Shown piece by piece: positions 1 to 64,000 of a stretch of DNA of 64,000 bases. This DNA is from Sipunculus nudus (lineage: Eukaryota; Annelida; Sipuncula; Golfingiida; Sipunculidae). Made by a program: the position numbers and the translations under genes. The DNA is taken from positions 30,073,033 through 30,137,032 of the forward strand of contig CM049309.1 of NCBI GenBank assembly GCA_026874595.1, read 5' to 3'. The notes under the pieces were generated by a model. That model did no database searches. It was not told the origin of the DNA and saw only the letters and a list, made by a program, of their open reading frames with translations. Within the stretch, counting starts at the first letter, position 1; each line of letters begins with the position of its first letter.

Positions 1-85
1 TAGGTCAAATGGATTTAAATTTTGTCAGTCTTACTGATGGACTGACGGATGGACAGACAGACCACAGACAATGGCACACAACTAT

Positions 86-114
86 AGCTCAGATGACTGA
101 TAGTCAGCCGAGCT
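86..114 (+). repeat. Type A element 3' terminal hairpin (left-edge fragment)
   Basis: An imperfect inverted repeat with arms AGCTCAGATGACT and AGTCAGCCGAGCT, preceded by a GACGGA/GACAGA-rich run at 40-70. The same end closes the type A elements at 4324, 12743, 28041, 28551 and 32894. The body of this copy lies mainly left of the window. Confidence 0.75.
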
Positions 115-209
115 ATAAATATTATATGTGCAGACGGTGCAAAATGTTTCATTTTTGGGGCTGAATGCAATTTTTTTGTTTTCCAGCCCAGAACCCTAAC
201 ACATAAGAC

Positions 210-1920
210 AACTAGAATACGGGTAGTCGACAAGCGACTACTTGTATCCGCCTAAATCAGAGTGGAACGGGTGAAGTGTTGCATATCAGCATGGATGTCT
301 GCAGCCAAGTTGTGTATGTAGGTTGCGCTACCTACCAAAAAATCCAGAAAGCCGTCCAAGTTGTATACATATGCAAAATTTAAGGCAGATAAGTCAAACC
401 ACTATATTGTATATGAGTGATTTTTGCCCTTGGCAGACAAACAGATGGACGCTGTGCCAAAAAGGGTTGCAGGTGGCGCCACCAGTTTAGCGTATGATAA
501 AGAGCTTTGTGAGAACCATACACATGCAAAATTTTGGCCCAATCGGTCAAACGGTTCCCTAGATATGAGCTTGGATGTCTGCAGCGTAAACTTGATTGTA
601 GGTGGCGCCACCTGTCATAAAATCAGAAAAGCTATCCAGGATGTATAAGCATGCAGAATTTTCAGGTGAATTAGTCAAACCACTGCAGAGATATGAGTGA
701 TTTTAACCCAAGGCAGACGAACAGCTGGACACTGTGCAAACATGGTTGCAGGTGGCGCCACCATTTTTTGTGTATGTTATAAAGCTCTCCAAGGGCTACA
801 TTTGTGCAAAAAAAATTTTCCTGATCGGTCAAACGGTTCCTGAGATATGAGCTTGGATGTCTGCAGCGTAAACGTGAATGTAGGTGGCGCCACCTGTCAT
901 AAAATCAGAAAAGCTATCCAGGATGTATACGCATGCCAAATTTCAGGTGAATTAGTCAAGTCACTGCAGAGATATGAGTGATTTTAACCCAAGGCAGACA
1001 AACAGATGGACACTGTGCAAACATGGTTGCAGGTAGCGGCACCATTTTTGGTGTATGTTATAAAGCTCTCCAAGGGCTACATTTGTGCAAAAGAATTTTC
1101 CTGATCGGTCAAACGGTTCCCGAGATATGAGCTTGGATGTCTGCAGCGTAAACGTGAATGTAGGTGGCGCCACCTGTCATAAAATCAGATAAGCTATCCA
1201 GGATGTATACGCATGCCAAATTTCAGGTGATTTAGTAAAGTCACTGCAGAGATATGAGTGATTTTAACCCAAGGCAGACGAACAGATGGACACTGTGCAA
1301 ACATGGTTGCAGGTGGCGCCACCATTTTTGGTGTATGTTATAAAGCTCTCCAAGGGCTACATTTGTGCAAAAGATTTTTCCTGATCGGTCAAACGGTTCC
1401 CGAGATATGAGCTTGGATGTCTGCAGCGTTAACGTGAATGTAGGTGGCGCCACCTGTCATAAAATCAGAAAAGCTATCCAGGATGTTTGCGCATGCCGAA
1501 TTTTAGGTGAATTAGTCAAGTCACTGCAGAGATATGAGTGATTTTAACCCAAGGCAGACGAACAGATGGACACTGTGCAAACATGGTTGCAGGTGGCGCC
1601 ACCATTTTTGGTGTATGTTATAAAGCTCTCCGAGGGCTACATTTGAGCAAAATAATTTTCCTGATCGGTCAAACGGTTCCCGAGATATGTGGGTTTATGT
1701 GTGGAAACAGACGCACAAACGGACGCAGAGCCCAGAGGAAAGGTCAGAGGTCAAAACAAAATCGGGGCGCAGCAGTTCACATGTGACCCGAACATAATCC
1801 CGGGTTTCGGAAAATTCCGCCCAGCGGTTACGGAGGAGTTCTCCGGACACCTACGCGGCGGCGGCGGCGGCCAGCTGAAAACATAGTATCCGCAAAATTC
1901 TGTTTTGGCGGATACAATTA
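210..1920 (+). mobile_element. Type B non-autonomous element, complete copy (B1)
   Basis: It starts AACTAG (210-215), followed by a perfect 7-bp hairpin GTAGTCG/CGACTAC (223-241) and the box GTATCCGC (244-251). The body is tandem copies of a unit of about 280 bp (starts near 400, 680, 960, 1240 and 1520), each with two 12-bp palindromes GGTGGCGCCACC or a decayed version. The 3' end has a GCG-rich run (1855-1871) and a hairpin with arms GTATCCGC (1886-1893) and GCGGATAC (1908-1915). The 5' box therefore repeats the 3' stem. There is no coding capacity beyond frame-random ORFs. The plan resembles Helentron-associated non-autonomous elements; that assignment is inference. Confidence 0.8.
400..1690 (+). 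repeat. About 280-bp tandem repeat inside B1
   Basis: Five consecutive copies of a unit running from the GATATGAGTGATTTTAACCC phrase through GGTTGCAGGTGGCGCCACC and TGTAGGTGGCGCCACCTG. Copies two to five are very similar and the first is more diverged. Short minus-strand ORFs of about 70 residues beginning MAPPT recur once per unit; they are by-products of the repeat and not genes. Confidence 0.85.
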
Positions 1921-2445
1921 ACACACAATTTTCCAAATGCTAAAACACACAACAATGAACCAGGAACCCAGCTTCTGCCAGATGAAATTTTCTCTCAGAA
2001 TGGATGTTCAGGGTTTGGCTGATCTTACTGACAACTTCCCAAACCCGCTGATGATGAAAAGAATGAAGTGTTGTCTAGGATTTGGGAAACATTGAAAAGT
2101 AAAGCAGAAGTAATGTCATTTTTCATGTAGTTCACTTCTAGACAGAACTGTCACTCTAACCTAACCTACTGTGGAGCAAAGTCTCATGCAAACTTGAGAA
2201 TGAAAGGTGGAAAAACAAGAGGTTTCACGGAGACCCAGCTGCTGCTGTGGGCACTTTCTGTGCTGGTCTTTGCTGTCATGATTAGCTCGATACAACTTGC
2301 TTAAAAAGTACATGAATGTGAAGAATATAAAGATACCAGAGGAAACAAAGTCCTCAGATTAATTTCACAGACACATCTATTTACTGATAAGCATTTGAGG
2401 AGGAAGATAACCACAGGTGTAACCTGGCAGCATACAACATTAAGA
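1921..2445. other. Unassigned non-coding stretch
   Basis: Between elements B1 and A1 I see no conserved coding potential, tRNA-like box or terminal repeat. It is part of the sequence downstream of AK3 exon 2 on the minus strand. Confidence 0.5.
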
Positions 2446-3438
2446 AACAAGGGACCTATGGGTCACTATGCTCAGCTGACGTTAACCTTGAAGGTAAAAA
2501 TTTAAATAATATCAAATGGAGATAAAGTGTAAGAGGAAGAGGTAATAAAGGCCATGGTTTGTTTATATGATTGGTTTGTATTGATGAGCAAGAAATTGTT
2601 GCAAATTATATTTTGTGACCTGACCATGTGTTTCCTAATGTTGAAACTGAAGCATGTGAGCAGTTTGTGAACAAATGATCTGTACAATTACCATGATCAT
2701 TAGTTGGCTTTTCGATTAACTGTTGACATTTCAGTAGTTTACACATTTGTTCAATCAAATCTTTTTTTTGTATAATATAAATAATTAAATATGTTTTTTT
2801 TATGAAATGTATACAGTTGAAATATAACTAATTAACAACATAAAACATGGCAAACAAAGCCTGATCTCAAATTCTGCTGATGCAGGAAAATAATGAACAA
2901 ATGTTTGTAACAAATCCTCATTTTTTTATCACATCAATTTTTTTTTAATTTAAGTTTATATTTCTATACATTTTCAATATAACATATATATCTGAATATA
3001 AAAGTTGATTCATAATTCTCAATTGCATCATCATAAATCTCAATCTTGTCAGATAACACCACATCATGCATACAAATGTTTATTTATTTTTTACCACAAA
3101 AATATATCTTTTAAATCTGCAAAACAATAAATGTCTAAAAAAATACTTGATTTAGATTTCACAATATTGAATTGTGTCTTTATTTATCCATAATGTGCTT
3201 CATATTTTATCATAATTTAAGCATACTGATGGGTTCCATTATGATTGGTAAAATCATTTAAAAGAAAAATGATTTCTTTAAAAATGTTACATTACACAAC
3301 ATTGCATCTTCTGGATTACACCTTGAATTACTTTTTTAAGGAAAGTTTTTGCATATCAGAGTGGAAACAGCATTACAATTAAGGAGATACAGTGAAAACA
3401 ATAACAATACTGCATAACAATTGGTGGGTTGGGTTTGC

Positions 3439-3460
3439 GGGGGGGGGGGGGGGGGGGGGG
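3439..3460 (+). repeat. Poly-G tract, 22 G
   Basis: An uninterrupted run of 22 G inside element A1. The sister element A2 has 19 G at the equivalent place (11866-11884). Confidence 0.95.
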
Positions 3461-4259
3461 ATTGGGGTGGTGATATCAGAATAACTGTACACCTGTCACA
3501 GCAGGGGATCTCCCCCAGTGACTGTAACAAATCAGAAACCCTGGCATAGCTGACTTCCAGTGACCTGGAGTGGGATCCTGCATCTGTAATCTGTAATCAA
3601 AGCAAATGACTACAATAGAGCCTCAAGATAAAAATCAATAACTAGCTTAATTTTCAAGCTTTTACTTCCAAATTTCAGATTTAAACAAATTAAATATTTA
3701 TGTTTACATGCTGTGAAAATTAAATCAATGGTACTTACAGGAAAAAAATGTGCCATGGTCAAAGTTGGGCAAAATTTAAGGTACTGATTTTATTTTTATG
3801 CTAATTACTTAAAAAATTTACAAAATTCAGATCTAATTTTGGGTAAACAATTGAATCTTAATTAAACATAGTTATATACTTGGGAAAATAGACTCTAGTT
3901 TCAAAATTTTTCATGTTAAGTGAGTAAATATTTTTCCTGATTTTTTACAAAGTCCATTATGTTTGGGCCCATAACTTAAAGAATTTATACTTAACAGACT
4001 TAATTTCTGGCATGTACATAGGAACTATATAGATGAATATTTATGGTTAATATGAGGAAAAACAGATGAGTGGTTTTGAAATTAGGCAGTCCTGAAGTGT
4101 GAAAATAGGATTTAAATAAAAAATTGAGGTTTTTCCTGAATTTCTCAAAGGAACGAAGTCGCAAAGACCCAGTTTTTGGCTTGGTAGGAGATCTTGGGGA
4201 CATCTAACATTATGCTGAATTTCGGATTCCTAGGTCTTACGGTTTCAAAATGTGCCACA

Positions 4260-4305
4260 TCTACGGACGGACGGACGGACGGACGGACAGACGGACGGAC
4301 GACGG
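4260..4305 (+). repeat. (ACGG)n-type microsatellite next to the element 3' end
   Basis: Tandem GGAC/GGACAGAC units directly before the 3' hairpin of A1. Comparable runs precede the 3' ends at 12686, 12911, 18166, 22906 and 27994, so the run belongs to the element plan and is not an independent locus. Confidence 0.85.
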
Positions 4306-4548
4306 ACAATGGACCACGACTATAGCTCAGATGACTTATAGTCAGCTGAGCTAAAAATTAAAGCTCTTACTATGTATGCAAATTTGACCATTAAGATTTG
4401 TGATCAGTTTTTGAATGTAGATCCCTTGTTTGCCACTACTTATGTCAATCACAGCAAGTGACTTTACAAGGAAACCACCCTGCCAGATATTTTTTTGTTT
4501 TCGGATAATCCTAATTTGAATATGCCTGGACAGTCTTAGTAAAAAATC

Positions 4549-6510
4549 TTGTGCCATAACCATATAAAAGAAACTCAGGCCATCACCCCTTCAAAGGAAT
4601 TGTTCCATCAACACTGCAGAGGAACCTGTACCATCAACACTTCAAAGGAACTTGTACTATCACTACTTCAAAGGAACTTTTACAATCACCACTTCAACGA
4701 AACTTGCACAAAGACTACTTCAAAGGACCTTGTATCATGACTACTTCAAAGGAACTTGTACCATGACTCCTTCAAAGGACCTTGTACTATAACTACTTCA
4801 AAGGAACTTTTACTATCACCACTTCAACGAAACTTGCACACAGACTACTTTAAAGGACCTTGTACCATGACCACTTCAAAGGAACTTTTACTATCACCAC
4901 TTCAACGAAACTTGCACAAAGACTACTTGAGAGGAACTTGCACCATGACTACTTCAAAAGAATGTGTACTATCACCTTTACCAAATCCTAATTTGCATAT
5001 GCCTGGACAGTTTTAGTAAAAAAATCTTGTGCCATAACCATATAAAAGAAACTCAGGCCATCACTCCTTTAATCGAATTGTTCCATCACCACTGAAGAGG
5101 AACCTTTACCATCACCACTTCAAAAGAACTTGTACCATGACTATTTAAAAGGATCTTGTACCATTGCTATTTTAAAGGAACTTTTACATCACCACTTCAA
5201 AAGAACTTGTACCATAACTACTTAAAAAGAACTAGCACCATCACTATTTCAAATAAACTTGTACCATGACTACTTCAAAAGAATGTGTACCATCACAACG
5301 TCAAAGGAACCTTTATACCATCACCACTTCAAACAAACTTGTACCATGACTATTTAAAAGGATCTTATACCATCACCCCTTCAAAGAACTTGTACCAACA
5401 CTACTTCACAAGAACTTGTACCATCACTACTTCAAAGGAACTTGTACTATCACTACCTCAAAGGAACTTTTACCATCACCACTTCAAAAGAATATGTACC
5501 ATGACTCCTTCAAAGGAACTTTTACAATTATCACTTCAAAGGACCTTGTACCATGACTACTTCAGAGGAACTTGTACCATGACTACTTCAGATGAATGTG
5601 TACCATCACTACTTCAAAGGTACTTGTACCATGACTACATAAAATGTACTTGTACCATGACTCCTTCAAAGGAACTTTTACTATTATAACTTCAAAGGAC
5701 CTTGTACCATGACTACTTCAGAGGAACTTGTACCATGACTACTTCAAATGAACGTGTACCATCACTACTTCAAAGGTACTTGTACCATGACTACATAAAA
5801 TGTACTTGTACCATGACTCCTTCAAAGGAACTTTTACTATTATCACTTCAAAGGACCTTGTACCATGACTACTTCAGAGGAACTTGTACCATGACTATTC
5901 AAATGAACGTGTACCATCACTACTTCAAAGGTACTTTTACCATGACTACATAAAATGTACTTGTACCATGACTCCTTCAAAGGAACTTGTTCCATCACTA
6001 CTTCAAATGAACTTTTACCATCATCACTTCAAAAGAATTTAAACCATGACTACTTCAAAGGAACTTGTACCATGACTACTTCAAAGGTACTTGTTCCATC
6101 ACTACTTCAAATGAACTTTTACCATCATCACTTCAAAAGAACTTAAACCATGACTACTTCAAAGGAACTTGTACCATGACTACTTCAAAGGTACTTGTTC
6201 CATCACTACTTCAAAGGAACTTTTACCATCATCACTTCAAAAGAATTTAAACCATGACTACTTCAAAGGAACTTGTACCATGACTACTTCAAATGAACTT
6301 TTACCATCATCACTTCAAAAGAACTTAAACCATGACTACTTCAAAGGAATTTGTACCATGACTACTTCAAAGGTACTTGTTCCATCACTACTTCAAATGA
6401 ACTTTTACCATCATCACTTCAAAAGAACTTGTACCATGACTACTTCAAAGGAACTTGTACCATCACCTCTTTGAAGGAACTTTTACCATTACTACTTCAA
6501 TAGAACTTAG
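4549..6510 (+). repeat. 26-bp minisatellite, about 75 units
   Basis: Units of the form CCATGACTACTTCAAAGG plus AACTTGTA repeat for almost 2 kb. Because 26 is not a multiple of 3, three units make 78 nt and all three plus frames read a 26-residue repeat with TTSKEL/SLLQRN phrases. This explains the run of ORFs up to 134 residues here. A larger repeat is visible: the block starting GCCATAACCATATAAAAGAA occurs at about 4553 and again at about 5033. I regard it as non-coding. It ends about 320 bp from AK3 exon 2. Confidence 0.9.
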
Positions 6511-6833
6511 GACAGCTTGTGGTATATGGTATATGATGTTGTTTTCTGGATAGATTCACAGGTGATCAGCAAACATGTTTTCTTCAGGGATATTTTTATA
6601 ATCTGTTGTGCACTAAAGGTTATGCTGAAGGTGAGAGGCCCAAAAAGAAGATGTCAATATTTTTTTGTAAAAAGTCCAAATTTAATGACACAAAAAAATC
6701 ATTTAACCAAATATGTATATATGCATAAAAAATAAAAGGTCTGTTAATATAAAATGAGTCATATAACTCAGTAAAAATCCTAAACAATCACATAACAGAG
6801 AAAAACATTTAAGTAGATAACTGGAGACCTCAC

Positions 6834-6953
6834 CATCCAGCAGCCAACTCTTGTCATTCATGTTTTTGAGGTCCCCCAGGATCAGCTCCACCATCACTTT
6901 GTCTGGCACAAGTTGACCCTTCTCTATATACTTCTTGGCTTCTTGTCCAGCTG
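6834..6953 (-). CDS. AK3: Adenylate kinase 3-like, coding exon 2
   Basis: This 120-nt exon on the minus strand encodes residues 49-88 plus one base, continuing exon 1 in frame (phase 1 at both ends). It reads AAGQEAKKYIEKGQ then LVPDKVMVELIL and ends SWLLDG, matching the region of GTP:AMP phosphotransferase that follows the AMP-binding SGDLLR motif. LVPD and WLLDG are typical landmarks of AK2/AK3-type nucleoside monophosphate kinases. The acceptor is TCTGTAGCAG before 6953 and the donor GTGAGG begins at 6833. A start one CAG earlier is also possible; I chose the one whose length matches the family. The next exon (family motif FPRT) was not seen in 1-6830 and should lie left of the window. Confidence 0.9.
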
Positions 6954-7141
6954 CTGCTACAGACACAAACATTGTCAAACAGGAACTGAAGATGATTAAT
7001 ATCATAGCAGGACTAGTTAAATACCTATAAATTGATGTTTTTGCAATAAAAGATATACTTAATATTGAATATTGGGCGGATCTAATGCACTTGAGCAAAT
7101 TTTGGGTTGCCGGTTGCATTTTGAGGAAAAAGGTGATCACT

Positions 7142-7649
7142 ATTCAGTAAAAACTAAGATGTGTTGAAAGGGTGTATGTTAACTAGCGCTGTCATGGGTC
7201 AGTTAATCACTGTTCCCCTAGCCTTCAACCTGGGTCAGTCAGCCAATAGCAAGATGCAAGTGGTTCATTAATGCATGGGTCAGTCCATGCACAGGGCGGC
7301 AGTCGAGGTTTGGAAGCCCATTCTAATTAGCTGAGCATACAACTGATAAGCTTAGTAAAGCCAACCAAACACACGCTAATTAGTGTGCAAATGCATACAT
7401 TCTTGTGAATGATGTGTTAGTGTCATATATAGCAATTAGTATTGTTGGCCTCTCTCTTTTGACATGTCAAAGCAATTTTTATTATATGCCAACAAATTAA
7501 TTGGAAGGATTTAATTTAGTTAAATGTTAAAACTGAAATGATCTGCAAGGTTTTCAAAATTAAATACTCAGTAAAATCGAAATTTTTCAAAGTTAACTCA
7601 CAAAACAAAAAAAACACCACTGGAAAGAAGCTAAATTTTTTATTAATAT
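7142..7649. other. AK3: Intronic stretch with no recognised feature
   Basis: AT-rich sequence upstream (in AK3 sense) of exon 2. It contains a duplicated phrase around CATGGGTCAGT (7193, 7264) but no coding or structural signal I can name. Confidence 0.5.
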
Positions 7650-7846
7650 AACAAGGCCTACATGTCTTATGCAAACCTGTGCAATGGTTTTTACACCAGG
7701 TATAATGCTTCAATGCTAGACCATTACTTTTCAAGTAGGCCTACATGTGTAACATTTATATGAACAATGCAAGTACTACACATTTCATACAAGGACCAAT
7801 TACAAAAACATCACTGCTAAAATACTGGCATGGGTGCACACAACAC
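7650..7846 (+). repeat. Type F repeat, copy 1 (about 190 bp)
   Basis: It starts AACAAGGCCTACATG and ends GGTGCACACAACAC. It is related to the copies at 13262-13451 and 19235-19410, which begin with the hairpin AGGCCTACAGGCCT and the box GCGAACCTGTG; in this copy that box is diverged. No pol III A or B box was found. Confidence 0.75.
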
Positions 7847-8265
7847 AACAAGTGACCCATAGGTCATGAAGCTCAGCTGACTAAGAAGACATTCACAAAG
7901 GGAATTTTATCATCTGAATGCCATATTTTTAAGGTGGTATCCCCATTCAACTGAGCTATGAGGATATGGGTAACAGAGACCTAATTTATTGTTTCTTAGG
8001 AGATTTTGCATGGACCTCCCTTAATGTCAAGTAAGAAGATTCCAGTTTCAATTGTTACAATTTGTGATCTGCTAACAAACAACCACCTCTTAAAAGGTCT
8101 AAAAAATAGAGAAAAAAAATGTGTAATATTTGAAAAATATCTAGGTGGCACCATCAGTCAGCAGGAACTGAGGAAACACTCCATGATGAATATGCATGCA
8201 AATATTCATGGTTATCAATACATTAGTTGTTCATATGCTGGAGCTTTTGTAACAAATTTTTTTTC

Positions 8266-8284
8266 GGGGGGGGGGGGGGGGGGG
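8266..8284 (+). repeat. Poly-G tract, 19 G
   Basis: An uninterrupted G run inside a 335-bp module, at a position where other module copies have GGGGGG. This suggests expansion of a short ancestral run. Confidence 0.95.
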
Positions 8285-9528
8285 ATGGGGGGTCATCTGA
8301 GCCCCATAGCTCTGAGGCTATGGGTAACAGAGGCCTAATTTCAGGATTCCAAGGAGATTTTTCATAGACCTCCCTGGATGTCAAGATAGAAGGTTCTAGG
8401 TCCAATGGTAACCATTTGTGGCCTGTTAAGAGAAAACCACATCTTTGAAGGTATAAAAAATTGAGAAAAAAATGTGTTAAATTTGAAAAAAAAGTGACCC
8501 ATGGGTCATGATGCTCAGCCAACTGACATGTTGATAATGTCCTTGCACAGACAACCAATTAAGATAGCTGGCATCATTGTTCATGCTTATTAGCTTAAGT
8601 TCATCAAGGCCCATAAGCACAACAAATCTGATGGCAATCCAACCAGCCTTTCATGAGGAATCTGGCAATTTGTGTGTATCTTGCATTATTTCTGGGGTGC
8701 TCAAACATACCCCAAAACTCTGAGAATATATGTCACTGTGACCCAATTTCAGGTTTCTGGGGAGAACTTTTGAGGAACTCTCAGAATGTCAAGTTAGAAG
8801 ATTCTGGGCCCCATGGTTATGATTTGTGCCCTACTTTGGTATCAAATTTTCAATTATTCTAGGGGGTACTTCTGAGCCTCAAAGCTCAGACATTATGGGT
8901 GACAGAGACCTAATTTCAGGTTTCCAAGGAGACTTTTCATGGGCCTCCCAGCATGTCAAGAAAGAAGATTCTAGGTCTAGTCATTACGATTTGTGCCCTA
9001 TTATGACAGCATCTTTTAAGGTCTCAAAATAGAGAAAAAAAAAATCATAAAAAATCTAAAAAAATACAGGTAGCGCCACCAGTCTGCAGAAACTGGTGAA
9101 ACACTCCATGATTAATATCCATGCAAAGAATCATGGTGATCAACGCTTGAGTTGTTCACATACTTGAGCTTTTTTATCAAATTTTTCATTATTCTGGGGG
9201 GTACTTTGGAGCCCCATAGCTGGAAGAATATGGGTAACAGACACCTAATTCCAGATTTCCCAGGAAATTTTTCATGGACCTCTCTGGATGCAAAGTTAGA
9301 AGATTCCAGGTCCAGCAGTTACAATTTGTGCCCTGTTAACAGATGACGGCATCTTTTAAGGTCTCAAAATAGAGAAAAAAAATTGTAAAAAATAAAAAAA
9401 TACAAGTGGCGCCAGTCTGCAGAAACTGATGAAACACTCCATGATTAATATCCATGCAAAGAATCATGGTGATCAATGCATTAGTTGTTCAGATATTTGA
9501 GCTTTTGTATCAAATGTTTCATTATTCT

Positions 9529-9543
9529 GGGGGGGGGGGGGGG
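9529..9543 (+). repeat. Poly-G tract, 15 G
   Basis: A G run at the same module position as 8266-8284. The neighbouring module at about 9865 has only six G. Confidence 0.95.
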
Positions 9544-10874
9544 TACTTCAGAGCCCCACAGCTGGTTGAATATGGGTAACAGAGACCTAATTCCAGGTTT
9601 CCATGAAGACTTTTCATGGACCTCTCTGGATGCAAAGTTAGAAGATTCCAGGTCCAGCAGTTACGATTTGTGCCCTGTTAACAGATGACAGCATCTTTTA
9701 AGGTCTCAAAATAGAGAAAAAAAATCGTAAAAAATAAAAGTGGCGCCACCAGTCTGCAGAAACTGATGAAACACTCCATTATTAATATCAAAGCAAAGAA
9801 TCATGGTGATCAATGCATTAGTTGTTCAGATATTTGAGCTTTTGTATCAAATTTTTCATTATTCTGGGGGGTACTTCGGAGCCCCATAGGTGGAAGAATA
9901 TGGGTAACAGAGACCTAATTCCAGGTTTCCAAGAAAACCTTCATGGACCTCTCTGGATGTAAAGTGAGAAGATTCCAGGTCTAGCGGTTACAATTTGTGC
10001 CCTGTTAACAGATGACAGCATCTTTTGAGGTCTCAAAAACAGAGGAAAACTAGATGTGTCGGAACGACACAAATGCCCCCGCCTGGGGCAAATTAGAAAC
10101 ATTTGTTAAATTTTGTAAAATTTTTTAAGCTCAGGAAGTGTTGTAAGGTCAAAAGTAGGTCAACAAGGGCAAAATGCAAACTCGATCTGTAAAGGGTCAT
10201 TATCAAACAACACACCAAAAATCAGGCCAGTGTCTGCAGGCATTGTGAAAAAAAGTCCATATATGTGCATTTTTCATGAAAATTTCTGTCTTTCATGAAA
10301 TTTTCTATGTTCAGGATCTGTCATATGGTGAAAAATAGGTTAACTGGGACGAAATGGAACTCAATCTGTAAGTGGTCATTATGCGCCCACAGACCAAACA
10401 TTAGGCCAGTATCTGTAAGCATTGTATTGCGAAACTAGAATATTAGCAGAAGTTGATAATCATTTATAAATTTAAATTGGAGAGGTATATACCATGTTTC
10501 ATAACAATCTACCAAATGCTTCCTGAGAAATAAGCTAAGTTTTTTCTATACTAAGCTCTGTGACCTTGAAAAGTAGGTCAAGATCACCCATCTTTGAACT
10601 TGACCAAGATTTTGTAAATATAATGCAATAGCACTGAAGAAATGAAGTTCCTGTGTTGAATACCTTTGGAGATATCCTGCACAAAAGGCCAAAATTGAAA
10701 AAATCAAATTAAATTTCATTAAAAAATCAGAAATTGCAGGTGGCGCCACCAAAATTGTGCAGCACATACAGACCATCAGTCCCAATGATCATAGTAAGTT
10801 TTGTGAAAATCCACACAATGGCTCCTGAGATATAAACTTCTGAGTGTTTTTCTATAATCAGCTCTAAAATGTAG

Positions 10875-12776
10875 AACAAGGGACCTATGGGTCACTGTGC
10901 TCAGCTGACGTTAACCTTGAAGGTAAAAATCTAAAATAATATAAAATGGAGATAAAGTGTAAGAGGAAGAGGTAATAAAGGCCATGGTTGGTTTATATGA
11001 TTGGTTTGTATTGATGAGCACGAAATTGTTGCAAATAATATTTTGTTACCTGACCATGTGTTTCCTAATGTTGAAACTGAAGCATGTGAGCAGTTTGTGA
11101 ACAAATGATCTGTACAATTACCATGATCATTAGTTGGCTTTTCGATTAACTGTTGACATTTCAGTAGTTTACACATTTGTTCAATCGAATCTTTTTTTTG
11201 TATAATATATATTATTAAATATGTTTTTTATGAAATGTATACAGTTGAAATATAACTAATTAACAACATAAAAAATAGCAAACAAAGCCTGATCTCAAAT
11301 TCTGCTGATGCAGGATAATAATGAACAAATGTTTGTAATAAATCCTCATTTTTTTATCACATCAATTTTTTTTAATTTAAGTTTATATTTCTATACATTT
11401 TCAATATAACATATATATCTGAATATAAAAGTTGATTCATAATTCTCAATTGCATCATCATAAATCTCAGTCTTGTCAGATAACACCACATCATGCATAC
11501 AAATGTTTATTTATTTTTTACCACAAAAATATATCTTTTAAATCTGCAAAACAATAAATATCTAAAAAAAATACTTGATTTAAATTTCACAGTTTTTAAT
11601 TGTGTCTTTATTTATCCATAATGTGCTTCATATTTTATCATAATTTAAGCATACTGATGGGTTCCATTATGACTGGTAAAATCATTTAAAAGAAAAATGA
11701 TTTCTTTAAAAATGCTACATTACACAACATTGCATCTTCTGGATTACACCTTGAATTACTTTTTCAAGGAAAGCTTTTGCATATCAGAGTGGAAACAGCA
11801 TTACAATTAAGGAGATACAGTGAAAACAATAACAATACTGCATAATACTTGGTGGTTGGGTTTGCGGGGGGGGGGGGGGGGGGGTTTGGGTGGTGATATG
11901 AGAATAACTGTACACCTGTCACAGCAGGGGATCTCCCCCAGTGACTGTAACAAATCAGAAACCCTGGCATAGCTGACTTCCAGTGACCTGGAGTGGGACC
12001 CTGCATCTGTAATCTGTAATCAAAGCAAATGACTACGATAGAGCCTCAAGAAAAAAATCAATAACTAGCTTAATTTTCAAGCTTTTACTTCCAAATTTCA
12101 GATTTAAACAAATTAAATATTTATGTTTACATGGTGTGAAAATTAAATCAATGGTACTTACAGGAAAAAAAAGTGCCATGGTCAAAGTTGGGCAAAATTT
12201 AAGGTACTGATTTTATTTTTATGCTAATTACTTAAAAAATTTACAAAATTCAGATCTAATTTTGGGTAAACAATTGAATCTTAATTAAACATAGTTATAT
12301 ACTTGGGAAAATAGACTCTAGTTTCAAAATTTTTCATGTTAAGTGAGTGAATATTTTTCCTGATTTTTTACAAAGTCCATTATGTTTGGGCCCATAACTT
12401 AAAGAATTTATACTTAACAGACTTAATTTCTGGCATGTACATAGGAACTATATAGAAGAATATTTATAGTAAATATGAGGAAAAACAGATGAGTGGTTTT
12501 GATATTAGGCAGTCCTGAAGTGTGAAAATAGGATTTTAATAAAAAATTGAGGTTTTTCCTTAATTTTTCAAAGGAACGAAGTCGAAAAGACCCAGTTTTC
12601 GGCTTGGTAGGAGATCTTGGGGAAATCTAACATTATGCTGAATTTTGGATTCCTAGGTCTTACGGTTTCAAAACGTGCCACATCTACGGACGGACGGACA
12701 GACGGACAGACGGACGGACGACGGACAATGGACCACGACTATAGCTCAGATGACTTATAGTCAGCTGAGCTAAAAA
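10875..12776 (+). mobile_element. Type A element, complete copy (A2), nested in D
   Basis: It begins AACAAGGGACCTATGGGTCA with box GCTCAGCTGAC and ends with the 3' hairpin 12743-12771 plus AAAAA. It is nearly identical to A1 over about 1.9 kb, so one copy was made recently. It carries a 19-G tract at 11866-11884. Confidence 0.85.
11866..11884 (+). repeat. Poly-G tract, 19 G
   Basis: It is at the same place in A2 as the 22-G tract of A1. Confidence 0.95.
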
Positions 12777-13007
12777 TGGGTCAAGGTCACCCATTTTCGA
12801 ACTTGACTGAGATTTTATCGATATACATCTTCACTGATGAAATAAAATTCCAATGGTGAATCCTTTTAGAGATATCCCGCTCACAAGGTAAAAGTTAACA
12901 GACGCGGAACGGACGGACGGACGGACAGACACCGGACAGACAGATGGACAGACAGACAGCTTGGGTGACGACAATAGCCCATCAGCCTATGAGCTGAGGG
13001 CTAAAAA

Positions 13008-13230
13008 CGGCTGTACATGTGTATTTGTCATGAAAATTTCTATTTTTCATGTATTTTTCTAAGTTTAGGAGCCCTAAAACGGTCAAAAGTAGGTCAACCG
13101 GGACGAAACACAAACTCGATCTGTAACTGGTCATTATCTGCCCACACACCAAAAATCAGGCCAATATCTGCAGGCATTGCGAAAAAAAGTCCGTACAACT
13201 GTTTGATTTCGGAATGACGGAAGGACGGAA
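13008..13230 (+). repeat. Type D internal module, extra copy
   Basis: It contains GGTCAACCGGGACGAAAC, CAAACTCGATCTGTAA and ATCAGGCCAATATCTGCAGG, which match the two modules at about 10130-10260 and 10310-10430 inside element D. Confidence 0.7.
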
Positions 13231-13261
13231 GGACAGACATGGGTAAAACTATAAAAATCGA

Positions 13262-13451
13262 AACAAGGCCTACAGGCCTAATGCGAACCTGTGCAATGAG
13301 ATTACACCAGGTATTATGCTTCAATGCTGGACCATTACTTTTCAAGAACATGTGTATCATGTATATGAACAATGCAAATACTAAACACTTAGAACAAATA
13401 ACAATTAAACAAACATCACTGCTGCAATTCTGGCATGGGTGCACACAACAC
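13262..13451 (+). repeat. Type F repeat, copy 2
   Basis: It starts AACAAGGCCTACAGGCCT (hairpin) and carries the box GCGAACCTGTG at 13283-13293. It ends GCACACAACAC and is followed after 3 bp by the type B start at 13455. Confidence 0.8.
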
Positions 13452-15250
13452 ATAAACTAGAATATGGGTAGTCAGCAAGAGCCAAAATCAGAGTGGGAAA
13501 AGTGAAGTGAGGCATTGACTGAGTGGCAAGGGGAAATTGAGTGAGGCATGTTGCATAATAGCCTGGATGTCTGCAGCCGAAATATGTATGTAGGTTGCGC
13601 CACCTACCACAAAATCCAGAAAGCTGTCCAAGATGTATAAACATGCAAAATTTTATGCAGATAAGTCAAACCACTACTGAGATATGAGTGATTTTAGCCC
13701 ACGGCAGACAAACAGACGAACTCTGTGCCAAAATGGTGGCAAGTGGTGCCACCAATTTTGTATATGATTAAGAGCTATGTGAGATCTATACACATGCAAT
13801 ATTTCAGGGGGATATGTCAAACCAGTCCTGAGATATAAGACTGAATGTCTGCAGCATATACATAAATATTGGTGGTGCCATCTGCCAAAAAATCCAGAAA
13901 GCTATCAAAGATGTATATACATGCAAAATGTTAGGCAGATAAGTCAAACCACTACTGAGATATGAGTGATTTTAGCCCACGGCAGACAAACAGATGGACG
14001 CTGTGCAAAGATGGTGGCAGGTGGCACCACCAATTTCGTGTATGATTAAGAGCTATGTGAGATCTATACACATGCAAAACTTCAGGGGGATATGTCAAAC
14101 CAGTCCTGAGATATAAGCCTGAATGTCTGCAGCATAAACATAAATGTAGGTGGCGCCGCCTGCCACAAAATCAAGAAAGCTATCAAAGATGTATAAACCT
14201 GCAAAATTTTAGGCAGGTATGTCAAACCACTGCCGAAACATGAGTGATTTTATCCCATGGCAAACAAACAGATGGACACTGTCCAAAAATGGTGGCAGGT
14301 GGCGCCAACAGTTTTGCGTATGATAAAGAGCTATGTGAGATCTATGAGCATTCAAAGTTTTGGCCCAATCAGTCAAATGGTTCCTGAGATATGAGCTTGG
14401 ATGTCTGCAACGTAAATTTGAATGTAGGTGGTGCCACCTGTCATAAAATCAAGAAAGCTACGAAGAATGTATGAACCTGCAAAATTTCTGGTTGATAAGT
14501 CAAACCACTGCCGAGATATGAGTGATTTTATCCCAAGGCAGATGAACGGATGGACGCTGTGCAAAAATGGTTGCAGATGGCACCACTAGTTTTGCGTATG
14601 ATAAAGAGCTATGGGAGATCTATATACATGCAAAATTTTAGCGGAACTGGTCAAACGGTTCTCGAGATATGAACTTAAATGTCTGCAGCTTAAATGTGAA
14701 TGTAGGTGGCGCCACCTGTCATTAAATCAAGAAAACTATCCAAGCTGTATAAACCTGCAAAATATTAGGCAGATATGTCAAACCACTGCCGAGATATGAG
14801 TGATTTTATCCCATGGCGAACAAACAGATGGACACTGTCCAAAAATGGTGGCAGGTGACGCCAACAGTTTTGCGTATGATAAAGAGCTATGGGAGATTTA
14901 TACACATGCAAAATTTTAGCGGAACTGGTCAAAAGGTTCTCGAGATGTGAACTTGAATGTCTGCAGCTTAAACGTGAATGTAGGTGGCACAACCTGTCAT
15001 TAAATCAAGAAAGCTGTCCAAGATGTATACACATGCAAAATTTCAGGTGGGTAAGTCCATCCAATGCAGAGATATGAGTGTTTTTATCCCAAGGCAAAAT
15101 TACAAATATTGTCCCAAATATAATTTTTATAAAAAATAATGAGAATCATATGATTTTTTAAAATGAAATATAACTGATATGATTATTAAAATAATATTAA
15201 AGAATATATTCATGAATGCATTCATGAATACATTTTGAAAGTATTTGCAC

Positions 15251-15280
15251 AAGAAGAAGAAGAAGAAGAAGAAGAAGAAC
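15251..15280 (+). repeat. (AAG)n microsatellite, LINE 3' tail
   Basis: About ten AAG units, forming the tail of the minus-strand LINE. Confidence 0.9.
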
Positions 15281-15580
15281 TTTATTCGACATAAAATTGT
15301 ACATATCCATATATTGTATATTCAATTGTTTATATTTTCGTTTTTACTATGTCAGGAGACTGTTGTAAGGATTTTTTTTCCGCTGACACAACAGCCACCT
15401 GCAAACATTTGGTATAAGAAAGTATATATAACTATATAAATATGGATGATTGAACATGTTTGATACATTTACAATTAGATGATAATAATTGTTTACAAAA
15501 ATAGTGAAGGAGATTGAAAGAATTAATGGGTATTTATATGTTTGTTTGTTAATGGAGGAAAGGAAAAACAACGAAAAATT

Positions 15581-16144
15581 CTAATTTTTGTTATAGATGT
15601 AGCAGTTTGTTTGTGTGCAATTTTCTTTGTATGTATTTATAAAATGTTGTTTGGTGTAATTAATTAATCCTTGGAGGCTGTGGGTGTAGATTTTATCAGC
15701 AATGTTATGGTCAGTTTCATTAATGACTTTTGGTATTTTGTTCCTCAGACTATTGTCTGCTATTTTGGTTCTTGTTTTATTTGTAGCTAGGGTGTCTTTG
15801 TGTCTTGTGTTGTGTCTGTGCGTCATGTTTCTTGTCGATATATTAAACGTTAGGAAGAATTTTGGAAGTGCTGCATGACAATAATTATAATAAAATTTTA
15901 TTATGTTTAATTTGAAAATATCCTTGATTTTTAGGGTTTTTGATGATTTAAAGATTGGTTCTGTGTGTGCATTGTAGTTGTTATTTGTAATTATTCTTAA
16001 GGCTTTTTTTTGTAATTTTTCTAATCTATTTGTGTCAGATCCCCATATTAGGATTCCGTAATTTAATTGGGACAGAATAAGTGTATCATATATGGTTTTA
16101 AGTATGTGTATTGGTAGGTATTGTTTTAATTTATATACTTTCAT
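15581..16144 (-). pseudogene. LINE reverse transcriptase, C-terminal remnant
   Basis: An open stretch of 187 codons encodes the end of a non-LTR reverse transcriptase. Residues 22-35 read YDTLILSQLNYGIL, followed by IWGSDTNRLEKLQKKALRII. This is the conserved thumb-region signature found after the catalytic palm in CR1/Jockey-like LINE ORF2 proteins. The catalytic palm (FADD-type motif) and the endonuclease are absent because the copy is 5'-truncated at about 16150. The remaining frame is open, so the insertion is not very old. It is not a functional gene. Confidence 0.85.
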
Positions 16145-16639
16145 ATATACAAGTATTCATATACTTTCATTTTTACCTGAATTCCTATTCTTTATGCAAG
16201 AAATTTTATAATGGAGTACACAATCATATTCGTATTTAAATACAATTACAAAGTATTCGCACCATGTCTGGTATTTATTCAGTTTCACCAACCAATGATG
16301 TTGAGAATCGAGAATATACAAAATTCACACATTTAAATAATGATCATAAGTACCTGGTTTTATGGCTTTTATTTATATTAAAAAATAACTGTAAAAAATC
16401 ATTAATTTCCTTCATATGATCCCTAATGATTAGTAATGAATAATATGATTTACTTCTTTATCATTAAAATTGAACTGAAAAATGCCATAGGTGACTGCAT
16501 GGTGTTATTTGGAATATGTGACATTCTACCCATCGATACAAGATTCTTATATCATCAGTAACTGCAAGTTAATTTCCTGTTATTATAAACTAACAAATTC
16601 CTTTTCTATTTTTCTTTAATTTGTTATTAAAAACCAATA

Positions 16640-17460
16640 AAAATTTATTAATTTATTGTTTATTGTTATGTTGTTGGTTAAAACTACTAGATGAGTTGGG
16701 TTGGACACCTGGATCAACTGTGGCTGGCCATAAGCTGCCTGGATTCCTGTATGCCTCGCCTCAAGCGTGCATAATTTGATGAAAGGTCAACAAGGTCAAC
16801 ATACAGGTGACTCAAGAGGGGCTGGAGAGAGCCAAAGTCTGACAGGGTCTCATAAAAAACATTAATAAAAGCTACAATTTTTGGCCAATTTCTTTCAGCT
16901 TTCTTAACTAAAAAGCTGAAATCCTAATGTGTGCATGATATGAAAATTATATCAACAGTGCTTACAGGACACAAACGTGCCATGGTCACAGTTGGGCAAA
17001 ATTAAAGGTACTAATTTTATATTTATACTAATAACTTATAAAATTTGAAAAATTCAGAACTAATTTTGGATATTCAATTGAATCTTGATTAAATAATGTT
17101 ACATCCCTGACAAAAAAATCTCTAGCTTCAGCAATGCCCTTGTTAAGGGAGTAAATATATTTCTTGATTTTTTACAAAGTGCATTATGTTTGGGCCCATA
17201 ACTTAAAACAATTACGCAATACTGACATCATTCTGGGATGTGCATAGAGAATGAAAAATATGTATATTATTTATGATTAAAGTCAGATCAGTGGTTTTGA
17301 TATTAGGCAGTCTTGATGTGTAACAATGGGTTTTTAATGGAAAAATGAAGTTTTTCATTAATATCTCGAAGGTATTAAGTCCTAGTGACCAAATTCTTGG
17401 CATGGTAGGGGATTTTGGAGACATCTAACTGTATGCCGAATTTAAGGAACTAAGAGCTGA
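16640..17460 (+). repeat. Type A-related internal modules
   Basis: The stretch from GATGAGTTGGGTTGGACACC to about 17460 matches 32050-32930 (GATGAGTAGGGTTGGACGCC onward). It shares the phrases TGAAAATTATATCAACAGTG and GTGCATTATGTTTGGGCCCA with A1, A2 and the copies at 17.6, 26.8 and 27.4 kb. No 3' hairpin remains. Confidence 0.75.
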
Positions 17461-17589
17461 AGCTGGGGAGCTGAGCTCTTGCAAACTGCATAACACTAGC
17501 TTGATGTAAACAATATGTTACATTGTGCTTGAAAACTTATTAAAATCTACATTTTTTGATCAACTGGTTTCAAATTTTTGGTGTTAACA

Positions 17590-18247
17590 GTTGATATGCT
17601 AACAAAAACATGCTGTGAAAATTAAATCCACAGTACTTACAGGAAAAAAACGTGCCATGGTCAAAGTTGGGCAAAATTTAAGGTACCAATTTTTTATTTT
17701 TATTAATATTTTAGAAAATTTAAAAGATTTTCATCTAATTTTGGGTATACAATTTAATTTTGATTAATTAAAGTTATATTACTGGAAAAAAGGTCGATAG
17801 CTTTAACATTTTTGTATTAAGTGATCAAATATCTTTCCTGATTTTTTACAAAATGCATTATGTTTGGGCCCATAACTTTTTTAAATTAAATAATACAGAC
17901 ATAATTTCTGGCATGTACATAGGAAATATATAGAGGAATATTTATGGTAAATATGAGGAAAAACAGATGAGTGGTTTTGATATGAGGCAGTCCTGAAGTG
18001 TGAAAATAGGTTTTTCATAAAAAATTGAGGTTTTTCCTTAATTTCTCAAAGGAACGAAGTTGCAAAGACCCAGTTTTCGGCTTGGTAGGAGATCTTGGGG
18101 ACATCTAACATTATGCCCGAATTTTGGATTCCTAGGTCTTAAGGTTTCAAAACGTGCCACATCTACAGACCGACGGACGGACAGACGGACGGACGACAGA
18201 CAATGGACCACGACTATAGCTCAGATGACTTAAAGTCAGCTGAGCTA
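17590..18247 (+). mobile_element. Type A element 3' half (A3)
   Basis: It contains TGCTGTGAAAATTAAATCCA through GGCATGTACATAGGAA as in A1, then GGAC/GACAGAC runs. It ends with the 3' hairpin of type A near 18219-18247, followed by AAAA. Type B 3' sequence resumes immediately. Confidence 0.8.
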
Positions 18248-18361
18248 AAAATTCTGCCCAGTGGTTATGGAGGAGTTCTCTGGAAACCTATACAGAGATT
18301 GCAGCACCGTCAGCGCCTGACTGAAAACAGTATCTGCAAAACTCTGTTTTGGCGGATACAA

Positions 18362-19234
18362 TGATTGTAGCTGGCACCACTAGTCTTATATACAACCAAG
18401 ATATATGAATATGCCCAATGTCAGACTGATATGTCAAACCCCTCCTGTGAAATAAGCAGGGACATACACTGTGCAAAAATTATTGTAGGTGGCGCCACCA
18501 GTCTTGTACACTATAAAGCTACCTGATATGTATAAACATGCCCAATTTTAGGCTGATGTATCAAATTCCTCTGCAGAAATAAGCAGGTGCAAAAGTCAAT
18601 ATAGGTGGCACCACCTGTCTTGTAAATGAGAATAACATCAAAGACGCATAGATAGGTCAAAATATCAGTCCAATACATCAAACTTCCCCAGAGTTTGATG
18701 CACTGGGATGACAAGGCTTAGGTGAGAAGGCAGTTGCCCCTGAGTGACCTGTGACAAATTGCTGCCTCAAGCTACTGCACTGAGTGAATATATCTGATTC
18801 ATCTTGTTCTTGCTTACTGAGGCTGACTTTGGGATGGGGTTCGGAGAAGGGAAAAGTGAAGGCAGCAAAAAGGTGGATGTAGAAATATTCTATTGTAATG
18901 TTTTTCATTTATATAAGAATATGAAAAGCTAAGAGGAAAGGGGCCCTCCTACTTGGTTATTTTAAAGTTCTAAATATATGATTGCAAACTAATACTCTGA
19001 CAAGACTGTCATGAAGAAAAACAGTAAAAATTTTGAGATACTGTGATGCATATGAAAATTTACAGATGGACAGGCAAGTGGAAAGAATGGACTAATACCT
19101 TTATTTCACTTTCAAGGGAATAATGCATTTAAGTTTATATATAAGCCTATTTTTTTAGCATATCCACTTTTTCCATTAAGAAGTTTTTATCTGAATCATT
19201 TTTTTATTTACAGGTTTTATTGATTTTTAATAAA
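18362..19234. repeat. Decayed GGTGGCGCCACC-bearing repeat and unique sequence
   Basis: The sequence from GATTGTAGCTGGCACCAC (18363) recurs at 19420, and a perfect GGTGGCGCCACC lies at 18488-18499. From 18700 to 19230 I see no named feature. Confidence 0.55.
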
Positions 19235-19410
19235 AACAAGGCCTACAGGCCTAATGCGAACCTGTGCATTGGGAAATACACCAGGTATAATGCTTCAATG
19301 CTGGACCATTACTTTTCATGTATATGAACTATGCAAGTACTAAACATTTTGAATAAGAAACAATTACATAAACATCACTGCTGAAATTCTGGCATGGGTG
19401 CACACAACAC
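19235..19410 (+). repeat. Type F repeat, copy 3
   Basis: About 176 bp from AACAAGGCCTACAGGCCT to GCACACAACAC, closely matching the copy at 13262-13451. Confidence 0.8.
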
Positions 19411-19699
19411 TAAAAAGATTGTAGCTGGCACCACCAGTCTTGTATACAACGAAGCTATCAGAGATATATACATACGCCCAATTTCAGACTGATATATAAA
19501 ACCCCTCCTGAGAAAAACGTGCAAAATTCATGGTAGGTGGCGACATCTGTCTTGTGAGCGAGAAAGCCATCAAAGACACATAGACAGGTCAAAATATTAG
19601 GCCAATACATCAAACTTACCTTGAGTCTGATGCATGGGGCTGACCAGGCTTAGGTGAGAAAGACTGTTGCCCCGAGTGAACTGTGACTAATTGCTTGCT

Positions 19700-20250
19700 C
19701 AGACTACTGCACTGAGTGAACTCATGACCTGCACCTGGCTAGACTGAGTGAACTTTTGACCTGTACCTGGCTGCACTGAGTGAACTCTTGACCTGTTGCA
19801 TAATCTGACACAGTTGGCACTCTGCCAAAGCTATAAATAGAATGCAGCTACTGCACTGAGTAAACTCCTGACCTATACCTGGCTGCACTGAGCGAACTCT
19901 TGACCTGTTGCCTAATCTGATACAGTTTGCAGTCTGCCAAAGCTATGAATAGATCCAGACTGACCTCTAGCCTGTTGCCAAATCTGAAATAGTAGCCACA
20001 CCATTGCATAAGCTCATCCAGGGGCCCTGCCCTGAGGGGCTTGACACCCATGAAGTGATCACATGGTGCCCATGAGGTGTTCACATGTCACCCATGAGGT
20101 GATCACATGCCATGTGCTTGGCTGCACTGATTGAACTCTTGACCTATATCTGGCTGCACTGAATGAACTCTTGATCTGTTCCCAAATCTGAAACAGTTGG
20201 CAGTTTCTCAACCTATTTAAAGATACAGATTCAATCTTGGCCTGTTGGTA
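19700..20250 (+). repeat. Short tandem repeats with CTGCACTGAGTGAACTC
   Basis: Repeated phrases ACTGCACTGAGTGAACTC, TTGACCTGTTGC and AATCTGA.ACAGT, about every 40-120 bp with irregular spacing. The ORFs here are repeat artefacts. Confidence 0.7.
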
Positions 20251-23200
20251 TATCTGTTTACACATACTGAAAGACTTTGGTTAAAATTTCTTTTTTTCAA
20301 GCCCACGTATTCATAAACTTTTTATCAAAATATCTAGAATAATAAAAGATGCAGTACTTTCATTGTTGAAGGTCCAATAGTTCTGCCAAAAATCATTCTA
20401 GTAAACTTGAACAAAGGCCACCTAAGAATAATTTTTGTGCAATGTTACAGAAGATATAATTGAAATAATAATTTTGTAGAAGAACACTATTGCAGTCCTC
20501 AGTTTGAAAAAGACATAATAATGGCCATAAGACCAACTTAAGCTTTTCACAACTCAACCAAAAATCAACAAACTCAGTATATTCTGATATGATTGAAAGA
20601 ACCATGTCCTAGGATAATTCTATTGAAAAATTGAACAATTCAACTTGACAGTTTCATCATTAAGCTGAAAGAGGCTAAAATTATGAGGGTTTTTCGCCCA
20701 TTAAAAACAGGTCAATGTAGGTGGCACCACTAAATCTACAACTTCAAATATGAGTCATGTGACCAACATTTGCACAATACCTGGTAATGCTAGCTTCTGT
20801 CATTTCTGAGAGTACTATGTCAGTATGCTTACTTGGCCGAATGACTGTTCAAATTTGTGTAACTCCACTAAAATTCATCAAATGCAAACCATTTGAACAA
20901 ACTTGAGAGGGCTTGCCTCTTGGATCCTTTATGTAAAATATTGAACAATTTGGCTGGACAGTCTACAAGAAGACGACTTTTAAAATATTTTCAGCTTTTT
21001 CCCTATAAAATCTAAGTAAATGCAGATAGCAAAAAAAAAATAAGCTGAATCCCACAAAATTTGATATGTGACAGATTATTGCATAAAATCTGGGAATGGT
21101 AGCTCCTGCTATTCCTGAGAAATAATGGATTAATGTACAGATTACCAATGACCCCCGTACAAAAAAAGGTCAATTCAGGTGGCGCCACCAATACCTGAAT
21201 TTCATATATGACTCATGTGACCAACACTGGCAAAAAATTTGGTGATGATAGCTCTGGCTGTTTCTGAGACTGTCATTTTAGTATGCTTTTTTGGACAGAT
21301 GACTAAGTTCAACTTCCTGAACAAAACTGAGGGAGATGGTATAAAAGATTATTTCTGTGAAATATTGAACAATTTGGCTTGAGTGTTTTGGAGGAGAAGA
21401 TTTTTAAAGATTTTTTTTTTGCTTTTTCTCTATAAAATTTAAGGAAATTTTAAGATGGCTAATTTTTTGCATTAAATTTCATGATGCTAGCTCCAATCAT
21501 TTTCAAAATAGTATGTGTTAACGTACAGAAGACAAACGCCGCCACACCATCGCATTAGTTCACAGGTTCACTAAAAATAAATACAGATGCATATTGAATG
21601 CAAAATTGTAATACAGATACATCTCACTGATGGCAAAATCTTGAATTAATTTGACTATGGATACCAATTATTTATAATCCATGTACAGCCGTCTTTATAT
21701 ACCCACAGAGAGCTGTATACCTGTTATTGTAAACATTGCCTGGCATGAGGAATATCTAAAAATCATAAATCTACATTTTTTAAAAGCTTTTAAAAAACAT
21801 TCTTGTCAATATTAACCATAGATAACCTGAAATCTTAATGTCTAGAGGCATGATGTAATAAATGCTGATAAACTGGTGCCAGTCTAGATGTATCTGTGTA
21901 TCTGCTTCACACAGCTAACATCATTGGTAAAATGACTCAATTGAACCTTTATAATTCAGCCAAAATTCATTCTTTGGAACCATAAAAGGCAATTATTATA
22001 AGAATTATTCAGGGGATTATTCTTGTAAAATATTAAACAAATTGGCCTCAGTAGGGTCAGTCAAAAAAATGTTTACAAGTTTAAAACTCATATGGGAAAA
22101 TACAGCAAAATAGCTAAGTTAAGCTTCCCATACCTCAGCCAAAAATCACTGAACCAAAACCATTTGAACAAACTTGAATTATCAACATCTAAGGATAATT
22201 AATGTGTGAGATTTAAGAATTTGGCCCAGTGGTTTTTGAGGAGAAGATCTTTGTAGCCACTGAGCTAAAATGGGCTGTTACAGCATATGACTAAAGTCAG
22301 CTTCCCATAACTCAGCCAAAAGTCACTGAACTTAGACCATTTGAACAAATTTCAGAAAGCACTACCCTAGGATCATTTCTGTGCGATATTAAACTATTTG
22401 GCCATGTGGTTTCAGAGAAGAAGTTTTTTTGTAGCTGTCAGTATGATACGGGCACTAATGACCCTGTACAAAAAAGGCCGATGCAGGTGGCGCCACCAAT
22501 ACCTCAATTTCAGATATGCCTCATGTGAACAACATTGGCATAAAATTTGATGATGATAGCTCCAGCCTTTTCTGAGATACCAATTTTAGTATGCTTTTAT
22601 GGACAGATGACTAAGTTCAACTTCCTGTAACTCGGCCAAAAATCACCGAACTTAAACCATTTGAACAAACTTGAAAAAGATTATTCCAGGAATCATTTCT
22701 GTGAAATATTGGACAATTTGGCTGAACAGTTTCGGAGAAGAAGATTTTTAAAGCTTTTTTAGCTTTTTCCCTATAAAATCTAAGAAAATGCAGTTAGCCA
22801 AAAAATAAGCAAAATCCGATATAGTTTTTTAGATGACTAATTTTTTGCATAAAATTTCATGATGCTACCTCTTGCCGTTTTCAAGATAGTATGGGTTAAT
22901 GTACAGACGACAGACGCCGGATGACGGCCGACGGACGCCGGACGACGCCACACCATCGCATAAGCTCACAGGTTCGCTAAAAACTGAAAATATAAGTAAA
23001 AATATTAGAATTGTTGCAAAGTTGCAATCATTATATATACAGAGTAAAAAAACTGAAACTATAAGTTAAAATATTAGAATTGTTGCAAAAGTTGCGATCA
23101 TTATATATCCAGAGTGTAGCTCATATTGGGTCATATTATGCATACACATATATTTTATTATTTTTAAATCATAAATGTTTAAACTGAATTTAAAAGAAAA

Positions 23201-23655
23201 TATTGCCACAACATGGAATCTACAAGAATATTCCTTGAATCACTATTAAAAAGTTTTGCACATTGGAGTTTTCAGTACATGCTTAATTTTATTCACCAAA
23301 ATAAAATAAAAGATTCAGTAAATTTGATAAAATAAAGTATACACACTGTTGGTTGAATGAGAGACAAACAATATCATTGTGCTAATTACTATCCCAGTTT
23401 TAATTTATTACTGGAATTAATAGTCAATTTCACACCTGGTGAAGTTTTCACTCTTCTGAAGTAAGATATTACTTATCTGATGAACATCCACACTTTCATA
23501 GCAATACACCACTTTGTGGACACAATTAAATGTACACTTTAATCATTGTATCCATGGTGGTACAATACAAAATCTAAAATGTAGCATAGATAGCCTAGAA
23601 TAAGAATGAATCAAATACAGAAAATGATAACATTCATCTAGTTTATGCACCATCT

Positions 23656-23672
23656 GGGGGGGGGGGGGGGGG
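23656..23672 (+). repeat. Poly-G tract, 17 G
   Basis: An uninterrupted G run 25 bp outside the left end of the MULE-like element. Confidence 0.95.
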
Positions 23673-23697
23673 AGTGCAGGGCAGAGGGGAAGCCTGC

Positions 23698-23915
23698 GGT
23701 TGTGTGTAAAACTTGGAAGCCGGAAGTCGGAATCCAAGGATTTTTTATAAATAAAGTGCTAAAACATGCACAAATTACCTCTAGGTCAACACCATTTTAA
23801 TTTTAATCGATAGAATAAGGTATGTTCTATCATTCTGTGAAGAATCATAGTTATCCATTCTATAATCTGAAAGTTATAGATGATCTTGTGCTCGGAAGCC
23901 ATCTCAGAAGTCACT
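23698..23915 (+). repeat. MULE-like element, left terminal inverted repeat
   Basis: It pairs with 26345-26564 and contains sub-repeats of the form GGAAGCCGGAAGTCGGA. Confidence 0.85.
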
Positions 23916-25274
23916 CGGAGGGGCCAGTAGTAGACTCGGAAGTCATCAAAAATTGTCATCATGCCTGTCAAGCATTTTCAATATCTTCTAGATGACATAC
24001 TTTCATAATTCAATCTGTTGTGTAACATTCATGATGCTGTTTTCTTAAAATAATATTTTGTGGTCATATTTTGTAAAACAATTTAGTAATAATTCATCAA
24101 TTTCAGATGATAAATAGAAAGTTGGACAGAAACGCGGCATTGTCCTGGAAATGTTTATAAAACTTAAAAGGTTGTTTCGATTAAATGTTTTATTTTTTGT
24201 GTATAAATTGACCAACCTTTTCATGTTCAATTTACAAAACAATTTCATCAGGATTATGTATCTCTTTGACTTACAAAATCTATTATGGAATATATTTGAT
24301 TCCAAAATATATTTTATGTTTCATGATCAGAATGCACATTTACATTTTTTATTAAATCAAAATGTGATATTTTCCCCGATATGTACATGCTGTAAAATGA
24401 AACCCTTTTCAATTCAAGTTTTAAAATGTTGCCAAAATAGACAGCATAATATACATTATATTTCACACTGAATTGCTTGATAATTATTTAATCAGAAGTA
24501 TTGGACAAATTTAAAAAGAAAACACAAACATAAACAAAACCTTGACAATGAAATACACAATACATATTTAAATAGATATGATGCCGATTGTAACATTTAA
24601 AGTTCATATAAAATAAAATTGTTTCTAATTTGCAGAACGATTTGATATTTCCTCGATTTTTTCATGTTGTTATTTACAATGTTCTGAAAATTAATGTTCT
24701 AACATTTATCAAAAGCAGACAGCACAAACATTAATACTTTATCTATACATATTGTAAAATGCGTCAACAGAAAATAAATGAACAACAACAAAAAATAAAC
24801 AAAACGTTTAGCATGGCAAAAATTATTCAGTATGTTTTATAATAAACTGTATTAGAGTAAAAACGGCTTTCCTTTTTAAGCACTCTCTCATAGATATTAG
24901 AAAACTAGTATTATAACATAACCTGATATACAAGCAACTATGAGGTCCTAAGGGAGGGAGGTCCGAAAACGGTACTACTTTATATAATTCCGACTTTAGT
25001 TCATTGATTGTCATGCAGGCCTAAGAATAAGCTTCCTGTTAACTTGTTTTTTTTTGTGATAAACTTAATTACGAAAAGGGTAAATATATAAGTATCAAAC
25101 AAAGATTGTGAGTATAGAGATAATATTCATGTGCATGAAAAGGAATTTTTATAAAGATGATTACTTGCTATTTAATCAAGGTAGAATGGAAATAATTGAT
25201 ATTAATAATTGAAATTTATATCTTGGCGGTAAATATCTAACCAGATTTTCCACACTAATTGATATGATGAGTAT

Positions 25275-25550
25275 TTGTCGAAAAATGATAGGAAAGGATT
25301 CGTTTCATTATTGCATGATGTCAACATTTTTATGCATAGAATTTCAAGGTATGAATCTTATCGCAATCAGTTCTTTAAAATGCCTAAATCTCGTCTAAGT
25401 ATAGATTCTTTAAGACACCAGGTAACCTCTAGACATACAGACTTTTACTTGAAGCCTCCAATGTCTTATGTGTCAATAAAAGACCCTATATATAAGATTA
25501 TTTATCTTAGACTTGACATTCAACGATCTCCTTCTAAAACAAAATTGTAA
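25275..25550 (+). CDS. Unassigned 91-codon ORF inside the MULE-like element
   Basis: The frame begins MSKNDRKGFVSLLHDVNIF and is basic, without recognised transposase, zinc-finger or helicase motifs. It lies between the two long inverted repeats, in AT-rich sequence where a 91-codon open frame is mildly unusual. It could be a remnant of a transposase N-terminus, a captured host fragment as in Pack-MULEs, or chance. I do not assign a function. Confidence 0.25.
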   Translation: MSKNDRKGFVSLLHDVNIFMHRISRYESYRNQFFKMPKSRLSIDSLRHQVTSRHTDFYLKPPMSYVSIKDPIYKIIYLRLDIQRSPSKTKL

Positions 25551-26344
25551 TTTCTTTATCGAGATCGTTGTATTGGTCTCTACAGTTCCTTAATTGAAGC
25601 TAGGATCACAATCAGTTTTTAGATGCCCTTATCACGCACATAATGTTTGTGAGTGAAATGAATTGAAAAATATTTTTAAATTTCCTTAAATATCCAATTA
25701 TTTGAAGTTAAATTATTATAATATCATTGTAACAATATCAAGAGTGTTATAAATAGAAAATAAATATCATGGTTGAATAAGTATGAAAATAAGAGTTGAA
25801 TTTTTTAAATTTCGTGTTTAATAACCAAATTTATGCTTAAACATAAAAACACATACAATTTTATAATCACACATGTATAAGTATGTTATATGTTACCGGG
25901 ACTGTCGTATCCCTTTTCTACGATATATCTCAGTATTTTTTTGTCGAAAAAAGATCGTAGAATTATAACATTATAAAACACATTTAATTTACGTTTTATG
26001 TGGTACATATGTGTTTGTTGGTGTTCCAGCGATGTCCTATTAGGATATGTTGATTTCCCAATATTTATTATAATATTAAATATATTGAATATTTACTCAA
26101 CCTATGGAAAATATATTAAAACTGTTTAAATATTAATTATATCTTAATTTATAAATGTATTTTAAAAGCTGAAATTCGGGTTTCTTATATCATATTTTAG
26201 TATGTACTATGTATGATATGATATACCTATTACAAGCACAATCATAAACAATTTAAATATATGCATGCTATGAAAGTGCATTTGCCATATGGCTCTAAAC
26301 TGACCATAGGTTGACCAGTGCGTCTCCTTGACTTCCACATCCCA

Positions 26345-26564
26345 GCACTTCTGAGTGGCTTCCGAGGTGGCTTTTCTATAACTTTCAGATTAGGAAATGG
26401 ATAACTATGATTCTTCAGGGAATGATAGAATAGACTTTATTCTATCGATTAAAATTAAAATGGTGTTGACCTAGAGGTAATTTGTGCATGATTTAGCACT
26501 TTATTTATGAAAAATCCTTGGCTTCCGACTTCCGGCTTCTGACTTCCGAGTTTTACACACAGCC
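26345..26564 (-). repeat. MULE-like element, right terminal inverted repeat
   Basis: The reverse complement matches 23698-23915 with scattered substitutions. Confidence 0.85.
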
Positions 26565-26639
26565 GAAGCCTGCTGGTAGTGGCCAAGCTGAGATAAGGCA
26601 AGCTGCCTGGGGTGGGTTACATAATGCAAGTGAAGGCTG

Positions 26640-28073
26640 TACTACTAGGTGGGCTAGATGTAAACAACACTTGACATGGTGTATGAAAACGTGAATAAAA
26701 GCTATTCTTTCCAATCAATTTCTTTGAAATTCCAGATTTTAAAAGATTAAATCCTTATTAATATATGCTGTGAAAATTAAATCAACAGTGCTTACAGGGA
26801 AAAAACGTGCCATTGCCAAAGTTGGACAAAATGTAAGGTTTTTTTTTTTATTTATGCTAATAACTTGAAAAATTTGCAAAATTCAGATCTAATTTTGGGT
26901 AAACAATTGAATCTTGATTAAATAAATTTATATTCCTATAAAAAAAAGTCAGCAATTCTCATGTTAGGTGAGTAAATATATTTCCTGATTTTTTAAAAAT
27001 TGCATTATATTTTTGCCCATAACTTCAAAATAATACCAAATACTGATCTAATTTTTGGTATGTTCATAGAAAATATATGAAAGAATGTGAATACTAAATA
27101 TGATCAAAAACAGATCAGTGGTTTTGATATTAGTCAGCCTTGAAGTGTAACAATGGCTTTTTTTATGGAAAGGGTTTTTCCTAAATATCTCGAAGGAACA
27201 AAGTCCTAATGACCCAATTTTCGGTATGGTAGGAGATTTTGGGGACATCTAATATTATGCCAACAGCCTGGGGAGCATAGAGATGTGCACTGAATGACCT
27301 ACAGTCATTAAAGTGGACTGCTTGACAATGTATGGGAATACAACAAGAGCCTCCAAAAAAATTCAATAACTAGCCTAATTTTGCAGCTTTTATTTTCAAA
27401 TTTCAGATTTTAACAGATTAAATCCTTATGTGTACATGCTGTGAAAATTAAATCCACAGTACTTACAGGAAAAAAACGTGCCGTGGCCAAAATTTGGGCA
27501 AAATTTAAGGTATCAATTTTATATTTTTGCCAATATTTAAAAAAAATTAACAGATTTTGATCTAATTTTTGGTATACAATTAAATTTTGATTAATTAAAG
27601 TTGTATTACTGAAAAAAAGTCCCTACCTTTAACACTTTTGGTCTTAAGTGACCAAATATCTTTCCTGATTTTTTTACAAAGTCCATTATGTTTGGGCCCA
27701 TAACTTTTTTAAATTAAATAATACTGACTTAATTTCTGGCATGTACATAGGAACTATATAGAGGAATATTTATGATAAATATGAAGAAAACCAGATGAGT
27801 GGTTTTGATATTAGGCAGTCCTAAAGTGTAAAAATAGATTTCTAATAAAAAATTGAGGTTTTTCCTTAATATCTCTGAGGAACAAAGTCCTATTGACCAA
27901 ATTTTCGGCATGGTAGAAGATTTTGGAAACATCTAACTGTATGCCAGATATCAGATTCATAGGTCCAATGGTGTCGAAACATGCCAGTCTTACGGACGGA
28001 CATCCAGACAGACGGACGACGGACAATGGACCATGACTATAGCTCAGATGACTTATAGTCAGCTGAGCTAAAA
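26640..28073 (+). mobile_element. Type A modules and 3' end (A4)
   Basis: Two successive A-type modules (about 26.76-27.26 kb and 27.43-28.07 kb), each with GTGAAAATTAAATC.ACAGT and GTTTGGGCCCATAAC or its variants. The second ends with the type A hairpin 28041-28069 and AAAAA. Confidence 0.8.
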
Positions 28074-28239
28074 AAATTAACCAAACCTTTTCTTATACAA
28101 TTGAAAGAACCCTACCCTAAGATAATTCTTGTGAAAAATTAAATGATTTAGCTTGACAGTTTCATCATAAATCATTTTTAAACATTTAAGAGGCATAAAT
28201 TATGATGTTGTATTGGTTCATATACTAATGACCAATGAC

Positions 28240-28583
28240 CCTTGTACAGAAAAGGTTGATGCAGGTGGCACCACCAATACCTCAAATTCATATATGAGTC
28301 ATGTGACCAACTTTGGCATAAAATTTGGTAAAGATAGTTCAAGCTTTCTCTGTTATTGTAATTTTGGTATCCCTTTTTTGCCAAATGACTAAGTTCAGCT
28401 TCCTGTAACTTTGCCAAAATTCACAGAACTAGAACCATTCCAACAAACTTGAGGGATATTGTTTCAGAGATTTTAGATTCATAGGTCCAATGGTTTCAAA
28501 ATGTGCCTTGTTAACGGATAGCCGGACGACCGACAAAGGACCATTACTATAGCTCAGATGACTTTTAGTCAGCTGAGCTAAAA
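28240..28583 (+). mobile_element. Type G module fragment joined to a type A 3' end (A5)
   Basis: 28240-28430 matches the 21.2 and 22.5 kb modules (phrases CCAATACCTCAAATTCATAT, AACTTTGGCATAAAATTTGG). It carries a mutated palindrome GGTGGCACCACC. The sequence then changes to a short type A tail closed by the hairpin 28551-28579. Confidence 0.7.
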
Positions 28584-29118
28584 AACGAGGATCTTTTGGA
28601 TTTGTACCAATCATACAGTGTCTTTATGATACAAAGTCTGATCATTACAAAACTAGAGACATAAAAAAGGGACCCATGGGTCATGTCACTCAGCTGTTAT
28701 TTATGATCACAAAATATGATTTGGAAGAGAAGGTAGGCAAATGCTGGTTTTGTGTGGTAATATAAGCTGTATTATAAGTTGATGGTGTTTAACTCAAGCT
28801 ATGTAATATTTGGATAAGATCCTTGGAGACAGGGAAGAGGACTGATGTCATTTATATTATTTACAGTTGGAAATGGTGTGCTATTGTCATGTAGGTTCTG
28901 ACTTGGCCATATAACTTTATCTACATTGCAGTAGAATTATTTTGAAAAAAACTGTCCATTATCAGTCATGTTAATTATGCTTTTTACAAATGAGTGATCT
29001 GATATTAAAGAATTAAAGGTTATCCCTACCCAAGAGTAGCACTAGCACAAATAATACAAGTTAAAATATTTATTAAAAATTAAAAACAAATATTGTGTCA
29101 AATGAAATTTAAATTAAA

Positions 29119-30855
29119 AACTAGACATTTCTTGGCACCGCAGGTGCCAGAGTATCCCCAGACGTAGTAGGCCCCCCCCCCCTTTATGAATAGACCCCCA
29201 TTTTTAGCAGCATATACTGACACTTGGCATATTTATTGTTTCTTCCATCTAACAATCCACAATCTTGTTGAAGATGTTGGTCCTGTGACCTTGATCTTTT
29301 TAAAGATGTGTCCTGTGACCTTGACCTTTGACCTCATGACCCCAAAATCAATTCGGGTCTTGCTTTTCCAATACAAGTCAAGTTTGAAATCCATACATCA
29401 ATAAAAGAAGGAATTATCATCCAGAAACTAATTTTTGGACAGATGGCTCCTGTGACCTTCACCTTTGACCTTGTGACCTCAAAATTGATAGGGTTCTTCC
29501 TCTCTTGGCAGGTGAACTATATGTGCAAGATGAAAGATCTGAGATGAAATGTTTGGCTGAAAATGCACCCGCATCTTTTTAAAGATGTGTCCTGTGACCT
29601 TGACCGTTGACCTCATGACCCCAAAATTAATTTGGGTCTTGCTTTTCCAATGGGACATAAACAAGTCAAGTTTGAAATCCATACATCAATAAAAGCAGGA
29701 ATTATCATCCAGAAACTAATTTTTGGACAGATGGCTCCTGTGATCTTCACCTTTGACCTTGTGACCTCAAAATTGATAGGGGTCTTCCACTCTTGGCAGG
29801 TAAACTATATGTGCAAGATGAAAGATCTGAGATGAATTGTTTGGCTGAAAATGCATCCACAATCTTTTTAAAGAGGTTTCCTGTGACCTTGACCTTTGAC
29901 CTCATGACCCCAAAATCAATTCGGGTCTTGCTTTTCCAATGGGTCAAATACAAGTCAAGTTTGAAATCCATACATCAATAAAAGAAGGAATTATCATCCA
30001 GAAACTAATTTTTGGACAGATAGCTCCTGTGACCTTCACCTTTGACCTTGTGACCCCAAAATTTATATGGATCATCCACTATCGGCAAGTGAGCTATATA
30101 TTCAAGATGGAAGACCTAGGATGAAAGTTTGGCTTAAAATGCATCCACAGTATCTTTTAAAATGCCAGTCCATTGACCTTGACCTTTGACCTCATGACCC
30201 TAGAACCTATAGGGTTCTTACTTTAGTGGTGGGCCATACATAAGTCATGTTTGAAATCCATATGGCTATCAACACTGGAGATATCATAAGAGGTGTGTGA
30301 TTTTTACCATATATGGCAATATTCAAGGTCAAGGCCACTATCATAGGAAAGGTCATGACCCCAATTTAAATAAACATCATCCCATAACCCATACCTATGT
30401 ATATGCATAATATAAAAGAAATCTGTCCATTAGTTTTTGACTTATAATGCTCACAGTACTGTAAGGTGGCAATTTTGGGGGTATTAAACGGCACGAAAAC
30501 AAGTTAAGAATAATAGGTGGCGCCACCAGTTTCTGGAACATGACAACCCTATCCATGATCTTCCATCAACTTGATTTTGGGATAAATCCATGCAAGATTT
30601 CTTGAGATATTAAAGAATTTGTGTGATTTTCCCCAAAATTGGACCTATTCAAGGTCAAGGACACTCTCCTAGTAAAGGTCATGACCTCATTTTAAATAGG
30701 TGTCGTCCTCTTACCCATATCCATACATATACCAAGTTTGGTAAAGTTCCGTGAAATATTTTTTGGGTTATCGTGCCACAAGATTTATATGCGGCGGCGG
30801 CGGCGGGACCGGTATGAAAACATAGTATCCCCCGACTTTGTCTGGGGATACAATA
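29119..30855 (+). mobile_element. Type C element, complete copy (C1)
   Basis: It starts AACTAG (29119-29124), then the perfect hairpin TGGCACC/GGTGCCA (29133-29149) and the box GTATCCCC (29152-29159). The body is a tandem unit of about 290 bp (starts near 29311, 29590, 29881 and 30170). The 3' end has a GCG-rich run (30792-30806) and a hairpin with arms GTATCCCC (30825-30832) and GGGGATAC (30844-30851). As in B1, the 5' box equals the 3' stem, but with a different sequence. Confidence 0.85.
29311..30200 (+). repeat. Tandem unit of about 290 bp with paired AGGTCA half-sites
   Basis: Each unit has one CCTGTGACCTTGACCTTTGA block and a weaker CTTCACCTTTGACCTTGTGA block. Perfect TGACCTTTGACCT (reverse AGGTCAAAGGTCA, a DR1 arrangement) occurs at 29322-29334, 29890-29902 and 30180-30192. 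The sequence resembles nuclear-receptor DR1 sites; there is no evidence here of function. Confidence 0.8.
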
Positions 30856-32103
30856 ATAACAGTATCATCTGAAAAGATTTTTTTAATAATATAATCAAAA
30901 TAAATGATTATTAAAATAATATTTAAGAATATATTCTTGAATGCTTCAAGGATACATTTTGAAAATATTTGCATTTGTATCCAAATACTTTCATTTTTAT
31001 CTGTATTCCTATTCTTATGCATGAAATTATGGAGTACATATTCACATTCAAATACATTTGCAAAGTATTTACACCATGTCTCGTATTTATTCAGTTTCAG
31101 CTAAACAAAGTTCTTGAAAATCCAGAATTTTCAAATTTCACAAATTTAAATAATGATCATAAGTGATCATAAGTACCTGGTTTTATGGCTTTAATTTTTC
31201 TATTAAAAAAATAAATCTATTTTATTCACTTTGGACTACTTTCACATCAATCTACGCACTAGACATAGCAAGAGTCTCATGACAATTATCAACATTACAG
31301 AAATCATAATGAGAACTTGTCTAAGATCTGATTTTTTATCATATTCAAGTATTTTTATTTTTTTTTAAATTATCAGAAAAAAATTTAAAGTAATTTCGGC
31401 TATGAAACCATTATATGTGTAAAAAATAACCCAAGGATAAGAACACCCTATAAATTATACAATGAGAAAACTAGAGATGGGCAAGTTTAATTTTATTAAC
31501 TGATATAAAGGAACCAGTAATATAAATTTTGATTATTTTCATAATCTTGTGACAGATGATACAGTCACATGTCTTACTGTCATAAGTGAAACATACTGAC
31601 ATCTTTAATCAGTACTTGTCTGAATAATATTTAAAACTTTTGACATATTTTAATTTTTTTTAAATTTTGAAATAAATATAAAATAACAAGCTGTAACACT
31701 AGTAAAAGACCTGTAAATTTAGATTAATATTATCAACAGCATCTTTGTTTATCATAAATTTCCTTCATATAATCCCTAATAGTAAAGAACAATATAATTT
31801 AAATTTTTTCCATTATTAAAATTGAAATGAAATATACCATAGGTGACTCCATGGTGTTATTGGAATACAATTCATCCATCCATACAAAATCCATAAAACA
31901 TCAGTAATTGCAAAGGTAAATTCCCTGTTACTCATAACTATCAAATTCGATTTCTTTTAAATTTTCTTAAAGTTGTTATTGTAGACCTTTAAAAATTTAT
32001 TTATTTATTGTTTATTGAACATTTTGTTGTTGGTAAAAAAAAAACACTAATTGATGAGTAGGGTTGGACGCCTGAATCAACTGGTGCCAGCCAAGAGCTG
32101 CCG

Positions 32104-32121
32104 CCCCCCCCCCCCCCCCCC
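32104..32121 (+). repeat. Poly-C tract, 18 C
   Basis: An uninterrupted C run. The homologous region at about 16735 reads GCCTGGATTCCTG without such a run, so the tract expanded in this copy. Confidence 0.95.
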
Positions 32122-32930
32122 ATCAATTGTGCATAATTTGCCTGAAAGGTCACAAGGTGACATACAGGTGACTGAAGAGGGGCTGGTAGAGCCTGGGTGT
32201 GACACATTCTCATAAAAACTTTAATAAAAGCAACAGTTTTTGGCCAATTTCTTTCAACTTTCAAAACTAACAAGCTGAAATCCTAATGTGTACACGATAT
32301 GAAAATTATATCAACAGTGCTTACAGGAAACAAATATGCCATGGTCAAAGGTAGGCAAAATAAAAGGTAATGATTTCATATTTATGCTATAACTTAGAAA
32401 ATTGGAAAAAATTCTGACCTAATTTTGAGTAAATAATTGAATCTTGATTAAATATAGTTACATACCTGAAAATAAGTCCCTAGCTTCAGCAATTCTCACG
32501 TTAAGGGAGTAAATATTATTCCTGAATTTTTACAAAGTGCATTTTGTTTGGGCCCATAACTTCAAGAATTTAACAAATATTGAACTAATTTCTGATAAGT
32601 ACATAGAAAATGTATAGAGGAATTAATATTTTAAAAATTATCAATATCAGGTCAGTGGTTTTGATATTAGGCAGTTTTGAAGTGTAACAATGGGTTTTTA
32701 ATGGAAAATGGAGGTTTTTCCTTAATATCTTGAAGCAACAAAGCCCTATTGACCCAATTTTTCGGTATGTTAGGAGATTTTGGGGAAATCTAATGGTATG
32801 CCAAATTTCAGATTTGTAGGTCCAATGGCTTCAAAATGTGCCAGTTTAATGGACAGATGGACAGACAGCTGACGGACAAAGGACCACGACTATAGCTCAG
32901 ATGACTTATAGTCAGCTGAGCTAAAAACCA

Positions 32931-33760
32931 CAGTTTTGAAGAAAGGGCACACATTCTTGGAAGTACTGGTTAATAAACCTTTGCATTTTTGTGAACATAT
33001 GGCTGAAAAATATATTACAAGACATGGACCTACTTTTCAACAGAAAACCAGATTTGCTTTTTGTATAGGAACATGTTGCATAAGTATATGTGGGTCGTGC
33101 TTATAAAACACAAAACGCTTCAACAAGTTTCAAGATGCATTATCAGCAACTTGTTGTGCAACATGTTCACAAGTCTATGGCCGGCCTCAAACATATTAGA
33201 ACATTACGTACATATCCTATAATTACACGTCATAATACAATATCTTCCAAATAGTGATGAAAACTTCATTTCATATCTCACTGACAAAATTGTGACAAAA
33301 AGGTGATAATACAATGTAATTTGATGGATTCAAGTATGGGTATAAGATGACTTGCTTTTGGTTAAGAGACGACTTGCCTTGGGGTACCAGATGACCCACA
33401 AGGAAGTATGAGATGATTTGAACTGATATGAGATGACTTGCGTACAAGATAACTTGGGTACTGGTTGACCGTCTACTGCAGCGATGAAATGAGCTGCACC
33501 ATTAACGGGCAAATGTTTCATTGCCTCCCCATATATAAAGATAAGTGGTGTTTGACCACAATACGATTGCATTTTCCAGAAAAGGCAGTTTTTTAAAACC
33601 ATTTTTACAGATGGGGTGACATTTAAACTTCTTCACCATGGCAAAAGCATCTTATTTTCAAAACAACTGCAACATACTGGCAACTGTAGGTGCATTTTAC
33701 TTTAGTTATTGTATATTTTTGTCTAAGAACCTCCATGACAGATGCATTAAGAATGTATAC
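32931..33760. other. AK3: Stretch without recognised gene
   Basis: It includes a short irregular repeat of GATGACTTGC-like phrases at 33345-33450. The 90-codon minus ORF at 33330-33602 has no recognised motif. I see nothing else. Confidence 0.5.
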
Positions 33761-34880
33761 TTAAAGGGGCCCATTCACCTATCTAACCTACATAAACTGA
33801 AGGTAATCCCTTGACGCTTTTTTAAAAATAGGGCAGAAAAACATGGATATCACTGCACACAAGCTGCTTGTTTTGGTTATATCAACGTGTTTATAATATG
33901 TGGGGGCCCGCAAATATTGGATACCAGTCAATTCGTCACCACAGTCATTTCGTCACCAATTATATGCGGTACCAAACGGTCAATTCGTCACCAATATTTT
34001 GCATGATAAAATGTTGATCTATTACAATTAAAATTAAAATACACAATGATACCTATACTGAAAAGTTTCTTTGGTTGTTGATTCTTTTAATCAACAGCTC
34101 AGGATACACCATGCAAGGAGTGTATTACATGATACATACAAACATTACGCAGCATGGCCACCAGGGTATTCAGGGCTATTTAGGTCTTTGCTTACCCTAA
34201 AGATTCCCTCACGGCAGCACATTTGAAATGTTCTTTTATTTCACACAAGCAGGTGTTTTGCTAAATAAAATCCATGTCCACAATTGACACGGAGTTCTAA
34301 ACAAGTCGCCAAAAGACCTGTCTAAAATTTTTACTGGCCTTTGCAGAGTATAAACGATTTTTTTGCAGTAACTATTTTCCCAGCCATATTTCACTCTTCT
34401 TTCAATCAATATTCTGTTCTTCTGTCATTCCCTATGCATTTGAATTGCTGATTTTAAGAATGTGCTAGGCCAAGTCCAGCCTGACGTATCCTGACGGTCA
34501 CTTCATCACCAATTTCCTTTGGTGACGAAATGACTGCGGTGACGAAATGACTAGTTCCCAAAATATTCAAATCAAATTCAACAAGAGCATCTGGCAGCAA
34601 GTCAGATAAGCCAAAACTTTGCAAATGGTGTTTTGCAACGACTGACCTTTCGTCCTCCGCATATATGCACACCTACCACTTTAGGTTATGTTTTTCCCCG
34701 TTTGTCAACATTAATTGCTGTGTTTACAACAAGTTGATAAACAAGTTCATAAATCCTTTATGGAGGTGTTATAAGATCTTTTCATACTCAGAATTACCCT
34801 AAGATCATTAATATATACTCAGAGGAAACCAGAAATCACATAAATTTTTTTTCAATAGGTAGGTGAATGGGCAGCTTTAA
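33761..34880. mobile_element. TTAA-flanked DNA element with terminal inverted repeats (1.1 kb)
   Basis: It is flanked by TTAA at 33761-33764 and 34877-34880. The left end reads AGGGGCCCATTCACCTATCT and the right end, in reverse, AGCTGCCCATTCACCTACCT, an inverted repeat of about 20 bp. TTAA target duplication fits Kolobok or piggyBac; the AGGG-type start favours Kolobok. It is non-autonomous and contains another insertion. Confidence 0.75.
33919..34560. mobile_element. Nested 642-bp element with CGTCACC-rich inverted ends
   Basis: The left end is GGATACCAGTCAATTCGTCA and the right end, in reverse, TGGGAACTAGTCATTTCGTC. Both continue with a second GTCATTTCGTCACCAA. AAATATT flanks both sides (33912-33918 and 34561-34567), a 7-bp target duplication (8 bp with one mismatch). 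hAT or P-like classes are possible. It lies wholly inside the TTAA element, so it is the younger insertion. Confidence 0.75.
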
Positions 34881-35109
34881 TGGCGACAATGCTCTGTCCT
34901 GTTTTATGAAGGTTGTTAAACTTGGATTTTATGCAATTAGCTTAGCATAACAGATTTTTGTATCTAAAAAAATTATGATACCCGAAAATGTACGGGTTTT
35001 CCTCTTTTATAGACACAGATCATACTCAGCTTAGAATCCCACCCTAGTGCATACATGGGATGGGAACTAAAAACTACCCTTGATTGCTGGGGTTGACCGG
35101 TACCCTGTG

Positions 35110-35121
35110 TGTGTGTGTGTA

Positions 35122-35157
<36 letters not shown>
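35110..35157 (+). repeat. (GT)n(TA)n microsatellite
   Basis: GTGTGTGTGTGT followed by about 15 TA units, within AK3 intron 1 near exon 1. The small ORFs with YIYIYI runs here are artefacts. Confidence 0.95.
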
Positions 35158-35158
<1 letters not shown>

Positions 35159-35374
35159 CTTACATACATAGTAACGTACAAAGAAGGTCGAACAAACCAT
35201 ATAAGGACCCGGGCCCACATACTGGGGATCAGTCAGATGACCAGCTGTGGCCGTGGGGTCACTGACCCTCCCCCTTGCCAACTGCATGAGAAAATTTGCT
35301 TGAGCAAAGCGAGTTTGGTCCAAACCATGTCAGTGTTATAATATCAATCCCTGTCAACTATGTTTTCATGTTTA

Positions 35375-36060
<686 letters not shown>

Positions 36061-36189
36061 TTTTGGCGGGTCCCAGTCAGACGCTTTATCAATAACGTAT
36101 GGATTAAACGTAAAACGAAGCCTAGGCTAATAAATGCACTATATTTGATTTATAGTAATTTGAATTCATATATGAAAATATCAAGTAGT

Positions 36190-36500
36190 TTAAAACGTCT
36201 TAAAGGATGAACGGCTTATTCGCTTCTAGTCGACAACCAGGCTGATTGGGGACGCCGACATCATGTACAAGCATTAGGGCCTACAAAAACTTATTTTTAT
36301 ATCACTTACCTTGCAATATTACTACTGTTTTGTTGATTTTTGTCTTATTATATTTTGGATATAATAAGTTTTTTGTTTTATTATATTTTTGATATATACA
36401 TAGTTTCTGAATGTATATCTTTGAAATTATAGAACAGGTTGAAACGTCCTGAAGGATGAACGGCTTATTTGCATAGACGACCCGGCTGATTGGTTCTCTA
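36190..36500 (+). repeat. Direct repeat of about 55 bp flanking 190 bp
   Basis: AAGGATGAACGGCTTATT followed by a short link and GGCTGATTGG occurs at about 36203-36249 and again at about 36452-36496. The second copy is followed by a type C-like stretch (36520-36690) with AGGTCAAGGTCACA phrases. Confidence 0.65.
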
Positions 36501-36699
36501 AGATTGAGGCTTCAAGGTAAAAGGTCAAGGTCACACAACCCACTTCTTGAAAAAAAGCATTTCAAGCAAAATTTTCATCCCAAACCTTTCATCTTTCACT
36601 TATAGATCATCTATAACAACAGGGGAAGAACCATATTGATTTCGATACAAGGTCAATTAAAGGTCAAGGTCACAGGGCCAAACCCACTAATTTAAATGC

Positions 36700-38520
36700 T
36701 GACCATGCAGGCTTACAGTTTAATACATCACACATACAATTTAACCATCACAGTTAAATGCATCAGTTATGCCTCTGCTGCTTGGAATGCTCTATATATA
36801 GCTACTATATTTATAATCGTCTGTCATTGATACAAACCTTGACATCTTTGTTCAGTTCTTTAAATACTGTTTTGAGTTAACTTCGTCTGTCTCTGCATGT
36901 AATCAGGTCCTTCATTATATATTTTTTTCAAGCATCACTCAGCCCGCACTGGACGTCTAAGGGCCTTTTGTGGGACCCATCCGTACCTGTCAGTCTTCTT
37001 GTTTATAATATGCATGTATAAACTGATACAAAAGGGTTCATATGTTTTCTACATCCTTCTTGTTTCCATCAAAGAATGAAATCTTCCAGTTTGAGTGAAA
37101 AAATGCATACAGGGTGTATAGAGATTGTGTATATATGTGAAGTTTGAAATGAATTGATCAAATAAATGAGTTAATTATCATTATGAACAACCCTGGCCCA
37201 TTAAATATAAAGTATATTTAGAATGTTTATGGTACAGTTTATCTGTGACCACCATGCAGTCATTACATTAAATGACTCAAATGTTCAGTCATTTTATGAC
37301 TGAAAATGAAAGGGTATAATTACACAGATTGCCTGACTGTAAATCAGGCAAGCTGTTTAATAGGTACACCATTGAGATGTAGGCCTAAGCAGATATTTTG
37401 TCAGGAATTTATTTATGTATATATTAGCAACTGGCCAATTGTTTTACAACTGAGTTAGGGGTTACTAGGATACCTCAAACAACTAGGGCCCGCAGGTAGC
37501 TTTTAGCGGTTAGAAGCAGCGGGGAAAGTCTTCATGTTTGTGTTAGTTTAGCAGAGGACGAAAGTATACCACACATCATTTGTCTCATTTGGTACCAATG
37601 AGTAGCTAGCTACTAGCTACAAGAAAACCCTATACATGTACACATATATTTTAGCTGAGCAGGGGACTAAGACACTACCTATGACAGGTGGCCTTGTAAT
37701 AGTAATCACCAGTGAGCAGCTACAAAGATACTGCACACAAATGTATGGCAGGGTCTAGGATACCATACATCTTAGATCACCATAAGCCTTATTGATTTTG
37801 GGAAGCTCTTGCTTTCATGTTAAAATTAATATAAATTTCATTTCACAGGGCACAAAGTATGATAATATAATTATTACAATGAATGCCATGTACTAGTAAA
37901 AAGGAATGGATTATTATTAATGTAGAGATATTGTCGTAAAATGTATAAAGCAATTGACAGGTTAATAAACATTTTAGGTGAATTTTATAATTTCAATGAA
38001 TAATTTTAAAATATTTTCCAGACTGTTGACATTTTTTGGGAATATTTAGCACAGCTTACTTTCAGCTGACTGTATAGTTTTTTTTAATCATCCTTCGTTG
38101 CCACCTGTATTTTTTCTATCTGTTTTCACATAATATAAGTTTTAGCTCATCTGAATATTTTCACCTGTTTTGAGATTATTTACATTTTGTTTTCTCATTT
38201 CAAAATCAAATGGATTTATATTCTGATTTGAAATTCTGATATGAATTTCTTCCTGATTGTATAATTTCCAGGGTTTCATGCATTCTCATTTTGTATTTTT
38301 CATGCATATTACATAAAATAACTGAAATACTGTTTCTTTTACAAATATGTGATCATGAAGGTCAGCCCGGAATCAAGTGCTTGGGGCCGTGATATATGAT
38401 GCAATTATTCTGGGAAACGAAGATATGACTCTAACATGGAGGTGTTTCAAAAACAAAATCGAAAAAAAAAAAGAAATTATGGAGTACGTATATCACACTG
38501 AAATAGAGAATACATTCATT
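36700..38520. other. Intergenic stretch without recognised gene
   Basis: AT-rich sequence between AK3 and PUM3. I find no coding exon, tRNA-like box or terminal repeat. Confidence 0.5.
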
Positions 38521-38524
38521 TGCC

Positions 38525-38625
38525 AGTGTTAAGCCGTGTGCCAGACTGCCGGCAAGGTCAATTTCCTCTGCCGGCTGTTTAGCCTGTGGGCTAAACTGCC
38601 GGCACCCTGCCGGTTGTTTAGCCAC
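38525..38625. repeat. GCCGGC-rich short repeats with a TTTAGCC hairpin
   Basis: ACTGCCGGC occurs twice (38548, 38596) and CTGCCGG further times. TTTAGCC and GGCTAAA form a perfect 7-bp stem around 38578-38595. Confidence 0.6.
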
Positions 38626-38799
38626 TTCCTTTTTTTATAATAATGCTGATTAATTAAGATTTTAAAAGAAATGGTAGACAAACATTGAGCAAAGTTTTCT
38701 TTTGTATCCAGCATATCGAGGATAAAAAAAAATTCTATCTTTTTATTTTTTACTTCCGGCTTTGTGGAGTCCAAAGCTTTTCCTGAAGTGATAGGAGCA

Positions 38800-39050
38800 T
38801 TCTGATTTCCTACCACACGCGACGGAAAACGTACGTGCAGTCATGCACCTCAAGGACACCCGATTTCAGACATCCAGGTTTTAGTCGTACCATGCGAACT
38901 ACGTCATCAATTGAGGCGTTGTTATTTCATCCCATCTTGGTCAACACGTGCTAAACTTCCAGGTGAACCTGCTGATGAAGACCAAGACTGTGAGGACATC
39001 AGTGTTATTCTAGGTACAGACGTGGGCGAGACTGTAGAATAGCTCTTCTG
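38800..39050 (+). promoter_or_regulatory. CpG-bearing stretch, possible PUM3 promoter or 5' exon
   Basis: CpG dinucleotides cluster at 38817-38910 (ACACGCGACGG, ACGTACGTG, GTCGTACC, GCGAACTACGTC) in otherwise AT-rich, CpG-poor sequence. A possible splice donor TTCTAG|GTACAG lies at 39013. It is 4.8 kb upstream of the PUM3 start. This is a weak candidate only. Confidence 0.25.
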
Positions 39051-39463
39051 CCAAATATTTAGTCTGATGATGATGTTCATAAAAAATGAGAAATCCAGCA
39101 TTAGTAATATAAGTCTAGTCTCGGCCTAAACACCAGTCATTGATAGTACCGACTACCGGTGCACCTTGCCTTGGTGCAAGGCTGAGAATTACACACCAGG
39201 TGACCCGGGCTCCATACTCATTTCAGTTATGAACCCATAACAACGGTGCACCATGTCCACTCACTGATAAACAGTTATTGAATTAAACTATTTGTAGGTG
39301 ACTGGACTAATCACCGGATTAGACTGGATTTAAATGCACTCTAGTTTTATTTGTTGTTAAACACTGTCACTGTAGCCATGACACATGATAGACACTTGGG
39401 CCTTCTAAATATTAAAAAAAAAGGCAGGCCTTATTTCCACTCCCCAGGAGTGGAAATAGGGAA

Positions 39464-40386
39464 TGCTTATTTCCACTCCCCCTCATGATAAAGGCTGGCG
39501 CAGTACATAAGTATTCTGGGAATTATAAGAAGTATTTCTTGTTCAAAGAATTTTAGGGAATGTGCATTATACTCTGTAGTATTGAGTCATCATAGGTTCA
39601 TCTATATAGCCTAACTAGTTTTACATTTGTGCACTGTAAAAGGTTTCAGTTTTTACATTGTAATGCATTTCAAAGTGAAATTGTAACTGTATTATACAAA
39701 AATTTTAAACATGCATGATTTGCTGGAATAAAACTTGTGGTTAAATTACCAGGTACATTCAAATGTCTGGCCAGATTTTAAAGGCATATAAAATGTATAT
39801 TTTTCTGCAAATAGTTACATTTTGTCAATTAGTTTGTTTCATATTTTTATAGGTTTATATATTAGGCATGAGAACAAGCTTGCAGTAGCTTAAATAAGGG
39901 GGGGGGTCCTTATCTGATGATGGTTAATAAGCACCTCATCAGTGGGGCCAGTCTAGAATCTGTGTCTCCATATGCCCAGACTAGTGTTGTCAGGTCTTGG
40001 CTTAGTCAGTGCACAGGTAAAGTCTAGACAGTTGCACAGGACCATACACTCTGGTTCGCAGCTTCATGAATTTATCCAACCACTAGCTGATTTTATCCAA
40101 AACAATTTTGTGATGTCAAAGTAAGTGAACTTTGTCTGAAAGAAAAACTAGAACTACATGTACAAAGAAACATAGGATCCACACATGAAACAGTAATAAA
40201 AGACCCTTGTGACCAGTGTACGACATTACAGGAAGGACAAATAAATATTTTATATCAATTCTATACTTGCAACAGGGTTGAAGAAAGTGAATTTCTAAAC
40301 TTGCAATTATTTAACTTTTCTATTATATATAGGGTGTGGAAATAAGTATTCTTTAGTTAAACTTCCAGGGGGAGTGGAAATAAGCA
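39464..40386. mobile_element. Element with 18-bp perfect inverted ends (about 0.92 kb)
   Basis: GCTTATTTCCACTCCCCCT on the left (from 39464) is matched exactly in reverse by the right end (to about 40386). Extra partial copies lie just outside on the left (CTTATTTCCACTCCCC at 39430) and inside on the right (ATACTTATTTCCAC in reverse at about 40338). No coding capacity was found and the target duplication is not clear. Confidence 0.6.
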
Positions 40387-40401
40387 CTTCCTAAAAAAAA
40401 T

Positions 40402-40650
40402 GGGGCCTTGATAGCTGAGTGGTAAAATGCTCGGCCATCTCCACTGCCATCCCAAGATCGATTCCAGGTGTGGCTACGAGAGTGGGTTATAGTGGCCCAT
40501 CCAAGGCTGGTGGTTTTCTCCGGGTCCTCCGGTTTCCACCATCCTTACCGATTACCAAGCGCCAACATCCAAGCCATGGAGAATTTCTCGTATTAGTTAC
40601 TATAACTATTTGTACAATCCATGTAAATAAATAAAGTCAGTAATTTATAT
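40402..40650 (+). mobile_element. tRNA-derived SINE
   Basis: The head GGGGCCTTGATAGCTGAGTG contains a pol III A box (TAGCTGAGTGG, 40412-40422) and a B box (GATCGATTCC, 40456-40465). A body with TTCTCCGGGTCCTCCGGTTT (from about 40515) follows. This resembles the conserved central domain reported for the Meta-SINE superfamily; I recall that sequence only approximately. The tail is AT-rich (AAATAAATAAAGTC). It lies directly beside the inverted-end element. Confidence 0.8.
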
Positions 40651-40727
40651 TTTAAAACATTAATGAAATACCTAATAGGGACCTATGCTACCTCTTCAGT
40701 TAATTAAAATTTGACATTTGGGTGGCA

Positions 40728-41986
40728 GGTAACTGCATTAAATGCGGCGGTATCCAGGAGCCTGGATACCGCCACATAAAAAGCTTCAGAGTAAACTAGC
40801 GAACTTCAAACCCTTGTCGGAAAAAAAGTCGTGTAAAATCAAATAGTGCGTTTATGACAAGGAAACTTTAAGTAATCTAAGGGAGATATAGTACCTTATT
40901 TGAATGACCAAGAAATTCAGCTAAATATTATGTTTTAGTATGTAAACAAGACTTACTTTTAAAACTTTGCAACCCTTGCGCTTGAAACTGTCTCAGAATC
41001 TGAAACAATGAACTGCGTGACCTTTGCTCGCTGAGCCAACACGGCCCGTTACCACTGGTTACACAGGCGGCTGCTGGCCAGCCGTAGCTGGGGGAAAATC
41101 GCAGCAGACATCGTTCCCTGTGTATCACCATTTATTAGGATAATACATATTCTTCTAATCAACATTTAAAGTGGACAAACACTGTCTAAGTGGTATGTTA
41201 TATACATGTTTGATAAGAATATCTTTATTTCTTAACGAATACGACATTTTCAGATGAAATATAAGAATTAAATTGTCATGTGGAATGTCTACTGTTTCCT
41301 TAAATCATCTTCTAGGGCTCTCGCACAGCGTAGCGTAGTAAGAGAGGACGGGCGCTAGGGCTAGGTGGCAGGTAGCCCTAGGTCCCGTGCTCTCTCCCTA
41401 CATTATGCTGAGAGCCCTAGAAGATCCTTTGAGAAAACTGTAGACATTCCACTTGACAATAAAATTCTGATATTTCTGCAAAAAAATGCTGTATTTGTCA
41501 TGAAACATATTTTTATCAAAAGCGTATGTCACAAAACAACTTAGACAATGTTATCCACTTCAATTAGAAGAATATTGTTTTTATAAGCGGTGATAAGCAG
41601 CCAACTTGTGTGGTCTGGGTTCCCCCAGCTACTGCAGGCTGGCAGCCTAGGTAAACTTGTTACAATGTATCAAGTGCGGGCAGTGAGGCTTTCTGAAAAA
41701 AGGGGTTATTCAGGTCATTATTTCAGATTCTGAGACAGTTTTAAACACCAGGGTAGCAAAGTTTTAAAAGTGAGTCTTATTTTCACACTTGAACACAATA
41801 TTTAGCTAAATTTCTAGGTCATTCAAATAAGGTACTATTCCTGGCATAGACTACTTAAGTTTCCCTGTCATAATCACAATTTTTGATTAACACAATTTTT
41901 CCCTGACACCTAGGGTTTTAAGTTTATTGAAGCTTTTTATGCAACAGTATCTAGGAACCTATATACGTACGCAACATATAATGCAG
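40728..41986. mobile_element. 1.26-kb near-complete palindrome (foldback element)
   Basis: The left arm (40731 to about 41365) and right arm (about 41365 to 41988) are reverse complements with modest divergence. Matched pairs include CATAAAAAGCTTC/GAAGCTTTTTATG, AGTACCTTATTTGAATGACC in reverse at about 41818-41837, CTGTCTCAGAATCTGAAA in reverse at 41725-41742, and TCTTCTAGGGCTCTC/GAGAGCCCTAGAAGA around the centre. TTGGGTGGCA flanks both ends (40718-40727 and 41987-41996), an 8-10 bp target duplication. Long arms plus that duplication length fit a foldback MULE; this is inferred. No gene was seen inside. Confidence 0.85.
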
Positions 41987-42138
41987 TTGGGTGGCAAGCT
42001 GTGCTAATGTTACTTTGTATAATAATATGGATGAAATATGTTATACTAGATTCCACAAATCATGGTCCTCCTGTTTTTGATGTGAGAGAAAAAAAATTGA
42101 CTGAATTTGCCTGGATTTAAATGCACTCTGGTTTCATT

Positions 42139-42455
42139 AGCTCAGCTGACTGAAAGTCATCTGAGCTTTAGCGATCAGTCTTTGTTCGTCATTTGTCCGT
42201 CTGTCTGTCCAGTAACCTGGCACAAATTGTAACAGCGGGACCTAGAATCTTGTAACAAGATATCCTGGGAGGTTTTGAAAAATCTCCTTGGAAACCTGAA
42301 ATTAAGTCTCTGTTACCCATATCCTTTGAGCTATGGGACTCTTTAAAGTATCCCCCAGAAAAATGAAAAATTTGATAAAAAGCTCCAGTTATTGAATAAC
42401 TAATGCATTGATCCCCATGATTCTTTGCATGCATATTCATCATGGAGTGTTTCAT
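42139..42455 (-). mobile_element. Type A element 3' part, reversed (A7)
   Basis: The hairpin at 42139-42167 (arms AGCTCAGCTGACT and AAGTCATCTGAGCT) is the 3' end on the minus strand. It is followed by a (GTCT/GTCC)n run and the module with CTCCTTGGAAACCTGAAATT and GTCTCTGTTACCCATATCC. It stops at about 42455. Confidence 0.75.
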
Positions 42456-42770
42456 CAGTGACACAAATGTGCAACCCGCCCAGTGTATATATAGTGTAGT
42501 CAGAGGTACGGAGTTGATAATATTTGGTAAAGTTGTTTGTTACTGTTAATTTACATGATGATGCATTTGATATTATAGCAGTACACATTTGTGTTTTTTG
42601 TTGGGTACTGGAAAAATATTTTTCAGAGATTTTCCCTAAAGGGGGCGTGTGACACAAATGTGCTACCCGCCCAGTATGTCAGATCACATGGTGTAGTCAG
42701 AGAGCTTGAGTTGATAATATTTGGTAAAGTTGTATGTTCTTGTTGTCATCCAGATTATATCAAATAGTCC
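42456..42770 (+). repeat. Tandem duplication of about 190 bp
   Basis: GTGACACAAATGTGCAACCC at about 42458 and GTGACACAAATGTGCTACCC at about 42648 each start a block that also shares GTTGATAATATTTGGTAAAG. The second copy has a few changes. Confidence 0.75.
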
Positions 42771-42958
42771 TAGTTCTGTGTCCATTGAGGCAGTTCATTT
42801 AGCATAACTTGCATCAGCACCAGGGTAATTCTTATTGATGTGGATATTTCGCATAAAAAATGTGCAACTCTAACCTAATGAGGCCGCACTTTTATACCTG
42901 CAGGAATCAGATTCTTTGAGGAAGCTTCACAGAAACCAGGGCATCAATACAGGGGGAT

Positions 42959-42976
42959 GGGGGGGGGGGGGGGGGG
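42959..42976 (+). repeat. Poly-G tract, 18 G
   Basis: An uninterrupted G run upstream of PUM3. Confidence 0.95.
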
Positions 42977-42979
42977 TGG

Positions 42980-43860
42980 CAGTCAATGTAATCTGGAAAC
43001 AGAGAATGTTCCAGGTTGAATGGAATATATATATGTATGTGAGTGTGTATGTATGGAATTTTTATATATGGACAATTTTATATATTTATTTATATATATG
43101 TTTATAAAAAATGCCCCAACTTTGATTACCCTCTTACTCTGAGTCATGCCCCTCCAAGTCACCAGTCCCTCCCTACCCACCAGTCCCTCCCTACCCTTGA
43201 AGATATATTGATGCCACTGGCTCTTTGCAACTACATGGCTTAATAAAGGATGCCAATCATCTGTTGGTTGTTGACATTATTTGTCCCAAGCTGCTCATTT
43301 GAGAATATGTGGACATTCAAATGTAACTCTTGAAATATTTCTCCTGCTTAACTGAGCAGTGGGAAAAATTGTTTGTGAAAGATAAAAAAAAAACATGATC
43401 AACAGTGAATAAAATCAAAAGTCCTCATACTGTAATAAAATAGTGAAAGAAAAAGAAACAAGTACTGTACACATATCCAAAGAATAAAGCACATGGGAAC
43501 AGTGTGGTCACAGATTCACAGTACATGTCACATGGTTATTATTACAAACGTGTTTGACCAGTACATGCTATTGTCCTGCCTGGCACATGATTATTAGGTG
43601 GGTCACACTGGGTTTTGGAGTAAAACTCCCACATACAGCGCTCTTTTGAGAGTAACTTCAGCTGATATGTGACTGTTAAAAGCTGCTGTAACATGAACAA
43701 GGGAATCAGTTCAAATCAGTTTATTTTTTTATCAGTACAGTAAGGTGTACAACCGTAACATTGATGAGCTTCTATGTACATTTGGTAAAACGATTGACAG
43801 TTTTGACAGTGCAAGGGGTAAGTCTTATAGTTCATATCTTGTTTGTGTTTCTCATTTTAG
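42980..43860 (+). other. PUM3: PUM3 upstream region
   Basis: It contains a TATATG/TATGTG-rich patch (43025-43105) and CCAGTCCCTCCCTACC twice (43162, 43181). The acceptor TTGTGTTTCTCATTTTAG ends at 43860, six bases before the PUM3 start. A donor-like GGG|GTAAGT at 43818 would leave an intron of only 43 nt; a longer upstream 5' UTR intron is equally possible. Confidence 0.4.
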
Positions 43861-43865
43861 TTAAA

Positions 43866-43997
43866 ATGGCTAAAGAAAAGCTGGACAGAAGCACAGCTGC
43901 AAAGCAACTTAAAGTTGGGAAGGAAAAAGCAGCCAACAAAAGAAAATCATCTGAGAGGAGTGAAACCAAGTTTGAAAAGAAGGCAAAGAAACTGAAG
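43866..43997 (+). CDS. PUM3: PUM3 coding exon 1
   Basis: 44 codons from MAKEKLDRSTAAKQLK to KKAKKLK. The start context AAAATGG is favourable and lies six bases after an acceptor. The upstream frame is open but reads through the predicted splice acceptor, so the upstream methionine at 43761 is unlikely. Donor AAG|GTAGTA, phase 0. Confidence 0.85.
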
Positions 43998-46900
43998 GTA
44001 GTATTTCATTCAGAAGGCCCTTGTTATATACTGTAGTGATGAGGATTATGGTAAAATTTACTGAAACACCTCACCAACACATTTTCCACGTCAGACGTCT
44101 GTCTGTCCCAACCTGCATTGTCAAATATCTCAAAAACTGTCAGCCACATGATGACCACATGACTTGTTTGTGATTGACATCCAGAGGTGGAGGCGGCTGA
44201 ACTGTATTCTGCACTCCAAAATTGTCTTTCCACCTTCTTCAGATAAATGAGTAATTATGAAAAGGTTTGAGCATAAAAACGTCAGAGCAAGGGGAATTTA
44301 ATGAGTACAAAAATAAATTTTCATTATTTTTCAAGATGGCATTAACACAGAAACCTAGAGTTTGCTGATTTTCAAAATTTATATTTTTTTATTTAGTTAA
44401 TACATAAAAATGCATAATTTTCATCAGTTAGATAATACCCCCTTGTAACTAAATTCAAAGTTATTTTTGCAGAAGTTTCAATTACCTGGCTGTGACTGAC
44501 ATGTAATTGCTACTTGCAGAGCATAAAGTTCAGATCTTCAGTAATATAAAAATTGTTTTAAAAAAAAGTTGTAAGACAAGTTAAAACACTGATGACCTTG
44601 ATCCTGATTTTCAAGGGGAAATGCTAAAATATGGGCTTTGCAAACCCCGTAATTTGAAGCATTGCACAATTTCCCTAAGATTGAATACACAAATTTTTTT
44701 AACAGTTTCTCAGAGGTATTTAAAATCTGGTGACCTTGACCAAGAACTTAAGATTAACTTTGGCAGATATAAAGGATTTCTTGTGAAAGCAGTAACATTT
44801 GAAGTATTGCTTGTATTTTTCACCGATTTGATACACAGATTTTTTCAAATGATTTCATGGATGAGTTAAAAAAAATTATGGCTTTGACCTTGATTTTCAA
44901 CCATGCCCTATGAGGAATTAAAAAAAAAGTCCTTCATTTATACTTCATAGTCAAATCAGGGAAATACAAGACTGTTGAAATAATTTAGATTTTCTTTTAA
45001 TTTGGGTTGTCCATGGGGGAGACACCTGCATGTTTTTTTTATTGTGAAACAGAGCAATTCAAGTGAAAATACATACAATAATACTTATTTTAAGACCATT
45101 AAAACTGTCATTCTTAATGGTTGTTACAGCCAGATATATGAGGTCATACATGGAATTTTGTCTGCAGGTGTAAATATGAACCTCCCCCCAGTTTTTATTG
45201 CATGTGGAAGAAAACATAATATAATGTTTTATGATATATTTTTTGTGATCCTGGCTTCACAATCATTGTTCCAAGGAAATAAACAGTATGTTCCTGTGTA
45301 AAGCTCACAAAGATTTTGAGTTGTATTCTATTTTAAGAAACCAGATAGCCTACTTTCATGTTGTCAGCATAAGTGCATGAGCAATATTCATGTGATGATA
45401 ATCTTTATTTCCTTTGATATGTTCAAAGGGGTGGTGGCAAGGCGAGGTACCACTGTATATATGCTACACAGACTGTACTACCAAACGCAGTTTAAATTCT
45501 CATATGAAAATTTTACCTTTTTTCCATATGCTAGACAACTTGAGCTGCGCATCGTAATCCATGGGTCCTTTGTTATTTATTGTAGGTGATGCAACCAGGA
45601 ACCTCCAAGCTGAAAAACATGAAAGGCATGAGCATGCCACTTTCATCTGATAATGCTCCAGGAGCTAAAAAGAGAAAATTTACTGGAAAAAAGATAGGTA
45701 GGACATTTAGAATCTGTTCTAGATGTCTCCTTTAAAACACAAAATAAGGCATTCTGTGAGCCATGGGCCAGAAACATGAATTTTGGCACTCTGGCAGTCA
45801 CACTTGTCTCAGTGTTTAAGGTTGCTGCACAAAAAAAATATTCACATTAGATCATAAAATTGAAATAATGTGCCTCATCTGCACCCTTAAAAATTATCAG
45901 CATGCCAAGTTATAGCAGAGATGGATCAATATTCTTCAAGTTGATTGCAATATTTGAATATATCATATGTGTGCATGCAGATTTATGTACTGTTATGTCT
46001 GTTACCAGAAATCTCAGGAATGGGTGCAGCTATCTGCTCCAAATTTTACAGTAATGTTGATTATTCCCTCTTCCTAGGTAGAACAGAACATATATCACTT
46101 AAGCTTTTGTGTCATTGAGAACCTTTAGAGAAAGATTACCTATAGGTTACCTACAATTGAGTTAAATTATTTTAAAAAATCTTTACAAAACTTTTAATTT
46201 AGCTGATCAATAATATTTATGATATTGAGTCTATATATTTCCTGTTTGCTACCCAGTGTCTCAGGAATTGCTGGAGAGGAACCAGATTTTATGGGCATAT
46301 TACTTCAAGACTTATTTGTCAATGTAAGCTGCAGAGGGGGCTACTGATATTGTTTAAGTTTCTATTCTGGACCTGTTTCTTAGTATTTTTTTGTTTCATT
46401 CGGGTGTATAATTAAACTTTTATGTAATAATGTGTTTTTTTCTTATTTTACAAATAACCTGTCACTTAAAAATGAGAAAAAAACTTTGTTTTGAGGTAAT
46501 GATAACATTATTTTTATTCATTATTTTTATTCACTGATGTATGTCAAATAATATGAATAAATATAGTTTTGATAAATATGATTATTTTACAGAGAGAAAA
46601 ATAAAAAAGGGGTTCCAAGTTTTTTTTAAATATATGAGGCTTATGAGTCACTCACTTTTGGAATTTAAAAAAAAATATACTAATGTATGCATGAGGTACT
46701 GTAATTGTAATTACTCTTGAGCATTGTTTCCATGGGATAGTATATACATATCATGATGGCTGTATCAGATGCATCACAGAAACAGAAGAAGCCAAAGTTA
46801 GAGGAGATGACAAAGAAGGAGAGGAAGAAACAGAGACGGATGATGAAAAGCAACTTTGAAGATATTACCTCAATGAAGCGAATCTGGGAGGACATAAGGA

Positions 46901-49900
46901 GGTAACTGGCTTAGTGATTCCTCAGAATACAGTCTCATTTGTGATGGGGTGTGTGTGTGCATGTATGTGTGTACATGGGGTGAACATGCTTAATGATTAC
47001 AGCTCAGGGGATGTTTATGATGGTGTGTATAGGAGGTAACAATAAGCTGATTATAACATGCTTAGTGATATTTTTGGTTTAGAATAGAGTCACACTTTGG
47101 CAGTGGGGAGGTAACTTGCCCAGTTATACTTTAAAAAGAGTCACACTTTTAGCAGTGGGGAGGTAACTTTCCAGTTGATACTTCAGAATAGAGTCATATT
47201 TTTGGGAGTGGGGAGGTAACTTTCCCATTGATACTTCAGAATAGAGTCATACTTTAGGGAGTGGGGAGGTAACTTCCCCATTGATACTTCAGAATAGAGT
47301 CATACTTTTGGCAGTGGGGAGGTAACTTTCCCATTGATACTTCAGAATAGAGTCACACTTTTAGGAATGGGGAGGTAACTTTCCCACTGATACTTCAGAA
47401 TAGAGTCATACTTTTGGCAGTGGGGAGGTAACCTGCCCAGTGCTACTTAATACTAGAGTCTTACTTTTGGCAGTGGGGAGGTAATTTGCCCACTGATACT
47501 TCAGAATAGAGTCACACTTTTGGCAGTGGGGAGGTAACTTGCCAGTTGATACTTAAGACTAGAGTCACACTTGGCAGTGGGGAGGTAACTTGCCCAGTGC
47601 TACTTAATACTAGAGTCACACTTTTGGGAGTGGGGAGGTAACTTGCCCATTGTTATTTCAGAATAGAATCATACTTTTGGCAGTGGGGAGGTAACTTGCC
47701 CAGTGATACCTAAGACTAGAGTCACACTTTTGGCAGTGGGGAGGTAACTTGCCCATTGATACTTCAGAATAGAGTCATACTTTTGGCAGTGGGGAGGTAA
47801 CTTGCCCAGTGATACCTAAGACTAGAGTCACACTTTGGCAGTGGGGAGGTAACTTGCCCATTGAAACTTCAGAATAGAGTCACACTTATGGCAGTTGGGA
47901 GGTACTTTGCCCATTGATACTTCAGAATAGAAGTCCCCTAAACTCTAGTTATGAATGGAAAAAAGTAAACTATGTTATGTGTAAAAGAATTGCCACATAT
48001 GATTCATTATGAACTAGGGCTAATGTCAGGTGTAAACAGAATTGCCACGGATGATTCAGGATAAGCTAGGACTAATACAGGTGTAAACAGAATTGCCACA
48101 TATGATTCATTATAAACTAGGGCTTATGTCAGGTGTAAACAGAATTGCCACGGATGATTTAGGATAAGCTAGGACTAATACAGGTGTAAACAGAATTGCC
48201 ACAGATGATTCATTATAAACTAGGGCTTATGTCAGGTGTAAACAGAATTGCCACAGATGATTCATTATAAACTAGGGCTTATGTCAGGTGTAAACAGAAT
48301 TGCCACAGATGATTCATTATAAACTAGGGCTTATGTCAGGTGTAAACAGAATTGCCACAGATGATTCATTATAAACTAGGGCTTATGTCAGGTGTAAACA
48401 GAATTGCCACAGATGATTCATTATAAACTAGGGCTTATGTCAGGTGTAAACAGAATTGCCACGGATGATTCAGGATAAGCTAGGACTAATACAGGTGTAA
48501 ACAGAATTGCCACATATGATTCATTATAAACTAGGGCTTATATCAGGTGTAAACAGAATTGCCACAGATGATTCATTATAAACTAGGGCTTATGTCAGGT
48601 GTAAACAGAATTGCCACAGATGATTCATTATAAACTAGGGCTTATGTCAGGTGTAAACAGAATTGCCACGGATGATTCAGGATAAGCTAGGACTAATACA
48701 GGTGTAAACAGAATTGCCACAGATGATTCATTATAAACTAGGGCTAATGTCAGGTGTAAACAGAATTGCCACGGATGATTCAGGATAAGCTAGGACTAAT
48801 ACAGGTGTAAACAGAATTGCCACATATGATTCATTATAAACTAGGGCTTATGTCAGGTGTAAACAGAATTGCCACAGATGATTCATTATAAACTAGGGCT
48901 TATGTCAGGTGTAAACAGAATTGCCACGATGATTCAGGATAAACTAGGACTTATGTCAGGTGTAAACAGAATTGCCACAGATGATTCATTATAAACTAGG
49001 GCTTATGTCAGGTGTAAACAGAATTGCCACGGATGATTCAGGATAAGCTAGGACTAATACAGGTGTAAACAGAATTGCCACAGATGATTCATTATAAACT
49101 AGGGCTTATGTCAGGTGTAAACAGAATTGCCACGGATGATTCAGGATAAGCTAGGACTAATACAGGTGTAAACAGAATTGCCACATATGATTCATTATAA
49201 ACTAGGGCTTATGTCAGGTGTAAACAGAATTGCCACAGATGATTCATTATAAACTAGGGCTTATGTCAGGTGTAAACAGAATTGCCACGGATGATTCAGG
49301 ATAAGCTAGGACTAATACAGGTGTAAACAGAATTGCCACAGATGATTCATTATAAACTAGGGCTTATGTCAGGTGTAAACAGAATTGCCACAGATGATTC
49401 ATTATAAACTAGAGGTTGTGTCAGGTGTAAACAGAATTGCCACGGATGATTCAGGATAAGCTAGGACTAATACAGGTGTAAACAGAATTGCCACATATGA
49501 TTCATTATAAACTAGGGCTTATGTCAGGTGTAAACAGAATTGCCACAGATGATTCATTATAAACTAGGGCTTATGTCAGGTGTAAACAGAATTGCCACAG
49601 ATGATTCATTATAAACTAGGGCTTATGTCAGGTGTAAACAGAATTGCCACGGATGATTCAGGATAAGCTAGGACTAATACAGGTGTAAACAGAATTGCCA
49701 CAGATGATTCATTATAAACTAGGGCTTATGTCAGGTGTAAACAGAATTGCCACGGATGATTCAGGATAAGCTAGGACTAATACAGGTGTAAACAGAATTG
49801 CCACATATGATTCATTATAAACTAGGGCTTATGTCAGGTGTAAACAGAATTGCCACAGATGATTCATTATAAACTAGGGCTTATGTCAGGTGTAAACAGA

Positions 49901-52900
49901 ATTGCCACGGATGATTCAGGATAAGCTAGGACTAATACAGGTGTAAACAGAATTGCCACAGATGATTCATTATAAACTAGGGCTTATGTCAGGTGTAAAC
50001 AGAATTGCCACGGATGATTCAGGATAAGCTAGGACTAATACAGGTGTAAACAGAATTGCCACATATGATTCATTATAAACTAGGGCTTATGTCAGGTGTA
50101 AACAGAATTGCCACAGATGATTCAGGATAAACTAGGACTAATACAGGTGTAAACAGAATTGCCACAGATGATTCATTATAAACTAGGGCTTATGTCAGGT
50201 GTAAACAGAATTGCCACAGATGATTCATTATAAACTAGGGCTTATGTCAGGTGTAAACAGAATTGCCACGGATGATTCAGGATAAGCTAGGACTAATACA
50301 GGTGTAAACAGAATTGCCACAGATGATTCATTATAAACTAGGGCTTATGTCAGGTGTAAACAGAATTGCCACGGATGATTCAGGATAAGCTAGGACTAAT
50401 ACAGGTGTAAACAGAATTGCCACATATGATTCATTATAAACTAGGGCTTATGTCAGGTGTAAACAGAATTGCCACATATGATTCATTATAAACTAGGGCT
50501 TATGTCAGGTGTAAACAGAATTGCCACGGATGATTCAGGATAAGCTAGGACTAATACAGGTGTAAACAGAATTGCCACATATGATTCATTATGAACTAGG
50601 GCTTATGTCAGGTGTAAACAGAATTGCCACAGATGATTCATTATAAACTAGGGCTTATGTCAGGTGTAAACAGAATTGCCACATATGATTCATTATAAAC
50701 TAGGGCTTATGTCAGGTGTAAACAGAATTGCCACAGATGATTCATTATAAACTAGGGCTTATGTCAGGTGTAAACAGAATTGCCACGGATGATTCAGGAT
50801 AAGCTAGGACTAATACAGGTGTAAACAGAATTGCCACAGATGATTCATTATAAACTAGGGCTTATGTCAGGTGTAAACAGAATTGCCACAGATGATTCAT
50901 TATAAACTAGGGCTTATGTCAGGTGTAAACAGAATTGCCACGGATGATTCAGGATAAGCTAGGACTAATACAGGTGTAAACAGAATTGCCACAGATGATT
51001 CATTATAAACTAGGGCTTATGTCAGGTGTAAACAGAATTGCCACGGATGATTCAGGATAAGCTAGGACTAATACAGGTGTAAACAGAATTGCCACAGATG
51101 ATTCATTATAAACTAGGGCTTATGTCAGGTGTAAACAGAATTGCCACGATGATTCAGGATAAACTAGGACTTATGTCAGGTGCAAAAAGAATCGCCACGG
51201 ATGATTCAGGATAAACTAGGGCTTATGTCAGGTGTAAACAGAATTGCCACAGATGATTCATTATAAACTAGGGCTTATGTCAGGTGTAAACAGAATTGCC
51301 ACAGATGATTCATTATAAACTAGGGCTTATGTCAGGTGTAAACAGAATTGCCACGGATGATTCAGGATAAGCTAGGACTAATACAGGTGTAAACAGAATT
51401 GCCACAGATGATTCATTATAAACTAGGGCTTATGTCAGGTGTAAACAGAATTGCCACGATGATTCAGGATAAACTAGGACTTATGTCAGGTGCAAAAAGA
51501 ATCGCCACGGATGATTCATTATAAACTAGGGCTTATGTCAGGTGTAAACAGAATTGCCACATATGATTCATTATAAACTAGGGCTTATGTCAGGTGTAAA
51601 CAGAATTGCCACAGATGATTCATTATAAACTAGGGCTTATGTCAGGTGTAAACAGAATTGCCACGGATGATTCAGGATAAGCTAGGACTAATACAGGTGT
51701 AAACAGAATTGCCACATATGATTCATTATAAACTAGGGCTTATGTCAGGTGTAAACAGAATTGCCACGATGATTCAGGATAAACTAGGACTTATGTCAGG
51801 TGCAAAAAGAATCGCCACGGATGATTCAGGATAAACTAGGGCTTATGTCAGGTGTAAACAGAATTGCCACGGATGATTCAGGATAAACTAAGGGATTATG
51901 TCAGGTGTAAACAGAATCGCCACGGATGATTCAGGATAAACTAGGGCTTATGTCAGGTGTTAACAGAATTGCCACAGATGATTCAGGAATCAGGATAAAC
52001 TAAGCCTTAAGACAGGTGTAAACAGAATTGCCACGGATGATTCAGGATAAACTAGGGCTTATGTCAGGTGTTAACAGAATTGCAACAGATGATTCAGGAT
52101 AAACTAGGCTTATGTCAGGTGTAAACAGAATTGCCACAGTCGATTCAGGATAAACTATGGCTTATTACAGGTGTAAGCAGAATTGCCACATATGATTCAT
52201 TATGAACTAGGGCTAATGTCAGGTGTAAACAGAATTGCCACGGATGATTCAGGACAAACTAAGACTTACGTCAGGTGTAAACAGAATTGCCACAGTCGAT
52301 TCAGGATAAACTATGGCTTATTACAGGTGTAAACAGAATTGCCACATATGATTCATTATAAACTAGGGCTTATGTCAGGTGTAAACAGAATTGCCACGGA
52401 TGATTCAGGATAAGCTAGGACTAATACAGGTGTAAACAGAATTGCCACATATGATTCATTATAAACTAGGGCTTATGTCAGGTGTAAACAGAATTGCCAC
52501 GATGATTCAGGATAAACTAGGACTTATGTCAGGTGTAAACAGAATTGCCATGGTTGATTCATTATAAACTAGGGCTTATGTCAGGTGTAAACAGAATTGC
52601 CACAGATGATCCAGGATAAACTAGGGCTTTTGTCAGGTGAAAACAGAATTGCCATGGTTGATTCATTATAAACTAGGGCTTATGTCAGGTGTAAACAGAA
52701 TTGCCACGATGATTCAGGATAAACTAGGGCTTATGTCAGGTGTAAACAGAATTGCCATGGCTGATTCATTATAAACTTGGGCTTATGTCAGGTGTAAACA
52801 GAATTGCCACAGATGATCCAGGATAACCTAGGCCTTATGTCAGGTGAAAACAGAATTGCCATGGTTGATTCATTATAAACTAGGGCTTATGTCAGGTGTA

Positions 52901-55900
52901 AACAGAATTGCCACAGATGATTCATTATAAACTAGGGCTTATGTCAGGTGTAAACAGAATTGCCACAGATGATTCATTATAAACTAGGGCTTATGTCAGG
53001 TGTAAACAGAATTGCCACGGTTGATTCATTATAAACTAGGGCTTATGTCAGGTGTAAACAGAATTGCCATGGTTGATTCATTATAAACTAAGGCTTATGT
53101 CAGGTGTAAACAGAATTGCCACGGATGATTCAGGATAAGCTAGGACTAATACAGGTGTAAACAGAATTGCCACATATGATTCATTATAAACTAGGGCTTA
53201 TGTCAGGTGTAAACAGAATTGCCACGATGATTCAGGATAAACTAGGACTTATGTCAGGTGCAAAAAGAATCGCCACGGATGATTCAGGATAAACTAGGGC
53301 TTATGTCAGGTGTAAACAGAATTGCCACGGATGATTCAGGATAAACTAAGGGATTATGTCAGGTGTAAACAGAATCGCCACGGATGATTCAGGATAAACT
53401 AGGGCTTATGTCAGGTGTTAACAGAATTGCCACAGATGATTCAGGAATCAGGATAAACTAAGCCTTAAGACAGGTGTAAACAGAATTGCCACGGATGATT
53501 CAGGATAAACTAGGGCTTATGTCAGGTGTAAACAGAATTGCAACAGATGATTCAGGATAAACTAGGCTTATGTCAGGTGTAAACAGAATTGCCACAGTCG
53601 ATTCAGGATAAACTATGGCTTATTACAGGTGTAAACAGAATTGCCACATATGATTCATTATGAAGTAGGGCTAATGTCAGGTGTAAACAGAATTGCCACG
53701 GATGATTCAGGACAAACTAAGACTTATGTCAGGTGTAAACAGAATTGCCACAGTCGATTCAGGATAAACTATGGCTTATTACAGGTGTAAACAGAATTGC
53801 CACATATGATTCATTATAAACTAGGGCTTATGTCAGGTGTAAACAGAATTGCCACGGATGATTCAGGATAAGCTAGGACTAATACAGGTGTAAACAGAAT
53901 TGCCACATATGATTCATTATAAACTAGGGCTTATGTCAGGTGTAAACAGAATTGCCACGATGATTCAGGATAAACTAGGACTTATGTCAGGTGTAAACAG
54001 AATTGCCATGGTTGATTCATTATAAACTAGGGCTTATGTCAGGTGTAAACAGAATTGCCACAGATGATCCAGGATAAACTAGGGCTTTTGTCAGGTGAAA
54101 ACAGAATTGCCATGGTTGATTCATTATAAACTAGGGCTTATGTCAGGTGTAAACAGAATTGCCACGATGATTCAGGATAAACTAGGGCTTATGTCAGGTG
54201 TAAACAGAATTGCCATGGCTGATTCATTATAAACTTGGGCTTATGTCAGGTGTAAACAGAATTGCCACAGATGATCCAGGATAACCTAGGGCTTATGTCA
54301 GGTGAAAACAGAATTGCCATGGTTGATTCATTATAAACTAGGGCTTATGTCAGGTGTAAACAGAATTGCCACAGATGATTCATTTTAAACTAGGGCTTAT
54401 GTCAGGTGTAAACAGAATTGCCACAGATGATTCATTATAAACTAGGGCTTATGTCAGGTGTAAACAGAATTGCCACGGTTGATTCATTATAAACTAGGGC
54501 TTATGTCAGGTGTAAACAGAATTGCCATGGTTGATTCATTATAAACTAAGGCTTATGTCAGGTGTAAACAGAATTGCCATGGTTGATTCAGGATTCCTAA
54601 GAGTTTGAGTGTTGCCATGGAGGATGTTGTATTCATTCATAAATAGGTTACATTTGCATAGAATTGCAGAACCAAATATAATAAATTGTAATAAACTAAG
54701 CACTTTGCATGTGTTTAAAATAGAGCACAATAGTAATATTGAGCCTTTGCTGATAACAGCTTTTGTTGTGCTTTCTTTTGATCTTGTTTGCATCTGAAAA
54801 ATTAAAGAAATGGTGCAAGTTGTACATGTTGCCATTAATTATGTAAGTTCCTATTTTGCATTTCTTATTTTAGGAGGAATATATCTAAAGAAAAAAGGAC
54901 AGAGCTCATTCAGAAACTGTTCAATGTGTGCAAAGGAAAAATCTGTCAGGTATGATACAGCACTCCATGAAGTCTTTGTTACAGACATAGAACCACCTGC
55001 TATACATTCTTGATTGATTAAACCATATGGTCTACCAAGAGAAAATACATTTGTTATTTAAGGAAACAGATTAGTTTTATGAAAATGTACATACAGTGAA
55101 GTCTCGTTATAATGAACCGGTTGGTTCCATGCGAATTAGTCGTAAATCGAATTTCCATGCCAAAGGAATTTTGGAGTCGCCCTATGCAGTTTTTGTGATA
55201 TGGCAGAAAATTGATAAAAGCACATTCACCCTAAAAGAACAAAACATTAATGATAAAATGTGTTTATTACATAATGAACATATATACAAAGCAAACTTTA
55301 CAATGTTAATGTACATAATGAACATATATACAACTTGAAAGCAAAATATACATCAGTGTACATAATCTGCTGACAAATCTCTAGTGAAATATTCCATGAT
55401 GCTAGCCTGTTTGTATCCATATGGTGAATCCAGCACTGTGGCAGCATGCCACAGATTTTCCAGTATGTTCGCCCTATCCGCGGCGTCTGGTTGCTGTTCA
55501 AAGAACCTGATCGTGGCTAGCAGACCATCTCTGGCATCAGCCCTCTTACTTGTTCAACCTGTGAATCATTCATGTCTTCGTTTGTGTCTTCTTCCTCCGC
55601 CTGGTCCGCTGTTGCTCCGACGATCAAAAGAATACTTGCATCGTCCTACTCGGCTTCGGTTTCTGCAGCTGAATCGATCCGACATACTGCTTCGCTCCCA
55701 GTCGCTTTTAAAAACCGAGACCCCGGATGTCTGCCTCTAGTGCCTGGACTAAGCAAGTGTCACTCTCTTCAAGGGACCCTTGGTTTTCTTGTATGGTGCC
55801 TGGCAAAATGCAAGTGTGCTTCTAGCAGTTGGCGATCGTCGCTGCATCTACCTGTGACCAGGCATTCTTGGTGAAACCCAAAGCCTGACGGATGTCGGCT

Positions 55901-58900
55901 GTCTGTGGCTGCCCTTTATGAACACACGCCAAAACAATTTGACATCGATTTCACTAACTAATCAAGCAATACGCAAGGTGTGAACACGGGTGCGCTCAAC
56001 CGAGAAGGGGAGTAAACAGCGGTGACATAACTAATCAACTATGGCCTATGTGGGTAAACCTGCCCTATCATGTATTAATGCTGCCACTCTAGTTCGTTAT
56101 AATGATTCTGAGTATACTGACAACATGAATTTTGTTTCATGTAAGTCTGTTCAGATCCCGAACTCGAGTTTTCCATTATATGGAAGCCAATTTTAACTTT
56201 CACTCCTTCCTTCCCTAGAGATTTTTCCGTAACTCGAGTCTTCCATTGTAACAGACCCTGTTATAACGAGACTTCACTGTATACCACTTATTGGCTAAGA
56301 AATCACCTTTAATGAAATTACATCAAATGAGTTTGACTTTTATATTATATTTTCAACTTTTGGTCATGGCTCTGATTAAAAGATTGACTTTTGTGTTATA
56401 TTTTCAATTTTTGGTCATGGTCCTGATTCAAAGATTGACCTTTGTCTTATATTTTCTTTATGAATCATTTTTTAGCTCAGCTGACTGAAAGTCATCTGAG
56501 CTGTTGCGATCACTCTTTGTCTGGCGTCCATCTTTAGGTTGGTCTGTTAACCAGGCTCAAATCGTAACCACTGGACCTTGAATCTTCTAACTTGACATCC
56601 AAGGAGGTCCATAAAAATCTCCTTGGAAACCTGAAATTAGGTCTCTGTTACCCATATCCTCTGTGATATGGCACTCAGAAATACCCCAAGAATAATTAAA
56701 AATTTGATACAAAAGCTCCAGTATCTGAAAAACTAATGCATTGATCACCATGATTCTTTTATGCATATTCATCATGGAGTGTTTCATCAGTTCCTGCAGA
56801 CTGGTGGCGCCACCTGGATTTTATTTTTTTGAATGTTTATGCATTTGTTACACTATTTTTGAGACCTTCAAAGATGTCGTCATACATTAACAGGGCACAA
56901 ATTTTAACCATTGGACCTAGAATCTTCTCACTTGACATCCAGGGAGGTCCATGTAAAATCTCCTTGGAAACCTGAAATTAAGTCACTGTTACCCATATCC
57001 TTTGAGCTATGCTTCAGTTGAATTAGGATACCACCTTTAAAATTTGGCATTCAGTTGATAAAATTCCTTTTGTTAATATTTTCCTAGTCTGCTGAGTGCC
57101 ATGACCCTTGGCTCACTTGTTACATAATATCAAAGTTCTCATGAGTTATTTAATGCGCTGTTATGAAATTTAATTGCTTCATTAGTAATTTGATGGCTTT
57201 GTCCATTGTGCATGCTTGTAATACCATATGAGACTGATTTGTATGAATTTTTATTAATTCAATTTTATAAGGATTGACTTCCATAACTGTATGCCCTTGA
57301 TACTTTGTATGCCTTCATCTTTACTGGTTTTAGTGGTTTATCAAGACTAGTAGCATTACAAGCATAGCATGTCAGATATAAGCTTCACAGGTCAATATTA
57401 CCAAAGTGTCGGGACATCATTGCATGTGTAATGCCAAGCAATTTTAGTAGTCTGTAGTACTCTGTACAGTAAAAACTAACCTCTTCACCAGATGCTAGCA
57501 TTGTATACATTTACCTAGCTGAGCACCATGACCCATGGATCCTTTTACTATTTGATAATAATCTCTGTTATATTGTGACTTGTTTATTTTTTCAGTATGT
57601 GTTTGCACATGACACAGCCAGGGTCATCCAGTGCTTGCTGAAATTTAGTAATAGTGAACAGAGAACGGCAGTATTTGAAGAAGTAAAAGGTAACCAGGAT
57701 TTATTACCTGTTACATTACCTTTAGAGAACTGCACAGCAATAAATGTGTGCCATTGGTTTCATGAATAACATCTGCTATTACATTTAACTATAGTCTGCA
57801 GTGTTTATAACAGTAACTGTTTTAGTCATGAATTTTTAGGCTCTTTTCCATTTTGACCACTGACTTTATATCACTTATGTAGCATTTTACCCATAAGTTA
57901 TTATCCCTTTGCAACAAACTTGCAGGAGGGGATATAGTAACACCTCCATTCATGCATCCATCCATCTGTCCATCAGTCTGGATTATCTTGTGGACCGATA
58001 ACAAGTGAAGCTGTTGGACCAATATCTTTCATCTTTCACATGTGTCTGACCCACCCATAAATGAAGAACCTGATAGATTTTGAGATCATGGATTGTAAGG
58101 TCAAAGCCACATGACCACTTCTTGAAAAAGCTTGTGCACCAAACTGTTTGACCAAAACTTTCATCTTTCACATATGGCTCACCCAGCCATGGATGAAAAA
58201 CTTTATCAAGTTTGAGGTCACAGGGTCAAAGGTCAAGGTCAGAGAGCTGCCTTCCTGAATATCACAATGTGTAATACACCCAGTTTATATATGCTCCCAT
58301 GCGAGGGGATGCTCCACTTTGCGGTGCCCTTGTTAGTGTTATACATAACCAGGATTTTTAGCTCAGCTGACTGTAAGTCAACTGAGGTATAGGAATGGCG
58401 CTTTGTCTGTCGTCCATCCGGCCGTCCGGTTGTCCGTTAGCAGGGCAAAAATCATAACTGCTGGTCCTAGAAACTTCTTAGTGAACATCCAGGGAGGTCA
58501 ATAAAAAATCTCCTTGGACACTTGAAATTAGGTCACTGCGACCTATATTCTCCGAGCAATGGGGCTTGAAAGTACCCCCCAGAATAATAAAAAATTTGAT
58601 ACAAAACCTCCAATATCTTGATAATTAATGCATGGATAGTCATGAATCTTGCCTTGAATAATTACCATGACTAGTTTTGTCAGTTCCCGAAAAGTGGTGG
58701 CGCCACCTTTATTTTTTTATATTTTAACGAATATTTTTCTGTTTTTTTACTATAAAATGACAACAATCATGTCAGTTTCTCAGCTGTGATTACATCTAGT
58801 GTCCAAAAACCTGGTGTGTTTACTGATCACAAGTGGATGCCCTGTAGTAATCACCCTGTCTGTCTGTCTGTCTGTTTGTCTAGCTGTCTGTCTGTCCATC

Positions 58901-61900
58901 TGTCCGTCCACACAAATTTGTTTCCAGATGATAACTCAAGGTTGGATTGACATATGGATTTCAAACTTGACTTACATATGGCCCACCACTAAAGCAAGAA
59001 CATATATGATTTTGGGGTCACAAGGTCAAAGGTCAGGGTCACAGGACTCACATATTTAAAAAGATTATGGCTGCATTTTAAGCCAAGCTTTTCATCCCAA
59101 ACTTTCCATTTTGCGCATTTAGCTGACTTGCCAGTATGGGGAGAGCATAAATGAATTTGGGGTCACATGGTCAAAGGTCAAGGTCACAGGGGCCATCTGT
59201 TCACAAATTAGTTTCCAGATGATAACTCCAGTTTAGTTTGACATATTAGTTTCAAACTTAACTCATATATGACTCACCACTAAAGTAAGAACCGTGTGGA
59301 TTTTGGGGTCCAACAGGCAAAAGTAAAGGTCACAGGACTCATTTTTTTTAAAAAGAATGCATATGCATTTGAAGCCTAACTTTTCATCACAAACCTTCCA
59401 TCTTCAAGAAATTGCTCACCTGGCAATAGTGGAAGATTCTGTTCAATTTTGGGGTCATGAGGTCAAAGGTAAAGGTCACAGTACCCACTTATTAGGAAGA
59501 TTGTGGATGCATTTTAAGCCAAACTTTTCATCCCAAACCTTCCATCTTGCAGATATAGCTGAGCTGCCAATAGGGGAAGGACCTGATTGATTTGGGGGTC
59601 ACAAGGTCAAAGGTCATGGTCACAGGGGTTCATCTGTCCACATATTTGTTTCTGGATGATAACTCAAGTTTGGATTGACATATTGGTTTCAATTTTGACT
59701 TATATATGACCCACCAATAATGTAAGAACCCTTTTGATTTTGGGGTCATGAGATCAAAGGTCAAGGTCACAGGACCCATTACTTTAGAAAGATTGTGGAT
59801 GCTGTTAAGCCAAACTTTTCATCTCAATCCTTCCATCATCGACATGTGGTGCACCTGCCAATAGGGGAAGTTTCCTTTTGATTTTGGGGTCACAAGGTCA
59901 AAGGTTAAGGTCACAGGGGCCATCCATTCACAAATTAGTTTATGGATGATTACTCCTGTTTGGGTAGACAGGTTAGCTACAAACTGATCTCAGGACCAAT
60001 ATTTTGGAAAACCTCATAAACCTATATCCTATAGAAAGATGTTGAATGGCCATGCTGGTCCATCTCATGGAGATATAGAACAAGAATACACAGAAAAAGT
60101 CGGATCACCCTGTATCGGAATTGAACCCATGACCCTCCGATTGCCGGTCATCTGCTCTACCACTTAGCTAACAGGGATCCCCAACTTCCTCTGTGTATCA
60201 GCACACTTTCATAGGAACCAGCGAAGTGACGTCACTACTGTGACTGGTATTATACATACTACATGTGTCTACACGGCGATTTTGCATGCAGCAGTGATAA
60301 ACTGATGGCCTTTTATGATGTGCATCAAATATTATATAGAAAGATGTTGAATGGCCATGCTGGTCCATCTCATGGAGATATAGAACAAGAATACACAGAA
60401 AAAGTCGGATCACCCCATATGGGAATCGAACCCATGACCCTCTGATTGCCGGTCGTCTGCTGTACCACTGAGCTAACAGGGATCCCCAACTTCCTCTGTG
60501 TATCAGCACACTTTCATAGGAACCAGCGAAGAGACGTCACTACTGTGACTGGTATTATACATACTACATGTGTCGACATGGCGACTTTGCATGCAGCAGT
60601 GATAAACTGATGGCCTTTTATGGTGTGCATCAAATATTTTTCTATTATTTTACTATAAAATGACAACAATCATGTCAGTTTCTCAGCTGTGATTACATCT
60701 AGTGTCCAAAAACCTGGTGTGTTTACTGATCACAAGTGGATGCCCTGTAGTAATCACCCTGTCTGTCTGTTTGTCTAGCTGTCATATAGCCTCATAGACA
60801 AATGCAGCTGAGCGTCGAGACCCATGGGTCCCTAGTTTTATTATGAGATATTGAAATAATTTTCATATATCTTAATCTCAGATTATAGGATAGCATAATG
60901 TTTTTCACCAAACAATCATAATCTGTTAGAAATTCACACCTTTTAAAGGTCTTTAATTGTTTGAACACCTTCATGAATCACATGGACTGGCCCAGACTGT
61001 TTTGTAAGGTATAAATACTACAAAGAACTTGTTTGGAGTGTCACAGTATTTTAACAGAATGTTTATGTTTTTCTTTGTATTATATTTTCAGACCACCTAG
61101 TAGCCATGTGCAAATCAAAATATGCCAAGTTTCTGGTTGTTAGGTTTCTTAGATATGGGTAAGTACATCCTAATTGCTTTAATTGAAAATATCAGTTGTA
61201 AAAGATAATGTCATGGTGGGACAGATGTTGGCCAGTTTCGAAAGCTATTCCTTGAGCTTCCGGCATACCCATTGTTGTACTAATACTATGGATTGCTCCT
61301 CCCCCCTCTACACCCATCAATGTGCACAGAATAAATGCCATCAACATTCACCTAATGGCTAAAAGCCTTCACTCCTTAGGGCTAAAGAGGTAAAATCTGT
61401 GGTATTCTAGGATAAATATGACCCCTATAACTTTTGAAGTACTAAATATTCTCAGATTGTCAGTCTGTCAGAGGAGTTTTAAATTGTGATATCAAGTTTT
61501 TATCCTCAAATTTCACACACAAGTTGTTTCCACTACTTTTGGAGAAAGTTCCAGAACTGGTATATAATGCATGTATAAAATTTGGAGCTGGATTAGCATT
61601 TGCAATACCATGCTCTTATTGGTTTGATTACAATTCTTTGTTCCGTGCTCACCCTGATGGGTAAACCAAGAAAACTTTTGTATACAACACAGCAGTTAAA
61701 ACAAAAGGAGATTTTGGACAACTGCAAAATATAACCACTGTCTTAGGAACATACTTAAAATATTCCTTTAAAAATTTCATTCATTTTATAATTAAAAATT
61801 GTTCCTGGTATTTAACTCCAATAGTTAATAAGTCAATCCTTTGAATATTCTGCTGACTCATGCTGCTTATTATCTGACGTTATATTGTAGGACCAAAGAA

Positions 61901-63527
61901 CAGACTGAGATAATCATGAAAAGTTTCCATGGCAGCATCAGGAAACTTGTCAAACACACAGTAAGTCACATCAGTTTGTTAATATCTATTATACTTTATT
62001 TCTTATATACTGTGGTTGGCTTCATATTCACAAGGCTGAAATTTCGCAATATTTTCATTTTGAACTGTTCGTGAGGGTTTCATTTTCGCGATTGCAACAG
62101 AACCTAAATAATATCTAATAACAGTTGTGTTTATCATGATTTGAGAATAAATCCTATAATCCCATACTCATTTCTGTTACAGTCATTATATAGTTTTAGA
62201 ATTAGAGAAGTCAGCAATAGAAATAGAGGCGGGTCCTACACAAAAAATATTATGTTAAATATATTTGTATTACTAGGAAGCAGCGGAGGTGGTGGAGTCA
62301 GCATACAATGATTATGCAAATGCTCATCAGAGAGCGGCCATCATTGAGGAGTTCTATGGTCCAGGATTTGCTTTGTTTAAGGTAAATTTTTTATGAAATG
62401 TTATGGTTAAAGAAAATTAAATTTAGTTCAATACCCATGGCAGTTGCAAAGATATTTAGCAACGACATGAAGGTTAAATTATTTGTATATTCAACTCAAT
62501 TTATTTAATTTATAATTGTTATTTTTAATGAAGTATCAATGCTTGGTATTAATCCCTTACCATAGGAAGCAGAACTGCTTAAATGGTTGGTTTTCATCAC
62601 TCTAGCAGCCTGTGTTGCCTAATTAATATCACAGAAACCCCTTCATCTATTATTACTAAATTGCCTCAAGCTCTGCACAATCCCATACCAAGTTAATAAA
62701 AAAATGTGTAAAAAACGTAAGGACAAATTATTTTCAGATTGGCTTCTTTACACCACATTAAATTTTACCTATTACAAAATTTATTATTACAGGTGTGTAT
62801 ATGCTTAATGAATGTATATCAGAAAAATATTGAAAATGGCAGTCCCTTGGATTTTTATCTATGCTTCACTCAGGACAGCTCCCTGTTTTCATCTGAGCTA
62901 GGCTTCACCTCTGCCCTCTTTCTCCATGGACAGGATGCATTTAAAGAAGATGAATGTTAAAATTTTTTTTTGAATTTATTTTTTTCTAGGCTTCTGCTAC
63001 ATTTTAGGTTTTGTTTTGTATAATAAGGGACGTGGATGATTGAAATGCACATTTAATTATGTTTCCACAAAGTGAAATATTTCTCTTGTACAGCCTGTAT
63101 GGGCCAGTCATTATTGGATTCATTCAAGTTTCACATATGTGTAACCCATTTGCTGTGGGAGAGTCATGTTCTTCAATCCATTTCTTTAGAAATCATATTC
63201 TTCTCTTGTACAATCTGTATAAACCAGTTATTAATGGATTCAGTCTTCACATATGTATATGTATGACTCATCACTTAAGGAAAAAACCTGTCAACTTTGG
63301 CCTCAGAATTCAAAGGTCAGGATCACATCTGAATTTAATCTTAATTTTTACCAGAAGTTTGCCAGTAATGTCATGCTAGTTAGCTGAGCTTAATGACCCA
63401 AAGGATACTTGTTTTTATTGAAGAGCCCACAAATCCGCACACTAGAACAGATAATGAAAGCTAATCCTGAGAAGAAAGAAACCATCCTGAATTATATGAA
63501 AGAGGCACTGGGACACATGTCAGAAAA
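43866..63527 (+). CDS. PUM3: PUM3 (Pumilio homolog 3 / Puf-A), nine N-terminal coding exons, partial
   Basis: Nine exons (43866-43997, 45586-45697, 46769-46901, 54874-54949, 57596-57689, 61092-61158, 61891-61960, 62277-62381, 63424-63527) join in one frame to give 297 residues plus two bases. The first 100 residues are lysine-rich and low in complexity, as expected for a nucleolar N-terminus. From about residue 115 the product follows PUM3: WEDIRR, SKEKRTEL, then PUF repeats starting YVFAHDTARVIQ (152-163), KYAKFLVVRFLRYG, AYNDYANAHQR and TLEQIMKANPEKKE. PUM3 binds structured nucleic acid without base specificity and acts in large-subunit rRNA maturation (established for human PUM3 and yeast Puf6). 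Human PUM3 has about 648 residues, so over half lies beyond the window. It is head to head with AK3. Confidence 0.92.
45586..45697 (+). CDS. PUM3: PUM3 coding exon 2
   Basis: It reads VMQPGTSKLKNMKGMSM and ends KKRKFTGKKI. The acceptor is TTATTGTAG and the donor ATAG|GTAGGA. It enters at phase 0 and leaves at phase 1. KKRKFTGKK looks like a nuclear localisation stretch. Confidence 0.8.
46769..46901 (+). CDS. PUM3: PUM3 coding exon 3
   Basis: It reads DASQKQKKPKLEEMTKKERK through SMKRIWEDIRR and corresponds to the AKQMWEILRR region of vertebrate PUM3. The acceptor TGTATCAG has a weak pyrimidine tract. The donor AGGAG|GTAACT is remarkable because the same sequence is repeated about 17 times downstream. 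Confidence 0.85.
46902..47935 (+). repeat. PUM3: 53-bp minisatellite resembling the exon 3 splice donor
   Basis: After the real donor (GGAG|GTAACTGGCTTAGTGATT), a unit of about 53 bp containing GGGGAGGTAACTTGCCC, TGATACTTCAGAATAGAGTC and ACACTTTTGGCAGTG repeats some 16 times from about 47085, with a further diverged unit at about 47033. The bases after the real donor (CTTAGTGATTCCTCAGAATA then CAGTCTCA) are a diverged copy of the same unit. The array therefore seems to have grown from the splice-donor segment. Confidence 0.85.
47945..54590 (+). repeat. PUM3: 52-bp satellite array, about 128 units, in a PUM3 intron
   Basis: Two main unit types alternate: one (52 bp) with ATGATTCATTATAAACTAGG and GCTTATGT, the other (51 bp) with ATGATTCAGGATAAGCTAGG and ACTAATA. 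Both share CAGGTGTAAACAGAATTGCC. Ordered strings of the two types recur, which is higher-order structure. No ORF of 60 codons exists across this stretch, so it is non-coding. Confidence 0.95.
51643..54558 (+). repeat. PUM3: 1,458-bp tandem duplication within the satellite
   Basis: Segment 51643-53100 is repeated as 53101-54558 at a constant offset of 1,458 bp. The rare variant units (GATTCAGGAATCAGGATAAA at about 51980 and 53438; AGTCGATTCAGG; GTGCAAAAAGAATCGCC) are in the same order. Only a few single-base differences are visible, so the event is recent. Confidence 0.9.
54874..54949 (+). CDS. PUM3: PUM3 coding exon 4
   Basis: It encodes RNISKEKRTELIQKLFNVCK then GKICQ, completing the arginine split after exon 3. 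The acceptor TTCTTATTTTAG is good; the donor is CAG|GTATGA, leaving phase 0. It matches the KEKR..L region just before PUF repeat 1. Confidence 0.9.
55094..56279 (-). mobile_element. Pogo/Tigger-type DNA transposon remnant (1.19 kb)
   Basis: The ends are perfect inverted repeats CAGTGAAGTCTCGTTATAA flanked by TA (55092-55093 and 56280-56281), as in Tc1/mariner-pogo elements. The internal minus strand carries the end of a transposase gene. Most of the gene is missing, so the copy is internally deleted. Confidence 0.88.
55353..55935 (-). pseudogene. Pogo/Tigger-like transposase, C-terminal remnant
   Basis: Read on the minus strand, one frame gives TKNAWSQVDAATIANC (about 55826-55875), the AW..V...TI.NC block near the end of the DDE domain of Tigger/pogo transposases, followed by a stop. 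Further on, another readable stretch gives FEQQPDAADRANILENLWHA and then QASIMEYF (55386-55409) before a stop at 55353. QASIMEYF fits the PCNA-interacting PIP-box pattern Q..I..YF, known at the C-terminus of Drosophila pogo transposase. Internal stops and frame changes show it is dead. It is antisense to PUM3. Confidence 0.75.
56474..57121 (-). mobile_element. Type A element, complete reversed copy (A8, 650 bp)
   Basis: On the minus strand it starts AACAAGTGAGCCAAGGGTCA (ending at 57121) with a box CACTCAGCAGAC. It ends at the hairpin 56474-56502 (arms AGCTCAGCTGACT and AAGTCATCTGAGCT). GGTGGCGCCACC is at 56803-56814. A lone type A 5' end follows at 57517-57550. Confidence 0.8.
57596..57689 (+). 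CDS. PUM3: PUM3 coding exon 5
   Basis: It encodes YVFAHDTARVIQCLLKFSNS then EQRTAVFEEVK, the first PUF repeat (family form AFAHDSTRVIQ). The acceptor is TTTTTTCAG; the donor AAAG|GTAACC leaves phase 1. The frame would stay open for about 80 nt past the donor, but the homology stops there. Confidence 0.92.
57920..58334 (-). mobile_element. Type C-like element, reversed
   Basis: The minus-strand 5' end is AACAAGGGCACCGC (ending 58334). The box ATCCCCTC is at 58303-58310 and again near the other end at 57926-57933 in the same orientation. The body has CATCTTTCACATATGGCTCA and AGGTCACAGGGTCAAAGGTC. The 3' fold is only GGAGG/CCTCC. Confidence 0.55.
58960..59930 (-). repeat. C-like tandem modules with AGGTCA pairs (reversed)
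   Basis: Repeated GGTCACAAGGTCAAAGGTCA-type blocks, about every 290 bp if pairs are counted. Perfect AGGTCAAAGGTCA occurs at 59023-59035 and 59604-59616, and one-mismatch forms at about 59169, 59459, 59755 and 59895. It is the reverse complement of the unit in C1. Confidence 0.75.
60031..60335 (-). mobile_element. tRNA-derived SINE-like repeat, copy 1
   Basis: On the minus strand GGGATCCCTGTTAGCTAAGT (A box TTAGCTAAGTGG) is followed by a B box GGGTTCAATTCC near 60115 and a TTTT run. The unit (305 bp) is immediately repeated at 60336. The tRNA fold is incomplete, so it is a tRNA-derived repeat and not a tRNA gene. Confidence 0.75.
60336..60640 (-). mobile_element. tRNA-derived SINE-like repeat, copy 2
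   Basis: A near-identical tandem copy of 60031-60335. The A box is TTAGCTCAGTGG and the B box GGGTTCGATTCC, closer to tRNA consensus than in copy 1. Confidence 0.75.
61092..61158 (+). CDS. PUM3: PUM3 coding exon 6
   Basis: It encodes DHLVAMCKSKYAKFLVVRFL then RYG, the second PUF repeat (family form LSKAKYSRNIVKKFLMYG). The acceptor is ATATTTTCAG; the donor TATGG|GTAAGT leaves phase 2. Confidence 0.92.
61891..61960 (+). CDS. PUM3: PUM3 coding exon 7
   Basis: It encodes TKEQTEIIMKSFHGSIRKLV then KHT. The acceptor is ATATTGTAG and the donor ACA|GTAAGT. It enters at phase 2 and leaves at phase 0. It matches the IAEIIRSFKGHVRKMLRH region. Confidence 0.92.
62277..62381 (+). CDS. PUM3: PUM3 coding exon 8
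   Basis: 35 codons reading EAAEVVESAYNDYANAHQRA through FYGPGFALFK. The family motif is A.A.VEYAYNDKA...QR. Acceptor TATTACTAG, donor AAG|GTAAAT, phase 0 on both sides. Confidence 0.92.
62382..63423 (+). other. PUM3: PUM3 intron with a C-like fragment
   Basis: From about 63060 the intron has repeated CTTGTACAGCCTGTATGG/CTTGTACAATCTGTATAA modules and an AGGTCAGGATCACA phrase like the C-like repeats. It ends with a reversed type A-like 5' end (63381-63412) just before the exon 9 acceptor. Confidence 0.6.
63424..63527 (+). CDS. PUM3: PUM3 coding exon 9
   Basis: It encodes SPQIRTLEQIMKANPEKKET then ILNYMKEALGHMSE plus two bases, matching the HRTLDKVLEVQPEK region. The acceptor TTTTTATTGAAG uses a GAAG end; the donor GAAAA|GTAAGG leaves phase 2. 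The remaining exons are to the right of the window. Confidence 0.9.
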
Positions 63528-63659
63528 GTAAGGCTTCTCAACTCTACTGTGTTTCTAAATGGACCATTAGAACCCAGTCATGGTGTGATATAACTGCTCA
63601 GGAACTGAAACAAAGTGACACTGTTATTGAAGAAATATTTTTTTGTCTTTTTGCTTTTT

Positions 63660-64000
63660 AGCTCAGCTGACTGAAAGTCATCTCAGCTATAGCGATCACT
63701 CTTTGTATGTTGTCGGTCCGGCCGTCTGTACGGCCGTCCGTTAACAGGGCACAAATCGTAACCGCTGTACCTGGAATCTTCTAACTTGGTATCCTGGGAG
63801 GTCCATAAAAAATCTCCTTGGAAACCTGAAATTAGGTCTCTGTTACCCATATCCTTCGTAGTAAGTACCCCTCAGAAAATAAAAAATTTGATACAAAACT
63901 CCAGTATCTGAATAACCAATGCATTGATCTCCATGATTCTTTGCAGGCATATTGATCATGGAGTATTCCACCAGTTCCTGCAAACTGGTGGCGCCACCTG
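63660..64000 (-). mobile_element. Type A element 3' part, reversed (A10), cut by the window edge
   Basis: The hairpin at 63660-63688 is followed by GGCCGTCTGTACGGCCGTCC, the module CTCCTTGGAAACCTGAAATT, and GGTGGCGCCACC at 63987-63998. Confidence 0.8.

Follow-up and report, generated by a model that had tools for sequence, protein, structure and literature searches.

Tandem repeats that straddle exon-intron boundaries are known from amphioxus, where they are called 'mirages', and from a few human genes. The amphioxus mirages are reportedly referenced to Canestro 2002, and the human IFI6 gene (6-16, G1P3) harbors a minisatellite with a 12-bp unit, which is said to be the subject of Turri 1995. 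In amphioxus, the boundary repeats occur in Adh3, the globin genes BflGb6 and BflGb9 and troponin C, where splicing is reported to be undisturbed, and similar repeats in lancelet PGBD5 have been likened to mirages (PMC3087553, PMC3902484). The 31-bp VNTR of human CBS is written c.1444_1467+7(16_21) (PMC2630376), a notation which we read as 24 exonic and seven intronic nucleotides in 16-21 copies spanning the donor, and two downstream repeat units of human IFI6 are reported to serve as splice donors (PMC4526556). Further papers describe an intron gain in potato RdRp via tandem duplication across an intron-exon boundary (PMC4974935) and, in a human survey, variable tandem repeats at the exon-intron boundaries of genes that lie in segmental duplications (PMC2812944). 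The 53-bp minisatellite in intron 3 of the Sipunculus nudus PUM3 gene can with considerable confidence be placed among the mirages, as an array that arose from the duplicated exon 3/intron 3 boundary and whose downstream donors are probably passive.

The window, the whole 64-kb stretch of DNA that was analyzed, contains on its forward strand the coding part of PUM3 exon 1 (43866-43997), exon 2 (45586-45697), exon 3 (46769-46901, ending ATA AGG AG in phase 2) and exon 4 (54874-54949, placed by frame and splice ends, with the acceptor of intron 3), which have AG/GT ends throughout and form a single open frame after joining. The translation matches PDB entry 4wzr (Pumilio domain-containing protein KIAA0020, which we take to be PUM3) in an alignment that crosses the junction of exons 3 and 4 (E = 3e-14), so that exon 3 encodes a stretch conserved to human, and the five matches of the protein in the 1.43-Gb genome all lie at the PUM3 gene itself. 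Intron 3, of about 8 kb, begins GAG/GTAACT at 46902 (the slash marking the splice position), and reading through beyond 46901 gives an immediate arginine and stop (AGG TAA). The intron contains two minisatellites, both on the forward strand. The first, of 53 bp, was detected by TRF at 47081-47931 (period 53, 16.2 copies, 86% matches) and is placed here at 47107-47931, with 16 head-to-tail GGAGGTA unit starts from 47107 to 47898 spaced by 51-53 nt, each with GAG/GTA. The full GGAGGTAACT (GGAG/GTAACT) is carried by 13 of the 16 units and once more by the exon 3 donor, giving 14 occurrences in the window against 0.14 expected. The preliminary description had placed donor and array at 46890-47935, which is correct to a few bases, and both its count of about 16 copies and its picture of an intron with many GAG/GTAACT decoy donors agree with these figures. 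The second minisatellite, of 52 bp and about 127 copies by TRF, occupies 47971-54594; a hand alignment looked suggestive of kinship with the 53-bp array or the donor, which the tests do not support. The similarity of the two arrays was equalled by 219 and 208 of 3,000 shuffles in the two directions and by 93 of 3,032 tandemized window pieces, a profile of the 53-bp array found no match to the 52-bp array in its best 20 rows, and the reciprocal profile gave three matches among nine rows with E = 1.9 to 3.1, none significant.

The claim that the exon 3 donor context represents a divergent version of the 53-bp unit is well borne out. In the array-masked window, the best nhmmer match of a profile built from the 16 units lies at 46898-46942 (E = 2.3e-6, 23.7 bits), followed by a second-best match with E = 0.44, and given two small gaps the donor copy extends to 46949 as a complete unit (46898-46949, forward strand) composed of 4 nt of the exon, the donor GT at 46902-46903 and about 48 nt of the intron. 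Against 14 of the units, positions 46898-46943 align ungapped and in register with 70-78% identity over 46 nt. The alignment score of the donor context is 37, compared to a maximum of 26 in both 2,798 window pieces and 2,000 shuffles, and the identity thus exceeds chance. Within the 36 nt past GGAGGTAACT, 26 agree with the unit consensus, a value reached by none of the 112,218 fixed-register 36-mers of the window (maximum 23), while the 36 nt after 101 other GGTAA sites reach at most 17 consensus identities; the splice consensus alone is therefore insufficient as an explanation. A weaker test, in which the register was free and the target was the whole array, gave a score of 29 for intron nucleotides 7-59, matched by 3 of 10,196 null pieces. 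Widening the profile by 40 nt before GGAG left the match nearly unchanged (46897-46943, E = 3.4e-6), so the detectable similarity ends at the exon end except for GGAG; the intronic part of the boundary is clearly present in the unit, and the exonic part consists of these four nucleotides alone. The comparison firmly places the donor context and the array in common ancestry.

Between the donor and the array, one or two decayed copies appear to be preserved. The clearer of these, copy C (47032-47106, forward strand), has a profile match at 47054-47096 (E = 0.048, array masked) and is arranged as GGAGGTAAC, additional bases, then the donor-like TAACATGCTTAGTGAT and the array-like AATAGAGTCACAC; it has CTTAGTGAT in common with the donor copy and AATAGAGTCACAC in common with the array. 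The tentative and heavily decayed copy B (46974-47031, forward strand) has 14 of 15 nt in common with copy C, reaches only roughly 50% identity with either the donor copy or the units and gave no significant match to the array. Beyond the motif, array units have an identity of 0.57-0.66 with the donor copy, 0.62-0.86 with copy C and 0.75-0.98 with the unit at 47740, and similarity to the array thus increases with distance from exon 3. The gradient is consistent with the decay expected at a minisatellite edge, and any array edge could show the same, whichever came first. In the proposed course of events, a segment of about 53 bp across the exon 3/intron 3 boundary would have been duplicated in tandem, the first copy being retained as the working 5′ splice site, the copies adjoining it decaying and those distant from the exon being multiplied and homogenized through the usual turnover of minisatellites. 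Splicing most probably continues to use the exon-proximal donor, and the downstream GAG/GTAACT copies, with decoy donors at 47036 and from 47111 to 47902, would be passive and presumably leave splicing undisturbed, whereas a decoy used as donor would put a TAA stop immediately behind IWEDIRR.

Arrays elsewhere in the same genome provide a clue to the direction of the process. The 1.43-Gb genome was searched for three tandem strong donors, and the upstream edge was examined in 23 listed arrays, 13 from a listing of AGGTRAGT x3 and 10 new ones from CAGGTAAGT x3. Among the matches listed, clear protein homology extends up to the repeated donor in 4 of 23: an ABC transporter C family (ABCC) exon in L024 (E = 9e-9), 3-hydroxyacyl-CoA dehydrogenase (HADH) in L026 (E = 1.9e-8), a thioredoxin domain in L033 (E = 8.3e-11) and a PH domain in L021 (E = 9.4e-4). 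Two more of the 23 listed show weak homology, L016 to alpha-catenin (whole-sequence E = 0.0066, best segment 0.58; Pfam Vinculin, 0.088) and L032 to DNA-PKcs (E = 0.17). Seven putative exons are suggested by open frames together with a recognizable acceptor-like site (L012, L014, L018, L019, L025, L030, L031) and two, L013 and L015, by open frames alone; none of these nine had a Pfam match, and L019 and L013, the two compared with the PDB, had no match there. The exon of L022 is doubtful, a 123-nt open stretch in L029 was not read as an exon, and no exon is visible in L011, L023, L027 and L028. In 17 of the 21 arrays tested (L017 and L020, read inside the array to the edge of the piece, were left out), the first donor marks the end of an open frame no shorter than 114 nt, compared to 30% of 3,573 flank positions, a rough test (binomial 2.2e-6, Mann-Whitney 1.0e-4) in which the threshold was chosen post hoc as one of four and the null positions overlap. 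For L012, L022 and L032 the starts were placed manually in this test and in the extension below, with an error of about 2 nt for L012 and L022. At nine loci (L014, L016, L019, L021, L024, L025, L030, L031, L033) the exon end is repeated over 20-36 nt with ungapped identities from 32/36 to 30/30, and the same extension takes in 3 exonic nucleotides in L026, 10 in L032, 11 in both L015 and L018 and 0 in L012 with its misplaced start. In four control arrays of the reversed motif no exon is visible and the open frames span 54-102 nt, and peptides of three of them gave no Pfam match below E = 0.12.

The preliminary description had the minisatellite grow from the PUM3 5′ splice site; the shared ancestry in this claim is upheld by the profile and identity tests, and the direction from donor to array is likely, because one copy lies on a conserved coding exon, similarity rises away from it and units at sister loci include 20-36 nt of exon end. 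At PUM3 itself only four exonic nucleotides lie within the detectable homology, hence the direction draws on analogy with these loci and on the gradient. The best-surviving alternative, which appears unlikely yet deserves some weight, is that the array came first, as a minisatellite from unrelated intronic DNA of which a unit was brought to the exon by a deletion or shift and became the donor. Such an order would fit the homology ending at the exon end except for GGAG, but it leaves unexplained the real exon ends inside the sister-array units, and GGAG lies within the last codons of an exon whose encoded stretch is conserved to human.

The U1 5′ end in the genome is canonical, and the computed duplex energy of the true exon 3 donor is -6.6 kcal/mol, the same as for 15 of 17 decoys, the other two being at -6.7 and -5.7 kcal/mol, while the donors of PUM3 introns 1, 2 and 4 compute at -7.9, -9.4 and -7.3 kcal/mol. 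Since the computed pairing of almost every decoy is as strong as that of the true donor, competition for U1 is possible. The decoys might accordingly be functional, either as near-identical donors whose competition yields stop-bearing read-through mRNAs (AGG TAA) that tune the PUM3 level, or by holding U1 that shields the 8-kb intron from premature polyadenylation. The donor use of downstream IFI6 units, as described in PMC4526556, likewise counts against a passive reading of the PUM3 decoys. However, reports on the lancelet mirages of the Adh, troponin C and globin genes describe no aberrant mRNA or no disturbance of splicing, and the 52-bp array, unrelated by the tests above, has 115 AGGTG sites of two forms with computed energies of -6.8 (85 copies) and -7.2 kcal/mol (30 copies), so that the 53-bp array is neither special in U1 pairing nor the sole potential U1 sink. 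A function of the decoys is on balance quite improbable, and they are better regarded as passive.

That the donor and the units are alike merely through the common 5′ splice site consensus or a dispersed repeat is hardly credible and is refuted at the level tested: 6 of the 10 common core bases do belong to the splice consensus and GGAGGTAACT occurs in two further genomic arrays, but the 26/36 identity lies outside the core, and the core 12-mer GGGGAGGTAACT is not enriched in the 1.43-Gb genome (91 sites against 88 for the reversed word). The two other arrays with GGAGGTAACT, L009 (32 bp) and L010 (41 bp), need no more than chance, since the reversed control likewise gave two matches. The 1,081 bp of 46880-47960 matched the genome at their own locus only, in a search that weak or common-word matches can escape, and together with the unenriched core motif this yielded no related copies elsewhere of a dispersed repeat or transposable element fragment. 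The idea that GGGAGGTAACT is a dispersed motif was rejected on the same counts, with 31 of the 91 core-word sites falling in the PUM3 and L009 arrays.

The sister loci also bear on a wider class of boundary minisatellites. On the acceptor side, 9 of 14 distinct listed acceptor-motif arrays were examined, L045 ending inside its array, and two of these nine end in exons, one of DOCK (E = 1.4e-19) and one of USP39 (E = 2.4e-16); with arrays found on both the donor and the acceptor side, it follows that both boundaries seed arrays. Counted as matches and not as arrays, AGGTRAGT x3 occurs 2,175 times versus 1,438 for the reversed motif, CAGGTAAGT x3 393 versus 128, and the acceptor motif x3 861 versus 1,157. 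Among the arrays listed in the first 7.6 Mb of C1, four belong to the reversed motif and two to the donor motif, so that donor arrays are not shown to outnumber chance arrays; in a repeat-rich genome, random seeding would suffice to account for the class, and a special mutability of splice sites is not claimed. The number of near-identical donors at the intron start ranges from 3 in L019 to at least 38 in the L026 array. The arrays of L015, L024 and L025 (units of 33, 42 and 42 bp) are stop-free over the four units read, and the L033 array, with its 48-bp unit, is open for 62 codons. We tentatively suggest, as a proposal somewhat less probable than its opposite, that the genome carries a load of donor and acceptor boundary minisatellites in at least tens of genes, with a natural library of introns bearing from 3 to at least 38 near-identical donors and some arrays that would contribute peptide repeats in frame upon use of a later donor. 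If true, boundary minisatellites would repeatedly give rise to longer introns and to variable stretches of protein far beyond amphioxus. Judging by the sister arrays, such minisatellites, published from amphioxus and a few human genes, come up again in a further animal genome and lend themselves to a survey by simple motif search; the wider class in the S. nudus genome merits a proper survey.

The literature search, whose coverage was partial and extended mostly to titles and openings of abstracts, gave no report of boundary minisatellites from a comparable genome. The origin itself, which the preliminary description had considered unusual for a minisatellite, is already known, exon-intron boundary minisatellites having been published as mirages and human CBS and IFI6 being similar, and PUM3 is a further example with clearer cases elsewhere in its genome. 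The PUM3 array nevertheless illustrates that one source of an intron's length may be its own splice signal, and its serial near-identical donors at known spacing provide a natural experiment on the choice that the spliceosome makes between equivalent 5′ splice sites. Like the amphioxus mirages, which lie on the donor or the acceptor side, it is most probably a minisatellite-like boundary repeat, with cryptic AG/GT signals in its copies, but it occurs in another animal genome, one far larger than those of amphioxus, its unit has about four exonic nucleotides and the copies nearest the exon have decayed. It shares with the CBS VNTR a repeat unit across a donor, although the latter is young and polymorphic with a mostly exonic unit, to which the sister loci L024 and L033 come closer than the PUM3 array does. 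In IFI6, as in PUM3, minisatellite units offer splice donor sites, with the difference that use of these sites is reported for IFI6 and the PUM3 decoys are predicted from the sequence. Finally, the potato RdRp gene likewise has an intron-exon boundary duplicated in tandem, by which a new intron was gained in potato, whereas in PUM3 an existing intron appears to have been lengthened.

Most of PUM3 intron 3 is occupied by a second minisatellite, of 52-bp units (47971-54594, about 127 copies), many of which contain CAGGTGTAAAC. Elsewhere in the window, two tandem arrays with a unit of about 280 bp are found at 283-1689 and 13563-15096, their consensus units being similar in appearance and having GTAGGTGGCGCCACCTG in common, and two tRNA-like matches on the minus strand (60106-60177 and 60411-60482; Rfam, scores just over threshold) lie one in each half of a 305-bp tandem repeat.

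Among the arrays listed from the 1.43-Gb genome G000, minisatellites in other genes begin within exons, the unit comprising the exon end together with the 5′ splice site. Such donor-side arrays are clear at the loci of an ABCC transporter (L024), HADH (L026), a thioredoxin (L033) and a PH-domain protein (L021), and weak at L016 (alpha-catenin-like) and L032 (DNA-PKcs-like); nine more loci, with open frames at the array starts, are candidates among the same arrays. In this genome 42 scored matches to U1 snRNA, all of the same score, lie in two tandem clusters on C6 (50.26-50.37 Mb and 88.24-88.30 Mb), spaced mostly about 2.8-2.9 kb apart. Also among the arrays listed, acceptor-side counterparts of the donor arrays are present at L042 and L046, where the arrays finish within exons of a DOCK gene and USP39.
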